Origin: Guptibacillus hwajinpoensis
GTDB lineage: Bacteria > Bacillota > Bacilli > Bacillales > Guptibacillaceae
Direction: 5' to 3'
Assembly: GCF_001039475.1 (NCBI RefSeq)
Contig: NZ_LELK01000004.1
Location: forward strand, 648,981-712,980
Length of the DNA: 64,000 nucleotides
Of the stretch, positions 1 to 64,000 are shown piece by piece; the stretch's first letter is position 1; each line of letters opens with the position of its first letter. Made by a program: the position numbers and the translations under genes. A model generated the notes under the pieces. It saw only the letters and a list, made by a program, of their open reading frames with translations, did not search any database and was not told the origin of the DNA.

Positions 1-105
1 ACCTGTCCCGCTAGCAGGAGTCGAGCATCCTTCCGCTCCAATTAGCGAAGTGTGGTTTTTTATTTATTAATTAATTCAAAAGCAACAATCCATTAGAAAA
101 GAGCC
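1..105 (+). repeat. MITE-like GC-rich repeat, copy A (right part only)
   Basis: This is the right-hand part of the dispersed element described at 16660-16887. It starts inside the GC-rich core, continues through the AATTAGCGAAGTGTGG box and an AT-rich arm, and ends with the terminal sequence GAAAAGAGCC. The left part lies outside the window. Confidence 0.8.
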
Positions 106-129
106 TTTTATAAAGGTACTGAAACGGAA

Positions 130-735
130 TTAAAGTTGTGGAACATCTACATCCTTAATGATCCCAAGACCTGCGTATTTTGAGATGGAATGGACTTCTT
201 TTATTACTCTTGCTTTTTCAGTTGAATCTGTCCACCAATTGCCTCGTTGGCCGATTTTTCGATCATCTGAGCAGAACGTATAGGTGATCCAGTCTGGCAT
301 ATAGGTTCTCAACGTCAACAAACACCTTTTCATATGAAAGGGTGAACTTACAATAAGTAGTCTCTTCATCATATGAAGACCATACGTTTGTTGAAGTACC
401 ATCATTGAAGCAATCACATTTTCAGTCGTATTAGCAGCCTCAAGCTCAACAAGAATATCTTCTTCTGGCACACCTAACTTCGTTAAATGCTCTTTCATCC
501 AGATCGCCTCAGGCGTTTCGTTCACCCCCCATCTTGCAGCGGATCCTGTCACGAGAATAGTAGGTGCGCGTTTATCGTGATATAACTTCGCTGCCTTTTC
601 GACTCGATGGATGGTTTTGGCTCCAAATACTAGAATGCAGTCGCCGCTATTTCCGTCATCGCACGTGTCATCAAACATAAATGACGTGAGCTGCTCTCTT
701 GAAAGACGATCAGGGTTCAATTCTGATAATCGCAT
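130..735 (-). CDS. DUF218 (YdcF/SanA-like) family protein
   Basis: This 201-residue protein has the DUF218 layout: a beta strand ending in VFGAKTIHRVEKAAKLY, then ILVTGSAARWG, then the LEAANTTENVIAS segment, which matches the conserved E-x-x-S/A-x-N-T-x-x-N motif of the family. No signal peptide or membrane segment is visible, so it is probably a cytoplasmic version. The start is supported by GAGGTGAAAAAG just upstream. DUF218 proteins are linked to envelope or vancomycin-permeability phenotypes in other bacteria, but the substrate is unknown. It stands alone and is divergent from the next operon. Confidence 0.75.
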   Translation of the reverse strand: MRLSELNPDRLSREQLTSFMFDDTCDDGNSGDCILVFGAKTIHRVEKAAKLYHDKRAPTILVTGSAARWGVNETPEAIWMKEHLTKLGVPEEDILVELEAANTTENVIASMMVLQQTYGLHMMKRLLIVSSPFHMKRCLLTLRTYMPDWITYTFCSDDRKIGQRGNWWTDSTEKARVIKEVHSISKYAGLGIIKDVDVPQL

Positions 736-839
736 GACTTTTTCACCTCGATCTGGACTTATACTCTCTCATACTAATGATTCGCTTCTTGTTGGAAGGA
801 ACCTTTTATAGGGGATGTACTAGCTTATGAGGAGGATTA

Positions 840-872
840 TGGAAAAGTGACTTCCGTGCTAGTACTTTTCCA
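840..872. other. Unassigned hairpin in the divergent intergenic region
   Basis: TGGAAAAGT and ACTTTTCCA form a 9-bp inverted repeat with a 15-nt loop between two divergent genes. No T-run follows, so it is not a typical terminator; it could be an operator. Confidence 0.35.
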
Positions 873-938
873 TCTAGTAACAAATAAATCATCTTATTTC
901 CCGTGAAATAGAGGAATTTCGATCTTTCATATTGAAAT

Positions 939-968
939 TTGTTAGAAAAGTTAGAAAAATGGTAAAAT
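939..968 (+). promoter_or_regulatory. Putative sigma-A promoter of the ATP-grasp operon
   Basis: TTGTTA and TAAAAT are separated by 18 bp and end about 32 bp before the ATG at 1001. The -35 box is imperfect. Confidence 0.4.
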
Positions 969-1000
969 TAGTTTGATGTTACTACATATGTGAAGGGGGA

Positions 1001-2446
1001 ATGTCAGTGTTTCATTCTTACAAGCTGGAAGGGTATTTTGATGAAATGCTTGAGAAAGGTCAACAACCGAGAGGGCATTGCAAACCGTTCCATGAGAAGT
1101 TAACGGATATCTCGCCTGAAGAACTTCAAACAAGATACGAACTTGCGCAGAGTGATTTTCTGCGTCAGGGCATTACGTTTACCGTTTATAGTGATAATGA
1201 AGGAACTGAGCGAACAATGCCGTTTGATTTCGTTCCCAAAATTATTCCTCCAGATGAGTGGCAAGAACTTGAGCGCGGGTTAATACAGCGTTTTGATGCA
1301 CTTAATGCTTTCCTTGATGATGTTTATCACGAACAAAATATACTGAAGGATGGCGTTATTCCAAGAGACCTTATTGTCAATTGTCAACATTTCTTCGAAC
1401 AAGTAGCCGGAATTGATCTGCCAAGAAGACAGCACATTTTCATGGCGGGTATTGATTTAATTCGAGATGATCAAGGAGAATATCGTGTTCTTGAAGATAA
1501 CCTTCGTAATCCCTCTGGTCTTTCCTATGTTTTTCAAAATCGATATGTAATGAGGAAGGTTTACCCTGAATTTTTCAATGAGTATTCCGTTCAATCGCTT
1601 GAACAACAATTCTCATATCTTCACTCTGCTATGGCTTCTCTTGCACCTAGCCAAAATCCAACGATAGTATTGCTTACCCCTGGCGTCCACAATTCAGCTT
1701 ATTATGATCATTCTTTCATTGCTCAGCGAACAGGAATTGAGCTAGTTGAAGGGAAAGATCTTGTGGTGCGCGAGCGTCAAGTGTTTATGAAAACTGCACG
1801 TGGCTTGAAAAAAGTTGATGTGATTTATCGTCGGATTGATGATGAATTCCTTGATCCACTTGAATTTCGAGAAGACTCCCTTCTTGGTGTACCAGGACTA
1901 ATCGATGTTTATCGTGCAGGAAATGTTTCGATTCTAAACGGCATCGGAAATGGTGTTGCAGATGATAAAGCAATCTATCATTTTGTACCTGATATGATTC
2001 GCTATTATTTGAATGAAGAACCCCTAGTGAAGAATGTGGATACGTATCTTCTGAGATATCAGGATCAATTGGATTATGTACTTGATCATATCTCAGAACT
2101 CGTCGTTAAACATACAAGCGAGTCGGGTGGATATAACATGTTGATTGGTCCACATGCATCGAAAGAAGAGATCGAAGCATACAAGAAGCAAATCTTGAAG
2201 AATCCGTCTGAGTACATTGCTCAACCGACGATCAAGCTATCTCGTCTTCCCGCATTTAAAGACGATCGCTTTGCAGCATGTCACGTTGATCTACGCGTTT
2301 TTATTTTTGGTGGAGAGAAAACTCATGTATTCCCTGGTGGTTTAACACGTGTTGCTTTAAAAGAAGGATCGCTCGTCGTTAACTCTTCACAGGGTGGCGG
2401 TGCAAAGGATACGTGGGTACTTGAAGAAAATCCTTTGGAAGTTTAA
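1001..2446 (+). CDS. Circularly permuted type 2 ATP-grasp protein
   Basis: This 481-residue protein resembles the DUF404/DUF407 (CP_ATPgrasp_2) family. Family-like segments include YHEQNILKDGVIP, the GIDLIRDDQGEYRVLEDNLRNPSG region, VIYRRIDDEFLDPLEF and the C-terminal VVNSSQGGGAKDTW. It is predicted to form an amide or peptide bond with ATP, possibly on a small peptide; the true substrate is unknown. It is the first gene of an operon with an alpha-E protein (15-bp gap) and a transglutaminase-like protein, a trio seen together in many bacteria. The start follows GAAGGGGGA. Confidence 0.9.
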   Translation: MSVFHSYKLEGYFDEMLEKGQQPRGHCKPFHEKLTDISPEELQTRYELAQSDFLRQGITFTVYSDNEGTERTMPFDFVPKIIPPDEWQELERGLIQRFDALNAFLDDVYHEQNILKDGVIPRDLIVNCQHFFEQVAGIDLPRRQHIFMAGIDLIRDDQGEYRVLEDNLRNPSGLSYVFQNRYVMRKVYPEFFNEYSVQSLEQQFSYLHSAMASLAPSQNPTIVLLTPGVHNSAYYDHSFIAQRTGIELVEGKDLVVRERQVFMKTARGLKKVDVIYRRIDDEFLDPLEFREDSLLGVPGLIDVYRAGNVSILNGIGNGVADDKAIYHFVPDMIRYYLNEEPLVKNVDTYLLRYQDQLDYVLDHISELVVKHTSESGGYNMLIGPHASKEEIEAYKKQILKNPSEYIAQPTIKLSRLPAFKDDRFAACHVDLRVFIFGGEKTHVFPGGLTRVALKEGSLVVNSSQGGGAKDTWVLEENPLEV

Positions 2447-2461
2447 CGATAGAGAGGAGAG

Positions 2462-3433
2462 GTGCTTATGCTCAGTCGAGTTGCAGATTCATTGTATTGG
2501 CTAACACGTAATGTGGAACGTGCTGAAAACAATGCGAGGTTAATTGCCGTTAAGTTAACAAGCCGTCTAGAGAATGCAAACCCAATCGAGGAAACGAATC
2601 AAAACTGGTATGAACTAGTAGAAATAAGTGGATTTCAGGAAGTGTTTGATGAGGAATATAACCGTTCAAGCGACCGTAATGTATTAGAGTTCTTACTTTT
2701 TTCATTGAAGAATCCTAACTCTATTCTCAATACCATTACGATTGCGAGGGAAAATGCACGGGCTGTTCGTGAAATCATACCGAATGAGCTGTGGGAAAGC
2801 ATAAACTCTTTTTATCTGAAACTAAAGCGTCATAGTCACACTCCGTGGACGATGGAAGAAGTGAATGATTTATGTGAGCTTGTTAAAAAGGAGTCCCTTC
2901 TTTTTCAGGGGATTGTAGAAGCAACAATGCCACGAGGAGATGCTTACCTTTTCATGGAAATGGGTAAACATCTGGAAAGAGCGGAAAAAGCAGCACGCAT
3001 ATTGGATGTCTACTATCATAAAGATCTAGAATGCTACCAGAACAAAGAAATTGTTGAGTATCACCACTGGTGGTCCGTTCTTCAGTCTGTTAGTGGCCAT
3101 GAGGCGTATATTAAAACGTACAGGCCGCTAATTAAGAGCCGTAACGTAGCTGAGTTTTTCATTCTTGATGCTGAGTTTCCTAGGTCTATGATTTATTGTA
3201 TTCACAAAGTTAGAAATGCCTTCGTAGCCCTTGAAGATGGTCATGTTGAACATTACTCAGAATCGCTTGCACAGGAACTTGAGCACCTTACGAATGACTT
3301 AATCGATTTCTCAATTGAAGAAATTCTAGGTCAGGGAGCACATGCGTTTCTTCAAAGCTTTCAACACAGGTGCATGACAATTGGCATGCACATTACCAAA
3401 ACCTATTATCTGGGGGAAGTTGTGATACCATGA
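2462..3433 (+). CDS. Alpha-E domain-containing protein (DUF403)
   Basis: This 323-residue protein is almost entirely helical and opens with the family signature MLSRVADSLYWLTRNVERAEN. Repeated Arg/Glu pairs follow, as in TIARENARAVREIIPNELWE and GKHLERAEKAARILDVYY. The alpha-E family has no proven activity; it nearly always accompanies a circularly permuted ATP-grasp and a transglutaminase and is thought to act with them. GGAGAGGTG precedes the start. Its TGA stop overlaps the ATG of the next gene (ATGA), indicating translational coupling. Confidence 0.9.
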   Translation: MLMLSRVADSLYWLTRNVERAENNARLIAVKLTSRLENANPIEETNQNWYELVEISGFQEVFDEEYNRSSDRNVLEFLLFSLKNPNSILNTITIARENARAVREIIPNELWESINSFYLKLKRHSHTPWTMEEVNDLCELVKKESLLFQGIVEATMPRGDAYLFMEMGKHLERAEKAARILDVYYHKDLECYQNKEIVEYHHWWSVLQSVSGHEAYIKTYRPLIKSRNVAEFFILDAEFPRSMIYCIHKVRNAFVALEDGHVEHYSESLAQELEHLTNDLIDFSIEEILGQGAHAFLQSFQHRCMTIGMHITKTYYLGEVVIP

Positions 3434-4293
3434 AATACGAAGTTACCCAAACGAATACCTATCAATATGATTTGCCAGTAAGACAGAGCATTAATCAGTT
3501 CAGGTTAAAGCCACTACATGATCAGCAGCAAATCCTTCATGATTACAATGTACTGATTAAACCTGCTAGTCAAACATATGGTCATACTGATTATTGGGGT
3601 AATTATGTTGAAACGTTCTATCTTTGGGGAGAGCATCAGGATCTTTCGATTGAAACCGTGTCGACTGTTGAAACAAAGCCTTTTGAGATTGACCTTAGCT
3701 TGCCACTAACAGATGAGCAGCGAAAAGAACTTCATTCTGAAGCTTTTAAGCAAGCACATACGGAGTTTATGATTGAAACGGACTATACGAGCATGTCCGA
3801 TGGTGTGATGGAAGCCGAGACAGAGGGTTTGTGGAAAGACGCTCGTGACGAGCTTGAATTTGCCGTTAAATTGAACGAGCATATTTATAACACAATGGAG
3901 TATGTTTCCGGCGCAACCAATGTGGAAACGACTGCTGAGAAAATTCTAACGCATCGAACTGGCGTTTGTCAGGATTATACGCATCTGATGCTTGCGCTTT
4001 GCAGGTACCGCGGAATTCCAGCTCGCTATGTTAGCGGGTATATCTACATTGGTGAAAATTCCGCTTATCGCGGCGACGCAGCTACACATGCATGGCTAGA
4101 AGTTAAGGTTCCTGGGTTACCTTGGATTGGCCTCGACCCAACGAACAATGCGATTGCAGCGGAGCAGCATATTCGTATCGCAGTCGGTCGAGATTACCGT
4201 GACATCTCACCGTTAAAAGGCGTTTATATTGGCGGGGCACATACACTCAATGTGAGCGTAGGTGTTAAGAATTTAGAAGAGCGGGTCAGCTGA
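3430..4293 (+). CDS. Transglutaminase-like cysteine peptidase family protein
   Basis: This 287-residue protein has an N-terminal transglutaminase-associated beta domain (MKYEVTQTNTYQYDLPV) and a transglutaminase core. The expected triad is visible: Cys in HRTGVCQDYTHLML, His in AATHAWLEV and Asp in GLDPTNN. I place the start at the ATG overlapping the upstream stop because GGGGGA lies at good distance and the family normally begins here; a longer reading frame reaches back to 3370. Members may hydrolyse or transfer amide bonds. As the third gene of the trio it may act on the ATP-grasp product. No signal peptide is seen. Confidence 0.88.
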   Translation: MKYEVTQTNTYQYDLPVRQSINQFRLKPLHDQQQILHDYNVLIKPASQTYGHTDYWGNYVETFYLWGEHQDLSIETVSTVETKPFEIDLSLPLTDEQRKELHSEAFKQAHTEFMIETDYTSMSDGVMEAETEGLWKDARDELEFAVKLNEHIYNTMEYVSGATNVETTAEKILTHRTGVCQDYTHLMLALCRYRGIPARYVSGYIYIGENSAYRGDAATHAWLEVKVPGLPWIGLDPTNNAIAAEQHIRIAVGRDYRDISPLKGVYIGGAHTLNVSVGVKNLEERVS

Positions 4294-4294
4294 T

Positions 4295-4315
4295 AACGAG
4301 CTGCTCGTTTTTTTT
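4295..4315 (+). terminator. Rho-independent terminator of the ATP-grasp operon
   Basis: AACGAG-CTG-CTCGTT forms a tight 6-bp hairpin and is followed by a T-run, directly after the stop. Confidence 0.7.
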
Positions 4316-4405
4316 ATTGTCGAATTCCTTAGGTATAAGAAATTTGCTAGCATGTAATAGAGTAGACCCTTTAACTTTAAATCATTTGAAAAGAGGTGGA
4401 AATGG

Positions 4406-5599
4406 ATGATTATTTCTCCTCCGCTTGCTCAATCGATCGTGGAAGAAACAGAAAAAATCATTAGTCGTAATATTAATTTCATGGATGGAGAAGGCAAAAT
4501 TATTGCTAGCACTGATCCTAATCGAATTGGACATTTTCATGGAGGAGCCTATACTGTCTTGCAACGGCATCAAAGCCTTGTGATTGAAGAGGATGATGAG
4601 TTAGAAGGAACGAGAAAGGGAATAAACCTTCCTGTTTTTCTTCATGATCAAATTATTGGAGTAATAGGCATAACCGGTGCTCCTGAAGAAATTAAACAGA
4701 TGGGTGAGGTTATTCAAAAAATGACTGAAATCCTTGTTAAGGAAGCGTATCTGGATGAACAGCTTGAGCTAGAAGATCGAGCAAAAGAAGCGTTTATTGA
4801 TGAATGGATTGATGGTAAGTGGGAAAACGATAAATTATTTGCCTCAAGAGGCTGGATACTTGGTATCAATGTTCATATCCCTAGAGTGGCTGTTATTCTT
4901 GATATGATTGGGATGAATGATCTAATTTATGAGAAACTATCAAGCTATCAGGCTGATGTTAAAGGAGAACTTGAGATTCAACGTTTTCGTCGTGATATTC
5001 TTCAAGAAATTCAATCTAGGTTCCCACCTAATAGTCAGCATGTGATCATTCCAACAGGAAGTACTCGATATACACTTTTACTATCTGTTAACGATCAGGT
5101 ACCTGAATCGAATCGTAAACGTAAGATTCAATTTCGATTGGAACAAATCCAACAGGCAATTGAATCAACTTATCCTTTTACAATGGCGGCCGGTATTGGA
5201 AGAATGTATAACACGCCAAGAGAAATTTCAAAATCTGTACAAGAATCTGAGAAAGCCTTGCTCCATTCCAGAAAGCAGAGTAATTTATTTTTCTATGATC
5301 AGCTAGGTATTGAATCTTTCTTGTATGATCTTTCACCAGAAGTGAGACTAGATTTTGTTGAGCGTATTCTCCCTTTAGAAAGAGTAGAGAAAAAAGATCA
5401 ATTAATTCAAACGCTTGAAACATTTTACAAAGCAAACGGCTCCATCCAAAAAGCATCTAGTGAGTTATTTATTCATAAGAACACTCTCCAATACCGCTTA
5501 AAGAAAATCAGTGAATTGACTGGATATGACCCTCGAAACTATGAGGATGCTGTTCTTCTGCAAGTGGCTCTTGCTTTTTATAAATCAAACCCTGCGTAG
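4406..5599 (+). CDS. CdaR-family sugar diacid/glycerate regulator
   Basis: This 397-residue protein has an N-terminal diacid-recognition domain (about residues 1-135, with FMDGEGKIIASTDPNRIGHFH) and a PucR-type C-terminal helix-turn-helix (KASSELFIHKNTLQYRLKKI, about residues 340-395). Members of the CdaR family sense sugar diacids or glycerate and activate catabolic genes. The gene is closed off by its own terminator and lies immediately upstream of a phosphorylase/glycerate kinase/symporter operon. D-glycerate, or glucosylglycerate itself, is therefore the likely inducer; this is an inference from context. GAGGTGGA precedes the chosen ATG. Confidence 0.85.
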   Translation: MIISPPLAQSIVEETEKIISRNINFMDGEGKIIASTDPNRIGHFHGGAYTVLQRHQSLVIEEDDELEGTRKGINLPVFLHDQIIGVIGITGAPEEIKQMGEVIQKMTEILVKEAYLDEQLELEDRAKEAFIDEWIDGKWENDKLFASRGWILGINVHIPRVAVILDMIGMNDLIYEKLSSYQADVKGELEIQRFRRDILQEIQSRFPPNSQHVIIPTGSTRYTLLLSVNDQVPESNRKRKIQFRLEQIQQAIESTYPFTMAAGIGRMYNTPREISKSVQESEKALLHSRKQSNLFFYDQLGIESFLYDLSPEVRLDFVERILPLERVEKKDQLIQTLETFYKANGSIQKASSELFIHKNTLQYRLKKISELTGYDPRNYEDAVLLQVALAFYKSNPA

Positions 5600-5623
5600 A
5601 CACCTTTGAGAAGGTGTCTTTTG
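5598..5623 (+). terminator. Terminator of the CdaR-family gene
   Basis: AGACACCTT-TGAG-AAGGTGTCT followed by TTT; the stop codon lies in the left arm. Confidence 0.85.
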
Positions 5624-5738
5624 TTATGTGTACTAAAAAGTAGATTAAATTATTGTTTGTTTTGGTTTTGTGTAACATAGAATGCTTTTGGAAGCTTTAC
5701 TACACTAATAGTAGAATAACAACCGGGAGGCAGGACAT

Positions 5739-7466
5739 ATGGAAACGACAGTGAAGAAAAGCTTAGTCAATAAATTAGAGCGGCTCTACGGGGAACAACG
5801 AGCGCTTTCTGTGACATCAGAAGTAATGGAGTTAATTCAAACATATAAGCAGAAGCAAATCGAGCCTGAGAAAAAATGGGTGGATGAAAAAGATATTATG
5901 ATGATCACATATGGTGATTCTATTAAAGAGGAGGGAGAGGCCCCTCTCAAAACGCTTCGAGAATTTTTATCTGATCACCTTACAAATGAAATTAATGCGG
6001 TGCATATTCTTCCTTTTTATCCTTATTCGAGTGATGATGGCTTTTCTGTAATGGACTATAGAACGATAAATGAAGAGCTTGGCAGCTGGGATGATATTCG
6101 AGCGCTTTCTCATCAATCAGACTTAATGTTTGACGCGGTTATTAACCATATTTCAAGTAAAAGCAAATGGTTTAAAGAGTATTTGAAAGGAAACGAGGCG
6201 TATCAGGATTACTTCGTTGAAGCGGATCCTAAGGCAGACTATAGCAAAGTGACGCGTCCTCGCGCGCTTCCTCTTTTAACAAAAGTTGAAACGAGTAATG
6301 GAGAAAAGCACATTTGGACAACGTTTAGTGAAGATCAAATTGATTTAAATTATGAGAGTGATCGTGTGCTTCTCGAAGTACTTGATATTCTTCTCACTTA
6401 TGTTGAGAAAGGAGCACGTTTTTTACGATTAGATGCGATAGGCTTTATGTGGAAGAAGCTCGGCACAACATCAATTCACCTGGAAGAAACACATTTGCTA
6501 GTACAGGTTATGAGAGAAGTGCTTGAGGAAGCGGCACCAGGCACGATCGTTATTACAGAGACCAACGTTCCTCATAAAGATAACATCAGTTATTTTGGAA
6601 ACGGTTCAAATGAAGCACACCTTGTTTATCAATTCCCTTTACCTCCATTAACGCTTCATTCGTTTCAAACAGGAGAGGCATCGGAGTTAACGCAGTGGGC
6701 AAAATCCCTTGAACCGACTACAGATTCAACGACGTATTTTAACTTTCTTGCTTCTCATGATGGAATAGGAGTTCGACCAGTAGAAGGGATCCTAACACCG
6801 TCTGAAGTGGAGAGAATGGCAGATAAAGTACAAACCAATGGTGGATACGTATCTTATAAAGATAATGGAGACGGTACTAAGAGCCCGTATGAATTGAACA
6901 TCAATTATTTGGATGCGATTTCAACTAACGGGGAATCGGTTGAGAAGAAAGCAAAGCGTTTTATTGCAGCTCAATCTGTACTTCTTTCATTGATGGGTGT
7001 TCCTGGCATTTACGTTCATAGTTTACTAGGGTCTCAAAACGATCTGGAAGGCGTTAAAGAAACAGGACGTTATCGTTCCATTAATCGCGAGAAGCTAACA
7101 AGATCAAGTCTTGAAGAAGAGCTTCAAACAGAAGGAAGTTTGCGGAATCTAGTTTTCAATGATCTTAAGGCACTTATCAGTATTCGCAAATCAACTAAAG
7201 CGTTTCACCCAAATGCATCTCAACAAGTTTTGGAAATGGATCGTCGCGTATTCTCTGTTGTTCGAACGAATGAGCAAACGGGAGACAGAGTGGTAGCAAT
7301 AATCAATGTTTCAGACGAAACCGTTCCGGTTCAACAAGAAACATTTGATTCTTACGTTAAGGGTACCGCTCACGATCTTATTTCCGATCGTAAAATCTCT
7401 TCAGATATAACGTTATCTCCTTATGAAGTGATTTGGTTGCACTCAACATTGGAGGTGAGTTCATGA
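5739..7466 (+). CDS. GH13_18 phosphorylase, probably glucosylglycerate phosphorylase
   Basis: This 575-residue alpha-amylase-family protein resembles sucrose phosphorylase. Landmarks are LPFYPYSSDDGFSVMDY and the catalytic residues Asp232 (FLRLDAIG, nucleophile), Glu274 (VITETNVPH, acid/base) and Asp341 (ASHDGIGVRP). Subfamily GH13_18 contains phosphorylases for sucrose, sucrose-6F-phosphate, glucosylglycerol and glucosylglycerate. Glucosylglycerate is favoured here because the next gene is glycerate kinase, translationally coupled (ATGA), and the upstream regulator is of the glycerate-responsive CdaR type. Predicted reaction: glucosylglycerate plus phosphate gives glucose 1-phosphate and D-glycerate, in the cytoplasm. 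The fold is clear; the substrate is inferred. The start follows ACCGGGAGG. Confidence 0.85.
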   Translation: METTVKKSLVNKLERLYGEQRALSVTSEVMELIQTYKQKQIEPEKKWVDEKDIMMITYGDSIKEEGEAPLKTLREFLSDHLTNEINAVHILPFYPYSSDDGFSVMDYRTINEELGSWDDIRALSHQSDLMFDAVINHISSKSKWFKEYLKGNEAYQDYFVEADPKADYSKVTRPRALPLLTKVETSNGEKHIWTTFSEDQIDLNYESDRVLLEVLDILLTYVEKGARFLRLDAIGFMWKKLGTTSIHLEETHLLVQVMREVLEEAAPGTIVITETNVPHKDNISYFGNGSNEAHLVYQFPLPPLTLHSFQTGEASELTQWAKSLEPTTDSTTYFNFLASHDGIGVRPVEGILTPSEVERMADKVQTNGGYVSYKDNGDGTKSPYELNINYLDAISTNGESVEKKAKRFIAAQSVLLSLMGVPGIYVHSLLGSQNDLEGVKETGRYRSINREKLTRSSLEEELQTEGSLRNLVFNDLKALISIRKSTKAFHPNASQQVLEMDRRVFSVVRTNEQTGDRVVAIINVSDETVPVQQETFDSYVKGTAHDLISDRKISSDITLSPYEVIWLHSTLEVSS

Positions 7467-8602
7467 GAATCGTGATAGCTCCTGATTCTTTTAAAGGGTC
7501 TATGAGCAGTCTTACCGCGGCTCAAGCGATTAATCGTGGGATAAAGGAAGTGTTTCCTGATGCCGAGACGATTCTCGTTCCGATGGCTGATGGAGGAGAA
7601 GGGACTGTTGAAGCCCTAGCGACTATTCTTAATGGACAAGAGGTCGCGGTTGATGGCATCAGCGATCCCCTGGGTCGCCCGATCAGAGCGACATATAGTT
7701 GGGTGGAATCAACATCTACAGCGATTATTGAAACAGCCTCTGCATCAGGTCTTCCGCTGCTTAAAGAAAGTGAACTCGATCCAGATCAAGCGTCTACTTA
7801 TGGAACAGGAGAGTTAATCAAACACGCTCTGGATAAGAAAGCACGAAAAATCATACTCGGTTTGGGGGGGAGCGCAACTGTAGACGCAGGAACGGGCTGT
7901 TTTGAAGCGTTAGGCGTTCAGTTTCGCGATCAGAGCGGCGAGAGAATAAAAGCTACTGGAGCTAAACTGGCTCATATTTCTTCTATCGATCTGACCTTAT
8001 TAGATTCTCGTCTAAAAGATGTGGAAATTGTCGTAGCGTCTGACGTAACGAATCCTTTACTTGGGGAGGAAGGCGCTATTTCTGTGTTCGGACCACAAAA
8101 AGGTGTTAGTGATATTACTAGATTTGAAGCTGGAATGAACAATTATGCAAGTAGAGTGAGTGAAAAAATCGGTATGAATTTGGAGAATAGCGAGGGGAGC
8201 GGAGCAGCTGGCGGGTTTGGTTTTAGCTTACTAGCTTTCTTAGATCCCATTTTTATGAGCGGATTCTCTTTAATAGCTGAGCATAGCTGTCTTAAAGAAC
8301 AAATGAAGTCGAGTCACTTGGTGATTACAGGCGAAGGAAAATTAGATTCCCAAACGTTATATGGGAAAGTGCCTTCAGGTATTTCTGAGCTAGCTAAATC
8401 TGTTAACGTTCCTGCAATCGCTTTCGCTGGAACTTCAACGATTTTAGAAGATAAAGAGAAGGGCATTATGACCGTTCTACCTATTATTGATGAACCAATG
8501 GAATTGAAGGAAGCGATAAGACGAGGACCTGATTTATTATATCGTGCCAGCAAACGCTTTATGACGCTATACCAATGGATTAGTGAAGAAAAGGGGGAAT
8601 AA
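7463..8602 (+). CDS. glxK: Glycerate kinase (type I, GlxK/GarK family)
   Basis: This 379-residue protein starts with the family hallmark RIVIAPDSFKGSMSS and contains VPMADGGEGTVEAL, LGLGGSATVDAGTG and VITGEGKLDSQT. It phosphorylates D-glycerate with ATP, in characterised members giving 2-phosphoglycerate for glycolysis. The ATG overlaps the stop of the phosphorylase gene and is preceded by TTGGAGGTG, so I prefer it to an in-frame start 10 codons upstream. Tight coupling to the phosphorylase supports glycerate as that enzyme's product. Confidence 0.93.
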   Translation: MRIVIAPDSFKGSMSSLTAAQAINRGIKEVFPDAETILVPMADGGEGTVEALATILNGQEVAVDGISDPLGRPIRATYSWVESTSTAIIETASASGLPLLKESELDPDQASTYGTGELIKHALDKKARKIILGLGGSATVDAGTGCFEALGVQFRDQSGERIKATGAKLAHISSIDLTLLDSRLKDVEIVVASDVTNPLLGEEGAISVFGPQKGVSDITRFEAGMNNYASRVSEKIGMNLENSEGSGAAGGFGFSLLAFLDPIFMSGFSLIAEHSCLKEQMKSSHLVITGEGKLDSQTLYGKVPSGISELAKSVNVPAIAFAGTSTILEDKEKGIMTVLPIIDEPMELKEAIRRGPDLLYRASKRFMTLYQWISEEKGE

Positions 8603-8605
8603 AAG

Positions 8606-10237
8606 ATGAGTCAATTTACGATGCTTGATTACATTGTGCTTGTAGTTTATATTCTGGGGATTGCATGGTTTGGAGCGCGTTTTGGTAAAAAGCAAAACAC
8701 GACAAAAGACTATTTTCTTGGAGGCAGAAGCATCCCATGGTGGGCTATTGGACTTTCAGTTATGGCGACACAAGCGAGTGCGATTACTTTTATAGGTGCT
8801 CCTGGTTGGGGGTATGAAGGCGGGCTAGAGCGAATTAATACGTTTATTAACGTACCTCTTGCAATGGCTTTTCTTATCGCAACAATTGTCCCCTTTTTCT
8901 ATCGAGCAGAAGTTTATACGGCTTATGAGTATTTGGAGAGACGTTTTGGAGCGGGGACACGAACATTGTCGGCTGCCCTCTTTCTAGTAGCTCGAGGACT
9001 AGCGACAGGTGTTGTTCTTTATGCACCAGCATTAGTATTATCAGTTGTAACAGGATGGGACATTAAGCTAACGATTATTCTAATGGCTGTGATCGCAGTA
9101 TCTTATACGGTGCTTGGTGGGATCAGTGCGGTTATCTGGACTGACGTCATTCAAATGTTTGTCTTATGGTTAGGAGCTGCGATTAGTATCGTTGTTATTC
9201 TAGTGAAAGTTCCGGGCGGTATGAGTAGTATTCTTACCAGCGCTTCAGACGCTGGTATGCTTCAATCACTCAATTTCTCGTTTGATCTTTCCGTTGAATA
9301 CAGCGTTTGGGCAGGTGTGATTGGCGGTTTCTTCCTTCATGCAGCTTACTTTGGAACAGATCAAAGTCAAATTCAGCGTGTTTTAACAAGTAAGTCAATA
9401 CGCGAAAGTAAGCTTTCACTCGTTCTAAGCGGCGTTCTTTTAATTCCGCAAATGCTACTTTTCCTTTTTATCGGTATTCTTTTGTTTGCATTCTACCAAA
9501 CGTTTGGTGATCCAAATATTGATAACTTGAATGAGCTATTTCCACTATTCGTTGTGAATCAGTTACCGGCAGGAATATCGGGTCTGATCATTGCAGGAGT
9601 TTTCGCAGCTGCTATGTCTAGCTTAGACTCAGCTCTTAATTCATTGTCAGCCGTGTCAATTCGTGATTTCTATGGTCAATTTGTGAAGAAGAACGCATCG
9701 GATGAGCATTATCTAAAAGCTTCTCGTTGGGCAACGATTTTTTGGGGAATTTACGCAACAATTTTCGCTTTCTTTGCCGCTAATCTTGGCCCGGTTATTG
9801 AAGCAGTAAATAAGATCGGCTCTTATTTCTATGGTGCACTTTTGGGCGTGTTTATCCTTGCTATATTTACAAAACGTACAAATGGAGTAGGTGCTGTGAC
9901 TGGTATTATAGCCGGGATGCTGTCCGTTTGGGGCGTCACACAGTTTGCGGAAGTATCATGGTTATACAATAATTTCGTCGGAGCGATTATTTCAGTAGGA
10001 GTTGGATATGTTGTTAGCTTTATTGGTGAAAAACCTAAAGCCGAGAAGCTAGCAGGGCTAACACTGTTCGACCTAGATGACGACATACAAGAAGTATTAA
10101 AAGCACGTTCGGAAGCTGCAACGTCTCTAAGTGATGAAGAAATTGAAGAAGAACGTCGTACATCAAGATGGCCGCTATATTTAATTGGGTATTTCGTTGT
10201 TGTTATGATTGTCCTTTATCTAATAGGGTTGATCTAG
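8606..10237 (+). CDS. Sodium:solute symporter (SSS family)
   Basis: This 543-residue membrane protein has about 13 hydrophobic segments. SSS features include DYFLGGRSIPWWAIGLSVMATQASAITFIG near the N-terminus, TDVIQMFVLWLGA, and FAAAMSSLDSALNSLSAVSIRDFY, which contains the sodium-site Ser/Asp motif. A charged cytoplasmic stretch (about residues 490-520) precedes the last membrane helix. It starts 3 bp after the glycerate kinase stop. By context it probably imports glucosylglycerate or a related osmolyte, which would suit a saline habitat; the substrate cannot be read from sequence. Confidence 0.9.
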   Translation: MSQFTMLDYIVLVVYILGIAWFGARFGKKQNTTKDYFLGGRSIPWWAIGLSVMATQASAITFIGAPGWGYEGGLERINTFINVPLAMAFLIATIVPFFYRAEVYTAYEYLERRFGAGTRTLSAALFLVARGLATGVVLYAPALVLSVVTGWDIKLTIILMAVIAVSYTVLGGISAVIWTDVIQMFVLWLGAAISIVVILVKVPGGMSSILTSASDAGMLQSLNFSFDLSVEYSVWAGVIGGFFLHAAYFGTDQSQIQRVLTSKSIRESKLSLVLSGVLLIPQMLLFLFIGILLFAFYQTFGDPNIDNLNELFPLFVVNQLPAGISGLIIAGVFAAAMSSLDSALNSLSAVSIRDFYGQFVKKNASDEHYLKASRWATIFWGIYATIFAFFAANLGPVIEAVNKIGSYFYGALLGVFILAIFTKRTNGVGAVTGIIAGMLSVWGVTQFAEVSWLYNNFVGAIISVGVGYVVSFIGEKPKAEKLAGLTLFDLDDDIQEVLKARSEAATSLSDEEIEEERRTSRWPLYLIGYFVVVMIVLYLIGLI

Positions 10238-10255
10238 AGAGGGGTTATCAAGAAG

Positions 10256-10795
10256 ATGACTTATTATATCGAACCTACAATTAATCGGCAGAAAGCATTG
10301 AAAGCTATGAAGCAATATACTTCGAGTTTTCTGCTGCGCATCGTTGAGAATAAAAAAAAGATTGAATCGAGTGAACTCGTCTATCTCCCTTTTTGGATGT
10401 ATGAGTATCATCTGGAAACTACCTCATTAAAAGAAGAAATTAATGGGAGAATAGCGATTGAATCGATCTCTGAGCAAGCTGCTATTCTACCAGTTGATTA
10501 TCCTCTTCAAGAAGGAGAAGTTCCTGGAGAAATTTTTGCTCATTGTCCTCCAAATCCAGAAAAGGCAAAACATGCGCTATATTGGGAAGCGTTTGGAAAA
10601 GAAAAAAAGAGAAAGCAGATTAGCATTTCTTTGGAAAATCCATCACAGCTCTATTTGCCCTATTGGGTAGGTTATATTAAAGGGAATAGAAGAGAAGTCT
10701 ATATGGTTGATGGCGTAACGGGAAAAGTTGATTTACCTATGAAAGACTCTTTCCTCCATCACTTAAAAAATCAATTGAAGCACAGCTCGATATGA
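10256..10795 (+). CDS. Unknown protein, last gene of the phosphorylase operon
   Basis: I do not recognise this 179-residue protein. It has two similar aromatic segments, LVYLPFWMYEYHLE (about residues 41-54) and LYLPYWVGYIKGN (about 131-143); the second is followed by VYMVDGVTGKVDLP. This suggests an internal duplication of a small beta unit. No signal peptide or membrane helix is present. It begins 18 bp after the symporter stop with GAGAGGGG upstream and ends in the operon terminator, so it should be co-expressed with the glucosylglycerate genes. An accessory, sensing or symporter-linked role is possible. Confidence 0.75.
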   Translation: MTYYIEPTINRQKALKAMKQYTSSFLLRIVENKKKIESSELVYLPFWMYEYHLETTSLKEEINGRIAIESISEQAAILPVDYPLQEGEVPGEIFAHCPPNPEKAKHALYWEAFGKEKKRKQISISLENPSQLYLPYWVGYIKGNRREVYMVDGVTGKVDLPMKDSFLHHLKNQLKHSSI

Positions 10796-10808
10796 GCTGT
10801 GCTTTTTT
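10779..10808 (+). terminator. Terminator of the phosphorylase operon
   Basis: AGCACAGCTC-GATAT-GAGCTGTGCT plus five Ts; the stop codon lies in the loop. Confidence 0.9.
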
Positions 10809-10920
10809 AATTTTGGATAGCTATTATCTTAAATGTGCAAAATTATGAATTTTTTCGAAATGGATTGTCTAAATATTCCTGAAGTAGGGAAAGGGATAGA
10901 ATAGTGCATCAAATTACGAA

Positions 10921-11032
10921 GGCTCTTTTCAAAAGGTTTTTTCTAAAAGAATGTTGTTTTTGAAACGATTTTTGTATAAAAAACCACACTTCGCTAATTT
11001 CCGCTATAGCAACAATGTCTACGAAAAGAGCT
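10921..11032 (-). repeat. MITE-like repeat, copy B (short form, reverse orientation)
   Basis: The ends are GGCTCTTTTC and GAAAAGAGCT, with both AT-rich arms and the AACCACACTTCGCTAATT box, but without the GC-rich core. A degenerate fragment (about 11069-11097, ACTTAGCTGACTGGAGC) follows. Together they fill most of the 355-bp gap before the formate dehydrogenase gene. Confidence 0.75.
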
Positions 11033-11150
11033 TTTTTTGAAAGCGGTTTTCTGAAAAAACGATACTTAGCTGACTGGAGCAGAAATCAACTACTATTATA
11101 ATTCTATCAATGGTTACAAAAATAGCTTATACAAAAAAGGGTGATGTGAT

Positions 11151-14117
11151 TTGCAGGGATCAATTCAGGTCGTGATTAATGGTAAAAGTGTAGCAGTGTC
11201 TAAGGAACAAAGTGTATTGCAAGCGTTAAATGAACAAAATTTAGATTTACCAAGTGTTTGTTATCACCCTAGTCTTGGTGCGATTGAAACGTGTGATACG
11301 TGTATGGTGGAAGTTAATGGAGAGATCGTGAGAGGTTGCTCAACTACCCTTTCGAACGGTGACAACATTAACTCGACAGCTTCTCATGTGAAGCAAGCGC
11401 AAGACATTGCGATGGATCGCATTCTTTACAATCACGAACTTTATTGTACAGTCTGTGATTACAATAATGGAACGTGTGAAGTACATAACACAGTCAAAGA
11501 GATGAAAAAGAATCATCAAAGTATCCCATTTGAAGCAAAGCCAGAATCCGTTGATAACTCTAACCCCTGGTATCGCTATGATCCTGATCAGTGTATTCTA
11601 TGCGGTCGATGTGTAGAAGCTTGTCAGGACGTGCAGGTAACGGAGACACTAACAATTGATTGGGAACGAGAGCGTCCACGCGTCATTTGGGACAATGACG
11701 TTGATATTAATGAATCATCGTGCGTTTCTTGTGGACACTGTTCAACCGTATGTCCATGTAACGCAATGATGGAGAAAGGCATGGAGGGTGAAACAGGGTT
11801 TCTAACAGGAATTCAACAGGATACCCTTCGTCCGATGATTGAACTGACGAAAAACGTAGAAACTGGATATGATTCTATTCTTGCTATTTCAGATATGGAA
11901 TCTGCTATGAGAGAAAATGAAATTAAGAAAACAAAAACCGTTTGTACGTATTGTGGCGTAGGATGTAGTTTCGATGTATGGACAAAAGGAAGAGATATTC
12001 TTAAAGTAGAGCCGCAAGTGGAAGCGCCAGCAAATGGGATCTCAACGTGTGTGAAAGGTAAATTTGGTTGGGATTACGTAAACAGTGAAGAACGCCTAAC
12101 AAAACCATTAATTCGAGAAGGCGATACGTTTAGAGAAGCGGAATGGGATGAAGCGCTTAAGCTAATTAGTAGCAAGTTCACAGAAGTTAAAGAAGATCAT
12201 GGTGCAAATGCGCTTTCTTTCATTAGCTCTTCCAAATGTACAAATGAGGAATCTTATTTAATGCAGAAGCTTGGTAGAAGCATTATTGGTACAAACAATA
12301 TTGATAACTGCTCACGTTATTGTCAGACTCCTGCAACGGTAGGTTTGTTTAGAACAGTTGGTCATGGTGGTGACGCTGGATCGATTAAAGATATCGAAAT
12401 GTCTGAACTTGTTATTGTCATCGGTTCAAATACGTCTGAATCTCACCCTGTTCTATCAACACGAGTGAAAAGCTCCCATAAACTTCACGGTCAAAAGCTC
12501 ATTGTATCTGATTTGAGAAAGCATGAAATGGCAGAACGATCTGATCTATTTATCCGTCCATCTTCTGGAACAGATCTTATCTGGCTTTCAGCTGTTACAA
12601 AGTACATCATCGATCAAGGCTGGGCTGATGAAGCTTTCTTGAAGTATCGTGTAAATGGTCTTGATGATTATATTGCAAGTCTTGATCAGTACACCATGAG
12701 CTATGCATCAGAAGTAACTGGAATCGATGAAGCGGAGTTAATTCGCATCGCTGAAATGATTCATGAAGCAAAAACAACAGTTGCGCTCTGGGCAATGGGT
12801 GTTACACAGCATAGCGGTGGTGCAGATACGAGTACCGCGATTTCGAATTTGCTTCTTGTAACAGGAAACTACGGTAAACCTGGTACAGGTGCATACCCGC
12901 TTCGTGGACATAACAATGTTCAAGGAGCAAGTGACTTCGGCAGTATGCCAGATAAAATGCCTGGGTATGAGAATGTAATGGATGAGAAGGTTCGTGACAA
13001 GTATGAAAAAGCCTGGGGTACGCCATTACCACAAGAGCCTGGTTTAAATAATCATGAAATGGTTGAGCATATTCATGAAGGCAAGCTGAAAGCGATGTAC
13101 TTAAAAGGGGAAGACATGGGGATTGTTGACTCCAATATGAACCATGTGCATAAAGCGTTTGAGAAACTAGACTTCTTTGTCGTGCAGGATCTATTCCTCA
13201 CTAAGACGGCTGAATTCGCAGATGTTGTTCTTCCAGCGAGCCCAAGTCTTGAGAAAGAAGGAACGTTTACGAATACAGAACGCCGTTTCCAGCGCCTCTA
13301 TCAAGCTCTTGAACCGCTTGGCGATTCGAAGCCAGACTGGCAGATTATTATGGAGATTGCGAATGAAATGGGAGCAGGTTGGGATTATTCTCATCCTAGT
13401 GAGATCATGGCAGAAGCCGTTCAGCTTGCCGATATGTTTGCAGGCGTCTCTTATGATCGTCTTGAAGGGTATAACAGTCAACAGTGGCCGGTAGCAGCCG
13501 ATGGGACAGATTCTCCACTTCTATTTGAAGATGAGTTCCCGTTCCCTGATGGCAAAGCGCGACTCTTTCCTGTTGAATGGACACAGCCGCTTCAGTATGA
13601 CGACGAATACGATCTTCACATTAACAATGGTCGACTGCTCGAGCATTTTCATGAAGGCAATATGACATATAAGAATAAAGGAATTAAATCAAAGACGCCG
13701 AGTACATTTGTCGAGGTATCACCAGAACTAGCTGATGAGCGGGGCCTTACTGATGGAACACTTGTAAGGCTAACTTCGCCTTATGGTGCTGTGAAAATCA
13801 AGTGTCTCGTAACGGATCGTGTTCAAGGAAAAGAAGTCTACATTCCCCTCAATGATACAGACGATGCAGCGGTCAATTTATTAACGAGTAGTCGAGCGGA
13901 TAAAGATACAGATACACCAGTTTATAAAGAAGTAAAAGCAAAGATGGAGATCTTGAAAGATCGAGGAACTTCTCCACTTCCTAAGGTTAATCATCGTTAC
14001 GGTAATCCGCAGCCACAAAAAGGCGTGATGGTTGAGCGGAAATGGGCACGAAAAGACTATATTTTCCCTGGAGATATGGTAACCAAGGAGGCAAACTCAT
14101 ATGGCAAAAGCCATTAA
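11151..14117 (+). CDS. Formate dehydrogenase alpha subunit, NuoG-like N-terminus (YrhE/YjgC type)
   Basis: This 988-residue molybdenum/tungsten bis-MGD oxidoreductase has, in order: a 2Fe-2S domain (Cys37, 48, 51, 63), a NuoG-type His-Cys3 cluster (His95, Cys99, 102, 109), two 4Fe-4S motifs (DQCILCGRCVEAC and SSCVSCGHCSTVCPC), the catalytic-subunit 4Fe-4S site (Cys265, 268, 272, 300) and the molybdopterin domain. Cys391 in NNIDNCSRYCQTP takes the place of selenocysteine in E. coli FdhF and is followed by Gln instead of His, as in Bacillus homologues. It oxidises formate to CO2 in the cytoplasm. The start is TTG, supported by AAAAAGGGTGATG. It overlaps the DUF1641 gene by 17 bp. Confidence 0.93.
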   Translation: MQGSIQVVINGKSVAVSKEQSVLQALNEQNLDLPSVCYHPSLGAIETCDTCMVEVNGEIVRGCSTTLSNGDNINSTASHVKQAQDIAMDRILYNHELYCTVCDYNNGTCEVHNTVKEMKKNHQSIPFEAKPESVDNSNPWYRYDPDQCILCGRCVEACQDVQVTETLTIDWERERPRVIWDNDVDINESSCVSCGHCSTVCPCNAMMEKGMEGETGFLTGIQQDTLRPMIELTKNVETGYDSILAISDMESAMRENEIKKTKTVCTYCGVGCSFDVWTKGRDILKVEPQVEAPANGISTCVKGKFGWDYVNSEERLTKPLIREGDTFREAEWDEALKLISSKFTEVKEDHGANALSFISSSKCTNEESYLMQKLGRSIIGTNNIDNCSRYCQTPATVGLFRTVGHGGDAGSIKDIEMSELVIVIGSNTSESHPVLSTRVKSSHKLHGQKLIVSDLRKHEMAERSDLFIRPSSGTDLIWLSAVTKYIIDQGWADEAFLKYRVNGLDDYIASLDQYTMSYASEVTGIDEAELIRIAEMIHEAKTTVALWAMGVTQHSGGADTSTAISNLLLVTGNYGKPGTGAYPLRGHNNVQGASDFGSMPDKMPGYENVMDEKVRDKYEKAWGTPLPQEPGLNNHEMVEHIHEGKLKAMYLKGEDMGIVDSNMNHVHKAFEKLDFFVVQDLFLTKTAEFADVVLPASPSLEKEGTFTNTERRFQRLYQALEPLGDSKPDWQIIMEIANEMGAGWDYSHPSEIMAEAVQLADMFAGVSYDRLEGYNSQQWPVAADGTDSPLLFEDEFPFPDGKARLFPVEWTQPLQYDDEYDLHINNGRLLEHFHEGNMTYKNKGIKSKTPSTFVEVSPELADERGLTDGTLVRLTSPYGAVKIKCLVTDRVQGKEVYIPLNDTDDAAVNLLTSSRADKDTDTPVYKEVKAKMEILKDRGTSPLPKVNHRYGNPQPQKGVMVERKWARKDYIFPGDMVTKEANSYGKSH

Positions 14118-14598
14118 GCAGATTAGACGGATCGAAGTTACTGAAGAGGAAAAACGGGCGAATGACTTACGCGAAATCGAAGATGCTTTGCTTGAAAATA
14201 AAGATGCACTTCTTGAGACGCTTCAAGTTGTTGGTGGGATGAAGGAGAGGGGTATTCTATCTCTCCTTAACGGTTTGTTTGGAGAAGGAGATCGAGTTCT
14301 AAAAGTACTTGTTGATTTGTTGAACCAACCTGAAAATACAGCAGCCTTAAAGAATATGCTTCTGTTAGTTGGAACCATGGGAAACATTAATGTTAAGGAG
14401 CTTGAGCCTCTACTATTAAAAATTAACTCTGGAATTGAAAATGTTGCAGAGCACGGAGAAGATACTAAGAAAACAGGATACTTAGATTTGCTACGAACTT
14501 TAAAAGATCCTGAAGTGAATCGTTCTCTAACAATCCTCATTACGTTTCTTAAGGGAATGGGGAAGGATACTGAAAACGAAGGACAGCTTAAAGATTAA
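14101..14598 (+). CDS. DUF1641 protein, formate dehydrogenase partner (YrhD/YjgD-like)
   Basis: This 165-residue helical protein contains the DUF1641 core GLFGEGDRVLKVLVDLLNQPENTAALKNMLLLVG. It overlaps the 3' end of the formate dehydrogenase gene and has an excellent ribosome binding site (AAGGAGG), so the two are co-translated. In Bacillaceae this pair (YrhE-YrhD, YjgC-YjgD) is conserved; the small protein is probably a subunit or assembly factor. No cofactor motif is visible. Confidence 0.88.
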   Translation: MAKAIKQIRRIEVTEEEKRANDLREIEDALLENKDALLETLQVVGGMKERGILSLLNGLFGEGDRVLKVLVDLLNQPENTAALKNMLLLVGTMGNINVKELEPLLLKINSGIENVAEHGEDTKKTGYLDLLRTLKDPEVNRSLTILITFLKGMGKDTENEGQLKD

Positions 14599-14614
14599 AT
14601 CAATACGTTTAACT

Positions 14615-14641
14615 AAAGTCCCGCTTAGCGGGACTTTTTTA
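14615..14641 (+). terminator. Terminator between formate dehydrogenase and VanZ genes
   Basis: AAAGTCCCGC-TTA-GCGGGACTTT plus Ts. The convergent VanZ gene ends inside it, so it may serve both strands. Confidence 0.9.
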
Positions 14642-15119
14642 AATGGAATCGATTAAAAATCATATAAAGAAGTGCTGCTAGAAGAATCCCTAATGTGTCT
14701 GGAATAAACACATCTATCAAATGCCCCGTTCTCCCTTTCACTAAGCTTTGATGAAATTCATCAAACAATGCATATCCAAATCCCGAAAGAGATCCTAGCA
14801 GTAAGGATGGATGTCGTCCTCTTTCCTTAAAGCCCATCACACAGAGAAGCGTAAGAAGACCAAATGATACGACATGCGCCGCTTTTCTAATAAAAAACTC
14901 TACGTACTGATACGGTTCTGAAGGTGTAACGAGCGAACCGTCATACGTAAACTCAACCTGCGGTAAGTCTTCTTGAGATAGAGTAACGTAATCTTTAAAA
15001 AATGGTTTCATATCCTGCTGTTGATAAGGTGTATGGGATGAAATAAAGAGAATTCCCATCATCATAACTGAGAGGATGGACCATTTCCAATTCTTAATCA
15101 TCGTAATGGTGATCAACAC
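14625..15119 (-). CDS. VanZ family membrane protein
   Basis: This 164-residue protein has an N-terminal hydrophobic segment (WSILSVMMMGILFISSHTP), an extracytoplasmic loop, and a VanZ core with FFIRKAAHVVSFGLLTLLCVMGF and ALFDEFHQSLVKGRTGHLIDVFIPDTLG, where the D-E-x-x-Q-x-x-x-x-G-R-x-x-x-x-D pattern is conserved. VanZ proteins are linked to teicoplanin resistance and envelope functions without a defined biochemistry. The start may be GTG at 15119 or TTG three bases in; AGGAAAG lies upstream. A second VanZ gene is at 23922-24404. Confidence 0.85.
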   Translation of the reverse strand: MLITITMIKNWKWSILSVMMMGILFISSHTPYQQQDMKPFFKDYVTLSQEDLPQVEFTYDGSLVTPSEPYQYVEFFIRKAAHVVSFGLLTLLCVMGFKERGRHPSLLLGSLSGFGYALFDEFHQSLVKGRTGHLIDVFIPDTLGILLAALLYMIFNRFHLKKSR

Positions 15120-15292
15120 ACTTTCTTTCCTAATTCTAAATCAGTTTAGTCACAATCATATCGAAATTTGTGCATAATAGGTAGTGGATGTTTAGAGAAA
15201 TGTTAAAGTATTGTTTGAAAATAGTGAATGTGCTCTTTACTAGGTAGAAACTTTTTATAATAGGAATAGATGAAAACGAAGGGAGATTTTCG

Positions 15293-16624
15293 ATGCGCAT
15301 TTCTGTAATCGGAACCGGTTATGTAGGACTTGTGACTGGAGTTAGTTTGGCTGAAATAGGACATCACATCACCTGTATTGATATTGATGAAGCGAAAGTA
15401 GCGATGATGGCAAGTGGAATATCTCCTATTTATGAACCGGAATTGGAACATCTGATGGAGAAGAATATTCAATCAGGACACCTGTCTTTTACAACCGAGC
15501 TTCATTTCTCTTCAGCAGATGTCATTTATATCGCGGTTGGTACACCACAACTTCCAGATGGAACGTCAGATTTGCAGTATATTGAACAAGCTTCACAAGT
15601 TATTGCACGCTCGCTCACGAAAGACACAATTGTGGTCACCAAAAGTACTGTGCCAGTAGGAACAAATCATTGGATTAAAACACTCATTGAAGAAGCAGCA
15701 CCTGAGGAGATTAAGGTTACGATTGTTTCGAATCCGGAATTTTTGAGAGAAGGTTCTGCGGTTTATGATACGTTCAACGGAGACCGCATCGTGATTGGTA
15801 CCGAAAACAACCAAGGGAGAGAAATTCTAGACGATATTAATGCTTCATTTGGTCTCCCTATCTATCACACAGATCTGAAAAGTGCTGAAATGATTAAATA
15901 TGCTTCCAATGCTTTTCTTGCGACCAAAATTAGCTTTATTAACGAAATTTCTGCCATCTGTGAAAAAGTAGGTGCAAATGTTGAAGATGTTGCTTTGGGA
16001 ATGGGAAAAGATAACCGAATTGGGGACAAATTTCTAAATGCGGGAATCGGCTATGGAGGTTCGTGTTTCCCTAAAGATACGAATGCATTGGTTCAAATCG
16101 CAGGAAATAACGAGCATGACTTTAAGCTCCTTAAATCAGTGATAGAAGTAAACAATTCGCAACGAATGAAATTAGTTGAAAGAGCTAGAGAGGCGGTAGG
16201 TGATCTAAGTGGTAAGCGAATTTCGCTACTTGGTCTTTCATTTAAACCAAACACAGACGATATGCGAGAAGCTGCTTCCATTCCAATTGCACAAGAACTT
16301 GTGAACCAGGGTGCTGATGTAGTAGGTTATGACCCTATTGCAATTCCCAATGCCAGATCGTTTCTACCAGAAGAAGTTCAATTCAAAGAAACGATTGAAG
16401 AAACTTTACGCGGAGCAGATGTTGCTCTGATCATTACAGAATGGGAGGTCATTAAGTCAATCGATCTCATAACATACACAACTCTTATGACATCACCTAT
16501 CGTGATTGATGGAAGGAACTGTTATTCATTAGACGAAGTGAGAAGGCACCCCATTCATTACATTTCGATTGGACGACCTGAAGTCCAAAATCGGTTTGTA
16601 GGAAACTCACTGAATACGAGATGA
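15293..16624 (+). CDS. ugd: UDP-glucose 6-dehydrogenase
   Basis: This 443-residue protein has the NAD-binding start MRISVIGTGYVGLVTG, the TKSTVPVGT segment, the catalytic Cys near residue 260 in GYGGSCFPKDTNAL, and the C-terminal SLLGLSFKPNTDDMREA. It converts UDP-glucose to UDP-glucuronate for teichuronic acid or capsule. It is a single-gene unit (TuaD-like), separate from the polysaccharide cluster at 47.8-63.8 kb, which has two more nucleotide-sugar dehydrogenases. The start follows GAAGGGAG. Confidence 0.92.
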   Translation: MRISVIGTGYVGLVTGVSLAEIGHHITCIDIDEAKVAMMASGISPIYEPELEHLMEKNIQSGHLSFTTELHFSSADVIYIAVGTPQLPDGTSDLQYIEQASQVIARSLTKDTIVVTKSTVPVGTNHWIKTLIEEAAPEEIKVTIVSNPEFLREGSAVYDTFNGDRIVIGTENNQGREILDDINASFGLPIYHTDLKSAEMIKYASNAFLATKISFINEISAICEKVGANVEDVALGMGKDNRIGDKFLNAGIGYGGSCFPKDTNALVQIAGNNEHDFKLLKSVIEVNNSQRMKLVERAREAVGDLSGKRISLLGLSFKPNTDDMREAASIPIAQELVNQGADVVGYDPIAIPNARSFLPEEVQFKETIEETLRGADVALIITEWEVIKSIDLITYTTLMTSPIVIDGRNCYSLDEVRRHPIHYISIGRPEVQNRFVGNSLNTR

Positions 16625-16630
16625 GATAAA

Positions 16631-16656
16631 AAAGCAGGTAATCCCTGCTTTTTTCT
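16631..16656 (+). terminator. Terminator of the UDP-glucose dehydrogenase gene
   Basis: AAAGCAGG-TAATC-CCTGCTTT followed by TTT. Confidence 0.85.
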
Positions 16657-16659
16657 TTT

Positions 16660-16887
16660 AGACTGTTTTCGTAGTGATAGTTAGAGTAGTGGTAGTGGTT
16701 GATTTCCGCTCCAGGATGCTCGCTTTCCGCGGGGCGGGCGGTGAGCCTCCTCGTCGCTTACGCTCCTGCGGGGTCTCACCTGTCCCGCTAGTCCCGCAGG
16801 AGTCGAGCATCCTTCCGCTCCAATCATCTATATGTGGTTCTTTATTCCATAATTATTTCAAAAGAAACAATCTTTCAGAAAAGAGCC
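16660..16887 (+). repeat. MITE-like GC-rich repeat, copy C (full length)
   Basis: This is the best full copy. The left end is GACTGTTTTCGTAG and the right end GAAAAGAGCC. The core has long self-complementary parts (GGATGCTCG with CGAGCATCC, GGTGAG with CTCACC) and can fold into a large hairpin. The GC-rich core contrasts strongly with the AT-rich arms. No protein is encoded. Similar palindromic repeats are common in Bacillaceae intergenic regions. Confidence 0.85.
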
Positions 16888-17076
16888 TTATATTCACATA
16901 ACCCTTTATAAAGATAAAATGGTTCGTACGTCACACTGACTAGTACGTTTTACTCATTAATTCAGAATATTAGTACTTGAATTAATCCTTCAGTCTGGTA
17001 AAATATGTTTGTTGACTTAGGAATTGCATTCTATTAGTTACAAGTGAAGAAGAATGCCACCGAATGGAGTGGGAGT

Positions 17077-17226
17077 ATGGTAGAGAAAACGTGTGAAAAA
17101 TGTAAAAAGCCTTCTTATAGCAGCAACTATCAAGGAGAGTGGATTTGTCCGTATTGTGGAGTTGATATGACAAACATTCCTGTAAACAATGAAGATTATA
17201 TGAATGAGCAAGTGATGAAGAAATAA
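17077..17226 (+). CDS. Small zinc-ribbon protein
   Basis: This 49-residue protein has two cysteine pairs, CEKCKK and CPYCGVD, spaced like a rubredoxin-type zinc ribbon. I chose the ATG preceded by GGAGTGGGAG; a GTG 11 codons upstream is possible. The function is unknown. It is followed at once by a strong terminator and the cloverleaf repeat. Confidence 0.7.
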   Translation: MVEKTCEKCKKPSYSSNYQGEWICPYCGVDMTNIPVNNEDYMNEQVMKK

Positions 17227-17232
17227 AACGTG

Positions 17233-17257
17233 AGAAGCGATATGCGCTTCTTTTTTT
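17233..17257 (+). terminator. Terminator of the zinc-ribbon gene
   Basis: AGAAGCG-ATATG-CGCTTCT followed by a seven-T run. Confidence 0.85.
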
Positions 17258-17262
17258 GTTGA

Positions 17263-17453
17263 CTATGTTAGCGCATACTGTTGATTTCTCGATTTTTGGC
17301 TCATTCGAGTGAAACATCAGTTTCACTCGCCTTTCAGCTCTGCTGAAAGGTCGCCCTTTGGTGACCAATCGTCTGAGCAAATGAATTTGCTCGAAGCGAT
17401 TGGTCACCAAAGGGCGTAAATGAGCCAAAAATCAACACTGTCCAGTAACATAG
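17263..17453. repeat. Cloverleaf repeat element, copy 1
   Basis: This 191-bp element is bounded by the inverted ends CTATGTTA and TAACATAG. Inside is an 18-bp stem (GTTGAT...TTTTTGGCTCATT with AATGAGCCAAAAATCAAC, bulged on the left) that encloses three hairpins: CGAGTGAAAC/GTTTCACTCG (10 bp), CTTTCAGC/GCTGAAAG (8 bp), and a perfect 20-bp stem (17352-17371 with 17397-17416) capped by GAGCAAAT-GA-ATTTGCTC. The fold is a multi-branched cloverleaf. A second copy lies at 37261. It could be a non-autonomous mobile element or a structured RNA; no coding capacity is evident. Confidence 0.8.
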
Positions 17454-17534
17454 GCTTTTTGTTAAATCTTGCTATTGCTACAATCTTGTTACCACTCTAA
17501 AATAGAGATAGTCAAAAGAAAAGGAACGTGGAGA

Positions 17535-17951
17535 ATGGGAGAAATTATTAAGTTTATCGTTGCCATCGTCAATGAACTTCATGACATCGTCATCACGATT
17601 ATGTATGGGCTTGGGTTCAACGTAACCGATAAGCAACTGCATTTCTGGGTTATCGGCTTACTCGGAATGGGTGGATTCATTGTTGTTCAACTACTGTTTC
17701 GCGTTCTCGCAAAATGGAGTATTACAGCCATTTCATTTATCTATTCAATAACGGTACTCTTAGTGGTCGTATTTGCAATCGAAATTCAGCAGAAGATTAC
17801 AGGTAGAGGTAATATGGAATTCGCCGATGCAGTCATTGGAATTCAAGGGTTTATTGTCCTGTTCCTAGTGTATCTAGTCATACGTCTTCTACTCGTTTGG
17901 AGTAAAAAGTTGACGAACTCGTTTACTAATAAGCACAATCATACCAAATAG
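17535..17951 (+). CDS. Small integral membrane protein of unknown function
   Basis: This 138-residue protein has three clear membrane segments (FWVIGLLGMGGFIVVQLLF, ITAISFIYSITVLLVVVFAI and FIVLFLVYLVIRLLLVW) plus a moderately hydrophobic N-terminal helix. I do not recognise the family. The chosen ATG follows GGAACGTGGAG; in-frame codons extend further upstream but are not supported. It stands alone, with its own terminator. Confidence 0.7.
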   Translation: MGEIIKFIVAIVNELHDIVITIMYGLGFNVTDKQLHFWVIGLLGMGGFIVVQLLFRVLAKWSITAISFIYSITVLLVVVFAIEIQQKITGRGNMEFADAVIGIQGFIVLFLVYLVIRLLLVWSKKLTNSFTNKHNHTK

Positions 17952-17962
17952 CATTTATAAAG

Positions 17963-17991
17963 GAAGGTCCTTATTCGGGCTTTCTTTTTTT
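17963..17991 (+). terminator. Terminator of the small membrane protein gene
   Basis: GAAGGTCC-TTATTC-GGGCTTTC (two G-T pairs) followed by Ts. Confidence 0.7.
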
Positions 17992-18106
17992 GTTGTGATG
18001 AAAGAATATGGACAAAAAAGGATTGGTTGCATCTTGCGTAGAAGTAAGAGTAGAAGTAAGAAGTGTAAATATTCGGATTTTTACTCGAGGTAATGTATTT
18101 CATGAT

Positions 18107-18136
18107 AGTAAAAGAGGAGAGCCGTTTAAGCTCTCC
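18107..18136 (-). terminator. Terminator of the c-di-GMP-controlled small gene
   Basis: On the minus strand GGAGAGC-TTAAACG-GGCTCTCC-like arms (GGAGAGC/GCTCTCC) are followed by TCTTTTAC, 12 bp after the stop at 18148. Confidence 0.65.
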
Positions 18137-18147
18137 ATTCGTTATCT

Positions 18148-18285
18148 TTAATAGGTCATTTGAGTGAGGAATGCAATAACTGCTCCAATCATAATTGCTG
18201 TAACAGGTAAAAGAAGATAAATCATCTTCTCTTTGCGTTCTCTTTTATATTGAATTTCTTCTGGTGTTAACCATGAACCTTTCAT
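18148..18285 (-). CDS. 45-residue single-pass membrane protein under a c-di-GMP riboswitch
   Basis: The protein starts MKGSWLTPEEIQYKRERKEK and continues with one hydrophobic segment of about 20 residues ending FLTQMTY. GGGGGA lies 7 bp before the ATG. It is a paralogue of the 45-residue protein at 23061-23198: both share W-x-T-P-E-E-I-Q, a basic R/K-x-R-K-E-K-M stretch and one membrane helix at the same position. The conserved polar N-terminus probably faces the cytoplasm. Function is unknown; control by c-di-GMP suggests a link to motility, adhesion or surface change. Confidence 0.8.
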   Translation of the reverse strand: MKGSWLTPEEIQYKRERKEKMIYLLLPVTAIMIGAVIAFLTQMTY

Positions 18286-18317
18286 GTCATATCCCCCTGG
18301 TTTTTTGCATCGATCGC

Positions 18318-18402
18318 AGTGGAGGCCGTATTCGGCAACTGGCTGACTTTCGGTCTTTCGGTCCGCTAAGTCCCTTTAGCTTTGCGTCATCACTTTTCAA
18401 TG
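18318..18402 (-). promoter_or_regulatory. Cyclic di-GMP-I (GEMM) riboswitch
   Basis: Read on the minus strand, the leader contains ACGCAAAGC, then GGGACTTAGCGG, a GAAA-containing helix (GGACC-GAAA-GACC), and AGCCAGTTGCCGAA. These blocks, in this order and spacing, match what I know of the class I c-di-GMP aptamer (GCAAAGC, GGGxCU, GCCAGxUGCCG). It ends about 35 bp before the ATG of the 45-residue membrane protein. CCTCC just after the aptamer could pair with the GGGGGA ribosome binding site, so translational control is possible; no terminator is seen between aptamer and gene. Confidence 0.82.
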
Positions 18403-18519
18403 ATTTTGCCATTCTCGTACGATTTGCATAGTAGTTGTTTTAGAATAAAGGTCATCAATAAGTAGAAATTGTCGAAAAATGACTTCTTTTATTAGTATAG
18501 CGTATTTTTGTGGGGGTGT

Positions 18520-18585
18520 ATATTGGGAAAATGCATTTAATATGATTTGTAATATTAAGGTTTTGTAAACAATGTTTCCCAATAT
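18520..18585. promoter_or_regulatory. Paired inverted octamers upstream of hutU (putative shared operator)
   Basis: ATATTGGGAAA (18520-18530) and TTTCCCAATAT (18575-18585) are a perfect 11-bp inverted repeat 29 bp before hutU. The inner octamers TTGGGAAA and TTTCCCAA start exactly 52 bp apart, the same distance as in the pair upstream of the NprR-like gene (31178 and 31230). The intervening DNA is AT-rich and not conserved. Confidence 0.6.
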
Positions 18586-18613
18586 CTAACGTCAATTGAA
18601 ATGAGGTGTAGGT

Positions 18614-20281
18614 ATGTCTGATCTTTATGAGCGATATGTAGTGAATCATCCATATACTGGTGTGGATCTTCATACAAAAGGATGGGAGCAAGAAGCTGCA
18701 CTGCGCATGTTATTAAATAACCTTCATGAGAATGTTGCAGAACGACCAGAGGATCTTGTTGTCTACGGAGGAATAGGGAAAGCTGCTCGTAATTGGCAAG
18801 CGTTTGAGAACATCGTTCAATCTCTGAAAAGACTTGAATCAAACGAAACGCTACTCATTCAATCAGGGAAACCTGTAGCCATTTTTCGTACACACTCACA
18901 GGCTCCGAGAGTACTGATAGCGAATTCCAATCTTGTACCTTCACGTGCAACTTGGGACCATTTTCACGAATTAGATCGCAAAGGTCTCATGATGTACGGG
19001 CAAATGACGGCAGGAAGCTGGATCTATATCGGGAGTCAAGGTATCGTGCAAGGAACGTACGAAACGTTTGCAGAATGTGCTAGACAGCATTTCAGTGGGA
19101 CACTGAAAGGTACGCTTACAGTAACTTCTGGACTTGGTGGCATGGGTGGGGCGCAACCATTAGCGGTTTCTCTGAACGAAGGGGTTAGCCTTTGTATTGA
19201 AGCCGATCCACAACGGATTCAAAAAAGAATTGAGACTCACTATCTTGATCGAATGATTGAAGATATAGATGAGGCGATACGGGAAGTAAATGAGGCGAAA
19301 TTGGCTGGGATTCCTTTATCAATTGGCGTTCCTGGTAATGCAGCAGATTTGCTTCCGGAACTACTGAGAAAAGGTGTCGTACCTGACATCGTAACCGATC
19401 AAACGTCTGCTCACGATCCACTTAACGGGTATATTCCATCAGGTTTTACAGTGGAAGAAGCAGAGCGTTTAAGAAGCGTTTCACCAGATGAATATTGTAA
19501 ACGTTCAACGGAGAGCATGGCGATTCATGTAAAGACAATGCTTGAGATGCAGGATAAAGGCTCAATCGCTTTTGATTACGGAAATAATATTCGCCAAGTT
19601 GCGTATGATCAAGGCGTTATGAACGCTTTTTCAATAAAAGGTTTTGTACCTGAATACATTCGACCGCAGTTTTGTGAAGGCAAAGGACCATTCCGCTGGG
19701 TCGCGCTTTCTGGTGACGAAGAAGATATTCGGAAAATTGATGAGCGAATGCTGAAGGAATTTAAAGATAATAAGCATCTCTGTCATTGGATTAAGATGGC
19801 GCAGAATAAAATTGCATTTCAAGGACTTCCAGCTAGAATCTGCTGGCTTGGCTATGGAGAACGAGCTAGATTTGGAACGATTATTAACGAGATGGTTGCT
19901 TCAGGAGAATTAGCAGCTCCAATCGTCATTGGTCGTGATCACCTCGATGCTGGATCAGTAGCATCACCAAACCGAGAAACAGAAAATATGCTTGATGGAA
20001 GCGATGCGATAGCCGACTGGCCTATCTTAAACGCACTCGTTAATGCAGTAGGTGGTGCTAGCTGGATCTCATTTCATCATGGAGGTGGAGTTGGGATGGG
20101 ATACTCGCTACATGCGGGTATGGTCATTGTAGCGGATGGGACGAAGTCTGCAGAAGAGAGGTTAAGTCGAGTATTAACGACAGATCCCGGAATGGGTGTC
20201 GTCCGACATGCGGATGCTGGCTATCCAACAGCAATTAAGTTTGCCCGTGACAATGGGATTGATATGCCATCGCTTGATTAG
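18614..20281 (+). CDS. hutU: Urocanate hydratase (urocanase)
   Basis: This 555-residue protein has all urocanase landmarks: [30 protein letters not shown] (NAD site), [29 protein letters not shown] and [18 protein letters not shown]. It converts urocanate to imidazolonepropionate in histidine breakdown, with bound NAD+. It heads a hutU-hutI-hutG operon. Neither hutH (histidase) nor the antiterminator gene hutP lies next to it, unlike the B. subtilis hutPHUIGM order, so urocanate formation must be encoded elsewhere. Upstream is the paired-octamer site. Confidence 0.97.
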
Positions 20282-20293
20282 GGAGGGAGTCAC

Positions 20294-21565
20294 ATGAAAC
20301 CAATTTTCCTACAAAATGCGAGTGAGTTGATTACCCTTAAAGGACTTTCTAATGCTCCTTTAGTTAAACCAGTTGAATCTGATCTATCGATTATTCAAAA
20401 CGGGAGTGTTCTGATTGATAATGGAACAATTCTAGCGGTCGGCCAAACAACTGAATTGAAAGAAATGTATCCCGAAAAGACGAGTGCAGCAGATGTAATT
20501 GACGCAAGCGGATCGCTCGTAACACCAGGGTTCGTCGAACCTCATACGCATCTTGTGTTCGCTGGCTCTAGGGAAAAGGAATTTGTGATGAGGTTAAAAG
20601 GTGCTTCGTACATGGACATCATGAACGCTGGTGGAGGAATCTATGCGACGACTGAGCAGACAAGGCTAGCTAGTCATCAACAATTATATACTCAAAGCTT
20701 TGAGCGTCTTGATCGGTTAATGAAACAGGGTGTAACGACGGTCGAGGCTAAAAGTGGTTATGGGCTAGATCTTGAAAATGAGAAAAAGCAGCTTGAAGTG
20801 GCTCGGGAATTAAATCAAAAACACGCTCTAGATCTTGTTAGTACATTTATGGGAGCCCATGCTGTTCCATCCTTTTACAAACAAAATCCAGATGAGTTTA
20901 TTGCTTATTTAATAAACGACGTATTGCCGGTCATTGCAAAGGAAGGGTTAGCTGAATTCAACGATGTTTTTTGTGAGAACGGCGTCTTTACAGTTGAACA
21001 ATCACGACGTGTGTTAGAAGCTGGAAAACGACTTGGTCTCTCTCCCAAAATTCATGCGGATGAGTTGGAGTCATATGGTGGAGCGGAGCTTGCGGCAGAG
21101 CTCGAAGCTGTTTCTGCCGATCATTTATTGTGCGCTTCTGATAAAGGAATCGATCAAATGGCTGCGGCGGGAGTAGTAGCTGTTTTACTTCCTGGGACAG
21201 CCTTCTTTCTACAGAAAAAGATGGCGAATGCGAGGAAAATGATTGATCGCGGTGTACCTTTAGCTCTTTCAACTGACTGTAACCCTGGTTCCTCACCAAC
21301 CGTTTCAACAGCTCTCATGATGAATTTTGGTTGTTTGCAAATGGGAATGACGCCTGCTGAAGTTCTTGTAGCAGTAACCATTAATGCTGCACATGCGATT
21401 AATAGAGGAAGTCTAATTGGAAGTATTGAGGTAGGGAAAAAAGCAGATCTTCTTCTATTTTCGGTCCCAACTCATCATCATCTTCATTATCATTTTGGAG
21501 AAAATCATGTAAAAAGTGTTATTAAGAATGGAGTCGTACGAGTTAAAGAAGGGATGTTGATATGA
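20294..21565 (+). CDS. hutI: Imidazolonepropionase
   Basis: This 423-residue amidohydrolase has the metal motif EPHTHLVFAGSREKEF, FMGAHAVPSFYKQNPDEF, the KIHADELESYGGAELAAEL segment and STDCNPGSSP. It hydrolyses imidazolone-5-propionate to N-formimidoyl-L-glutamate, the third step of histidine breakdown. It begins 12 bp after hutU with GGGAGGGAG upstream and shares an ATGA overlap with hutG. Confidence 0.97.
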   Translation: MKPIFLQNASELITLKGLSNAPLVKPVESDLSIIQNGSVLIDNGTILAVGQTTELKEMYPEKTSAADVIDASGSLVTPGFVEPHTHLVFAGSREKEFVMRLKGASYMDIMNAGGGIYATTEQTRLASHQQLYTQSFERLDRLMKQGVTTVEAKSGYGLDLENEKKQLEVARELNQKHALDLVSTFMGAHAVPSFYKQNPDEFIAYLINDVLPVIAKEGLAEFNDVFCENGVFTVEQSRRVLEAGKRLGLSPKIHADELESYGGAELAAELEAVSADHLLCASDKGIDQMAAAGVVAVLLPGTAFFLQKKMANARKMIDRGVPLALSTDCNPGSSPTVSTALMMNFGCLQMGMTPAEVLVAVTINAAHAINRGSLIGSIEVGKKADLLLFSVPTHHHLHYHFGENHVKSVIKNGVVRVKEGMLI

Positions 21566-22560
21566 GTCAGTATCCTTATCCAATGCTGGATCGACCGTTT
21601 GCTGTTTTTCGAAAAAATGATAAAAAAAAGGAAAAGACGGTGAATGAGTGGATTCAAACGTTACCAATGTCAGGTTACGATAACTTGGAGAACTTTGATG
21701 TTGTTCATCTTGGGATACCACTTTCACGTTCATCAATCAGTGCCTCTGCAGCCAGCGAAGCTCCTAACGCACTGAGAAACGCATGGAAATATTTCTCCAC
21801 CTATCAGATTGAAACGAATATTGACCTAGCTGATATGCAAATCGTTGATTTAGGTGATGTAAAACAGTCCATTACCGATATAGCACAATCTCACCGCTCC
21901 ATTAGTGAAGCGATGTATGAAATGAGAACCAACCATCCGAAGGCATTACCTGTATGCATTGGTGGGGATCATTCTATTACAGCACGTCTAATTGAGGGAT
22001 GGAAACGAGCCCATCCAAAGAAGACGATCGGAATTTTGCAATTTGATACGCACTTTGATTTGCGACCGCTTGATCAGGGACCTTCGAATGGCACACCGAT
22101 GCGTTTTTTAATTGAAGAAGGAATTGTAGACGGAAAACACATTCATACTCTTGGTCTACACGGGTTTTTCAATAGTCGGTCACTGAAAGAGTATGCTGAT
22201 TCAGCTGGTGTTACGTATCGCACGATGAACGAAATGCGAAGAAATGGCATTTCAAGAACGGTGAAAGAATCGCTCGAAGTGCTAAGTCAGAACGTTGATG
22301 CTATTTATATAACGGTAGATATGGATGTACTGGATACGGCATATGCGCCTGGTGCTCCAGCGTCAACACCAGGTGGAATGAGGACAGACGAGCTCTTTGA
22401 GGCTGTATTTCTTGCAGGTCAAGCACCCAAAACTTCCGCAATGGATCTTGTATGTCTTGATCCGCGATTAGATGTGAGGGAAGCAACTGTAAAAGCAGGT
22501 GTACACGTGATGCTTTGTTTTCTTACAGGATATTGGGATCGAAAGAGAAGAGGACGATAG
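21562..22560 (+). CDS. hutG: Formimidoylglutamase
   Basis: This 332-residue protein belongs to the ureohydrolase (arginase/agmatinase) fold. The manganese-binding motifs are GGDHSITA, FDTHFDLRP and VDMDVLDTAYAPG. It cleaves formimidoylglutamate to glutamate and formamide. Its ATG overlaps the hutI stop, so it is translationally coupled. An inverted repeat closes the operon. Confidence 0.95.
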   Translation: MSQYPYPMLDRPFAVFRKNDKKKEKTVNEWIQTLPMSGYDNLENFDVVHLGIPLSRSSISASAASEAPNALRNAWKYFSTYQIETNIDLADMQIVDLGDVKQSITDIAQSHRSISEAMYEMRTNHPKALPVCIGGDHSITARLIEGWKRAHPKKTIGILQFDTHFDLRPLDQGPSNGTPMRFLIEEGIVDGKHIHTLGLHGFFNSRSLKEYADSAGVTYRTMNEMRRNGISRTVKESLEVLSQNVDAIYITVDMDVLDTAYAPGAPASTPGGMRTDELFEAVFLAGQAPKTSAMDLVCLDPRLDVREATVKAGVHVMLCFLTGYWDRKRRGR

Positions 22561-22582
22561 GCAAATAGCCTTTCGTCCTCTT
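22548..22582. terminator. Convergent hairpin after hutG
   Basis: AAGAGGACGA pairs with TCGTCCTCTT, with an inner GGC/GCC pair; the hutG stop is in the loop side. There is no T-run, but it sits exactly between convergent genes. Confidence 0.55.
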
Positions 22583-22587
22583 AAGCG

Positions 22588-22755
22588 TTAAGGAGTCGAC
22601 TTTTCCTGTATTGACAACTCACGCTCTATAATGGATAAAAGCAAGTGGCGTTCGTTTACTTGAAGGTTTCGACCAAGCTTCGTTTCAAATTCATAAACCA
22701 ATTCTCTGTAGCGTGATTCAGAAGATGACGTAAGGTGAATGATTGATTGTTCCAT
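22588..22755 (-). CDS. Small hypothetical protein (55 residues)
   Basis: The reading frame has a strong GGGGGAGAG 5 bp before its ATG. The protein begins MEQSIIHLTSSSESRYRELV and is predicted to be two amphipathic helices (YRELVYEFETKLG and NERHLLLSIIERELS). No known motif was recognised. It is convergent with hutG. Confidence 0.6.
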   Translation of the reverse strand: MEQSIIHLTSSSESRYRELVYEFETKLGRNLQVNERHLLLSIIERELSIQEKSTP

Positions 22756-22918
22756 AAATCTCTCCCCCTTAATTTATGAATGAACTTCCACTATCAAAGC
22801 CAATTCGTGTAAGGAGTTATGTTTATGGGTGTACTTAACAGAAAATTCAGATATTTTAATGTTGCACATGAAAGTGCAAAGTAAGTTCAAACTAAGGTGT
22901 GAAGGGAGGTCGTTTTTT

Positions 22919-23053
22919 ATGAAGAAACGTAAAGCTCAACCACATGCAGCAATAACAAACAATCAAACTCCTGTAGAAAGTCTTCCTAATCCTGAATCAG
23001 AATATAAGCGAAGCAAACATAAAGAAGTAACAGCTCCTAAATTAGAGCAGTAA
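22919..23053 (+). CDS. Small basic hydrophilic protein (44 residues)
   Basis: The protein starts MKKRKAQPHAAITNNQT, is rich in Lys, Pro, Asn and Gln, and has no hydrophobic segment. GAAGGGAGG lies 8 bp upstream of the ATG. Its composition resembles small spore proteins of Bacillaceae, but I cannot assign a family. The frame is open further upstream without a good start signal. Confidence 0.6.
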   Translation: MKKRKAQPHAAITNNQTPVESLPNPESEYKRSKHKEVTAPKLEQ

Positions 23054-23060
23054 GTGTGTG

Positions 23061-23198
23061 TTAAATACCTTGATTCGCAATGATCGCAATTAAAACACCT
23101 AGTATGATTGAAAAGATCGGAATGGCAAGGAAAAGCATTTTTTCCTTGCGTTTTTTCTGGAATTGGATCTCTTCAGGTGTTCGCCAGTTTTTATTCAT
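23061..23198 (-). CDS. 45-residue single-pass membrane protein, paralogue of 18148-18285
   Basis: The protein starts MNKNWRTPEEIQFQKKRKEK and continues with one hydrophobic segment ending IANQGI. It has the same length as the riboswitch-controlled paralogue, the same W-x-TPEEIQ motif, the same basic stretch before the helix and the same helix position. GGAGGGG precedes the ATG by about 10 bp. No GEMM-like leader is visible in the 200 bp upstream. A GCCGATAA string about 100 bp upstream resembles a sigma-D -10 box, but the -35 match is poor. Confidence 0.72.
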   Translation of the reverse strand: MNKNWRTPEEIQFQKKRKEKMLFLAIPIFSIILGVLIAIIANQGI

Positions 23199-23414
23199 AT
23201 TATCTTGCCCCTCCGTCTTAGCGTAGTCTCTTTGCACCTGTTATTGTTTGATATAATAACGGGAAAAGTAATTTAGACTTTTATTTTTATTATCGGCTAC
23301 ATCCAAGTCTGAAAATAGGTCTTTTTGTCGAAACATGAAAAATAATCTTTATGTCCTGAATTTATTCAAAATAATGGTAGTACATAGAGTCATTTGTCAT
23401 AGGAGAGTGGACTA

Positions 23415-23867
23415 ATGCCTGTTATTTATCTTGAAACCTTTATAGAAGCCCCAATTGAGACATGCTTTAATTATGCTAGAAACGTTGAAGCACATGTAAA
23501 AAGTACTGAACAAACAAAAGAACGAGCAGTTGGAGGGGTAACAACTGGCTTAATGGAAAATGGTGATTCCGTCACATGGGAAGCTACACATTTTGGAATA
23601 AAGCAGCGTTTAACTGCTGAGATTACCGCTATGCATAAACCTGATTGGTTTATTGATGAAATGGTCTCTGGTGCTTTTAAGTCTTTTGTACATACACACC
23701 GGTTCGAGGATATGGGGCAAGTGACCCTTATGATTGATCAATTTATTTACAAAGCGCCATTTGGCGTAGTAGGGTCCATAGCTAATGTTTTGTTTTTAAA
23801 GAAATACATGAAAGGACTGTTAGAAAAAAGAGCGCTTCAGTTAAAAAGCATGGCTGAAAACCGTTGA
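23415..23867 (+). CDS. SRPBCC (START-like) family protein
   Basis: This 150-residue protein fits the SRPBCC ligand-binding fold: an initial strand VIYLETFIEAPIETCFNYARN, alternating strands including VTWEATHFGIKQRLTAEIT and VTLMIDQFIYKAPFG, and a long C-terminal helix. Such proteins bind hydrophobic ligands or act as cyclases; the ligand is unknown. GGAGAGTGG precedes the ATG. Confidence 0.75.
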   Translation: MPVIYLETFIEAPIETCFNYARNVEAHVKSTEQTKERAVGGVTTGLMENGDSVTWEATHFGIKQRLTAEITAMHKPDWFIDEMVSGAFKSFVHTHRFEDMGQVTLMIDQFIYKAPFGVVGSIANVLFLKKYMKGLLEKRALQLKSMAENR

Positions 23868-23921
23868 ATAGCACTCCTCCTTTTAGGCAATACTTGAATT
23901 GCTTTGAAAGGAGGGGTTCTG

Positions 23922-24404
23922 ATGAGCGTATCGATGTTCGTGACAGTAATGGTAAGGTGCTGGCTATGTCTAGGGTTATTTCTAGCGTCTGTAGCCATGC
24001 TCACGTTAGTTGGACATGAGCCATCCCCTTTCTTGGTGAAGGTGTTTACATCAGTTGTCAAAGCAAAGGAATTCCAATATGGTCCACTGACCCTTAGTGT
24101 GATCAACAATGGGGAGTTAGGACTAACGCATTTTATCATTCGTAAACTAGGTCATTTCTTCGTTTATAGTTTCTTAACTATCTTTCTACTCTATCTTCCT
24201 CTCACAAAATCCCCTTTCTTTAAACCAATACTTGTTTTTATGATTGTAAGCACAATTGCTGTTAGCGACGAATTTGTACAGGCTTTTATTCCAGGAAGGA
24301 CGTCATTAGTAATGGATGTGGTCGTTGATCTCTTAGGAAGCTTACACAGTTTGATTTTGTATAGTGTATGGCGAAAGTGTTATTCAGTAAGGCTTTTTAC
24401 TTAG
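23922..24404 (+). CDS. VanZ family membrane protein (second copy)
   Basis: This 160-residue protein has four hydrophobic segments and the VanZ motifs THFIIRKLGHFFVYSFLTIF and VSDEFVQAFIPGRTSLVMDVVVDLLG. The start is the ATG after AAAGGAGGGG; a TTG six codons upstream is inside that binding site. It differs clearly from the VanZ protein at 14625-15119, so it is not a recent duplicate. Role in envelope or glycopeptide tolerance is presumed from the family name only. Confidence 0.85.
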   Translation: MSVSMFVTVMVRCWLCLGLFLASVAMLTLVGHEPSPFLVKVFTSVVKAKEFQYGPLTLSVINNGELGLTHFIIRKLGHFFVYSFLTIFLLYLPLTKSPFFKPILVFMIVSTIAVSDEFVQAFIPGRTSLVMDVVVDLLGSLHSLILYSVWRKCYSVRLFT

Positions 24405-24420
24405 AAAAATAGATACTATG

Positions 24421-24466
24421 CGGGTGATTTGCGCTCCAATCTGCTAATTTTGGTTTTTTTACAAAG
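24421..24466 (+). repeat. MITE-like repeat, short degenerate fragment
   Basis: TTTGCGCTCCAATCTGCTAA followed by GGTTTTTTTA resembles the box just right of the core in the larger copies. Ends and core are missing. Confidence 0.45.
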
Positions 24467-24478
24467 AAAATAAGCTTC

Positions 24479-24511
24479 AAAAACCCTCTCCGCCATACGG
24501 AGAGGGTTTTT
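24479..24511 (+). terminator. Strong terminator after the VanZ gene
   Basis: A 14-bp perfect stem (AAAAACCCTCTCCG) with a CCATA loop, followed by Ts. Confidence 0.9.
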
Positions 24512-24616
24512 GAATTCTACATCAGTCGAGCAAAAGTAATACTTTTATAGTAAAAATATCCTATGTATTCGACACCGTTCATAGGTCTTCTATTTTATTT
24601 TTATAAAATCAGCAAA

Positions 24617-24646
24617 TTGAAATCTGTTTTATGGCAAATTTATGCT
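24617..24646 (+). promoter_or_regulatory. Putative sigma-A promoter of the SpoIID/CWB2 gene
   Basis: TTGAAA, an 18-bp spacer and TATGCT, about 65 bp before the TTG start. Confidence 0.5.
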
Positions 24647-24710
24647 AAAGTGTTAAAAAGGGAGAATATATCTAAAATTTTCTTTAATACTATTTAGGGG
24701 GAAAAGGGAT

Positions 24711-26945
24711 TTGAAGATTTTGATGTCACTTTTGATTGGCATTCTAGCATTTTCATTGTCGATGCATGACGTTCAGGCAGCGGGGGATACGGTTTCTGTC
24801 AAACTAGTAAATTATACGAAAAATAGTAATGACTTATCATTCAATGTGTATGGTAGCTATCAAATTGAAGGTAGCGACATTGTGTTAGACAGCAATCGTT
24901 TGAATCAATATCATGTTAAGGCTGAAGGTACCAATGTAGTGCTATACATGGGCGACTCGAAGCTTAAGAATTTTGGAAGTGCGATGAAGTTAGTTCCTAC
25001 AGTTACAAACGCTATGGACAGCTTTGTTGAACTTGGTGATAAGCGATACCTTGGTGAGATGGAATTCAAAGTAGAAGGAAACTACATTCGACCAATAAAT
25101 ACGCTTTCGATGGAAGAGTATTTAAAAGGTGTGGTTCCAAGTGAAATGCCAGCTTATTGGGGGAATAACGGTGGTATGGAAGCGTTAAAAGCTCAAGTTG
25201 TTGCAGCAAGAACGTTTGCATTACCACGAAAAGACAAATTAACAGATAGTCAATCAAGTCAGGTGTATAAAGGGTATGAGTGGTACAAAACCACGAATGA
25301 GGCCATTGATGATACAGCTGGCCAGGTTCTAAAGCACGGGGCTAACTACATAGGTGCCTTTTACTCTTCAACTAACGGCGGTATGGTTATGTCGAATACA
25401 AACTCCTGGGGAAGCACGTTAGTTCCTTATTTACAAAGTAAAGTCGATCCATACGATGAGAAAATGGTCACGAAATATGATCATTGGGAGTATACGCTCG
25501 GTAAAGAACAAATCGATTCAAGTAAACTAGATTTGAAAAAGCCGGATACATGGTGGTCAAGCGTTTCTGAACTGAGTTCAGATGTGACTGAGATTAAGAA
25601 TATCAAATCTTGGCTTACTTCAAAGAGTAAAATTGCGAAGACAGATGAAATAAAAATTACGAATATCTCAAACGTGTCATTTACACTTCCACCTTTTAAA
25701 TCAGATCAGGTATTAAAGGGAAGTATGACCATTGACTATTTCCTTAAAAACAAAGATGGATTTGTATTTGACTCAAAAGGTGAGTTGAAGAAACATACAA
25801 TGACAATCCAGGACTCTTCTTACAATATTCGATTCATGGTCGGAACAACGATTATGAAGAGCCCATATGTAAAGAGCATCCAAGATAAAGAAGACTCTAT
25901 TGTTGTTTCTGGTAGTGGATATGGTCATGGGATTGGTATGAGCCAATACGGAGCGTATCAACAGTCTAAAGAGGGCCGTTCGCACGATCAAATTCTATCA
26001 TTCTATTATCCAGGTACAGAGCTAACTACTGAAGCAAGTTCAAGCCCTATGAATAGACTTGCTGGAAATAATCGTTATGAAACAAGTGTTGAGATCTCTA
26101 AAGCAGGATGGAAACAAGCTTCGAATGTTGTTGTTCTTGGTAGAGGTGACTTGTCTGTAGATGCTTTAACAGGTAGTGTACTTGCTAAAAAGCACAATGC
26201 GCCTTTGCTATTAACGAATAGTAAGGAACTTCCGTCTGTTGTGGAAGCGGAGTTAGATCGTTTAAAGCCAGAAAAAGTTTATATTCTTGGCGGACCTGCA
26301 GCTATCTCAGAAAAGGTATTTAATCAACTTTCAGCTAAAGGTTACATTGCAAAAATAGATCGAATTAGTGGAGATAACCGCTATGAAACGTCTGTTGCTG
26401 TTGCGAATGAAATTGGAAATAGCAATCAGGTATTTGTAACGACTGGAGATGGGAAATCTCCCGACGCTCTTTCCATCGCTTCTTACGCAGCATCGAAGCA
26501 AATTCCGATTATTTTAACTAACAAAGAGAAGCTTAGTGAAGATACGGCAGAATATATGACAGCATCGAATCCTGTTAAAGCGACGATTATCGGTGGTGAA
26601 AATGCAGTATCTAACGTAGTTAGGGATCAGCTTGCGACTTCTTCTATCGTTGATCGTGTAGCTGGAGCAAACCGATATGAAACAAGCTTGGAAATTGCAC
26701 AAACGTTTAATTTTGAGAACAAAGGTGTCTTCTTTGCAAATGGTGATGTCTTTATTGATGCACTTCCAGGTTCACCTTTTGCAGCAGCAATGGGAGCGCC
26801 AGTTATTCTTACAAAGCAAAATACACTTACAACCGAGTTAGAGAAGTATCTTCAGTCAACGCTAAGCAGAGAGTTCTACTTCCTTGGCGGTGAGGCTGCC
26901 ATTAGTAAGCCAATAGAAGAACGAGTGAGTATTTTAACTAAATAA
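24711..26945 (+). CDS. Exported SpoIID/LytB-domain protein with three CWB2 repeats
   Basis: This 744-residue protein has a signal peptide (about residues 1-24, ending VQAA), a SpoIID domain (about 125-445, with LSMEEYLKGVVPSEMP, ALKAQVVAARTFAL and SGYGHGIGMSQYGA) and three CWB2 repeats (about 452-744, each opening like RLAGNNRYETS and containing an ILGG strand). SpoIID enzymes are lytic transglycosylases or amidase enhancers; B. subtilis LytB has the same two modules in the reverse order. CWB2 repeats anchor proteins to anionic wall polymer. The start is TTG, supported by AGGGGG at good distance; an ATG four codons later would lack a binding site. Confidence 0.92.
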   Translation: MKILMSLLIGILAFSLSMHDVQAAGDTVSVKLVNYTKNSNDLSFNVYGSYQIEGSDIVLDSNRLNQYHVKAEGTNVVLYMGDSKLKNFGSAMKLVPTVTNAMDSFVELGDKRYLGEMEFKVEGNYIRPINTLSMEEYLKGVVPSEMPAYWGNNGGMEALKAQVVAARTFALPRKDKLTDSQSSQVYKGYEWYKTTNEAIDDTAGQVLKHGANYIGAFYSSTNGGMVMSNTNSWGSTLVPYLQSKVDPYDEKMVTKYDHWEYTLGKEQIDSSKLDLKKPDTWWSSVSELSSDVTEIKNIKSWLTSKSKIAKTDEIKITNISNVSFTLPPFKSDQVLKGSMTIDYFLKNKDGFVFDSKGELKKHTMTIQDSSYNIRFMVGTTIMKSPYVKSIQDKEDSIVVSGSGYGHGIGMSQYGAYQQSKEGRSHDQILSFYYPGTELTTEASSSPMNRLAGNNRYETSVEISKAGWKQASNVVVLGRGDLSVDALTGSVLAKKHNAPLLLTNSKELPSVVEAELDRLKPEKVYILGGPAAISEKVFNQLSAKGYIAKIDRISGDNRYETSVAVANEIGNSNQVFVTTGDGKSPDALSIASYAASKQIPIILTNKEKLSEDTAEYMTASNPVKATIIGGENAVSNVVRDQLATSSIVDRVAGANRYETSLEIAQTFNFENKGVFFANGDVFIDALPGSPFAAAMGAPVILTKQNTLTTELEKYLQSTLSREFYFLGGEAAISKPIEERVSILTK

Positions 26946-26953
26946 ATGAGAGG

Positions 26954-26986
26954 CACCTCCCATTTCAAATGAATGGGAGGTGTTTT
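26954..26986 (+). terminator. Terminator of the SpoIID/CWB2 gene
   Basis: CACCTCCCATT and AATGGGAGGTG with a 7-nt loop, followed by TTTT. Confidence 0.9.
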
Positions 26987-27085
26987 GTGTTATTATAGAA
27001 TAAATATAAAAATAGCTAAAAGTCCTTCTCGATTAGTAAAGGCTATAGAGAGATGACATTAGCGAATGAATAAGGATGTGATGTA

Positions 27086-27373
27086 GTGCACGAGAAGCAG
27101 GAAATTGAAATTCTTTGCGATGCTTTACGAACTTATTGGAATGAACATCCTGAGAAGAATCTCGGACATTTATTAAAGGATTTACATGATAAGTATGAAG
27201 AAAAAGAAGCATTCGAAGAAACGGAAGATCTAAATTGGCTACACTGGATGTTAGAGAATAGTAAGCAAAGAGACATCATTGAGAAGAAATACCGAAATGA
27301 AACGCAAATTAGCAATCTAGAAAAACATATACGACCTGAATTAATAGAGGTTATTAGAAGATTCGTTGACTAA
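27086..27373 (+). CDS. Hypothetical acidic helical protein
   Basis: This 95-residue protein starts at GTG (MHEKQEIEILCDALRTYW) after AAGGATGTG and is predicted to be all-helical and soluble, rich in Glu and Lys. I do not recognise it. It has its own terminator and stands alone. Confidence 0.6.
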   Translation: MHEKQEIEILCDALRTYWNEHPEKNLGHLLKDLHDKYEEKEAFEETEDLNWLHWMLENSKQRDIIEKKYRNETQISNLEKHIRPELIEVIRRFVD

Positions 27374-27377
27374 AGAA

Positions 27378-27410
27378 AAGAGCCGGTCCCAGGGAATGGG
27401 TCCGGCTCTT
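27378..27410 (+). terminator. Terminator of the 95-residue protein gene
   Basis: AAGAGCCGG/CCGGCTCTT with an inner CCC/GGG pair, 5 bp after the stop; only a short T stretch follows. Confidence 0.7.
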
Positions 27411-27571
27411 GTTATCCATATAATCAAAAGGGGGGATTAAAGGGATTACTTAATGTTTCGGTTTATTGAATTGGGAGATGGGGGTAGATGAAAAAGGAAG
27501 ATAAAACTAGCAGATGAGAACAAAATAGCGATCAAATCATGTAGTATGAATGAGTGAAAGGGGAGATTGAA

Positions 27572-28564
27572 TTGGTATTGAGATTTGGAATTATGGGTAC
27601 AGCGAATATTGCTAGGAAAGCAGTTATTCCTGCAATAAAAAACTCTGAACATGCTAAAGTAGTCAGTGTTGCAAGTGGTAGCGGCCGCGCAGAAGCATTT
27701 GCAGAAGAAATGGGTATTGAACGGTTCCACGATAGCTATGAAGCGATGCTTGATGATGATTCAATTGATGCAGTCTATATTCCACTGCCTAACACACTAC
27801 ATAAGAAATGGACAATTGAAGCAGCTAGAAAAGGAAAACATGTGTTATGTGAAAAGCCTGCTGCCATTACAGTTGAAGATGCGATGGAAATGGTACAAGC
27901 CTGTGAAGATCATGGAGTTACTTTCATGGAAGCCTTTATGTATCAATTCCATCCTCAACACGATGTTGTCAGAGACGTGATCGCTTCAGGTGAAATTGGT
28001 GATGTTAAACACATGCGTTCTACCTTCTCGTTCTTTTTAGGCGATCGACCTGAAAATATTCGTCTGAACCGAAAATTGGGCGGAGGAAGCATCTGGGATG
28101 TTGGTTGTTATTGCATCCATTCCTCTCGTAACATTCTTGGAAATGAACCGACCAAAGTATATGTAGAAGGAAACGTACCTGCAGAAATAGGTGTCGATCT
28201 ATCTGCAATGGGTATTTTAACATTTGCGAACGGAGTTACTGCTTCATTCGACTGTAGCTTTGAGCGTCAAATGAGCAATACGTACGAAATACTCGGAACA
28301 AAAGGAAGCATTAAAGTTCCGCATGCCTATCGTCCAGATGCACCTGGAGCTAGCGGTATTGTTCAGGTCATAAACAGTGAAGGCGAAGTGAGAGAAGAAA
28401 CGGTTGACGGGGAACAGTATACGTTAATGGTTGATCATTTCGCGCACTGTATTGCGACTGGAGAGACACCATCTTATTCAGGTGAAGCAACGGTTAACAA
28501 TCTGAAAGCAATTGAAGCTTGTTATCGATCACTAGACAACAATAGCCCGATTGAAATGACATAA
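27572..28564 (+). CDS. Gfo/Idh/MocA family oxidoreductase
   Basis: This 330-residue NAD(P)-dependent enzyme has an N-terminal Rossmann fold (LRFGIMGTANIARKAVIPAI), the conserved VLCEKPAAITVEDA motif near residue 95 with the catalytic Lys, and GGGSIWDVGCYCIH in the substrate domain. Such enzymes oxidise or reduce sugars, inositols or their derivatives; the sequence resembles the xylose/glucose dehydrogenase-like branch, but substrate is uncertain. I place the start at a TTG 7 bp after AAAGGGGAG; an in-frame GTG six codons upstream lacks spacing. Confidence 0.88.
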   Translation: MVLRFGIMGTANIARKAVIPAIKNSEHAKVVSVASGSGRAEAFAEEMGIERFHDSYEAMLDDDSIDAVYIPLPNTLHKKWTIEAARKGKHVLCEKPAAITVEDAMEMVQACEDHGVTFMEAFMYQFHPQHDVVRDVIASGEIGDVKHMRSTFSFFLGDRPENIRLNRKLGGGSIWDVGCYCIHSSRNILGNEPTKVYVEGNVPAEIGVDLSAMGILTFANGVTASFDCSFERQMSNTYEILGTKGSIKVPHAYRPDAPGASGIVQVINSEGEVREETVDGEQYTLMVDHFAHCIATGETPSYSGEATVNNLKAIEACYRSLDNNSPIEMT

Positions 28565-28570
28565 GGAAAG

Positions 28571-28604
28571 AAGCACATTGGCTTATGAGCCAATGTGCTT
28601 TTTC
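28571..28604. terminator. Bidirectional terminator between oxidoreductase and HAD genes
   Basis: AAGCACATTGGCT and AGCCAATGTGCTT with a 4-nt loop and Ts on the plus side; the convergent HAD gene ends inside. Confidence 0.85.
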
Positions 28605-29362
28605 AGTAATTCTTTTGTTCCTTCTGAGTAAGGAGAAGAACTTGCTTCTGTTGCAATATTTTCTTCTGTAGGAGTTTCACCTTCGCCAACCCAGTGAAAT
28701 GTGATATTAGAAAGTCCATGCTCTCTTGCTGTGACCGCCATCACTAGATCGCCGCTACTATCACCGAAAACATATACTTCTTCTGGTGTAGATATCTCCT
28801 CCAGAATCCACTTCGCACCAATTTTCTTAGATAAGTCTGGATGAATAACGTCTACACCGTATGTAGAAACGACGGTTTTGTTACCAGAATTCGTTGAAAT
28901 AGATTCAACATCATCTGCGTAGTCGCGAAGGGCTTCGCGAGTTTTGTTTAAGTGCTCTTTGTCACCGGGATCGCCATGAACAGCTTCCACCGTACCCATC
29001 GATTCCTTCGTTTGATCCCATTGAATCAACCCGCTATAGTCGTCTTTTTGACTTACCTCATATAATTGTTCTTTAACCTCATCAGAAACGACATACTCGT
29101 TATCAAGGTTCCATGAAGAGATATCCGTGCCGCGTCCTTTAATAGCACCGTGTTCAGATACGCAATAAAGTGAAGACCAATCCAAGTCGCTTCTGAAAAG
29201 AGGAAATAAATTGTCCCCAAGCCATCCTCTTGAACGTCCTGTGACAAATGAAATAACATGTCCATCTTCCGCTAGTTTCTCAATCATGTTCACCGCATCT
29301 TGATCAGGTCTAGCATTCTCATCCGTAAGAACACCGTCAACATCAAACATATAAAATGCCAT
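28583..29362 (-). CDS. HAD-superfamily hydrolase (Cof-like, type IIB)
   Basis: This 259-residue protein has HAD motif I (YMFDVDGVLTDE), motif II (ISFVTGRSRGW), a conserved Lys region (HPDLSKKIGAKWI) and motif III/IV (YVFGDSSGDLVMAV). The insert between motifs II and III is of the IIB cap type, as in sugar-phosphate phosphatases. The substrate is unknown. AGGAGCG precedes the ATG. It is convergent with the oxidoreductase gene. Confidence 0.85.
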   Translation of the reverse strand: MAFYMFDVDGVLTDENARPDQDAVNMIEKLAEDGHVISFVTGRSRGWLGDNLFPLFRSDLDWSSLYCVSEHGAIKGRGTDISSWNLDNEYVVSDEVKEQLYEVSQKDDYSGLIQWDQTKESMGTVEAVHGDPGDKEHLNKTREALRDYADDVESISTNSGNKTVVSTYGVDVIHPDLSKKIGAKWILEEISTPEEVYVFGDSSGDLVMAVTAREHGLSNITFHWVGEGETPTEENIATEASSSPYSEGTKELLKKHIGS

Positions 29363-29388
29363 TTTAGCACGCTCCTGTCTTAGTGGTA

Positions 29389-29606
29389 GGCTCTTTTCGT
29401 ATACAGTCTATAAGAGTGGGGTAATTTCCGCTTCAGGTGCTCGCTTTCCGCGGGGCGGGACACTTGAGCCTCCTCGTCGCTAACGCTCCTGCGGGGTCTC
29501 ACCTGTCTCGCTAGTCCCGCATGAGTCGAGCACCTTCCTCTCCAATTTGCTAAGTGTGGTTTTTATATTAAATTCTTTCAAAAGCAATAATCTTTGGAAA
29601 AGAGCC
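29389..29606 (+). repeat. MITE-like GC-rich repeat, copy D (full length)
   Basis: The ends are GGCTCTTTTC and GAAAAGAGCC, a perfect 10-bp terminal inverted repeat. The core is as in copy C with small changes. It lies between the HAD gene start and the pheromone gene terminator. Confidence 0.88.
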
Positions 29607-29654
29607 TAGTAGTATGACCGTATTATAGCGTTATAGGGGAAACGAGGGCAAATA

Positions 29655-29681
29655 AAAACCCGGCGCACCGCGCCAGGTTTG
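29655..29681 (-). terminator. Terminator of the regulator-peptide operon
   Basis: On the minus strand ACCTGGCGC-GGT-GCGCCGGGT is followed by TTTTATTT, 6 bp after the peptide gene stop. Confidence 0.88.
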
Positions 29682-29686
29682 GATTA

Positions 29687-29824
29687 TTAGATGTGAACTT
29701 CAGTTTTAGCAGGGCTTGAATCAGGTACCTTATCGTGAGAATCAGGTACTTTGTCATGATTTGGTACAATAACCATTCCTACAACACCAGTAACTAATAA
29801 CATGTTAACAAGAAACTTTTTCAT
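29687..29824 (-). CDS. Phr/NprX-like signalling peptide precursor with duplicated heptapeptide
   Basis: The 45-residue precursor starts MKKFLVNMLLVTGVVGMVIV, a basic N-terminus plus hydrophobic export signal. Its hydrophilic tail contains HDKVPDS twice in direct tandem. The two DNA units differ at four third-codon positions and at no amino acid, so the heptapeptide is under selection. It begins 15 bp after the regulator gene stop with AAAGGAAG upstream, and both share one terminator. Size, layout and position match precursors of RRNPP pheromones such as NprX. The mature peptide is probably 5-8 residues around DKVPDS; the exact ends are not known. Confidence 0.85.
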   Translation of the reverse strand: MKKFLVNMLLVTGVVGMVIVPNHDKVPDSHDKVPDSSPAKTEVHI

Positions 29825-29839
29825 AGATTTTCTTCCTTT

Positions 29840-31102
29840 CTAATTCATAATTTTTTTTCTAGCATCATTTGCTAGTTTAAAGTAAAAGCTGGAGTTTTTA
29901 TATTGACTACTATTAAAATAGTAATCAGCCAGCATTTCCCCATATTCAGATACGTAATTCCAGTAATTTTTATTCTCGAAGTAATCAACAGCATCTCTCA
30001 AAGAGGATTCAGTATGCTCATCCTCTGAATTGGAGAGCTTTAACTCTAACACGTTATAGTGATAGATGTACTCCAAGAACTCTGTTTTCTTTACAATCCT
30101 CATACCTTCTTCAATCCAATATTTAGCGAGCTCCAAATCATTGATTTTCAGATATTCAGACGCTATAAGATAAACAGTTTTTGCACGATCTTCTATTTCG
30201 TGGTCTTCATTGTTTTGGAGACCAGATTGATAGTAATCCAATGCAATCTCAGATTCATTCTGACAAGAATAGACATACCCTAAATCATGGTAAATAATGC
30301 TTTTGAGGCGCTTATCGTTAAAGGATTCAGCATACTTTAATGCATTTTGAAAATGATGCTCTGCTTCACCGTAATTTAAAATAACTCTGTTATTGACTCC
30401 TAAAAGGATTTCAGTATCAGCAGCTCTCTTGAAGTTATACTCTTTATTAAATAAGTCCAAACATTTTGTAGCAAGGTTATTGGATAGTGTGATCTGACTA
30501 AGTCGATTGTGCACTAAAGCCTGTTGATAATAGAATTCAGCCCATTCTGCATTGTTTGACTTCATCGAAGTTAATAGTTTATTAGCTTTTTTATACTTTT
30601 CTCCAGCTTCACGAAATTTCCGGTTTTGATAGTAATACAAACCAAGAAAATAAAAATAGAAGTATTCAAGATCTTCAGATAGTCTTTCCTGCACATGATA
30701 AAGTCTTTCTAAAATATCATTGGCCTTATCCGTTTCCCTGAAGAGAATATGATATCTGAAAGTTAGAAGTAGATACTTTGTTAGCATATCAGGATCTTCT
30801 ACACCTTCAATCTCTTCTTCAATACGCTTTTTGAAGCTTGTGACTTCATCAAAATTACGTAGACGCATTTCTTTGTACCACGCATCGAGATCATTATGAA
30901 GCCTTTTCATTTTATCCTCATCATCCACTTGATCGAGAGACACGCCTAACTCATTACACAAGTGTTCGACAAGTTCTTCACTCGGCTGGGCAAGTCCGTG
31001 TTCGATTTTGCTTAAATATGGAATAGAACAGATCCCGGAAGCAAGTTGTTCTTGGGTGATGCCTTTCATTTGTCTAAAGTAACGAATTTTTGCCCCTATC
31101 AT
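29840..31102 (-). CDS. NprR-like RRNPP regulator: HTH plus TPR domain
   Basis: This 420-residue protein has an N-terminal XRE-type helix-turn-helix (about residues 1-62; KGITQEQLASGICSIPYLSKIEHG) followed by an all-helical TPR region to the C-terminus (for example YFLGLYYYQNRKFREAGEKY and IIYHDLGYVYSCQNESEIAL). Size and order match NprR and related quorum-sensing regulators that bind an imported oligopeptide in the TPR groove. I place the start at the ATG after GGAGAAAGGGAG; the frame stays open upstream to 31240, but that stretch contains the promoter and paired octamers. The signal peptide gene follows directly. Targets are inferred only. Confidence 0.88.
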   Translation of the reverse strand: MIGAKIRYFRQMKGITQEQLASGICSIPYLSKIEHGLAQPSEELVEHLCNELGVSLDQVDDEDKMKRLHNDLDAWYKEMRLRNFDEVTSFKKRIEEEIEGVEDPDMLTKYLLLTFRYHILFRETDKANDILERLYHVQERLSEDLEYFYFYFLGLYYYQNRKFREAGEKYKKANKLLTSMKSNNAEWAEFYYQQALVHNRLSQITLSNNLATKCLDLFNKEYNFKRAADTEILLGVNNRVILNYGEAEHHFQNALKYAESFNDKRLKSIIYHDLGYVYSCQNESEIALDYYQSGLQNNEDHEIEDRAKTVYLIASEYLKINDLELAKYWIEEGMRIVKKTEFLEYIYHYNVLELKLSNSEDEHTESSLRDAVDYFENKNYWNYVSEYGEMLADYYFNSSQYKNSSFYFKLANDARKKIMN

Positions 31103-31132
31103 TCTTTGCTCCCTTTCTCCTAGAACTATTTG

Positions 31133-31161
31133 ATTATAGTTTACTAAAAATTCACAGAAAA
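31133..31161 (-). promoter_or_regulatory. Putative promoter of the NprR-like gene
   Basis: On the minus strand a perfect TATAAT (31133-31138) lies 17 bp from a weak -35 box TTTTCT. Transcription would begin about 25 bp before the ATG. A weak -35 suggests dependence on an activator, fitting the paired octamers just upstream. Confidence 0.55.
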
Positions 31162-31176
31162 GAGAATAGTTTTGTG

Positions 31177-31238
31177 GTTGGGAAATATACATCGATTTTT
31201 GGTGTTTTATGGCCCTTTTTCGAGATGTGTTTCCCAAC
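31177..31238. promoter_or_regulatory. Paired inverted octamers upstream of the NprR-like gene
   Basis: GTTGGGAAA (31177-31185) and TTTCCCAAC (31230-31238) are a perfect 9-bp inverted repeat; TTGGGAAA and TTTCCCAA start 52 bp apart, as upstream of hutU. The site is upstream of the -35 box, where an activator would bind. Five helical turns of separation would place both halves on one face of the DNA. Confidence 0.62.
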
Positions 31239-31554
31239 ATGCCTTTGTCGACCTCATCTTAAATGAGATTTGAATTACTCACTAGACAAGTTTTGTACGG
31301 TCTTTTGCAGGTTATACGCTAGAAAAGCGCTTTCCTGCTCAAAGGTAATCTTTATAAATGAATAAAGTAAACAAGATGTCCCTTCTTTTATATCATGGAT
31401 TCCAGACAACTACAAATAATCAAAAAAATACTAGAAAGAGTAGAGAGAAGGGAAGAGTCGCTGACATGATCATAGTAGGTCGATGAGAAAATTGCCGCTT
31501 CTTGTCGAAAGTATACTGTAAGAGGGTCTGGAATTTGTAGGAAAGACTTTTCTG

Positions 31555-31583
31555 TAAAGGAGCTGTTTTGTTCAGCTCCTTTA
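31555..31583. other. Hairpin in the 624-bp gap upstream of the regulator
   Basis: TAAAGGAGCTG and CAGCTCCTTTA are an 11-bp perfect inverted repeat with a 7-nt loop and no T-run. A further inverted repeat, ACTGACTCAT/ATGAGTCAGT, lies at 31665-31705. I find no convincing gene between 31240 and 31726; the gap holds these structures and the regulator's upstream region. Confidence 0.4.
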
Positions 31584-31726
31584 CTTTCAGGGGGGAATCT
31601 AAAGGAAGGGAAGCCTTCATTTGGTAAAGATGCTTTTTCTGCCTGAGGTGGGGGATTGGATAAAACTGACTCATAAGCTTAAGCTTCTCTCACTCATGAG
31701 TCAGTAATTGCTACTGAATTAACGAT

Positions 31727-32029
31727 TTATTCGTTTTGTCTCAATAACCATAGAAATTTATCCAAGGTCATCGCTACAACCCAGGGCTTATGATCTGCAC
31801 GAAACGCCACAATATCTGGGGGATCGACATCGTCTTTTTCGAGCCAGTTATATAAAGTAGTTAAACCAGATTTCTTCCTCTTAACTTCTGCTGACCAACC
31901 GTTGGGTAGAATGACGTCATGTTTGTATTGTGCTGTACTACCGGACAAAGGCACGCGATCTCCTTTCGTCAATTTTGCAAATTCTGCCTCACCGCGATAT
32001 CCCTTCCTTTTTGACTGATAACCACTCAA
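31727..32029 (-). CDS. PDDEXK-like nuclease/resolvase-type protein
   Basis: This roughly 100-residue protein contains KRKGYRGEAEFAKL, VPLSGSTAQYKHDVILPNGW and AEVKRKKSG. The order Glu, then Asp, then Glu-x-Lys is that of the PDDEXK (Holliday-junction resolvase-like) nuclease fold, and similar short proteins occur in phages. I favour a TTG start preceded by AGGGGGG, giving MSGYQSKRKG; an ATG 20 codons upstream has no binding site. No other phage gene lies next to it, so it may be a remnant or an adopted gene. Confidence 0.62.
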   Translation of the reverse strand: MSGYQSKRKGYRGEAEFAKLTKGDRVPLSGSTAQYKHDVILPNGWSAEVKRKKSGLTTLYNWLEKDDVDPPDIVAFRADHKPWVVAMTLDKFLWLLRQNE

Positions 32030-32212
32030 TCCAATCCCCCCTGGAAAGTCGAATTTAGAAAGATGGTTTTCTCCACAAAAACATGGCAAAATCAGCGATC
32101 CATTTGTGAATGTAGTGGAACGCTGATCTTATGAATACCATATTCTTAATACATATATAGTCCGATTATCTAAGGGAAACGCTTATGTTTGAATAATTTA
32201 AAAGATCGGGAA

Positions 32213-33547
32213 TTAATAATCAAGAGAAGGCCAAATAGTTGAGACTTTTTCGTTTAATGCAGCCGAAATCTTTCTGGCTGTTTCGATATTAGGCTTCTTT
32301 ACTTTTCCTGTTCTAAGGTTTGAAATTGTCGCTTGAGTAAGATTTGTTATTGTAGCAAGTTCCGTCGTGTTGATATCCATTTCAGCCATTAGAAGTCTTA
32401 AGTTTTTCCCAGGGTCTCTAGGGTATTGTTCTTCGTTATAGAGGTATTTCATCCTCATTGATTGGTAATCAACAATAGAAACGATTACCTTATTGTGATT
32501 TAAAGTAAGAAGTTGTGTAGTAATCTCGACAGGGAGTTTCTCTCCATGTTTAGTTATATGGACGGATTTAAATGAGATGCTCTCATTTTTCCGGAATCGT
32601 TTAACGTGCTTGTATAGGATTTGATGTAAATCTGGTGGATGAAGATTAATGTACGACATTTCGAGAAGTTCATCTTTCGTATAGCCAAGTATTTCACACG
32701 CCATTTTATTCACTTCAATAAAACGACAAGTTGGGCCATTGGGGTTAAATTCACTTATAAATATACCTGAATGAAACGTGTTTAAAAGCATTCGAAAATT
32801 CTCTTTTGCTTTAAGGAGTTCATTTTTTAGATATCTTCGTTCCGTAATGTCTTTCGCAATTCCATAAACGCCACTGATTCTCTCTTCTTCTATTATAGGA
32901 ATGCAAGTTACTTTAAGATCAATGGTTTTGCCATGCTTATGAAAGATTTGAATGACGGAAGTAACTTGATCATCGCTATCCTGAATTATTTCATTGAATT
33001 TCTCAATTGCTGCTTCTCTAAGTGGTTTACTAAGCAAATCAAATAAACGTAAACTTGCTAGTTCCTCTTTACTGTATCCTGAAATCTGACTACAGGCGTT
33101 ATTTACAGAAGTGAATCTACCCTCGAGGTCTAGTGAAAACATTGCATCCGGATTCTTTTCAAACAGTAAATTGCATTTGCTTTTAAGATGATCAATCGAA
33201 GTGTTTTTTCCTGATATTAAACATTTTCCATCAGCCGTTTTGAACTGATTGACCAGAACAAGGGGTTCGTCGATTTCATTCCCATTCATTAAGGGCACTG
33301 CACTAGCTGTAATGATGATCCATTCTCCGGACCTCCTTTTATATCGGAATTTAATGGTATGGCATTCCTTTGCTTCGATTGTTTTGATAAGAGCTAGTTC
33401 GATTTTAGGAATGTCATCAGGATGAACTAAATGAAAGACGGAGGGACTCTTAAATAGTTTATGCTCTGGACCTAGAGTCTTTTGAATTAAATAAGAAACA
33501 AATTTTAATTTTCCCGTCTTACTTACAGCGACTGCTAGCTCTTCCAT
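32213..33547 (-). CDS. Triple-PAS sensor with C-terminal XRE DNA-binding domain
   Basis: This 444-residue protein has three PAS/PAC units: about residues 10-105 (HPDDIPKIE and FRYKRRSGEW), about 125-240 (LFEKNPDAMFSLDLEGRFTS, GVYGIAKDITERR) and about 245-365 (FHSGIFISEFN, NKMACEILGYTKDELLEMS). The C-terminal 65 residues are an XRE helix-turn-helix (ELATITNLTQATISNLRTG). There is no kinase, cyclase or sigma-54 domain, so it looks like a one-component sensor-regulator, an unusual order. No membrane segment is seen. AGGTGG precedes the ATG. It is divergent from the leader and AbrB-type genes. Confidence 0.85.
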   Translation of the reverse strand: MEELAVAVSKTGKLKFVSYLIQKTLGPEHKLFKSPSVFHLVHPDDIPKIELALIKTIEAKECHTIKFRYKRRSGEWIIITASAVPLMNGNEIDEPLVLVNQFKTADGKCLISGKNTSIDHLKSKCNLLFEKNPDAMFSLDLEGRFTSVNNACSQISGYSKEELASLRLFDLLSKPLREAAIEKFNEIIQDSDDQVTSVIQIFHKHGKTIDLKVTCIPIIEEERISGVYGIAKDITERRYLKNELLKAKENFRMLLNTFHSGIFISEFNPNGPTCRFIEVNKMACEILGYTKDELLEMSYINLHPPDLHQILYKHVKRFRKNESISFKSVHITKHGEKLPVEITTQLLTLNHNKVIVSIVDYQSMRMKYLYNEEQYPRDPGKNLRLLMAEMDINTTELATITNLTQATISNLRTGKVKKPNIETARKISAALNEKVSTIWPSLDY

Positions 33548-33689
33548 TTTATAACCACCTGCCTAGTTGAGTTATCCCATTTCTAAAGGCTAGTTTAATT
33601 ATAGGTATGAAATAGATTAGAAATGCATACCCATTTGTTTACATTTGAATGCTTTAATTTGGTTCAGCATTTTTTTAAAAGGAATTTAA

Positions 33690-33727
33690 TTACCTAATGA
33701 TGGTAAAGAAAATATTACCAATGGTAA
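33690..33727. promoter_or_regulatory. Tandem TTACC-n-GGTAA sites in the divergent region
   Basis: Two imperfectly spaced inverted repeats, TTACC-N7-GGTAA (33690-33706) and TTACC-N3-GGTAA (33715-33727), lie side by side with left arms 25 bp apart. They sit between the divergent PAS-XRE gene and a perfect TATAAT at 33750-33755, the natural place for an operator of that regulator. Confidence 0.45.
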
Positions 33728-33749
33728 AAGCGCTTACTTTTTAATATAT

Positions 33750-33755
33750 TATAAT
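33750..33755 (+). promoter_or_regulatory. Perfect -10 box upstream of the leader
   Basis: TATAAT with no good -35 at 16-18 bp, about 50 bp before the structured leader; suggests an activated promoter. Confidence 0.4.
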
Positions 33756-33800
33756 TAAAGCCTATTTTTTGATTAGTTAAAAAGCTTTCGAATTAATTAG

Positions 33801-33901
33801 AAGAGAGAGGCAATGAAATCGAGTCTTTATATGGGCACTTGGATTCGATGGAGCCAGTAGTGCAACCGACTATCTTTCTGAATAGAAGGGTGGTTTTTTT
33901 T
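33801..33901 (+). ncRNA. Structured leader with terminator-like 3' end
   Basis: Two hairpins can be drawn: ATCGAGT with ACTTGGAT (one bulge), and GTAGT with ACTAT around GCAACCG. A final stem (CTTTCT with AGAAGG, flanked by AACC/GGTT) is followed by eight Ts. A 15-codon open frame (MKSSLYMGTWIRWSQ) with GAGAGAGG upstream ends just before the last stem, so a leader peptide is possible. It may be an attenuator for the genes at 34004 and 34272. I could not match it to a riboswitch class. Confidence 0.45.
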
Positions 33902-34003
33902 GAGTGTTAATTACTTTTAAATTAAAATAATTAAGATCTGTTCAACAATAATAGGTAAGCATTTCTACACTTCAGCAACTCCATTATGGAGTGAGGAGGG
34001 GCA

Positions 34004-34183
34004 ATGAAAACATATATTATCAAGGATGACTCCAGGGAATATCTCTATTTCCTTTTAGAAGACAACGGGTCTATAAAAATAATTCAGAAGAGTAGTGAAA
34101 AACAGAGCGAGCAAATCGTTTATTTAAGTGAAGAAGAAATAAAGGAATTAAAGAAAATTTTATCTGAAATACCTGATCAATAG
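34004..34183 (+). CDS. Small hypothetical protein (59 residues)
   Basis: The frame begins MKTYIIKDDSREYLYFLLED after GAGGAGGGG. It predicts a short beta hairpin followed by a charged C-terminal helix (SEEEIKELKKILSEI). No family was recognised. It precedes the AbrB-type gene by 88 bp and may share its transcript and leader. Confidence 0.65.
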   Translation: MKTYIIKDDSREYLYFLLEDNGSIKIIQKSSEKQSEQIVYLSEEEIKELKKILSEIPDQ

Positions 34184-34271
34184 TTATTTTCATAATCCCA
34201 TTAACAAAACAACCTTTACTCCCATAAACTGTATGGACTCAGTTTTAATGTGGGAGAGGGAGGAGGCAATT

Positions 34272-34553
34272 ATGAAATCAACTGGGATCTTAAGAAAAGT
34301 TGATCAATTGGGTAGGATCGTTATTCCAATTGAATTAAGAAGGGTTCTCGGAATTGAAACAACCGACGCCTTAGAAATATTCGTCGAGAATGACGCCGTC
34401 ATTCTGAAAAAATATACACCTCGTATGACATGCCAGGTAACCGGTGACGTGTCCAGTCGCAACATCTCGCTAGCAGGAGGAAATATCGTGTTGAGTCCTG
34501 AAGCTGCGAAAGATGTTTTAGAGCAGTTACGTGAGGTTGTAGAGGGAGATTAA
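34272..34553 (+). CDS. AbrB-family transition-state regulator
   Basis: This 93-residue protein has the AbrB N-terminal swapped-hairpin domain STGILRKVDQLGRIVIPIEL followed by RRVLGIETTDALEIFVE, and a C-terminal part with ISLAGGNIVLSPEAAKDVLEQL. AbrB, Abh and SpoVT control growth-to-stationary transitions and sporulation. The C-terminus looks AbrB/Abh-like rather than SpoVT-like (which has a GAF domain). The start follows GGGAGGAGG; 13 in-frame codons upstream are not needed. Confidence 0.9.
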   Translation: MKSTGILRKVDQLGRIVIPIELRRVLGIETTDALEIFVENDAVILKKYTPRMTCQVTGDVSSRNISLAGGNIVLSPEAAKDVLEQLREVVEGD

Positions 34554-34611
34554 GGTTGTAAATAGTGAAGTACGTAATAGTGTAATTTCGAATCGGTTAG
34601 AGGTGTAATAC

Positions 34612-34643
34612 AAAAGCCATCCTGTTAATAGGATGGCTTTTGT
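34612..34643 (+). terminator. Terminator of the AbrB-type gene
   Basis: AAAAGCCATCCT and AGGATGGCTTTT with a 6-nt loop. Confidence 0.9.
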
Positions 34644-34754
34644 TATCTGGTATCTTTGTTGTAATAATTCTATTGATTCATATTGAATAAAAAAGCTGTC
34701 CGTACTGAACAATGTGGATAAAGGTGTTGCAGTTCATATTCGAGATTAAAATAG

Positions 34755-34787
34755 AACTCCATCCTGCTTGAGAGGATGGAGTTTTAT
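34755..34787 (-). terminator. Terminator of the Cys-rich protein gene
   Basis: AACTCCATCCT and AGGATGGAGTT form an 11-bp stem about 38 bp after the stop of the minus-strand Cys-rich gene; T-rich DNA flanks it on both sides. Confidence 0.6.
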
Positions 34788-34824
34788 AGATTATAGATTT
34801 AATAATTAGGAAGAACGTGTAGAC

Positions 34825-35091
34825 CTAGTAATCCCAAATAATCTCATCTTCATAGGACTGGTGGCAACAAGTATCACTATCAACTTTTTTACATTTGCAT
34901 ATAAAACGTTTTTCGTGTTTTGTGGAGTGGTTCCATGAACAATGCTCAATTGGCTTACATTTACAAATCAGGTGTTTGTCCTGTTTTTTTCTACATCCAT
35001 GTTCCTTTTTGATAGGTTCACATTTACATATGAATTTTATTTCTTTAGCACAACAACAATCATAAAAAAGAGTTCTGTATTCTTTGCACAT
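34825..35091 (-). CDS. Cys-rich protein with three ICKC repeats (putative spore-surface protein)
   Basis: This 88-residue protein has about 14 cysteines. Three repeats share the pattern hydrophobic-ICKC-basic: KFICKCEPIKKEHGC, HLICKCKPIEHC and RFICKCKKVDSDTCC, after an N-terminal DCCCA. Such composition is typical of cross-linked coat or exosporium proteins. It lies next to two CsxC-like genes, which supports a spore-surface role, though I do not recognise the family. Confidence 0.65.
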   Translation of the reverse strand: MCKEYRTLFYDCCCAKEIKFICKCEPIKKEHGCRKKQDKHLICKCKPIEHCSWNHSTKHEKRFICKCKKVDSDTCCHQSYEDEIIWDY

Positions 35092-35199
35092 TTATCTTCA
35101 CCTCGTTTCTTATCCTGGCTTATTAATAGTTTATGTTTGAGCTTGGATGAGGTATAGGTAAATGAGTTAATACAGGTAACCATTTTATCAAGTGTACTA

Positions 35200-35227
35200 T
35201 TGAAAAAACACCTTGTTAAAAGGTGTT
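35200..35227 (-). terminator. Terminator of the first CsxC-like gene
   Basis: On the minus strand AACACCTT-TTAAC-AAGGTGTT followed by TTTTTT-rich sequence. Confidence 0.8.
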
Positions 35228-35261
35228 ATGTCAGAACATAATTGAATGTAAAAATCGTCCA

Positions 35262-36191
35262 TTAAGATAATTGAACAAGCTGTTTTTGAAGCAAGGTAAC
35301 AGTAAGGTTAAGAATCATTTTCTCTGACATTTCAGTGAAGATACCTTCAAAAGACGTCTCTTTCTTTTTGTTTTTTTCTTTACAGTGTAAACATTCCTTT
35401 TTAGTCTTACCTACTCTTTCTTTAGGAAGCTCAATATGAACAGTGAATCGATCGTCAAACAAAGAACTCTTTTTTCTACGATTTTTTTTCTTTTTGGGAC
35501 GCATTTCTTCTTTTGCAGTACAGGTGCATTCTAGAATGATCTTTTTTTCTGGAAAAGGTTTAATAATCTTTCCAGGTTTGCGGTTAAGAGATTGATCAAT
35601 CTCTAATATTTCGGCTTTCACTAGTTCACAAAATGGTAACTCATTAAAGAACTCTGTGCTTTGTTGGCTGAATTGTGACAAATCATCTGAAAGCAACTCG
35701 TCTTTTTCTGGATACCCTGAAGGGAGCTGAGCGGAAATCTTAAAATTGAATTCTTTTCTTGTATTAAAAAATGGGCCGACTGGCTGCGTCAAAAAACTTT
35801 CAATCGTGGTGTAGCATTCAAATGGAATATTAACCGTAAGAGATTTATCTTTTGTCTGGATCTCATTACGATTACAACTTATGGGATTAGAGGCATAGTG
35901 GATATTTTTACGAACATAGCCACTCATAAAAAGAGTTCCTTCGTTCTTGCCTGGTTCATGCAAAACTTTGCATTGAGTTAAAAACACTCGCTTTTTAATA
36001 TCTTTTATCTCCAGTACATGTTCGTCTTCTGGAAACTCAATAGTTGCATGAGTTGGAATTTGAATGGTGAGCTTTTGTAATAAGACTGGAACTTTTACAA
36101 TCGTACCACTCCCAGAAGTAGCAACCACTGGAACTTCATCAGCTATACATTCGTTAATGGCCGCGCTTCGAATCCTTGGTTCTATTTCCAT
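35262..36191 (-). CDS. CsxC-like spore-surface protein, long form
   Basis: This 309-residue protein is a paralogue of the next gene. Shared segments are VPVLLQKLTIQIPTHATIEF, VLEIKDIKKRVFLTQCK, SGYVRKNIHYASNP, LPSGYPEKDELL and ELPFCELVKAEILEIDQSLNR, ending with FTEMSEKMILNLTVTLLQKQ. It differs by an insertion (about residues 205-285) with many Lys/Arg and several Cys (CTCTAKEEMRPKKKKNRR). CsxC proteins are named from Clostridium exosporium work; assignment here is by remembered resemblance. No signal peptide, as usual for mother-cell-made coat proteins. Confidence 0.62.
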   Translation of the reverse strand: MEIEPRIRSAAINECIADEVPVVATSGSGTIVKVPVLLQKLTIQIPTHATIEFPEDEHVLEIKDIKKRVFLTQCKVLHEPGKNEGTLFMSGYVRKNIHYASNPISCNRNEIQTKDKSLTVNIPFECYTTIESFLTQPVGPFFNTRKEFNFKISAQLPSGYPEKDELLSDDLSQFSQQSTEFFNELPFCELVKAEILEIDQSLNRKPGKIIKPFPEKKIILECTCTAKEEMRPKKKKNRRKKSSLFDDRFTVHIELPKERVGKTKKECLHCKEKNKKKETSFEGIFTEMSEKMILNLTVTLLQKQLVQLS

Positions 36192-36324
36192 TTATTATTC
36201 CCCCTTCATTCTTCATTTCATGATATTTTATGCGGTATCTACACAGTCGTTTGGACGAATCTCTAGTCATCGGCCTTTTTACATGCTTCATTATTTAGAA
36301 TTGAAAAACATTTCTTATTGAATG

Positions 36325-36353
36325 GAAAAAAGCTGGTCCAAATGGACCAGCTT
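36325..36353 (-). terminator. Terminator of the second CsxC-like gene
   Basis: On the minus strand AAGCTGGTCC-ATTT-GGACCAGCTT followed by TTTT. Confidence 0.85.
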
Positions 36354-36365
36354 CAGAAAAGTTTT

Positions 36366-37139
36366 TTAGCGCCTTACGACAGTTTGCTTTTGAAGCAAAG
36401 TAAGAGTTAAGTCTAAAACCATTTTTTCTGATAACTGAGTAAATGTTCCTTCGCCTAGTACATCGCCATCAGATGAAGCTGAAATTGGAACTCGGTTCAA
36501 TGATTCATCAATTTGAAGGAACTCTGCTCGGTTTAGCTCACAAAATGGAAGTTCATTAAAGTATTGTGTGCTTTGCTGATGGAACTGAGATAAGTCTGTT
36601 CCAAGCAACTCATCTTTTTCCGGAAACCCTGAAGGAAGATCTTGAGAAATCAAATATTCCCACTCAGCTCGTTGATTTAGAAATGGACCAACAGGTGAAG
36701 CATTTCCTTGAAACGTTACTTCAGTAACACAATCGAAAGGAACCGGCACTGTTAGAGAGCGAATGTTGGAACTTAATTGTGTGTCAAATTCACCTGATAC
36801 AACACGTGGATTAGCTGCATATTTAATGTTTTTGCGTACAAACCCACTGATATATAGTTTCCCCGTTGTAACAGTGTCACCGCCTTCAGGATCACGTGCA
36901 ACTGAAATCAATTTGCATTGAGTTAAATAGGCTCTTTTCTTGATGTCTTTGATTTCAAGTACGTTTTGCCCTTCTGGGAAATCAATCTCTGCATGCATTG
37001 GGATTTGAATATTATATTGTCCTAGAACAACTGGGACCTTGATATAGTCCGGACTACCGGGAGCTGGAACTGGGGGATTGTTTGTAGTATTATCACAAAA
37101 GTTTGTAGATGCAGATCTACGAATAGGTTTAAAACCCAT
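36366..37139 (-). CDS. CsxC-like spore-surface protein, short form
   Basis: This 257-residue protein aligns along its whole length with the 309-residue neighbour but lacks the Lys/Cys-rich insertion. Conserved parts include VPVVLGQYNIQIPMHAEIDF, KDIKKRAYLTQCKL, SGFVRKNIKYAANP, SQFHQQSTQYFNELPFCEL and GTFTQLSEKMVLDLTLTLL. The two genes arose by tandem duplication; the insertion came later in one of them or was lost in the other. Function is presumed structural, on the spore surface. Confidence 0.62.
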   Translation of the reverse strand: MGFKPIRRSASTNFCDNTTNNPPVPAPGSPDYIKVPVVLGQYNIQIPMHAEIDFPEGQNVLEIKDIKKRAYLTQCKLISVARDPEGGDTVTTGKLYISGFVRKNIKYAANPRVVSGEFDTQLSSNIRSLTVPVPFDCVTEVTFQGNASPVGPFLNQRAEWEYLISQDLPSGFPEKDELLGTDLSQFHQQSTQYFNELPFCELNRAEFLQIDESLNRVPISASSDGDVLGEGTFTQLSEKMVLDLTLTLLQKQTVVRR

Positions 37140-37260
37140 ATTTTTTCCTCCTAATATATTATAGTGAAGCTAGCACTTTGCTAGTTCCTTGTATAATAAA
37201 TGCAAGAAGGAGTTAATATGAGACGGCATATTCATCAGGTATACAGCCTTTTTATTAAAG

Positions 37261-37433
37261 CTATGTTAGCTCATATTGTTGATTTCTCGATTTTTGGCTC
37301 ATTTGAGTGAAACCTCAGTTTCACTCGCCTTTCAGCTTTGCTGAAAGGTCGCCCTGTGGTAACCAATTGCCTGAGCAAATGAATGTGCTCGAAGCGATTG
37401 GTAACCACAAGGCGTAAATGAGCCGAAAATTTT
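37261..37433. repeat. Cloverleaf repeat element, copy 2 (right end missing)
   Basis: It starts with the same CTATGTTAG end and keeps all stems of copy 1. In the long stem one pair has changed on both sides (T-A to G-C), while two other positions are now mismatched. The outer TAACATAG end is absent: similarity stops near 37433, 11 bp before the end of the recombinase gene. Confidence 0.78.
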
Positions 37434-37443
37434 TTAGTCTCTT

Positions 37444-38901
37444 CTAAAGTCTCAGAACAATCTCGATTTTATTTCCTTCAATTAAGTTGACTTGATAGAT
37501 AAATGTCTGAATTAACTTCTTAATTTCTTGAATATGAAGAGTGTCAATTATTTTTCCAATACTCTCACGTTGATCATAAAATTCGAGAACAAGTGAATTG
37601 ATGGCTTCTAAATCATATAGTTGATTATTCTCAATCCCTTCTAGAATACCATCCAACCCCTCCTTCTCCCCATTCAAATCTTCCAACGAAATCAACCCCG
37701 CAGCATAAGCTTCCACTTTCCTTTCGTACCTTTTTTTCGAGGTGCGGATTTTTTGTTTGATACTGGCGTGAGTTTGATCTTCGTTCGGAATCACCTTTAT
37801 CTCAGCCTTATGATCAACAGATTGAAATAAGGTTACTAACCCTTGTTTGAACCAGGCTTCTACGTCATCTGCACGAAATTGTTTCATGCTACATGTTCCT
37901 TTGTTTTTACTCGTTGAACAGCGGTAGACGCGATAGCGATTGTTTTTGGAACCGGACCATCCGATTATCATGCTTGCTTCGCATTTTCCGCACTTTAATA
38001 GACCTCCTAGTAAATGAGGACTGGACTTTGCGCGTGGGGCTATTTGTCGCTCTTTCATTCTGTTTTGTACGGCATCCCATGTTTTCTTATCAATAATCGG
38101 ATCATGAGCTTCTTCAACGGTTATCCATTCACCATCGTCTTTTGATGTGCGCTTTTCTTTAGTGGAGTCGGACCGATTCCATACGAGCGTTCCTTTATAT
38201 ACCGGGTTGGACAACAATAGTTTAATTGTTTGAGTTGACCATCCTTTATTGAATTTAGAAGGAATTTCTTCGAAGTTTAGTTTTTTTGCGATCGCTTGGT
38301 AACCCATGCCTTTATTCAAGTAATCTTCGAAAATGAGTTTTACAATCTTTGCTTCGGGTTCAAATACAACAAGTTTTTTGTCCAGCAGTTGATAGCCGTA
38401 AGGACTTTGCGTCATCCATTTCCCTTGCCTTGCAGCATAGTGCATCGTTTCAAAGACACGCTCCCGGATGCTTTCTCGCTCGAATTCGGCAACGGCACCA
38501 AGCACCTGCATTGTCAATCTGCCAGAAGGAGTATTTGTATCAAAGGACTCACTGATTGATACAAAATCAACTTTGTACTCATAAAAAATATTGATCAAAT
38601 TCAAAAGATCTAGAAGCTTTCGGCTAATCCGGTCGAGCTTTGTAACAAGTACTTTAGCAATTTTATTGTTTTTAACGGCTTTCATTAATTTTGTTAATTC
38701 TGGCCGATCAGTATTTTTAGCGGAAATCGCTTTTTCTACATAGACTTGCATGGGGTTCTCCCAACCCATTGCCCTGCAATAAGATCCCAAGCGTTCCTGT
38801 TGCTCGTGAAGAGATAAGCCATCTTTTGCTTGTTCATCCGTTGAAACACGGCAATAAAGGGCAATGGAACGATTGGCGTGTTCTGGTGGCTTACTTTCCA
38901 T
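37444..38901 (-). CDS. Large serine recombinase (resolvase/recombinase, zinc ribbon)
   Basis: This 485-residue protein has the catalytic domain (IALYCRVSTDEQAKDG, with the nucleophilic Ser; KLDRISRKLLDLL; GRLTMQVLGAVAEFERESIRER), the recombinase domain (GYQAIAKKLN...GWSTQTIKLLLSNPVYKG), a zinc ribbon (LLKCGKCEASMI...YRCS...C) and a C-terminal coiled coil. It resembles phage integrases and the SpoIVCA/CisA recombinase. No other mobile-element genes are near. It could be an element remnant, or a sporulation-time excisionase given the spore-surface genes beside it. AAGGAGGAAG precedes the ATG. Confidence 0.9.
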   Translation of the reverse strand: MESKPPEHANRSIALYCRVSTDEQAKDGLSLHEQQERLGSYCRAMGWENPMQVYVEKAISAKNTDRPELTKLMKAVKNNKIAKVLVTKLDRISRKLLDLLNLINIFYEYKVDFVSISESFDTNTPSGRLTMQVLGAVAEFERESIRERVFETMHYAARQGKWMTQSPYGYQLLDKKLVVFEPEAKIVKLIFEDYLNKGMGYQAIAKKLNFEEIPSKFNKGWSTQTIKLLLSNPVYKGTLVWNRSDSTKEKRTSKDDGEWITVEEAHDPIIDKKTWDAVQNRMKERQIAPRAKSSPHLLGGLLKCGKCEASMIIGWSGSKNNRYRVYRCSTSKNKGTCSMKQFRADDVEAWFKQGLVTLFQSVDHKAEIKVIPNEDQTHASIKQKIRTSKKRYERKVEAYAAGLISLEDLNGEKEGLDGILEGIENNQLYDLEAINSLVLEFYDQRESIGKIIDTLHIQEIKKLIQTFIYQVNLIEGNKIEIVLRL

Positions 38902-39028
38902 GTTGCTTCCTCCTTGTAACCGTCGTCTCGTCCCATTTATATGAGATGAAAGCTCATGTCATGAGTGTGTGAAATTGACAGGTTTGTCCCTGACTACTAA
39001 TGGAATAGGTATGAGTAAGGGGGGATTC

Positions 39029-39262
39029 ATGATGAATAACTACAAGGTAACGTTTTCGATGATAAGGGAGGAAGGGAAGATATCCTTTGAGAAACTTGAG
39101 GGAATTTCAAATGAAAAGCTTAGAAATAAACTCAACGATCAATTGACGAGCTGGGAGTATTCGTTGCGAGAAGCTGCGCTCATTCATTATCTCACTCAAG
39201 AAGTTGGTAAAGAGGAGGCTCAGAAGTTTAAAGTGACGTTTGTTCATAAAACTCCTAAATGA
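39029..39262 (+). CDS. Hypothetical protein (about 77 residues)
   Basis: The protein starts MMNNYKVTFSMIREEGKISF after AAGGGGGG, with two adjacent ATG codons as possible starts. It has an N-terminal beta strand, a central helix (LNDQLTSWEYSLREAALIHYL) and ends FKVTFVHKTPK, so the first and last strands look alike. No family was recognised. Confidence 0.6.
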   Translation: MMNNYKVTFSMIREEGKISFEKLEGISNEKLRNKLNDQLTSWEYSLREAALIHYLTQEVGKEEAQKFKVTFVHKTPK

Positions 39263-39442
39263 TGGTGTGCCTTCCTTTTGCAAAGGTGCTTTTTCATAAC
39301 GAGATCCCTTTAGAAAGAACACAATAAAAAGCAACAAATTCAAAATATTGTAATTTCTTGTTGATAACTAACACAATCGGTAATATGATAAAAATGAAAT
39401 GTCATTCGTTGATAGATGTAAATGAAAAGGTGGTGACAAAAA

Positions 39443-39592
39443 ATGCATGATGATCGACTTGAGCGAGTAGAGAATATGATTACAAATTTAATTCAGATTA
39501 TTGGAAGCATGCGGAAAGAACAGCACATCCTCGAAGAAAAACTTCAAACTCTAAAGCAACAACAGCAGCACCTACTTCACGAACGTATTTAA
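39443..39592 (+). CDS. Small coiled-coil protein (49 residues)
   Basis: The frame begins MHDDRLERVENMITNLIQII after AAAGGTGGTGAC and ends in a Gln-rich helix (LKQQQQHLL). Heptad spacing of Leu, Ile and Val suggests a coiled coil. Function unknown. Confidence 0.55.
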   Translation: MHDDRLERVENMITNLIQIIGSMRKEQHILEEKLQTLKQQQQHLLHERI

Positions 39593-39741
39593 TCCTTCAA
39601 TCATCCCATTTACGTCCTCTATCACTAAATCGATACAATTCACCATTTTTTTCTAACTCTTAATGTGATACTATTCAAGTGATTTGTCGAAAAATTCGTT
39701 ATATACTCGTATTAATGAATAAGTAACAAACCACGGGAGAG

Positions 39742-41826
39742 GTGTCACAACTGAAATCTAAACAAATACTAGTCTTATTTCTTTTGAGTTTACTCTTTTC
39801 ATTACATCCTGATGTTTCAAAAGCAGAATCAGAGAACAGCACAGAGCGTTTACTCGTTACATATGAAACGACAAAAGCTCCATCTCGCACTTCTGAACAG
39901 CCATCGAAAGTAGATGTGATTGATGTACCAGTAACAGAAGTGGAAGAAACCATTGATCATCTTACCTCCAAAAAAGGCATAAAACACGTTGAGAAAGATC
40001 AGCCAGTCTATCTTATGGGAGACGCTGAACCAAATGACTCTCTCTACTCTTACCAAAAGCCTTGGATTGATCAAATTAATCTATCTCAGAGTTGGAATCT
40101 AGCATCTACTAAGAAAAGCACTCAGACGGTTGCTGTTATTGATTCGGGAATTGATTTAACACATCCAGATTTGTTGGCGAATATCGTAGACGGCGTTAAT
40201 CTCGTAACTCCTAGTAAATCCGCTCAGGACGTTGATGGACACGGAACTAGAGTAGCAGGACTCATTGGAGCGGAAACAAACAACAATCTAGGCGTGGCAT
40301 CTCCTTCTCGAGGCACTTCAATCATGCCGATTAAGGTTATTGAGAGTGGCAAAGGTGATTTATCAAACGTTGTACAAGGAATACGGTATGCAATCGATCA
40401 CGATGCAGACGTGATTAACTTAAGTTTAGGAAGCTACAATCACTCCTATGCTCTAAGAACAGTTATCGAAGAGGCTATAGCAGAAAACATTCTAGTCGTT
40501 GGGGCGGCGGGGAATGATAATGAGTCATCCGCCGTCTATCCGGCAGCATACCCAAACGTTTTAGCTGTTGCCGCTGTTGAAACAGGTTCAAAGGAGAAAG
40601 CTTCCTTTTCAAATTATGGGTCACTCATTGATCTTGCGGCGCCAGGAACTGAAATCTATAGTACTTCTCTGAATGGTACATATGAATTTGATAAGGGAAC
40701 AAGTATGGCGGCTCCAATAGCAACGTCATCCGCCGTGCTGATAAATGAATCTGCCCCCTATCTAACGAATAAACAGACGATTAAACTCATGAAAGAGACG
40801 GCTGATCCAGTCAACCCTGGTTATTCTCTCGGTAGTGGGTTGTTGAATGTCGATTTAGCTGTACAAGGTGTAACAGAGTACAACCGAATATACGGTAACA
40901 CAGCTATTGAAACAGCTGTTGAAATCGCTAAGAATAACTGGGACAAGCTTGAAGAACAAACGCTGAATATGGAAGGAGATACCATTAGAGGTAAGTTTGT
41001 CATCCTTGCCCGATCTGATGAATTTCCTGATAGTCTCGCAGCTTCTCCACTTGCTTCCAAACTGAACAGTCCAATATTATTAACGAAAAAGACCGGTATT
41101 TCTCCTGAAGTGTTAGCAGAATTAAAGAGATTAGAAGCTGATCGTGTATTTATTATAGGTGGCGAAAATGCTATACCAGAAAAGGTTTCAGATGAATTAA
41201 AATCAACTGGAATCACTCCAATTCGCATTGCAGGAGCCAATCGGTACGAAACCGCAACTGAAATTGCAAGTCTAATTGATTCTGAGAATGTAGACGAAGC
41301 ATTTATTGTTTCAGGTGAAAAGTTCCCTGATGCTCTCTCGATTTCATCATTTGCGGCCAGGTTCGGAGCGCCAGTTCTTTTTACAAAGCAAAACACTTTA
41401 CCAAAAGAAACGAAAGGTTACCTTGGTAAAAAGGTTCCAAAACGAGCATACGTGATAGGTGGTAAAGAGGTAGTTAGTGAAGATACCTATGCTTCTATTC
41501 CTTCAAATGAGCTAGAACGAATAGGTGGAGAGAACCGTTATGATACGAATTTTAAAGTACTACTGCGGTTCGGCGCATCTAAAACGAGTAAAAAGACGTA
41601 CTTTGCTACAGGACTTAAATTTCCTGATGCTTTAACAGGTGGAGCTGCTGCGTCACGATCTGGAGATGCGATCCTTTTGCTTCATCCAACGAGGTATACA
41701 GAGGCAATAGAAAAATCACTATTGTACTTAACGAACAAGGGCATTAGTGACTATCGAATATTAGGAGGACCCGAAGCCATTTTACCTGAGAAGGCATGGG
41801 AGATTGATCGATTACTAGAAAAATAG
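39742..41826 (+). CDS. Exported subtilase (S8) with three CWB2 repeats
   Basis: This 694-residue protein has a signal peptide (QILVLFLLSLLFSLHPDVSKA), a short I9-like propeptide region (about 35-95), and an S8 domain with Asp134 (AVIDSGID), His167 (DGHGTRVAG), Asn258 (AAGNDN) and Ser321 (GTSMAAPIA), so it should be active. Three CWB2 repeats (about 380-694) anchor it to the wall. The start is unclear: GTG at 39742 overlaps the GGGAGAGG binding site, and CTG at 39751 has ideal spacing. It is followed by a terminator and a second, larger CWB2 subtilase. Confidence 0.92.
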   Translation: MSQLKSKQILVLFLLSLLFSLHPDVSKAESENSTERLLVTYETTKAPSRTSEQPSKVDVIDVPVTEVEETIDHLTSKKGIKHVEKDQPVYLMGDAEPNDSLYSYQKPWIDQINLSQSWNLASTKKSTQTVAVIDSGIDLTHPDLLANIVDGVNLVTPSKSAQDVDGHGTRVAGLIGAETNNNLGVASPSRGTSIMPIKVIESGKGDLSNVVQGIRYAIDHDADVINLSLGSYNHSYALRTVIEEAIAENILVVGAAGNDNESSAVYPAAYPNVLAVAAVETGSKEKASFSNYGSLIDLAAPGTEIYSTSLNGTYEFDKGTSMAAPIATSSAVLINESAPYLTNKQTIKLMKETADPVNPGYSLGSGLLNVDLAVQGVTEYNRIYGNTAIETAVEIAKNNWDKLEEQTLNMEGDTIRGKFVILARSDEFPDSLAASPLASKLNSPILLTKKTGISPEVLAELKRLEADRVFIIGGENAIPEKVSDELKSTGITPIRIAGANRYETATEIASLIDSENVDEAFIVSGEKFPDALSISSFAARFGAPVLFTKQNTLPKETKGYLGKKVPKRAYVIGGKEVVSEDTYASIPSNELERIGGENRYDTNFKVLLRFGASKTSKKTYFATGLKFPDALTGGAAASRSGDAILLLHPTRYTEAIEKSLLYLTNKGISDYRILGGPEAILPEKAWEIDRLLEK

Positions 41827-41840
41827 AAAAGTGACCGGAA

Positions 41841-41868
41841 AACGTCAGTACAGATACTGGCGTTTTTT
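41841..41868 (+). terminator. Terminator of the first CWB2 subtilase gene
   Basis: AACGTCAGTA-CAGA-TACTGGCGTT plus Ts. Confidence 0.88.
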
Positions 41869-41975
41869 GTATGTTTAGGGGGAGGAAGGCACCTTCCTTT
41901 ATTACACTTTTATGGACAAAAGTCCTATATTATCTACAAAATATCAAATTTTTTCACAATTTTTACAGTTATTTA

Positions 41976-42004
41976 TTGACTAGGCACTATTTTCAAATTA
42001 AACT
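41976..42004 (+). promoter_or_regulatory. Promoter of the large subtilase gene
   Basis: TTGACT, a 17-bp spacer and TAAACT, a good sigma-A promoter about 85 bp before the ATG. Confidence 0.7.
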
Positions 42005-42014
42005 GAAAATAGTG
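41985..42014. promoter_or_regulatory. Palindromic operator over the large subtilase promoter
   Basis: CACTATTTTCA and TGAAAATAGTG are a perfect 11-bp inverted repeat with an 8-bp spacer, covering the spacer and the -10 box. Position suggests a repressor site. It has TTTTC/GAAAA cores like a CodY box, but the arms are too far apart for the standard CodY motif. Confidence 0.65.
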
Positions 42015-42089
42015 AATTATTATAATAATATACCGCTTAGGGAGGGGCGAGTTGCAGGTTTTCACAAATTAAAAGGGGGATTTTAATAA

Positions 42090-45000
42090 ATGAAGTTTAA
42101 GAAAAAGTTTCTTACAGTTGTTGCGGGGACATCGTTAATTGCTTCTTCATTTGCTGGGGTGACGACTTATAATCCTGAAAAAGCTGAAGCAGCTTTAACA
42201 GAAACAAAGAAATTCAAGCTTCCAGTTACACAGGAAATTGCATCACTTGCAGCTAGTGAACAAGCAAAGCAGGAACTGATTATTGTAGCGAATAAGCATG
42301 GTGGCCCTGATCTAACGAAAGAGCTTGAGAGTCTAGGGGTTAAGGTGAAAGAGAATACTAACAACTATCTTTATCTAGCAGAAGTTCCTACTCGCAAAAT
42401 TTTACAAGTTTACCGTTTAGACTCAGTTGGAATGCTTGGAGCTAACAATGAAATTGTGCTAGATAAAAATAATCAAGAAGATACCGATCTTAAACCAATT
42501 GATAAAAATCCTGGAGAAGTTGTGAAACCTGCAACAGAAGAAACTCATTCAGCAACCGGTGTTGATGAATTTCATAGTAAGTACGATGGCACAGGGGTTA
42601 AAGTAGGTATTATTGATACTGGAATTGACCCTGGGCATGAAGCATTTACTCAGTACGATGAAGATGGAAAAATTGTATCTACTAAAGTTAAAGGTGTATT
42701 GGATACTGTCGGTGAGGGAGATGTGTGGTTCCGCCAAAAAGCAAGTGAAGGAGCTACAATAACAGTTAACGAAGGCACTTATAAAACCGAAGGTATCGAT
42801 GATGAAGATGATACATATTATTTCGGTAGTTTAGAGCCGGCTTCTTATGAAACAGATCAAGAAGGGAAGAAATTATATCGAGATTTAAATGGAGATGGTA
42901 AAGGGGATTCTTATTTCGACGTTCTTTTAGTTGATGATGAAGTCTATATTGATACGGACCAAGATCAGGACTTTACTGATGAAAAGCCTTACGGAGAAGG
43001 GGATATAGACAATCTTGATGTAGACAAAGAGGATGATGTTGCAGGGGCAAACTTCCAAATTGCTTCACCAAGTCCTGCTTATCCTGGAACTGAATTCCCT
43101 AACACTACAAAATATCCATGGCCAGTAGCGACAGTCTTTTTTGACGGAGATGGTCATGGTACGCACGTTTCAGGTATTGCAGCTGCCAATGGTCCTGATT
43201 TAGTAGAGGAAGAGGAAGAGGAAAAAGAAGAAGTTAAAGATGAAGAAAAAGAAGAAAAAGCTACTCAAGTAAATGAATTTGGTGCTGTTGCAGTAGACGG
43301 TGTTGCACCAGGGGCTGATCTCTATGGACTAAAAGTATTTGATTCAGCTGGTAGAACATATGGATGGAGCATTGCAAATGCTATGTATCTAGCTGCAATC
43401 CCAGAAGAGCTTGGTGGGTTTGGAACAGACGTTATTAATATGAGTCTTGGTTCCTCTCCTGATTTAAATGATGGATCTGGAGCATATGGGAAGATCATTG
43501 AAGATATGGGTGAGTTATACGATACAGTCTATGTGACTTCAGCTGGTAATGCTGGGCCTGGTGTTGACTCGGTTGGTGCTCCTGGAGATAGTGTTAAGGC
43601 TTTATCTATAGGTGCATATATTAACAGCAAGATGTGGGCGACAGAGTATGGTGATTATCCATACGGTAAAAATGCCGATGGGTCTCCAGTAGATGGAGAA
43701 GGACTATGGTATTTTTCTTCGAATGGACCTACTGAAGATGGTCAGCAAAAACCAGACTTCGTTGCACCGGGATCAGCTTATGCTTCATTCCCTGTTCACT
43801 TAGGTAATTATGAAGTTCTTCAGGGAACAAGTATGTCTTCTCCTTACGCAGCAGGAGCTGTAGCGGTATTAAAGCAAGCAGCTTTAAAGGACCGTATTCC
43901 TTTTGATTTCGAGCTTGCACGCGAAGCGCTTATTCAAACAGCTGTTCATATCGACGGCTATACGCGTGTAGCTGAAGGAGCTGGACTCATTGACGTACCG
44001 GCTGCTTACGAATACATTCGTAAACACTACATTAACGAAGTGAAAGAAGTAAATGTAACGGTTTATCATGGTGAGAAAGTTTCTGGAGGCCCTGGTCTTT
44101 ATGTACGTAACAAAGACGTACCAGAAGAAGTAACTGTTATGGTGGAGAACCCAACTGATGAAACAAAAAACCTTACCATCTCATCAGATTCTGAATGGTT
44201 CTCACCTTCAGTAGATAACATTAAGCTTGCACCAGGTGAATACAAAGAAATGACTGTAAGCTATGATAAGAGCAAAATGAATGTAGGCGTTAACGCTGGT
44301 ACATTAATGATTGATGATCTTGATACTGCTTATGCAGAAGCTCGTTCTTTCCAGACAATCATTCTTGGTGAAGATTTCAAATCTGAGGATCGCTTCCGCA
44401 TTACTCACGAAGATGAAGTACAAGCTTCTAAGACAAAGAGCTATTTCTTTAATGTGAAACCAGGTGCGCAGGAAATTCGATTTGCACTTGAAGCACTTAA
44501 AGAAAACGATGACTTCCAAGGCCGGGTCCGAATGATGGTCATTAATCCAGATGGGGACAAAGTTAACCCATTCCAGGGATATGCCGGCTATGATGAAGAG
44601 GATTCTCCTGGTATTGGTGTAGAAGACTACGTAGTGAAAAGCCCTAAAACAGGCGTATGGGAAGTAGCCGTTTATGGTGCTTCAGGTCCTAAAGAGGGCT
44701 ATGAAATGAACCAGTATAAGCTTGAAGCATTCGTTCAAGATGTTGTATCTAGCCCAGGTAAAATTGAGCTTGGTAGTGTTATCCCTGGTACTGAAGTATC
44801 TAAATCAATCACATTTGAAAACTATCTATCTACTAAGCGCTCAGTTGAAGTAGTAGGCGGTGCGTTTAGCAAGCCAGAAACGTCTAAAACGCGTGAAACA
44901 GTAGCTGATAAAGGTGCTTATGATCGCACAATTACAGTGAAAAACAATATTTCACTAGATGTATCGATCGGAAACACAACAAATGGTGGAGACGATCTAG

Positions 45001-46319
45001 ATCTCTATCTATATCGTTCGAAAGACGGTAAACTTCTTGGAGACTATATTGCAATTGACGCAGATGGTGACTCAGAAGAGTCGATTTCTCTTAAAAACCT
45101 AGCTGATGGAGAATACACAATCAGAGTAGACGGGTATTCAACTGTTGATCCTACAACTGATTTCGATTTCTCAATTACCGAAGCACAAGTACTCGAGCCA
45201 GGTGAAAAAGGCGCTGGTAGCATTGAAGTTACTGGAAAATCCAGTTTCGATTTAGGTGTTGGTAAGAAAGCAACAACAGATGTAAAGATCACAACTCCTG
45301 AAGATGGCGGTAAATATACTGCTGGAATATTCTTGACGGATAAAGCAACAGGTGAAGTACTATCCATTGTCCCTGTGAAAACTGACGGTGAAATGGTTGA
45401 TGTTGTAGCTGGTGAGAATCGTATTGAAACAGCTATTGAAGTGTCTAAGGAAATGTATCCTGAAGGAGAAACAACAGACACAGTCTTCATTGCAACAGGA
45501 TATAACTTCCCAGATGCACTTTCTGCAGGGCCACTTGCAAGTGCTTATGATGCGCCAATCCTTCTTGCTGGAAGCAAAGGCACGCTATCAGATGAAGTTC
45601 TAAATGAGATCTCCCGCTTGAAAGCGAAGAATGTTGTCATTCTAGGTGGAGAGAATGCGATTTCGAAGAAAGTAAATACCCAGCTTGCTAACATTGGTAT
45701 TAGTACGGCTGATATTGAGCGTCTAAGCGGTGACAATCGTTATGACACGAACGTACAAATTATCAATAAGCTTGCAGAAAAAGGTTCAAAGAGTGAAGCA
45801 GTATTCTTAGCAACAGGCAAAAACTTTGCAGATGCTCTTAGCGCAGCTTCTATAGCTGGTGCAAATGATATGCCAATCATCTTAACCGATGGTAAATCAC
45901 TAACTGACGATGCGAAAAAGCTAATGGCAGGTAAGTTGGTATATGTTCTTGGTGGAGATGCTGTCATTTCTGATCAAGTCGTTGATATGGCTGATGAAAT
46001 TGCGACAACAAAACGTCTTGCTGGTGCGAACCGATATGGAACGCTTGTTGAGATCCACAAAGAGCTTGGATCAACAACGAATAACCTGTTCGTTGCAAAT
46101 GGACGTAACTTCCCAGATGCTCTTGCCGCTTCTCCGCTTGTTGTGAAAGATCAAGGTAGCATGTTCCTTGTTGAAAGCAATAAGATTCCGAAAGAAATTG
46201 AATCTTATCTTGTTAAGTACTTTACAACAACAGATGTAAGTGGTGCTACAGTACTTGGTGGAGATAATGCAGTTAACAAAGAAGTAAGAGATCAGTTTAA
46301 TAAGTGGTTAAATAACTAA
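42090..46319 (+). CDS. Giant exported subtilase (S8) with PPC-like domain and three CWB2 repeats
   Basis: This 1409-residue protein has a signal peptide (cut near EKAEA), an inhibitor-like prodomain, and an S8 domain with Asp176 (GIIDTGID), His356 (GDGHGTHVSG), Asn487 and Ser581 (QGTSMSSPYAAG). Between Asp and His lies a 180-residue insert with calcium-type motifs (DLNGDGKGD, DTDQDQDFTDE). After His is an acidic run (residues 372-390, mostly Glu/Lys). Then come Fn-like beta domains, a PPC-like domain (about 990-1080, DDLDLYLYRS) and three CWB2 repeats (about 1107-1409). The acidity suits saline surroundings. It should be wall-bound and act in nutrition or wall-protein turnover. Confidence 0.93.
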   Translation: MKFKKKFLTVVAGTSLIASSFAGVTTYNPEKAEAALTETKKFKLPVTQEIASLAASEQAKQELIIVANKHGGPDLTKELESLGVKVKENTNNYLYLAEVPTRKILQVYRLDSVGMLGANNEIVLDKNNQEDTDLKPIDKNPGEVVKPATEETHSATGVDEFHSKYDGTGVKVGIIDTGIDPGHEAFTQYDEDGKIVSTKVKGVLDTVGEGDVWFRQKASEGATITVNEGTYKTEGIDDEDDTYYFGSLEPASYETDQEGKKLYRDLNGDGKGDSYFDVLLVDDEVYIDTDQDQDFTDEKPYGEGDIDNLDVDKEDDVAGANFQIASPSPAYPGTEFPNTTKYPWPVATVFFDGDGHGTHVSGIAAANGPDLVEEEEEEKEEVKDEEKEEKATQVNEFGAVAVDGVAPGADLYGLKVFDSAGRTYGWSIANAMYLAAIPEELGGFGTDVINMSLGSSPDLNDGSGAYGKIIEDMGELYDTVYVTSAGNAGPGVDSVGAPGDSVKALSIGAYINSKMWATEYGDYPYGKNADGSPVDGEGLWYFSSNGPTEDGQQKPDFVAPGSAYASFPVHLGNYEVLQGTSMSSPYAAGAVAVLKQAALKDRIPFDFELAREALIQTAVHIDGYTRVAEGAGLIDVPAAYEYIRKHYINEVKEVNVTVYHGEKVSGGPGLYVRNKDVPEEVTVMVENPTDETKNLTISSDSEWFSPSVDNIKLAPGEYKEMTVSYDKSKMNVGVNAGTLMIDDLDTAYAEARSFQTIILGEDFKSEDRFRITHEDEVQASKTKSYFFNVKPGAQEIRFALEALKENDDFQGRVRMMVINPDGDKVNPFQGYAGYDEEDSPGIGVEDYVVKSPKTGVWEVAVYGASGPKEGYEMNQYKLEAFVQDVVSSPGKIELGSVIPGTEVSKSITFENYLSTKRSVEVVGGAFSKPETSKTRETVADKGAYDRTITVKNNISLDVSIGNTTNGGDDLDLYLYRSKDGKLLGDYIAIDADGDSEESISLKNLADGEYTIRVDGYSTVDPTTDFDFSITEAQVLEPGEKGAGSIEVTGKSSFDLGVGKKATTDVKITTPEDGGKYTAGIFLTDKATGEVLSIVPVKTDGEMVDVVAGENRIETAIEVSKEMYPEGETTDTVFIATGYNFPDALSAGPLASAYDAPILLAGSKGTLSDEVLNEISRLKAKNVVILGGENAISKKVNTQLANIGISTADIERLSGDNRYDTNVQIINKLAEKGSKSEAVFLATGKNFADALSAASIAGANDMPIILTDGKSLTDDAKKLMAGKLVYVLGGDAVISDQVVDMADEIATTKRLAGANRYGTLVEIHKELGSTTNNLFVANGRNFPDALAASPLVVKDQGSMFLVESNKIPKEIESYLVKYFTTTDVSGATVLGGDNAVNKEVRDQFNKWLNN

Positions 46320-46328
46320 TCTTTTAGA

Positions 46329-46355
46329 AGCCGCTCATTCATGAGCGGCTTTTTA
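46329..46355 (+). terminator. Terminator of the giant subtilase gene
   Basis: AGCCGCTCAT-TC-ATGAGCGGCT plus TTTT. Confidence 0.88.
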
Positions 46356-46360
46356 ATTTA

Positions 46361-46583
46361 GGCTCTTTTCGTAGCCAATGTTACTAAATCGAGTTAATTT
46401 CCGCTTCAGGATGCTCGCTTTCCGCGGGGCGGGACACTTGAGCCTCCTCGTCGCTTACGCTCCTGCGGGGTCTCACCTGTCCCGCTAATTCCGCAGGAGT
46501 CGAGCACCTTCCGCTCCAATTAGCTAAGTGTGGATTTATTATATTAAATTCTTTCAAAAGCAACAATCTTTTAGAAAAGAGCC
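46361..46583 (+). repeat. MITE-like GC-rich repeat, copy E (full length)
   Basis: Perfect ends GGCTCTTTTC and GAAAAGAGCC with the full core. It is fused head to tail with copy F, sharing the GAGCC junction. Confidence 0.88.
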
Positions 46584-46738
46584 TTTCGTAGACATTGTTG
46601 TTATAAGCGTGGGTTAATTTCCGCTTCAGGATGCTTGCTTTCCGCTAGGTGGGCTATGAGCAACTTTCGCTCTAATTAGCTAAGTTTGGTTTTTATATAA
46701 TAAATCTTTCAAATACAATAATCTATTAGAAAAGAACC
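46584..46738 (+). repeat. MITE-like repeat, copy F (core partly deleted)
   Basis: It begins TTTCGTAGACATTG, retains CGCTTCAGGATGCTTGC, loses most of the GC-rich core and ends AAAAGAACC. Copies E and F together fill the 500-bp gap before the next gene. Confidence 0.8.
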
Positions 46739-46821
46739 TTAATTTATACTTGCAATCATTTTCTTTTTATTACAATAATACTAGTAGATACCATTATTCG
46801 ACAGATTTTTAGGGGGAAGAT

Positions 46822-47607
46822 ATGAAAAATGTAGTATTCCTACTTGCGGTTATTGGCTGCATCGCACTAGTGGGGGCTGGTAAAGTTCATTGGGATGAGA
46901 AAATTGAACAGTCTATACAGCCAGTAAGTGCTGAGGAGGAGTCCTCATCTGCAAGTGAAAGCGCAAAGCTAATCGAACAACCTATATCAAATGATGAACT
47001 AAAAGGTTTGGTAGCTAATTTTCCTGAACAACTTCAAGAGAAGATGATGAGTTCGAATGAGCCAATTTCCGTTGTTCTGATGGGTTCTGAATCATTTGGA
47101 ACAAAAGAATCCGGACTTCAATCAATTGTAGAAGAAGGTTTAGCAACTTCCTATTGGGATGGTGCTTTTACTGTAGAGCAATTAACCTTTAAGAAGGAAA
47201 CAACAGACACAATAGTTGATGGAGAATTATATAAAGATGTCATTGAGAAGAATCCAGACGTCGTATTACTGGAAGCCTTTACGCTTAATGATAATGGGAA
47301 CGTGACGATTGAAGAAGGTCATGAGAATATATCGACAATTATTTCAAAACTAAGGGAAAGCATTCCCGGAGTTAGTATCATCTTAATGCCATCAAACCCT
47401 ATTCCAGATCCTCAGTATTATTCTTTTCAAATCAATGCGCTGGGTGAATATGCAGAAGTAAAAGATCTTGTTTATTTGAATCATTGGCAAGAATGGCCTT
47501 CTGTAGATGGCGAAAAGATTAAAGATTATGTAAAGGACTATAGACCAAATGATAGAGGATTTGAAGTCTGGGGAGACGCTATTGTAAATTATATGAGTGG
47601 AAAGTAA
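46822..47607 (+). CDS. Secreted or membrane-anchored SGNH/GDSL-like hydrolase
   Basis: This 261-residue protein has an N-terminal hydrophobic signal (VVFLLAVIGCIALVGAG), a Ser/Glu linker, and an SGNH-like domain: VVLMGSESFGT (candidate catalytic Ser), NPDVVLLEAFTLNDNG, SIILMPSNPIPDPQYY and YLNHWQEWPSVDG with a likely catalytic His. Such proteins accompany surface-polysaccharide loci and may remove or transfer acyl groups. It lies just upstream of mnaA. AGGGGGAAG precedes the ATG. Confidence 0.75.
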   Translation: MKNVVFLLAVIGCIALVGAGKVHWDEKIEQSIQPVSAEEESSSASESAKLIEQPISNDELKGLVANFPEQLQEKMMSSNEPISVVLMGSESFGTKESGLQSIVEEGLATSYWDGAFTVEQLTFKKETTDTIVDGELYKDVIEKNPDVVLLEAFTLNDNGNVTIEEGHENISTIISKLRESIPGVSIILMPSNPIPDPQYYSFQINALGEYAEVKDLVYLNHWQEWPSVDGEKIKDYVKDYRPNDRGFEVWGDAIVNYMSGK

Positions 47608-47610
47608 ATG

Positions 47611-47642
47611 AAAACCTTCCTTATTAAAGGGAAGGTTTTTGC
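47611..47642 (+). terminator. Terminator of the SGNH-like gene
   Basis: AAAACCTTCC and GGAAGGTTTT with a 9-nt loop, then T. Confidence 0.88.
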
Positions 47643-47699
47643 TTTTTGTGATCTGTTTTTATAAGATGGAACAGAACGTAATTTTGTAAGAGGTCTATA

Positions 47700-47780
47700 A
47701 ATCTACACTTCTCACCGCCCGCCCCGCGGAAATCAACCACAACTCTTATAGAAAAAGCTACAATGTCTAAGGAAAGAACC
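47700..47780 (-). repeat. MITE-like repeat, copy G (half element, reverse)
   Basis: It contains CTCACCGCCCGCCCCGCGGA from the core and the outer arm ending ACAATGTCTAAGGAAAGAAC. The other half is missing. Confidence 0.75.
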
Positions 47781-47802
47781 TAAGGACAAAAGGAGAGTCG
47801 AC

Positions 47803-48945
47803 ATGGCACCTGTTAAAGTAATGAGTGTTTTTGGGACAAGACCTGAAGCAATTAAAATGGCACCATTGGTGAATGAATTGAAAAAGCATCCCCAATTCAT
47901 AACTCCACTTGTTGCAGTAACAGCCCAGCATCGGGAAATGCTTGATCAAGTTCTATCTATTTTTGATATCGAACCAGATTATGATTTAAATATTATGAAA
48001 AGCAAACAATCGCTTGCAGATATTACAACTCGAGCACTAAATGGGCTCGATGAGATATTGAAAACTGAGAAACCAGATCTCGTTCTTGTACACGGTGATA
48101 CGACAACGACCTTTGCGGCAAGTTTGGCAGCTTTTTATAATCAAGTTGCGGTAGGTCACGTAGAAGCAGGTCTCCGTTCTCATGATAAATGGTCTCCGTT
48201 CCCTGAAGAAATGAACCGTAAGTTAACTGGAGTGCTTGCAGATCTTAATTTTGCCCCTACAATGCGAGCTTACGACAATTTATTAAATGAAGGTAAAGAA
48301 CAAAATAGCATTTATGTCACAGGAAATACAGCAATCGATGCATTGAAAAATACGGTTCGTTCAGATTATTCTCATCCCTTATTAGAGAAGGTTGCTGGAA
48401 AAAGAATGATTTTACTTACATCCCATCGACGCGAGAATCACGGTGAGCCAATGAAGAATATTTTCAAAGCGGTTAATCGAATTGTGAAAGAACATGAAGA
48501 TGTTCACGTTGTTTTCCCTGTTCATCTAAATCCCATGATTCGTAAATTGGCAGATGAGGTTTTAGGTGGAAACCCAAGAATACACCTCACTGAGCCGCTG
48601 GACGTTATCGACTTTCATAATTTCGCTGGAAGAGCTTCATTTATCCTAACAGACTCCGGCGGTGTCCAAGAAGAAGCCCCATCCCTCGGAAGCCCCGTGC
48701 TTGTGCTAAGAGAAAATACAGAAAGACCAGAAGGAGTATCCGCTGGGACCCTTAAGCTCGTTGGAACGAATGAAGAAACGATTTATACAACCGCAACAAC
48801 ACTCCTAACTGACGAGGTTGAGTACAATAAGATGTCTAAAGCCTCTAACCCATATGGTGACGGATTAGCATCTAAACGAATTGTCGATGCCATCCTCTAC
48901 TATTTCAAGTTATCTAACACAAAACCAGCATCATTTGTTGAATAA
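47803..48945 (+). CDS. mnaA: UDP-N-acetylglucosamine 2-epimerase (non-hydrolysing)
   Basis: This 380-residue protein has the epimerase landmarks SVFGTRPEAIKMAPL, VHGDTTTTFAASLAAF, GHVEAGLRSHDKWSPFPEEMNR, LTSHRRENHG and LTDSGGVQEEAPSLGSPVLVLR. It interconverts UDP-GlcNAc and UDP-ManNAc. With the WecC-type dehydrogenase at 55169 it supplies UDP-ManNAcA, or it feeds teichoic-acid linkage units. It is a single transcription unit. Confidence 0.96.
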   Translation: MAPVKVMSVFGTRPEAIKMAPLVNELKKHPQFITPLVAVTAQHREMLDQVLSIFDIEPDYDLNIMKSKQSLADITTRALNGLDEILKTEKPDLVLVHGDTTTTFAASLAAFYNQVAVGHVEAGLRSHDKWSPFPEEMNRKLTGVLADLNFAPTMRAYDNLLNEGKEQNSIYVTGNTAIDALKNTVRSDYSHPLLEKVAGKRMILLTSHRRENHGEPMKNIFKAVNRIVKEHEDVHVVFPVHLNPMIRKLADEVLGGNPRIHLTEPLDVIDFHNFAGRASFILTDSGGVQEEAPSLGSPVLVLRENTERPEGVSAGTLKLVGTNEETIYTTATTLLTDEVEYNKMSKASNPYGDGLASKRIVDAILYYFKLSNTKPASFVE

Positions 48946-48954
48946 TATTTAGTA

Positions 48955-48988
48955 AAGAATCATTCTGATATACCAGAATGATTCTTTT
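48955..48988 (+). terminator. Terminator of mnaA
   Basis: AAGAATCATTCTG and CAGAATGATTCTT around a 6-nt loop, then TTT. Confidence 0.9.
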
Positions 48989-48992
48989 TATT

Positions 48993-49223
48993 AGGATCTT
49001 TTAAATAAGCATATTCAAAAAAATTTTTCTTTAAAATATTTGTATAAAGGATCACACGTCATAGTCGATTGGAGCGGAAGGTGCTCGACTCCTGTGGGAT
49101 TAGCGGGACAGGTGAGACCCCACAGGCACGCCCAAAGCGTGCCGAGGAGGCTCACCGCCCGCCCCACGGAAAGCGAGCACCTGGAGCGGAAATCCCCCAC
49201 TCTTATAGCAATAAGATTCTCTT
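48993..49223 (-). repeat. MITE-like GC-rich repeat, copy H (reverse)
   Basis: Reverse-oriented full core (GGAGCGGAAGGTGCTCG to AGCGAGCACCTGGAGCGG) with an extra GCACGCCCAAAGCGTGC hairpin in the middle; the terminal sequences are decayed (GGATCTTTTA; TTCTCTTAAG). Confidence 0.82.
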
Positions 49224-49339
49224 AAGATGTTAATTCCCTAGTAGAATACTCTTATTTTAGAAAAGTTATTAAACTAGCATAGAACTCAACCACTCTCTGT
49301 AATAAAATGGTATAGAATACCTTGATAGGGGAGTGAACC

Positions 49340-51427
49340 ATGAGGAAACGTTATATTATTAGTAGTTTTATATTTATGTTGATGCTTTTTCAGCTACCGT
49401 CATTTGCTAATGCAGAGAAGTTTCTAGTTATTGATCCCGGACATGGAGGGAGCTTTACTGGTACATCAGGCTACTCTGGTGACAAGACAGGCTACTATGA
49501 GAAAGTAGGTACGCTCAAGATTGGGTTAAAGCTCAGGGAAGAATTGAAAGGAACAGATATTAAGGTTTTTATGACGCGAGATACCGATCGGGATTTCGCG
49601 AATGATTCGAAAGAGGATCTTATTGAAAGAACGAAAGTCGCGAATCAATATGCAAAAGGAAATAATGATAATTCGCTATTCATGTCGATCCATCATAATG
49701 CCTATCCGTTTAGTACGCTCGTGAGAGGTTATGAAACGTACTATTATAGTAAAGCGGCTGCATGGGACGAGGAATATCCACCAGATCCTATTCAAGTTGG
49801 CTATGAGTCAGAGAGTCGTCGTCTAGCTACTATTGTTCATCCTCACGTTCTGAAAGGAACGGGATTACAAGACAAAGATATACATAACGATCAAGCTTTT
49901 TATGTCATTCGTAATGCACAGATGCCTTCAGTACTTGTTGAATTAGGGTATATGTCCAATCCGAATGAAGAAAGCTTACTTAAATCAAGTCGTTTTCAAA
50001 ATGATGCAGCAGAGTCACTTGCGAAAGCGGCGATTGAATTCTTTAAAGTTTTTGAAGTGAAAGATGAAAAAGGCAAAGTCATTAAACAATTTAAGTCGCA
50101 AGATGAAGCGATTAACTATGCTAAGAAATTAGATAACGTGACAGTATTTGATAAAGATAAGCAGAAAACAATTTATGACTCTATTACGAAAAGGTACGAA
50201 GTATTTGTTAAAGGAACAGATACTGTTAAAGCATTCACTGAGCTTTCAGATGCTATTCAGTATGCTGACGACCGAACAAATGCAAAAGTAATAGATCAAG
50301 AAACAGGTACTGTGAAATGGTCAAACTATCTGTATCGCCCATACCAAATCCAGAATGACAACGGAGTCAGTCAGGGAAGCTACTATGAATTGTCCCAGGC
50401 TGTCGCGAGTGCGAAAGTAAAGGACAACATGAAAATCGTCAAACGTTCCTCAGGTGATATTTTATGGACGAACATCTCAGGTGTTGAGATCACGAAGTCA
50501 GTGGATGTTTCATCCCTTGCTGGAATTGATCGCTTTGAAACAGCTGTAAAGATATCGAAGGAACTTTATCCGGATGGTTTTAAGGCTAGTAAAGAAGAGA
50601 AGACGGTCATACTGACTGACGGGTTCGGGTATGCTGATGCGCTCTCAGTTGGACCTCTTGCTGCCCAATTAGGTAATGCGCCAATTCTTCTTACAAGAAC
50701 TTCAGCACTAGATTCATTTACTGAAGACGAAATCAAACGATTAGATGCAGATCAAGTTATTCTTATTGGTGGTCCAAATGCTATATCACCATCCGTTGAA
50801 ACGAAAGTAAAGAAGTTAGGTGTAGCGGTTGAGCGTATTGGTGGAGAGAATCGCTATGAAACGAACTTAATGATTAATAAAAAGTTAGACAATGATGTAG
50901 AAGGCGTTTTTGTGGCAAATGGGTACAGCTATGCAGATGCATTAGCAAGTGCTCCAATCGCATCATCAGCTAATTGGTCTATTCTATTGTCTGATAAAGA
51001 TGGATTATCTGAGCAAGCATTAGCATACCTGGACGGGAAGCAAACGAAGGTTCTTGGTGGGGAGGCTGTTATGTCTCCTACCATTGAACGCCAGCTTTCC
51101 GATTTGAACGGAGCGTCAAGTGTTGAACGTTTAGCTGGAGAAGACCGATATGAAACCCTTGCAGCTATTGTAAGTGAATTTAGTAATGAAATGAAGTCAG
51201 ATCAAGTCCTCCTATCGATAGGGAATGATTTCCCGGATGCGCTTGTATCGTCTTCCTTATCGGTTCAATCAGGTGCCCCGCTAATCCTTGTGAATCAAGA
51301 TCTAAAGGCATCTGTTCAAGATGCGCTTTGGCAATATGGGCTTGATAATCGTGTGACGTCGCTACTCATCATTGGAGGAAGAGTAGAGGATCGAGCGCAA
51401 GATCAAGTGCTGAATCGATTGTATTGA
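49340..51427 (+). CDS. N-acetylmuramoyl-L-alanine amidase (Amidase_3) with three CWB2 repeats
   Basis: This 695-residue protein has a signal peptide (ending SFANA), an Amidase_3 domain (about 26-235) with zinc ligands His35 (DPGHGG), Glu54 and His118 or His119 (SIHHNA) and catalytic Glu201 (VLVELGYMSNPNE). Residues about 243-390 hold three similar 40-50 residue repeats (FKSQDEAINYAKKLDNVTVF; FTELSDAIQYADDRTNAKVI; YYELSQAVASAKVKDNMKIV). Three CWB2 repeats follow (about 393-695). It cleaves the glycan-peptide link of peptidoglycan. B. subtilis LytC has the same modules in reverse order. GGGGAG precedes the ATG. Confidence 0.94.
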   Translation: MRKRYIISSFIFMLMLFQLPSFANAEKFLVIDPGHGGSFTGTSGYSGDKTGYYEKVGTLKIGLKLREELKGTDIKVFMTRDTDRDFANDSKEDLIERTKVANQYAKGNNDNSLFMSIHHNAYPFSTLVRGYETYYYSKAAAWDEEYPPDPIQVGYESESRRLATIVHPHVLKGTGLQDKDIHNDQAFYVIRNAQMPSVLVELGYMSNPNEESLLKSSRFQNDAAESLAKAAIEFFKVFEVKDEKGKVIKQFKSQDEAINYAKKLDNVTVFDKDKQKTIYDSITKRYEVFVKGTDTVKAFTELSDAIQYADDRTNAKVIDQETGTVKWSNYLYRPYQIQNDNGVSQGSYYELSQAVASAKVKDNMKIVKRSSGDILWTNISGVEITKSVDVSSLAGIDRFETAVKISKELYPDGFKASKEEKTVILTDGFGYADALSVGPLAAQLGNAPILLTRTSALDSFTEDEIKRLDADQVILIGGPNAISPSVETKVKKLGVAVERIGGENRYETNLMINKKLDNDVEGVFVANGYSYADALASAPIASSANWSILLSDKDGLSEQALAYLDGKQTKVLGGEAVMSPTIERQLSDLNGASSVERLAGEDRYETLAAIVSEFSNEMKSDQVLLSIGNDFPDALVSSSLSVQSGAPLILVNQDLKASVQDALWQYGLDNRVTSLLIIGGRVEDRAQDQVLNRLY

Positions 51428-51471
51428 TTCATTTCCTATGTAGATTAAAGTCAGATTGTATGGAGGGATCT

Positions 51472-52086
51472 ATGAAGAACACATTAGGAATAGTGATTGC
51501 TCTACTGCTTCTCATTACGGCTGGATGTGGCACGGCACCGTTAGAGAATCAAAGCGCAACATCCACAGAAGCAAATGGAGAGGCGAATGAAGTAGACGTT
51601 CAATTAACAACATATCGTCCTGAAACAGGGGATACTAAAGTATTCACATCGAATAATGAAACACTTTTTACAGAGGAGATTATAGACCAGGATGATCAAT
51701 ATGTTCAGCGGATCATCACGCTTGGTAGTATGAAGACAACGCAAATTTTAAAGTGGTCTGATGAAAATGTAACAGTCGTTTACGAAGATGAGAGTTCTGG
51801 TGGAGATATTGCAAGTATTCTAGATGAATTCGAAGCGATGGAAGAGGTTGATACCCTTGTTGAACAACCATCGGGTGGGTCAGATTTGGAGATATCCAAA
51901 GTAGACAGCCTTCAAGTTCCATTCGGAAGTTTTGAGAATGTCTTGAAGGTAAGAAAAGCAGCAGGAGAAGAAGGCATAATCATCACAACGTATTACGCAG
52001 AATCGGTCGGACTTATTAAGCAGATCCATGAAACAACAGGTGAAAATCCACAAAAAGAAATTGCAGAACTCTCTTCCATTAAGTAA
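51472..52086 (+). CDS. Lipoprotein of unknown function
   Basis: This 204-residue protein has a lipoprotein signal (MKNTLGIVIALLLLITAGC; lipobox ITAGC), an acidic linker and a beta-rich domain (TYRPETGDTKVFTSNNE to YYAESVGLIKQIHETTG). It would be anchored to the outer face of the membrane. I chose the ATG after TGGAGGGATC, 45 bp after the amidase gene, so the two are probably co-transcribed. I do not recognise the domain with certainty. Confidence 0.8.
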   Translation: MKNTLGIVIALLLLITAGCGTAPLENQSATSTEANGEANEVDVQLTTYRPETGDTKVFTSNNETLFTEEIIDQDDQYVQRIITLGSMKTTQILKWSDENVTVVYEDESSGGDIASILDEFEAMEEVDTLVEQPSGGSDLEISKVDSLQVPFGSFENVLKVRKAAGEEGIIITTYYAESVGLIKQIHETTGENPQKEIAELSSIK

Positions 52087-52094
52087 AACAAGAG

Positions 52095-52126
52095 AAGCAG
52101 CCTAAAGGGTTGCTTTTTCTTTTTTT
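52095..52126 (+). terminator. Terminator of the amidase-lipoprotein unit
   Basis: AAGCAGCC-TAAA-GGGTTGCTT followed by a long T-rich run. Confidence 0.8.
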
Positions 52127-52330
52127 CGCGAGTTAACAATCCAATCTGCAAAAGATGGTAATTCAGGTTTAATTATGTAAGAATGAGTTGATGATTGCTA
52201 CTATATGAAAACGTTAAGTTTTTGTAAATTACGGTTGAATAAGGAGGTGTATTGACGAAAAAATGTAGAGAAATGCCCGCTTATCAAGGGTTTTCGATAA
52301 GAATTGAGCTTATTTTGTTATAGTAGACGG

Positions 52331-52359
52331 TTGAAGTGGAATTATATAAACTATATAAA
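52331..52359 (+). promoter_or_regulatory. Putative promoter of the polysaccharide export operon
   Basis: TTGAAG, 17 bp and TATAAA, about 47 bp before the permease ATG. The rest of the 319-bp gap (52087-52405) holds the terminator above and a small CTTATC/GATAAG hairpin near 52280-52302. Confidence 0.55.
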
Positions 52360-52405
52360 GACGTTTGTAACTATAAATGCAGTTAGATTAGGAGTTAATT
52401 GACGA

Positions 52406-53185
52406 ATGTTTAAAAAATTAATCAATGATTGGCGAAACAACAAAGATTTGCTTTATCATCTAACAGTTTCTGAACTCAAATCGAATACAGCAAGAACGTA
52501 TCTCGGGACGTTATGGTGGATTGTCGATCCCATTTTATATATGGCGATTTATTACTTTCTCGTTGGCGTTATTCTTGGTAAAGGTGGCGACGATTACGCT
52601 GTCTATCTTTTCACCGGGTTAATCCCACTGAAATGGGCAACAGCGTGTATGGTTGATGCAACGACAGCAATTTCGTCTAAAGCGAGAATTCTTCAACAAG
52701 TATACGTGCCAAAGCTAACGTTTATTTTGGTTAGGCTTGGCGTGAATACATTTAAGTTTCTAGTAAGTTCGTTCATTATGGTTTTATTCCTCTACTTTAG
52801 TGGAGTGGACTTAACCGTCAATGCGCTGAATTTCTTTATATTAATCGGATTAAACCTTCTTTTATTGCTCCCAATCATGATTATCATGGCTCATATCGGA
52901 GTGTACATGAAAGATATTAAGAACATGATGCAATACATTTCACGAACATTGCTTTATTTATCTCCTGTTCTTTTCAGAATGGAGGATGTCCCTGATAGAC
53001 TGCGAGAACTGCTTTACTTAAATCCATTCACAAATTTCCTAGTCTCTTACAGAAATATCTTCTTATACAAAGGACAACCTCTTTGGGACAATCTCTTCAT
53101 TATTCTAGCTTTTTCATTAGTCCTGTTGTTCATCGGACTTCGCATTTTGAACAAATACGACAAACAATACGCTAAGGTGATTTAA
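52406..53185 (+). CDS. Polysaccharide ABC exporter, permease (TagG/Wzm-like)
   Basis: This 259-residue membrane protein has the ABC2 permease pattern: a cytoplasmic N-terminus (SELKSNTARTYLGTLWWIVDPILYM), about six membrane helices and the late motif PVLFRMEDVPDRLRELLYLNPFTNFLVSYRNI. It pairs with the ATPase gene that follows without a gap. Together they would export an undecaprenyl-linked wall polymer such as teichoic acid or a secondary wall polysaccharide. A TTG-rich or weak binding site (AGGAG) precedes the ATG. Confidence 0.92.
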   Translation: MFKKLINDWRNNKDLLYHLTVSELKSNTARTYLGTLWWIVDPILYMAIYYFLVGVILGKGGDDYAVYLFTGLIPLKWATACMVDATTAISSKARILQQVYVPKLTFILVRLGVNTFKFLVSSFIMVLFLYFSGVDLTVNALNFFILIGLNLLLLLPIMIIMAHIGVYMKDIKNMMQYISRTLLYLSPVLFRMEDVPDRLRELLYLNPFTNFLVSYRNIFLYKGQPLWDNLFIILAFSLVLLFIGLRILNKYDKQYAKVI

Positions 53186-53911
53186 TTGAAAAAGGACATC
53201 ATTGAACTTAATAACATATGGGTTTCCTATCCTGAACACTCGGATAATCCAATTAAACAATTAATTAGTAAAGACAAAAAGCAGTTCTGGGCATTAAAGG
53301 GACTTGATTTCACTGTTAAAAAAGGAGAAGTGCTCGGTATTATTGGTCGTAATGGATCTGGTAAGAGTACGCTTTTGAAACTGATGAGTGGCTTGATTGA
53401 ACCTGATAAGGGTGATTACCATGTAGAAGGAAAGCGTCCAATGTTGCTTTCACTTGGCGCGGGTTTTCAGCCGGAATTATCAGGAATTGAGAATATCTAT
53501 CTAAATGCTCTCCTTCTAGGAAATCGCAAAAAGAAAATCGATGACAATCTTGAATCGATCATTGAATTTTCTGAATTAGACGATTTTATTTATAAGCCTG
53601 TAAGAACCTACTCTTCAGGAATGAAGGCTAGACTTGCCTTCTCCACTGCGATCATGCTTGATCCTGAAATTTTATTAATAGATGAGGTTCTGGGCGTTGG
53701 TGATTCTGCTTTTCAAAAGAAATGTAAGGATGCGATTCTGGAGAAAATCCAACAAGAACGGACAGTTATACTTGTTACGCACTCCTCAGGGCTCGTGAAG
53801 CAAATTTGCGATCGGGTTGTTTGGATTCATCGCGGTGAACAGAAAGCTGTTGGTGAAACTAAGGAAATCGTTGATCAGTACGATGAATTCATGAAGGCAA
53901 AACGCAAATGA
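53186..53911 (+). CDS. Polysaccharide ABC exporter, ATPase (TagH/Wzt-like)
   Basis: This 241-residue protein has Walker A (GIIGRNGSGKST), signature (YSSGMKARLAFSTA) and Walker B (EILLIDEVLGVGD) motifs. The order and the FQPELSGIENIYLNALLLG Q-loop region are typical of Wzt/TagH exporters. It lacks the long C-terminal extension of TagH or carbohydrate-binding Wzt, so substrate choice would lie elsewhere. The start is TTG directly after the permease stop. Confidence 0.93.
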   Translation: MKKDIIELNNIWVSYPEHSDNPIKQLISKDKKQFWALKGLDFTVKKGEVLGIIGRNGSGKSTLLKLMSGLIEPDKGDYHVEGKRPMLLSLGAGFQPELSGIENIYLNALLLGNRKKKIDDNLESIIEFSELDDFIYKPVRTYSSGMKARLAFSTAIMLDPEILLIDEVLGVGDSAFQKKCKDAILEKIQQERTVILVTHSSGLVKQICDRVVWIHRGEQKAVGETKEIVDQYDEFMKAKRK

Positions 53912-55116
53912 AGCAGATTCTTATGGTTCTGTTTAAAGACATTGAATACGATGCGAGGGTACAGCGTGAAGCGATTGCCCTTGCAGACAGTGGATATGAG
54001 GTAACGATTTGCTGCTTGAATGAGCACGATACAGAGCCTCCTTTCTTGCATGAGTTGATTACGATACACAAGTTGTCGATCTCAACAAAGCAGGCAAAGA
54101 AAGGAATGGTGGCCGGACCATCAAGAAAGCCATCCTTCGTAACGAAAGTAGTGAGGAGTCCACTAATTAAACTCGCGAAAGATCAGTATGCCGGGTACGA
54201 ATTCTACACTAAAGTAAAGCAGGTAATGGGTGGTCATCAAATTGATGCTGTTCACTGTCATGATTTAAATACACTCCCTGCGGGGAAACGTTTGGCTGCC
54301 CACTTTGGGGGTAAGTTAGTGTATGACTCACATGAACTTTTTAATGAAATGACTGGAAGAAATAATGTGGATCGACGCTACGGTTACTTTATTGAAGGGA
54401 AGTTACTTAAAAAAGTCGATCGCCTCATTTCGGTTAACCCATTTTTGTTAGATAAATTTAAGAAGAGATACGGTGAATTACCACCTTCTATTTATTTGCA
54501 GAATATCCCACTGTTAAGAGACGAAAAGGATAGGAAAAACAATCAGTATTTCCACCATCTTTACGGATTAAGCACAGATAAAATTGTCCTTTTGTATCAG
54601 GGGGGCTTCTCAAGAAATAGAGGCATTGAGCTTTGTGTGAATGCAATGAAGCAATTGGATGAACAATATCATCTCGTTCTACTTGGTGATGGCGATATAA
54701 AAGGGGATCTTGAAAAGCTGGTTACAGAAAATCATCTTGATTCTCGCGTTCATTTTCATCCTAAAGTATCACCTGCAGAAATTCTTTCACTTACGAAAGA
54801 AGCGGATATCGGTCTCGTGATGTATGAAAATGTTAGTGAAAATAATTATTACTCGACACCGAACAAAATATTCGAATACATGCTTATGGGACTTCCGGTA
54901 GTATCTTCTAATCATCCAGGGAAAGCTTATTTACTAGAGGAATATGATTTTGGTTTAGCCGTTGATGAAACCGAAGATGCCATTGTTAGAGCAATCAAAG
55001 CGATTGGGCAAAGAAGAGACTATTATGTTCAAAAATGTCACGAAGCAAGTAAAGTGTTGAATTGGCCGAATGAATCACGCAAGCTCACTCATATGTACAA
55101 TGAGTTGCTTCCTTAG
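53908..55116 (+). CDS. Glycosyltransferase family 4 protein
   Basis: This 402-residue GT-B enzyme starts MKQILMVLFKDIEYDARVQREA, has the acceptor-domain segment DSHELFNEMTGRN and the donor domain ILLYQGGFSRNRGIEL (here IVLLYQGGFSRNRGIEL) and EADIGLVMYENVSENNYYSTPNKIFEYM, where the E-x7-E retaining motif is modified. It overlaps the ATPase gene by 4 bp (ATGA). It would add a sugar to the exported polymer; donor and acceptor are unknown. Confidence 0.9.
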   Translation: MKQILMVLFKDIEYDARVQREAIALADSGYEVTICCLNEHDTEPPFLHELITIHKLSISTKQAKKGMVAGPSRKPSFVTKVVRSPLIKLAKDQYAGYEFYTKVKQVMGGHQIDAVHCHDLNTLPAGKRLAAHFGGKLVYDSHELFNEMTGRNNVDRRYGYFIEGKLLKKVDRLISVNPFLLDKFKKRYGELPPSIYLQNIPLLRDEKDRKNNQYFHHLYGLSTDKIVLLYQGGFSRNRGIELCVNAMKQLDEQYHLVLLGDGDIKGDLEKLVTENHLDSRVHFHPKVSPAEILSLTKEADIGLVMYENVSENNYYSTPNKIFEYMLMGLPVVSSNHPGKAYLLEEYDFGLAVDETEDAIVRAIKAIGQRRDYYVQKCHEASKVLNWPNESRKLTHMYNELLP

Positions 55117-55168
55117 ATCATCACGAGCTAATTCAGAAGTTGAGTACTGTAAGTGAGGAGTTGTAAAG

Positions 55169-56452
55169 ATGAAACTTGTCGTAATGGGCTTAGGATACAT
55201 TGGCCTTCCTACCGCTGTGATGTTCGCAAAGCATGGTGTTAAGGTTCATGGTGTCGATATAAATGAACAAGTAGTTGAGACGTTACAGAATAAGGCGCTT
55301 CATATTGAAGAGCCTGGGCTAGGTGAGATGCTTGTTGAAGCAATTGATTCTGGTAACTTAACGTTTGGCACAACACCGGTACCTGCAGATGGCTTTATTA
55401 TTGCAGTTCCGACTCCAGTTAATCCTGACAAAAGTGCAAACTTGAACTACGTTAGGTCTGCAACAAAGATGATTAATCCATTTTTACAAAAGGACAATCT
55501 TGTTGTTCTTGAATCAACAAGCCCACCTGGAACAACATTGAAGGTTCTTGCGCCTATTCTTGAGGAAACAGGATTAAAGGTTGGTAAAGATCTTCATGTA
55601 GCTTACTCCCCTGAACGGGTCTTACCTGGTAAGCTGCTAGAGGAACTTGTGAATAACAACCGCATTGTAGGAGGAGTTAATGCTAAGTCGAGCATAATGA
55701 CGGAGCGAATTTACAAAATCTTTGTAAAAGGAATTATTCACCAAACTGATGCAACGACAGCAGAAATGGTAAAATTAATGGAGAACACCTATCGTGATGT
55801 GAACATTGCGCTCGCAAATGAGCTAGCACGAATTGCAGAAAATGTTGGTTGCGATATTTGGAAAGCTGTTGAATTAGCTAACTGTCACCCAAGAGTGAAT
55901 GTGCATTCGCCTGGTCCTGGTGTTGGTGGTCACTGCATCGCTGTTGACCCATGGTTTCTTGTTGAAGCTAGTCCAGAAGATGCGACGCTAATTAGAACAG
56001 CACGATCCATTAATGATGGTGTTCCAGAAATTGTTGCAACCCAAATCAAGGAGTGCATTGATGGTATAGATCAACCCAAAGTGGCGCTACTTGGACTAGC
56101 TTATAAAGGAAATATTGGCGATGCTCGTGAAAGTCCATCGATCACTATTTTGCAACACTTACAAGAGATGGGAATTAGCTGTTCTGTTCATGATCCATAT
56201 GTTCTAGATAAACGAATTACTAATCAATGTGAGACAGTCGAACAAACTGTACAAGATGCCGATTGTCTTGTGCTGCTGACAGATCACAATGAGTATAAAG
56301 AGCTTGATTTAAAAGCACTTACGCCTCTCATGCGTCATGCTTTACTCTATGATACAAAGAACATGATCGATAAAGAGAAAGCAGAACGTGCTGGATTTAA
56401 GTATGAAAAAGTGGGTAAATCCCAAATCAACACGAATTTATTACATTTATAA
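55169..56452 (+). CDS. wecC: UDP-N-acetyl-D-mannosamine dehydrogenase
   Basis: This 427-residue protein has the NAD site VVMGLGYIGLPTAVMFAKHG, ESTSPPGTT, AYSPERVLPG, the WecC-like NCHPRVNVHSPGPGVGGHC with the catalytic Cys, and LGLAYKGNIGDARESPS. It oxidises UDP-ManNAc to UDP-ManNAcA in two steps with NAD+. UDP-ManNAc would come from MnaA at 47803. Assignment to WecC rather than another nucleotide-sugar dehydrogenase rests on the HPRVN and GVGGHCIAVDPWF segments. Confidence 0.9.
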   Translation: MKLVVMGLGYIGLPTAVMFAKHGVKVHGVDINEQVVETLQNKALHIEEPGLGEMLVEAIDSGNLTFGTTPVPADGFIIAVPTPVNPDKSANLNYVRSATKMINPFLQKDNLVVLESTSPPGTTLKVLAPILEETGLKVGKDLHVAYSPERVLPGKLLEELVNNNRIVGGVNAKSSIMTERIYKIFVKGIIHQTDATTAEMVKLMENTYRDVNIALANELARIAENVGCDIWKAVELANCHPRVNVHSPGPGVGGHCIAVDPWFLVEASPEDATLIRTARSINDGVPEIVATQIKECIDGIDQPKVALLGLAYKGNIGDARESPSITILQHLQEMGISCSVHDPYVLDKRITNQCETVEQTVQDADCLVLLTDHNEYKELDLKALTPLMRHALLYDTKNMIDKEKAERAGFKYEKVGKSQINTNLLHL

Positions 56453-56464
56453 AGGATGAATGAG

Positions 56465-57835
56465 ATGAAGGAATCTTTGCTAAATAAGTTTGAAACAGGT
56501 AATGCACGTGTTGGGGTTATTGGACTAGGATATGTAGGACTTCCGCTTGCTGTGGAAATGGCTCAAAAAGGCTTTGAAGTATATGGAATCGATGTATCTA
56601 CAGAAAAAATGGACATTCTAAGTAAAGGGAAGAGTTATGTGATGGATATTTCCGATGAGCAAGTTGAAGCGATCATCGGTAAAAACTTCTTCCCTGGTGA
56701 TGACTTTTCTGTTCTTTCTAAGCTTGATGCTGTAAGCATTTGTGTTCCTACACCGCTTGCAAAGACGAAAGAACCAGATGTATCGTATATCAATGCTGTT
56801 GTAGAAAAGTTAGTTGAGTATATGACAGAAGGCACACTTGTTGTTCTTGAAAGTACAACGTACCCTGGAACAACAGATGAGTTAATTAAAGCTGTTATTG
56901 AAGAACAAACTTCTTTCCGTGCTGGAGAAGATTTCTTCCTCTGTTTCTCACCTGAACGTGTCGATCCAGGTAACCAGCAATTTAATACGAAGAACACACC
57001 AAAAGTACTTGGTGGCGCAACAAAGCCATGCCTTGAACTAGGTGTTGCTCTCTACAGTTCTTTCCTTGAAAACATCGTTCCTGTTAGCTCAACGAGCGTG
57101 GCAGAAATGGTGAAGTTGCTTGAAAACACGTTCCGTAGTGTTAACATCGGACTAGTTAACGAACTTACAATGATGTGTGATCGAATGGGGATTAATGCGT
57201 GGGAAGTAATTGATGCCGCAGCGACAAAACCATTCGGTTACATGCCATTCTATCCTGGACCAGGGATTGGCGGACACTGTATCCCGCTTGATCCAGCTTA
57301 TCTTTCTTGGAAAGCAAAAATGTTTAACTTCTACAACCGATTCATTGAGCTTGCAAGCGATGTGAATGGGAATATGCCAAGATATGCTCTTAACCAAGCA
57401 GCAGATATCTTAAACGATAATGAGAAGTCGATTAAAGGTTCTAAGATCTTTATCCTTGGTATGGCTTATAAGAAAAACATTGATGACCTTCGTGAATCTC
57501 CTGCACTTGAAATTTATCGCCTTCTTGAAGACAAGGGAGCTCATGTGTATTACCATGATCCGTTTGTATCTAGCTTCAAGAATGGAGATGAAGTGGTTTA
57601 TTCCGTTGAGCTGAACGACCAGAATCTAGATGACGCTGATTTGGTAGTGATTGCAACTGACCATACAACAGTGGATTACGATTATGTGATTAGTCGTTCT
57701 AAGCTTATCTATGATACGCGGAATGTGACGAAGAACTACAAAGATTCGAAAGGTAAAGTAACGCTTCTAGGCGGACAGCAGAACTTTGATTTACCTACGA
57801 ATGTTGAAGAAAATTCTAGCGTCAATCCAAAGTAA
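56465..57835 (+). CDS. UDP-N-acetylglucosamine 6-dehydrogenase-type enzyme (WbpA-like)
   Basis: This 456-residue protein has VGVIGLGYVGLPLAVEMAQKG, ESTTYPGTTDE, CFSPERVDPGN, MPFYPGPGIGGHCIPLDPAYLSWK (catalytic Cys) and LGMAYKKNIDDLRESPALE. These fit the WbpA/TviB branch that makes UDP-GlcNAcA. It follows wecC by 12 bp. I favour the ATG 5 bp after AAAGGATGA; an ATG three codons earlier touches that site. With wecC it suggests a polymer rich in amino-sugar uronic acids. Confidence 0.9.
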   Translation: MKESLLNKFETGNARVGVIGLGYVGLPLAVEMAQKGFEVYGIDVSTEKMDILSKGKSYVMDISDEQVEAIIGKNFFPGDDFSVLSKLDAVSICVPTPLAKTKEPDVSYINAVVEKLVEYMTEGTLVVLESTTYPGTTDELIKAVIEEQTSFRAGEDFFLCFSPERVDPGNQQFNTKNTPKVLGGATKPCLELGVALYSSFLENIVPVSSTSVAEMVKLLENTFRSVNIGLVNELTMMCDRMGINAWEVIDAAATKPFGYMPFYPGPGIGGHCIPLDPAYLSWKAKMFNFYNRFIELASDVNGNMPRYALNQAADILNDNEKSIKGSKIFILGMAYKKNIDDLRESPALEIYRLLEDKGAHVYYHDPFVSSFKNGDEVVYSVELNDQNLDDADLVVIATDHTTVDYDYVISRSKLIYDTRNVTKNYKDSKGKVTLLGGQQNFDLPTNVEENSSVNPK

Positions 57836-57858
57836 TTGAAGTAAAAGGAGAATTCTGA

Positions 57859-59982
57859 ATGAATTTTGATGTTAGCCCATTTTATACAGAAAATATAACA
57901 GTTTCGGTTAATGAGGGTTGCTTAAATAATAAATTGGTTTCACAGGGGAAAAAAGCGAATTCCCTTCTAGTTCTTTCTGGAAATGGGGAAACACAATCTT
58001 CACTAGAACTTGTAAAGCTTGATCAACAGGTCATTGAACTCGTTCGTTATGATGAGGAACTGCAAACCAAAAGTGAAATGTACCAAACATTGCCGCGTGA
58101 ACTTCGTGAAAAAGTAACGCTACAACAGAGTAATTTCTATGATTCAGAAATACTTCGATCTTACAATTCAGATATGGTTATTCTCGAAGGATCGTTTACA
58201 AAGCGTTTCTTTGAAGAAGCTTTTCTGAAAGGTGTTCATACGCTTCTAGCAGATGAACTAAACGGATCCGTAGCAGTGAAACTGCCGTTAAATGTTAATA
58301 TTACTGAAGACATCTCAGAAGTCGTTCTTTGTTTAAATCAATTTTTCATCGCAACTTCAATGGGATTTGAAGATGGCTACTTCTACTTTATAGGTGAACC
58401 AAGGACTGTACTTTCTGAGGAACGAATCAAGCAAGAAGTAACAAGCGATCTTCTCGCATCGATTTTGAAACTGGAGAAATCACTGCAGAAGTTGAATGTG
58501 ACTCAGCAAGAAGTACAGACAAAAAATGAAGACGAGGAAGACGCTATTGCGAAAGCAGTAGCGAACCAAAATCTTGAACAGATGATTCAACAGCAATTCC
58601 AGATTCGCGAACTTAAACAACAGTTGAAGAGTGTGAAGAATGAAACAACTAAGAAAGATAAACAGCTTGCTCGCGTAACCCAGAGGTACAATCGAGCTCA
58701 GCATATCGTCAATCATATGAATTCTAATGCCTCCGCAAGGTACCTAATCGGTGATGCGGTTATGGGATCTTCGAAATCTTTCGGTCGAGCCATTCGCCTT
58801 CCGAAGCGTCTACTTCGGATTTATCGCGATGCGAAGAGTGGTAAGTTAGGACGGAATATAAATGGTTCAGGTTCGTTTGAGGTTGAACCAATTGATGATG
58901 GAAATGCAATTCTCTTTGTACCTACAAACGGAGCTGGTCTTGGTCATTTAACGCGCTTACTTGCGATTGCAAGACGAGTGAAGCGAATCGACCCATCTAA
59001 GAAAATCATTTTTCACACAACAAGTTCTGCGATGCACTTAATTCTACAGGAAGGTTTTCTCGGATATCATTTACCTTCGAAAATGCTATTTCCAAAGGAA
59101 ATGAGTGCAAAGCAATGGAATGCTATGTTGCGTGACCATCTTGAAACCGTGATTAGTATCCACCAACCAGAGACGATTGTGTTTGATGGTGCATTTCCAT
59201 ATGCGGGTCTTGTGGCTTCAATGCGTAAGAAAGATGGCCTTAGGAAAATTTGGGTCAAGCGTGGACAGCATAAAGAAGGTAAGGCTGAGCTTGTTGAATC
59301 GAAGGAAAGTGAATTCGACGAAGTGTATGTACCTGGTGAAGCTGGTGGGGAAAACAGTTTACGTAAAGAAGGTATTAAAACGTACTGTGAACCAGTCCTG
59401 TATCTTGATCGAGAAGAGCTTAAGGACCGAGAAAGTGTCCGTAGGCAATGGAATATTCCAGAAGGCATGAAGATGGTTTACGTGCAGCTAGGTGCAGGTA
59501 AAATCAACGACATTCACTCCACCATTTCAATCTTGCTCAATGAGCTACTAAAGAGAGACGATGTTTTTGTGGTCATCGGCGAATCCATTATTGGTAACCG
59601 AATGGATCTTAAGATGGATCGTGTCCTTACGCTAAGGGATTATCCCAACTCGATTTATTTCAATGCGTTTGATCTAATCGTTACTGCGACTGGATACAAC
59701 ACGTTCCATGAAGTGATGTACTTTGGAGTCCCTTCAATCTTAATTCCAAATGAAAACACGAAAACAGATGATCAAGTAGCTAGAGCAATGATCGCTGGAA
59801 ATGCTGGGGCTGCAATTGTATTAAGAGAACCTGGAGCTTCTGACTTTGAACAAGCGATTGAAAAAGCGTTAGATGAAGATAACAATCGCGACATGAGGAA
59901 GAATGCACTTGCTCTTATGAAAGAAAATGGTGCTCAGCAAATGGCTGAAATGATTGTGGCCAATGTCGTAGCAAACAACTAG
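57859..59982 (+). CDS. Large protein with coiled coil and C-terminal GT28-like glycosyltransferase
   Basis: This 707-residue protein has an unrecognised N-terminal domain (about 1-190), a long coiled coil (about 200-290; EQMIQQQFQIRELKQQLKSV), a basic linker (RAIRLPKRLLRIYRDAKSG) and a MurG-like GT-B domain (about 345-707). The latter shows FVPTNGAGLGHLTRLLAIAR, VFDGAFPYAGL, YVQLGAGKIND and ATGYNTFHEVMYFGVPSILIP, as in GT28 enzymes. The coiled coil may oligomerise it at the membrane. It lies in the polysaccharide operon 23 bp after the dehydrogenase gene; its sugar substrate is unknown. Confidence 0.82.
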   Translation: MNFDVSPFYTENITVSVNEGCLNNKLVSQGKKANSLLVLSGNGETQSSLELVKLDQQVIELVRYDEELQTKSEMYQTLPRELREKVTLQQSNFYDSEILRSYNSDMVILEGSFTKRFFEEAFLKGVHTLLADELNGSVAVKLPLNVNITEDISEVVLCLNQFFIATSMGFEDGYFYFIGEPRTVLSEERIKQEVTSDLLASILKLEKSLQKLNVTQQEVQTKNEDEEDAIAKAVANQNLEQMIQQQFQIRELKQQLKSVKNETTKKDKQLARVTQRYNRAQHIVNHMNSNASARYLIGDAVMGSSKSFGRAIRLPKRLLRIYRDAKSGKLGRNINGSGSFEVEPIDDGNAILFVPTNGAGLGHLTRLLAIARRVKRIDPSKKIIFHTTSSAMHLILQEGFLGYHLPSKMLFPKEMSAKQWNAMLRDHLETVISIHQPETIVFDGAFPYAGLVASMRKKDGLRKIWVKRGQHKEGKAELVESKESEFDEVYVPGEAGGENSLRKEGIKTYCEPVLYLDREELKDRESVRRQWNIPEGMKMVYVQLGAGKINDIHSTISILLNELLKRDDVFVVIGESIIGNRMDLKMDRVLTLRDYPNSIYFNAFDLIVTATGYNTFHEVMYFGVPSILIPNENTKTDDQVARAMIAGNAGAAIVLREPGASDFEQAIEKALDEDNNRDMRKNALALMKENGAQQMAEMIVANVVANN

Positions 59983-60003
59983 AATATTTTTGGGAGAGTG
60001 ATG

Positions 60004-60705
60004 ATGGTGAAACGTAAGATCTTAGTACCAATCGCATTTAATAACTGGGCATTAACTGATGTGAATGACAACCGTTTGACGAAGGAATGGATTGATCACC
60101 GCATGGGGATCTTTATGAAATATACGTGTAAAAGTCTTAAAGCTCAAACGAATCAAGACTTTACGACGATCCTTCAATATGATCAGCGCTCAGAAGAACA
60201 TGTATTAAACGCTCTTAAACAACATGATCCACTTCCTGAAAACATTAAGTTTGTGCCTAAAAATGCTTATAACAAAACACTTGAACGAGAAATCCAGGAT
60301 TATGATGAAGTGTATTTTGCTCGAATTGATTCTGATGATATGTACCATAAAGGTTACTTTGAATTTCTTAAGAATCACGAACCACAAGAAGGTACTGAGG
60401 CTCTCATCAATCAGTATGGCTACTTCTATGACGAGTATTCAGATAAAGTGGCGACTGCAAAGATCCAGTCTCCTCCTTTCTACACGTTAATTTATAACGT
60501 AGCTGAGTACCTTGAAGGAAAGCGCCACCCTGTAAAAGGACATCTATCTGTTCATAACTTAAATCATGAATTGTTAGAGCCTAGAAACTATGTACAGGTA
60601 ATTCACTCCAATAATATGTCGACGTCATTTGAAAACCGATATATTGATGGGCTGATTGAAGATGAGAATGAGAAAAATCAAATTCTCAGTAATTTCTGGG
60701 GATAA
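60004..60705 (+). CDS. Putative glycosyltransferase (rhamnosyltransferase-like, GT-A)
   Basis: This 233-residue protein resembles the putative rhamnosyltransferase family: RKILVPIAFNNW, a conserved Arg/Phe stretch (HRMGIFMKYTCKSLKAQTNQDF) and the metal-binding YFARIDSDDMYHKGYFEF. The start is one of two consecutive ATG codons; the second has the better spacing from GGGAGAG. It is the last gene before a terminator. The sugar transferred is uncertain. Confidence 0.75.
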   Translation: MVKRKILVPIAFNNWALTDVNDNRLTKEWIDHRMGIFMKYTCKSLKAQTNQDFTTILQYDQRSEEHVLNALKQHDPLPENIKFVPKNAYNKTLEREIQDYDEVYFARIDSDDMYHKGYFEFLKNHEPQEGTEALINQYGYFYDEYSDKVATAKIQSPPFYTLIYNVAEYLEGKRHPVKGHLSVHNLNHELLEPRNYVQVIHSNNMSTSFENRYIDGLIEDENEKNQILSNFWG

Positions 60706-60719
60706 TATTCTTGAGATTG

Positions 60720-60754
60720 AAAGCTGTCGGAGTAGCTCTTCCGACAGCTTTTTC
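60720..60754 (+). terminator. Terminator of the polysaccharide operon
   Basis: AAAGCTGTCGGA and TCCGACAGCTTT with an 8-nt loop, then TT. Confidence 0.9.
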
Positions 60755-60850
60755 AATTATTTCTTTCGATTGTTTAACGAATTAGGACACTAGCCTTTTT
60801 TGAACATGCTGAATCATATATAATTCTAATAAATGGTATTCAATTAATAA

Positions 60851-60975
60851 GGCTGTTTTCATAGACGTTGTTGCTTTAGCGATAAGAGTAACGGTTAATT
60901 TCCGCTCCAATCAACTATGAAGTGTGATTTTTTTCAAGAACTCTTTCAAAAACAACAACCTTTTAGAAAAGAGCC
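60851..60975 (+). repeat. MITE-like repeat, copy I (short form)
   Basis: The ends are GGCTGTTTTC and GAAAAGAGCC; both arms are present and joined at TTTCCGCTCCAAT, with the GC-rich core missing. This 125-bp form parallels copy B. An open frame runs from inside it into the next gene. Confidence 0.85.
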
Positions 60976-61015
60976 ATTAATAAACTGCATGTGCAGTAAA
61001 AATCAGGAGAATGGC

Positions 61016-62701
61016 ATGTTAAAAAATCAGTTAGAACACCTGAAAAGTGAACGTCTTTCTTTACCTAAATCTCAAATAGCCAGGCTAAGATGGTGTGGCT
61101 CTAGAGCTTCAGGTCGTCATATCCTCCAAATTAGTCAATCACCAGGGATCTTGTCCCTTATAAATAAGGATGATGAGTTAGATATGGTTAATCTATTCCA
61201 TCCAGATCGCTCAGGAATAATTGATCAGTCATTTAGCAGTTGTTCGTCTTTCTGGACGGGAAACGTATCCGATCACATCCCTTTTCCTACAAACTATTTT
61301 GACACGGTCATTATTGATGAACGTCTCGAAGCTATAGCGGACACTGAAAATATAGAGAATGTAAAAAGATTGCTTAAACCAAACGGGAAAATCATTGTTA
61401 CTCATAAACTTAGAGAAGCTCTTCATTTATCAAAGCAATGGACCTCTCTGTTAACTGCGTTTGAAGAACTTGATAAACGTGTTGATGCAGAATATGTGAA
61501 TTGGGTTGGGAGAAACACAGATCCGCCAAAAGGAAAAGTAGAGCAAATTCTATGTGAAATAAAAGGCCAAATCGATCAAATTGATGAAGAGGTAGAATTG
61601 AAGATTCAAGCAGCTCTTCAATCCAAAAAAGAAGCTGAGTTAGCACGGTTGGAAGAAGAGAGTAAGCTTAAGATGAGTATTCCTTTTATGAGGAAAAAAC
61701 TGCAAGACCAGGTGGAGTTAATGGAGCTCAGCCATAAAGAGAAGCTAGAACTTATACCTCATTCAAAAGAGGTTAACCTACATACAAAAACCATGGATCA
61801 ACATACAGTAGTGTCTAATTATTTTAGTAACGAGAACGTCACAATTGTGATGGGAGAAGCAGAGTACTACAGTGAAAATAGTCTTAAATTTTCCCATCAA
61901 CTAACGCGCTCTCTACTGAATAAAGGTTCTCAGGTTATTTATGTTTCTAGTGAAGAACAACATACGATACAGCCAGTTTTTAATGAAGCAAGTAAGTTAT
62001 GGCAAATCAGTCAGAAAGAATTCTGGGAACTTGTTTCTTTCTTCAAACAACCGACGTTAGTCATAACAGAAGCAGCTCTTCAGCTAGCCAAAAAAATAGG
62101 TCGCCTTCAATGGAAAAGATGGGGGATCTATTATTTTAATGCATCGGATATATCGTCTCAGAGTGAGGCTCACTCATTTTTAGTTGATACGCTTCAACCA
62201 GATCACTTTATTGCTGGAATGGGGAGTATGGTTCCTTTTGAAGCAATAGAAGAGAGTCGCCTTCCCAAATATGAAGGCTCTACTGAAACTACGAAACGAA
62301 TCGTAGGTTTTATTGGAGACTTAGCGAAGGATCATTTAAATTACAATCTTCTAAAGCAATTGCTAGTGGCAAATGCAGATCTAACCATTGAATTAATCGG
62401 CTACAATGTTCCAGAAACCAAGCCTATTCGCTCAAACAGATTGAAAATTCGAGAGTACACGCATTGTGATGAAGTGACGAAACGGATCCAAAGGTGGACT
62501 GGTGGAATCGTACCACTTTCTCATCAAGCTCAAAACGCGGCTATTCGAATGATGCATGCGATTGGTTTACCGATTTATGATATCAAGGATTGGAGCGATC
62601 CCATCCAAGAGAACGATTTCTTACGTTCTACAAATGTGGAAACAATGAGTGATGGTATAGAGCAGTGTCTCCATTCAGGTGAAAGGGGAGGCAGTCTATG
62701 A
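61016..62701 (+). CDS. Methyltransferase-like/coiled-coil/glycosyltransferase-like fusion protein
   Basis: This 561-residue protein has an N-terminal domain like a class I SAM methyltransferase (ISLSPGILSL-like start SQSPGILSLI; FDTVIIDERLEA; VKRLLKPNGKIIVTHKL), a Lys/Glu-rich coiled coil (about 180-250; KIQAALQSKKEAELARLEEE) and a C-terminal GT-B-like part (VGFIGDLAKDHLNY, TIELIGYN). Catalytic residues are not clear in either domain. I start it at the ATG after CAGGAGA; the 33 codons upstream in frame come from repeat copy I and are unlikely to be translated. It overlaps the next glycosyltransferase gene by 4 bp. Confidence 0.75.
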   Translation: MLKNQLEHLKSERLSLPKSQIARLRWCGSRASGRHILQISQSPGILSLINKDDELDMVNLFHPDRSGIIDQSFSSCSSFWTGNVSDHIPFPTNYFDTVIIDERLEAIADTENIENVKRLLKPNGKIIVTHKLREALHLSKQWTSLLTAFEELDKRVDAEYVNWVGRNTDPPKGKVEQILCEIKGQIDQIDEEVELKIQAALQSKKEAELARLEEESKLKMSIPFMRKKLQDQVELMELSHKEKLELIPHSKEVNLHTKTMDQHTVVSNYFSNENVTIVMGEAEYYSENSLKFSHQLTRSLLNKGSQVIYVSSEEQHTIQPVFNEASKLWQISQKEFWELVSFFKQPTLVITEAALQLAKKIGRLQWKRWGIYYFNASDISSQSEAHSFLVDTLQPDHFIAGMGSMVPFEAIEESRLPKYEGSTETTKRIVGFIGDLAKDHLNYNLLKQLLVANADLTIELIGYNVPETKPIRSNRLKIREYTHCDEVTKRIQRWTGGIVPLSHQAQNAAIRMMHAIGLPIYDIKDWSDPIQENDFLRSTNVETMSDGIEQCLHSGERGGSL

Positions 62702-63762
62702 AAATACTTTATATCTACCGCTATTTACTGCTTGGCGGTGTTACTACGCAACTCGCAAACAGACTTGGTTATTTACGAAATGTTAGCGATCCCCATTTTG
62801 TCTTTTTATCAGACCATGGGGGAAGAACAGCATTTGGAGATTATGAGAAATTGAAGGTTCTATCAGAGCCTGCTCCTATATACGAGTATATTACCAAGCT
62901 GCAATTTGATTTAATTATTGCGATTGATACGAAAGAAATAACAGACTACTTAATCGAACAAAAATGTCAAACGCCAATCATCCAGGAAGTTCATGGTATA
63001 TCATATAAGCTTAACTACTTAGTCGAAGAGGATTCGAACGCTTTTCAGGGCTATATTGTACCTTCATCATTTAGCAAAGAACGAATCATAGAAGATTACC
63101 ATGCACCAGAGGAAAAGACCTTTGTGATTCCGAACTGTTTGGATACGACCCTCTTTACTCCAAGAAAGACAGAATTGATCACCAATAAGAAGATCATTTG
63201 TTGGGTAGGAAAGTTAAACGATCACAAAAATTGGGTTGGATTTCTCGATCTAGCTGAAAAACTTGCGCAATATCGAGATGACTGTGTTTTCTGGATTGTG
63301 GGTGGTGAGACGGCTTCACTGAAAGCAACAAAGCATTTCCTTGATGAAGTAAATAAGCGTACGGTGAGTATTAACTGGATTGATCGAATGGAGTATAGTG
63401 AAATGCCTGAACTCTATTCTATGGTCGCCGAAAGTGGAGGCTGTACCGTTAGTACTTCTAAAGGAGAATCCTTTGGGATGAGCTTAATTGAAGCAATGGC
63501 TTGTGGATGCCCTGCAGTAGCGCCTACAGTTGGAGCCATTCCTGAGATTTACACTGAAACGCTTGAACGGCTAACTTATGAACTCCACGATATTGATTCT
63601 TGTGCAACGATTGTGAATCATCTTCTAGATGACGCTAATGAAAGATCTGTACAAATAAGTAATGGTTTGACCAAAGTGCGGTCGCATTATTCAATTGAAC
63701 ATGTGGTTTCCCGCTATTATGACTTACTTCATAAGCTAACCAAAACGCAAGAAATCTGGTGA
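62698..63762 (+). CDS. Glycosyltransferase family 4 protein
   Basis: This 354-residue GT-B enzyme starts MKILYIYRYLLLGGVTTQLANRL and has VPSSFSKERIIEDYH, the donor-domain IICWVGKLNDHKNWVGFLDL, and SKGESFGMSLIEAMACGCPAVAP, the E-x7-E motif of retaining GT4 enzymes. It begins inside the stop of the preceding fusion gene (ATGA) and should act in the same pathway. Sugar donor unknown. Confidence 0.92.
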   Translation: MKILYIYRYLLLGGVTTQLANRLGYLRNVSDPHFVFLSDHGGRTAFGDYEKLKVLSEPAPIYEYITKLQFDLIIAIDTKEITDYLIEQKCQTPIIQEVHGISYKLNYLVEEDSNAFQGYIVPSSFSKERIIEDYHAPEEKTFVIPNCLDTTLFTPRKTELITNKKIICWVGKLNDHKNWVGFLDLAEKLAQYRDDCVFWIVGGETASLKATKHFLDEVNKRTVSINWIDRMEYSEMPELYSMVAESGGCTVSTSKGESFGMSLIEAMACGCPAVAPTVGAIPEIYTETLERLTYELHDIDSCATIVNHLLDDANERSVQISNGLTKVRSHYSIEHVVSRYYDLLHKLTKTQEIW

Positions 63763-63780
63763 CCTCACCAGGTTTCTTCT
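63751..63780 (+). terminator. Terminator of the last glycosyltransferase gene
   Basis: GAAATCTGGTG-ACCT-CACCAGGTTTC followed by TTCTTTT; the stop codon is inside the hairpin. Confidence 0.8.
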
Positions 63781-63783
63781 TTT

Positions 63784-64000
63784 GGAGTGGAAATTACGAT
63801 CTCATTTATATCAACAACGTCTATGAAAAGAGTCTCTCTAAAAGGTTTTAGTTTTGAGATTGGTTTTAATTAAAGAGCAATACTTCTCTAATTGGAGCGG
63901 AAGGATGCTCGACTCCTGCGGGACTAGCGGGACAGGTGAGACCCCACAGGCACGCCCAAGCGTGCTGAGGAGGCTCACCGCCCGCCCCGCGGAAAGCAAG
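63784..64000 (-). repeat. MITE-like repeat, copy J (tandem, runs off the window)
   Basis: A reverse-oriented outer arm (63784-63833, ending ATGAAAAGAGTC) is joined to a second reverse copy with a full core from 63829, including GCACGCCCAAGCGTGC as in copy H. The window ends inside the core. Confidence 0.82.

Follow-up and report, generated by a model that had tools for sequence, protein, structure and literature searches.

Among peptide-sensing RRNPP regulators, the closest described counterpart of the locus reported here is NprR-NprX of the Bacillus cereus group, whose activation targets include the protease NprA along with further degradative enzymes (PMC4873490). With peptide bound, NprR forms a tetramer, which has been proposed to bind two DNA sites (PMC4970707). 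Among these receptors, PlcR is a member of the five-TPR clan and AimR of another nine-TPR clan (PMC12700828). Tandem pheromone copies are known from phage Phr (PMC11343458), and repeats were reported in 17 of 17 atypically long propeptides of the NprR subfamily, with up to six copies (PMC9765709). A genome survey with RRNPP_detector yielded 21 candidate subfamilies (PMC10075063).

The locus lies in a 64,000-nucleotide stretch of the Guptibacillus hwajinpoensis genome (contig NZ_LELK01000004.1, positions 648,981 to 712,980), referred to here as the window. A first-pass annotation had described a 420-residue HTH-TPR protein followed after 15 bp by a 45-codon gene with an export signal, and the coordinates confirm this arrangement (Table 1), the export signal being an export-like start as judged by our own hydrophobicity rule. 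We consider it highly probable from the comparisons below that the pair is a peptide-activated regulator of secreted proteases of the NprR-NprX type, with its own pheromone, acting through a 60-bp dyad. The assignment of the pair to the RRNPP type is supported by a profile match to NprR, the overlap of the regulator model with apo-NprR, the conservation of the small open reading frame (ORF) and selection on it, and a predicted protease regulon. The gene pair, its conservation, selection on the repeats, the predicted fold, the dyad, its promoter spacing, and the neighboring genes can be read directly from the sequence.

Table 1. Features of the regulator-propeptide locus and of the second operator (window coordinates)
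Feature	Position	Strand	Remarks
Terminator-like hairpin with T-run, shared	29656..29680	-	From fold energy and consensus scan
Propeptide gene, 45 aa	29687..29824	-	Export-like N-terminus, two copies of HDKVPDS, tail SPAKTEVHI
Intergenic gap, 15 nt	29825..29839	-	Ribosome-binding sequence AAAGGAAG
Regulator gene, 420 aa	29840..31102	-	HTH (about residues 1-60) and nine TPRs
Candidate regulator -10 box, TATAAT	31133..31138	-	39 nt from operator end, versus 23 nt in targets
Operator, TTGGGAAA-N44-TTTCCCAA	31178..31237	.	60-bp dyad upstream of regulator
Predicted target ORF, 45 aa (MKGSWLTPEEIQ...)	18148..18285	-	Behind riboswitch
c-di-GMP-I riboswitch (RF01051), predicted target	18331..18420	-	74.3 bits
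-10 box, TATACT	18494..18499	-	23 nt from second operator, points to riboswitch
Second operator copy	18523..18582	.	Exact dyad
hutU (urocanate hydratase)	18614..20281	+	Start codon (ATG) 31 nt beyond the opposite end of the second operator

The sequence GGAGAAAGG stands upstream of the regulator ATG at 31102. This start was preferred over a longer in-frame ATG at 31240 because relatives start at 31102. Near the pair, positions 32213-33547 of the window (- strand) encode what looks by eye like a PAS-domain protein whose C-terminus resembles an HTH.

The nearest named records were those of Bacillus sp. NTK071 (regulator 98% identical), Pseudalkalibacillus hwajinpoensis, P. spartinae, P. caeni, and Alkalihalobacillus algicola, and on this basis the genus was taken to be Pseudalkalibacillus. 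The regulator was present in all members of a set of 14 Pseudalkalibacillus genomes that includes our own (59-98% identity outside our own genome). Residues 1-60 were 97-100% identical to those of the window protein across the genus, and the remainder was 52-97% identical. The first-pass annotation had named absence of the small ORF from relatives as evidence against the pair; the ORF followed the regulator in all 14 genomes, after a gap of 13-18 nt. The wider family was represented by 80 named loci, chosen as the best of 182. An ORF with an export-like N-terminus followed the regulator in 59 of these 80 loci, more than expected by chance given that it followed only 32 of 587 ends of other ORFs from these loci; the remaining 21 loci had no export-like ORF by the hydrophobicity rule. 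A phage collection searched for the regulator gave no match, and the seven records found among plasmids did not exceed about 30% identity. Genome G001 has, at locus L017, a paralogue of 33% identity, and the 81-aa ORF behind it contains three DELYPDP repeats.

The dyad upstream of the regulator was exact in 13 of the 14 genus genomes and had one mismatch in the 14th. When the gap was left free from 38 to 60 nt, 75 dyads were found in the 14 genomes (3-9 each), of which 72 had the N44 gap, two N43, and one N51; the reversed-pattern control gave none. Among 397 genomes sampled evenly from the order, 111 had the dyad (gap 30-58), and the reversed control occurred 0 or 1 times per genome except in G049 and G260, which had 2. 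In six genomes outside the genus, N44 and N45 gaps predominated, and N43 and N46 occurred a few times. Less successful candidates included an inverted repeat, AACTATT/AATAGTT, seen by eye around the regulator -10 box and set aside once the TTGGGAAA dyad appeared. A first scan with half of the site (TTTCCCAACCNNAAA, one mismatch) was scarcely above its control, with 8 sites forward and 8 in reverse versus 2 and 8. Loosening the dyad search of our own genome to up to three mismatches gave 45 sites versus 41 in the control and nothing usable. The analysis of our own genome used the seven exact dyads, and one site with two mismatches (L179) was dropped.

Three of these seven dyads stand at S8 subtilase genes, one at the gene for an M4 thermolysin-like protease, and one at that for a 314-aa protein with no Pfam match; the others are the dyad before the regulator and the one at positions 18523-18582. 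Operator and regulon were not part of the first-pass annotation, and the dyad at 18523-18582 lies in the window that it covered. Peptidase genes (M4 or S8) were found at 25 of the 39 genus sites examined: 12 M4 and 13 S8. Seven further sites belonged to the 314-aa protein, four to the riboswitch/hut place, and three to an OppB-like permease, an AimR-like gene, and a LysM protein. Many of these sites are orthologous copies in different species, and target families were assigned with Pfam for one member each and with phmmer for the rest. The other sites among the 75 comprised 13 before the regulator, the second site in the window, the N51 site (L181), and 21 that were left out. A length rule had removed the N51 site and L179 before counting. 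For the six genomes outside the genus, 31 of 38 sites were used; the other seven, which precede this regulator or a paralogue, were omitted. Peptidases stood at 11 of the 31 (seven S8, two M4, one M12B, and one C92), and by our own assignment the other 20 belonged to DJ-1/PfpI, FdhD, Rap-like, and unknown genes. The regulon linked to the dyad is predicted to include secreted M4 and S8 proteases.

A -10-like TAnnnT sequence stood exactly 23 nt beyond the dyad in all six targets of our own genome, and each of 49 other offsets had it in 0 or 1 of the six. The spacing had first been found by eye in these same six promoters. In the six outside genomes, TAnnnT occurred at 23 nt on at least one side in 23 of the 31 sites, versus 0-8 of 31 at other offsets; eight sites did not have it. 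This spacing puts the near half-site just upstream of the -35 place, a position that fits an activator.

The same geometry bears on the second operator in the window. The -10 box at 23 nt faces the c-di-GMP-I riboswitch, and for this reason the riboswitch side, not hut, was taken as the target. The hut operon was rejected as a clear target: hutU lacks a TAnnnT at 23 nt, and L194 and L204 keep the operator with no hutU within the stretch taken. Some role for hut is nevertheless possible. In L180, a gene like the ORF at window positions 21562-22560 directly follows instead of hutU, as judged by eye. Quorum and c-di-GMP signals may thus converge at the combination of riboswitch and operator.

Several observations concern other genes near the dyad. 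In 26 of the 80 named loci (L073-L099 and L138, minus L079 and L096), the regulator has a homologue of the 314-aa protein as its neighbor on the other strand. This family of about 300 aa (L176:1086-2030, L087:3882-4817) gave no Pfam match above cut-off, and its unlinked members in the genus of the window have the operator. The 314-aa protein was modeled as all-beta (pLDDT 79.5, first 50 residues disordered) and may be a beta-propeller. An AimR-family gene (L195:632-1834 in G003; NCBIfam lysogeny_AimR, 339 bits) has a dyad 83 nt upstream. Proteins like the TPR part of the regulator, with the operator nearby, were found in L265 and L273 (G096 and G176); the L273 protein has 366 aa and no HTH was seen at its start.

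It is possible that the dyad is the site of another protease-controlling regulator and that the RRNPP regulator is only one of its targets. The distribution of the dyad makes this unlikely. A regulator relative (E<=1e-30) was present in 61 of the 64 genomes with at least two dyads versus 193 of 397 genomes overall (Fisher p=2e-18, ignoring relatedness; co-occurrence counted by hand). The three exceptions, G042 (three sites), G054, and G277, are what the idea of another regulator would lead one to expect, as is the different distance from dyad to -10 box before the RRNPP regulator itself. However, the dyad also tracks the recognition helix. Among the 80 named loci (the best of 182), 39 have a dyad no more than 250 nt from the regulator, and the residues ahead of the recognition helix in these are GICS in 38 and GLCS in one. 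Loci with GI(I/V)S, GVIS, GLIS, or DIVS have the dyad in 0 of 17 cases. The dyad was absent before the regulators of the other 41 of the 80, of which 20 have the full recognition motif and 21 do not. Furthermore, a bipartite site of 60 bp suits the two-site tetramer proposed for NprR (PMC4970707), and the published targets of NprR include proteases (PMC4873490). From these associations we infer that TTGGGAAA-N44-TTTCCCAA is the binding site of the regulator.

The predicted product of the small ORF is MKKFLVNMLLVTGVVGMVIVPNHDKVPDSHDKVPDSSPAKTEVHI, with the repeat segment HDKVPDSHDKVPDS. Over the eight genomes with 45-aa ORFs, pN/pS summed over genome pairs, which are thus not independent, was 0.25 for the whole ORF, 0.39 for the signal part, 0.10 for the repeats, and 0.25 for the tail. 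Within the propeptide, constraint is strongest on the repeats, and the ratio for the whole ORF indicates purifying selection. The propeptides of the genus have two core copies in eight genomes, one in five, and three in one, with the cores HDKVPDS, HDRVPDS, HDRLPES, HEKFPES, and HEKFPQS; one first copy is HDRFPDS. With the copy number varying from one to three, the tandem arrangement is not fixed, and HDKVPDS is the conserved unit. Exact internal repeats of at least five residues were found in 27 of the 80 named loci (the best of 182) versus 0 of 587 control ORF ends, and the core motif in 53 of the 80 versus 3 of 587, although the latter count is not an independent one, the motif having been derived from these sequences. 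Propeptides of the wider family carry other acidic-x-x-P cores in up to nine copies, among them HDDSPKIN, VDNSPGIK, TENNPGIR, YDENPP, FDELPKT, IDNGPNPT, and FDHTPGPK, the last present nine times at locus L085 (recounted in the sequence).

These patterns also make it quite unlikely that the pair is real but that the mature signal comes from the C-terminal tail (the SPAKTEVHI region), with the repeats as mere spacer. The tail is likewise conserved in the closest species, as its pN/pS indicates, but the repeats are more constrained, and relatives vary the repeat number while retaining the core. In P. caeni the tail is replaced by SSISNT, and many Fictibacillus propeptides have variable terminal residues. 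A peptide centered on the repeat core is the preferred candidate for the signal.

The first-pass annotation had also proposed a terminator shared by the two genes. A hairpin with a T-run is present: the region 29640-29700 folds at -18 kcal/mol (z -2.2), a stability that 8 of 200 shuffled sequences equaled or exceeded. The terminator consensus scan of 29300-31500 gave 2 sites versus 1.1 expected, so that the hairpin by itself is within chance, but a hairpin or GC-rich repeat occupies the corresponding place in the genus relatives that were inspected.

Pfam searches of the regulator returned HTH_3 (1.1e-10), RapH_N, and TPR families. NCBIfam gave no match above cut-offs, and the AimR model gave no match to the regulator up to E 1 in either Pfam or NCBIfam. 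A profile search ranked NprR first (4gpk, 6.1e-45), followed by 5dbk and then Rap proteins; a single-sequence search ranked RapH first (4.6e-20) and NprR tenth (1.3e-13). The AlphaFold2 model of the regulator (pLDDT 91.7) has the HTH and 18 further helices, which form nine pairs versus the five TPRs of PlcR. Foldseek ranked RapI first by E-value, and the largest overlap among the 50 matches listed was with apo-NprR (5dbk_B; TM 0.89 by target, 2.8 A). The TPR part is 21-23% identical to that of solved NprR. In a FastTree phylogeny of TPR parts rooted on two Raps, the 80 loci (best 80 of 182) and the window protein join (support 0.91), with B. thuringiensis NprR as sister (0.96), although support was 0.0 at two of the inner nodes along the path.

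Residue roles and numbering were taken from PMC4970707, and 17 of 17 NprR letters fell as expected. The window protein keeps NprR W79, D107, Y223, and F225 (the last three as D103, Y222, and F224), and Y223 and F225 are tetramer residues. Of the Spo0F-contact residues D107, Y118, E188, and Y223, two are kept (D103 and Y222) and two differ (T114 and W187). Spo0F contact is a second activity of NprR that is unnecessary for a role as regulator. In the peptide pocket, the equivalents of NprR R126, W167, H201, N306, and D309 are R122, F163, R200, D305, and K308; R126 is the only one of these five peptide contacts kept, and it is not kept in the wider family. With pocket positions that differ from those of NprR, a separate specificity group, as proposed at first, is plausible.

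One further explanation is that the protein is Rap-like and has no DNA function, acting on Spo0F as a Rap phosphatase would, with the small ORF encoding a Phr-like inhibitor. The RapH_N domain, the first rank of RapH in the single-sequence search, and the two matching Spo0F-contact residues are in keeping with it, but we regard it as very unlikely because the HTH is almost invariant in the genus and tied to the dyad and because the other two Spo0F residues are not kept. It is extremely improbable that the small ORF is untranslated or encodes an unrelated secreted peptide: Pfam and NCBIfam gave no match to it, but its changes are biased toward synonymous ones, it has a ribosome-binding sequence and a nearly fixed position in 14 of 14 genus genomes, and similar ORFs lie behind 59 of 80 related receptors (best 80 of 182).

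Under the preferred explanation, a peptide-activated regulator of the NprR-NprX type, we infer translation, export, maturation, import, peptide binding, and the direction of regulation from the sequence comparisons. The product of the small ORF would be exported and trimmed outside the cell to a peptide centered on HDKVPDS, which an oligopeptide permease would re-import; our own genome encodes seven SBP_bac_5 peptide-binding proteins. Binding of the peptide in the TPR pocket would convert the regulator to a DNA-binding activator, probably tetrameric, that holds both half-sites of the 60-bp dyad. The near half-site, just upstream of the -35 place and 23 nt before the -10 box, would then allow RNA polymerase to be recruited. 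The genes turned on would be those for the secreted M4 and S8 proteases and the beta-propeller-like protein, the c-di-GMP riboswitch gene, and the pair itself.

A feedback loop is a more tentative proposal, and one that we consider doubtful at present. It is suggested by the maturation of tandem Phr copies by the proteases WprA, Bpr, and NprE (PMC11343458). The peptide-bound regulator might induce M4 and S8 proteases that in turn cut the propeptide to active peptide, in a loop triggered by cell density. The operator and core targets would be kept across several genera of the Bacillaceae while pheromone (acidic-x-x-P cores in one to nine copies) and pocket diverge, giving a shared proteolysis program with private codes. 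If the protease feedback is true, secreted public goods would be tied directly to signal production.

The kind of system is already known, but the pheromone, the operator, and the regulon were not found in print. Six core strings, HDKVPDS and two more from the genus among them, were absent from the literature searched, and among the matches listed for both half-site strings none concerned this system. PMC9765709 mentions no Pseudalkalibacillus, Fictibacillus, or Alkalihalobacillus and none of the six core motifs. The pair may be among the candidates tabulated in the supplements of PMC10075063. The wider value lies in the operator and the protease regulon, which turn an inference into a precise prediction. 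Environmental bacteria would have a package of receptor, candidate pheromone, bipartite operator with fixed promoter geometry, and predicted protease regulon. The dyad is a concrete candidate DNA site for an NprR-type receptor, and natural pheromone variants combined with a nearly constant DNA-binding domain are suited to the study of how peptide specificity changes.

The layout of the locus is also that of PlcR-PapR and AimR-AimP. With Rap-Phr it shares the nine-TPR fold and a propeptide gene beside that of the receptor. However, Rap proteins have no HTH, whereas the DNA-binding domain of this regulator (HTH_3) and its predicted DNA site set it apart from them. NprR-NprX differs from the pair in several respects. 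Its peptide is SKPDIVG rather than HDKVPDS, a difference of specificity and not of architecture that accompanies the differing pocket positions, and two of its four Spo0F residues are missing here. In addition, the dyad operator described here has no counterpart for NprR in the available text of PMC3325205, PMC4970707, PMC5641580, PMC7756075, and PMC4873490. Yet NprR-NprX has the same HTH and nine-TPR receptor with an adjacent small exported propeptide and the same tetramer residues, and both peptides have a central Pro-Asp. Its targets, an M4 protease (NprA) and other degradative enzymes, are like those predicted here from the dyads.
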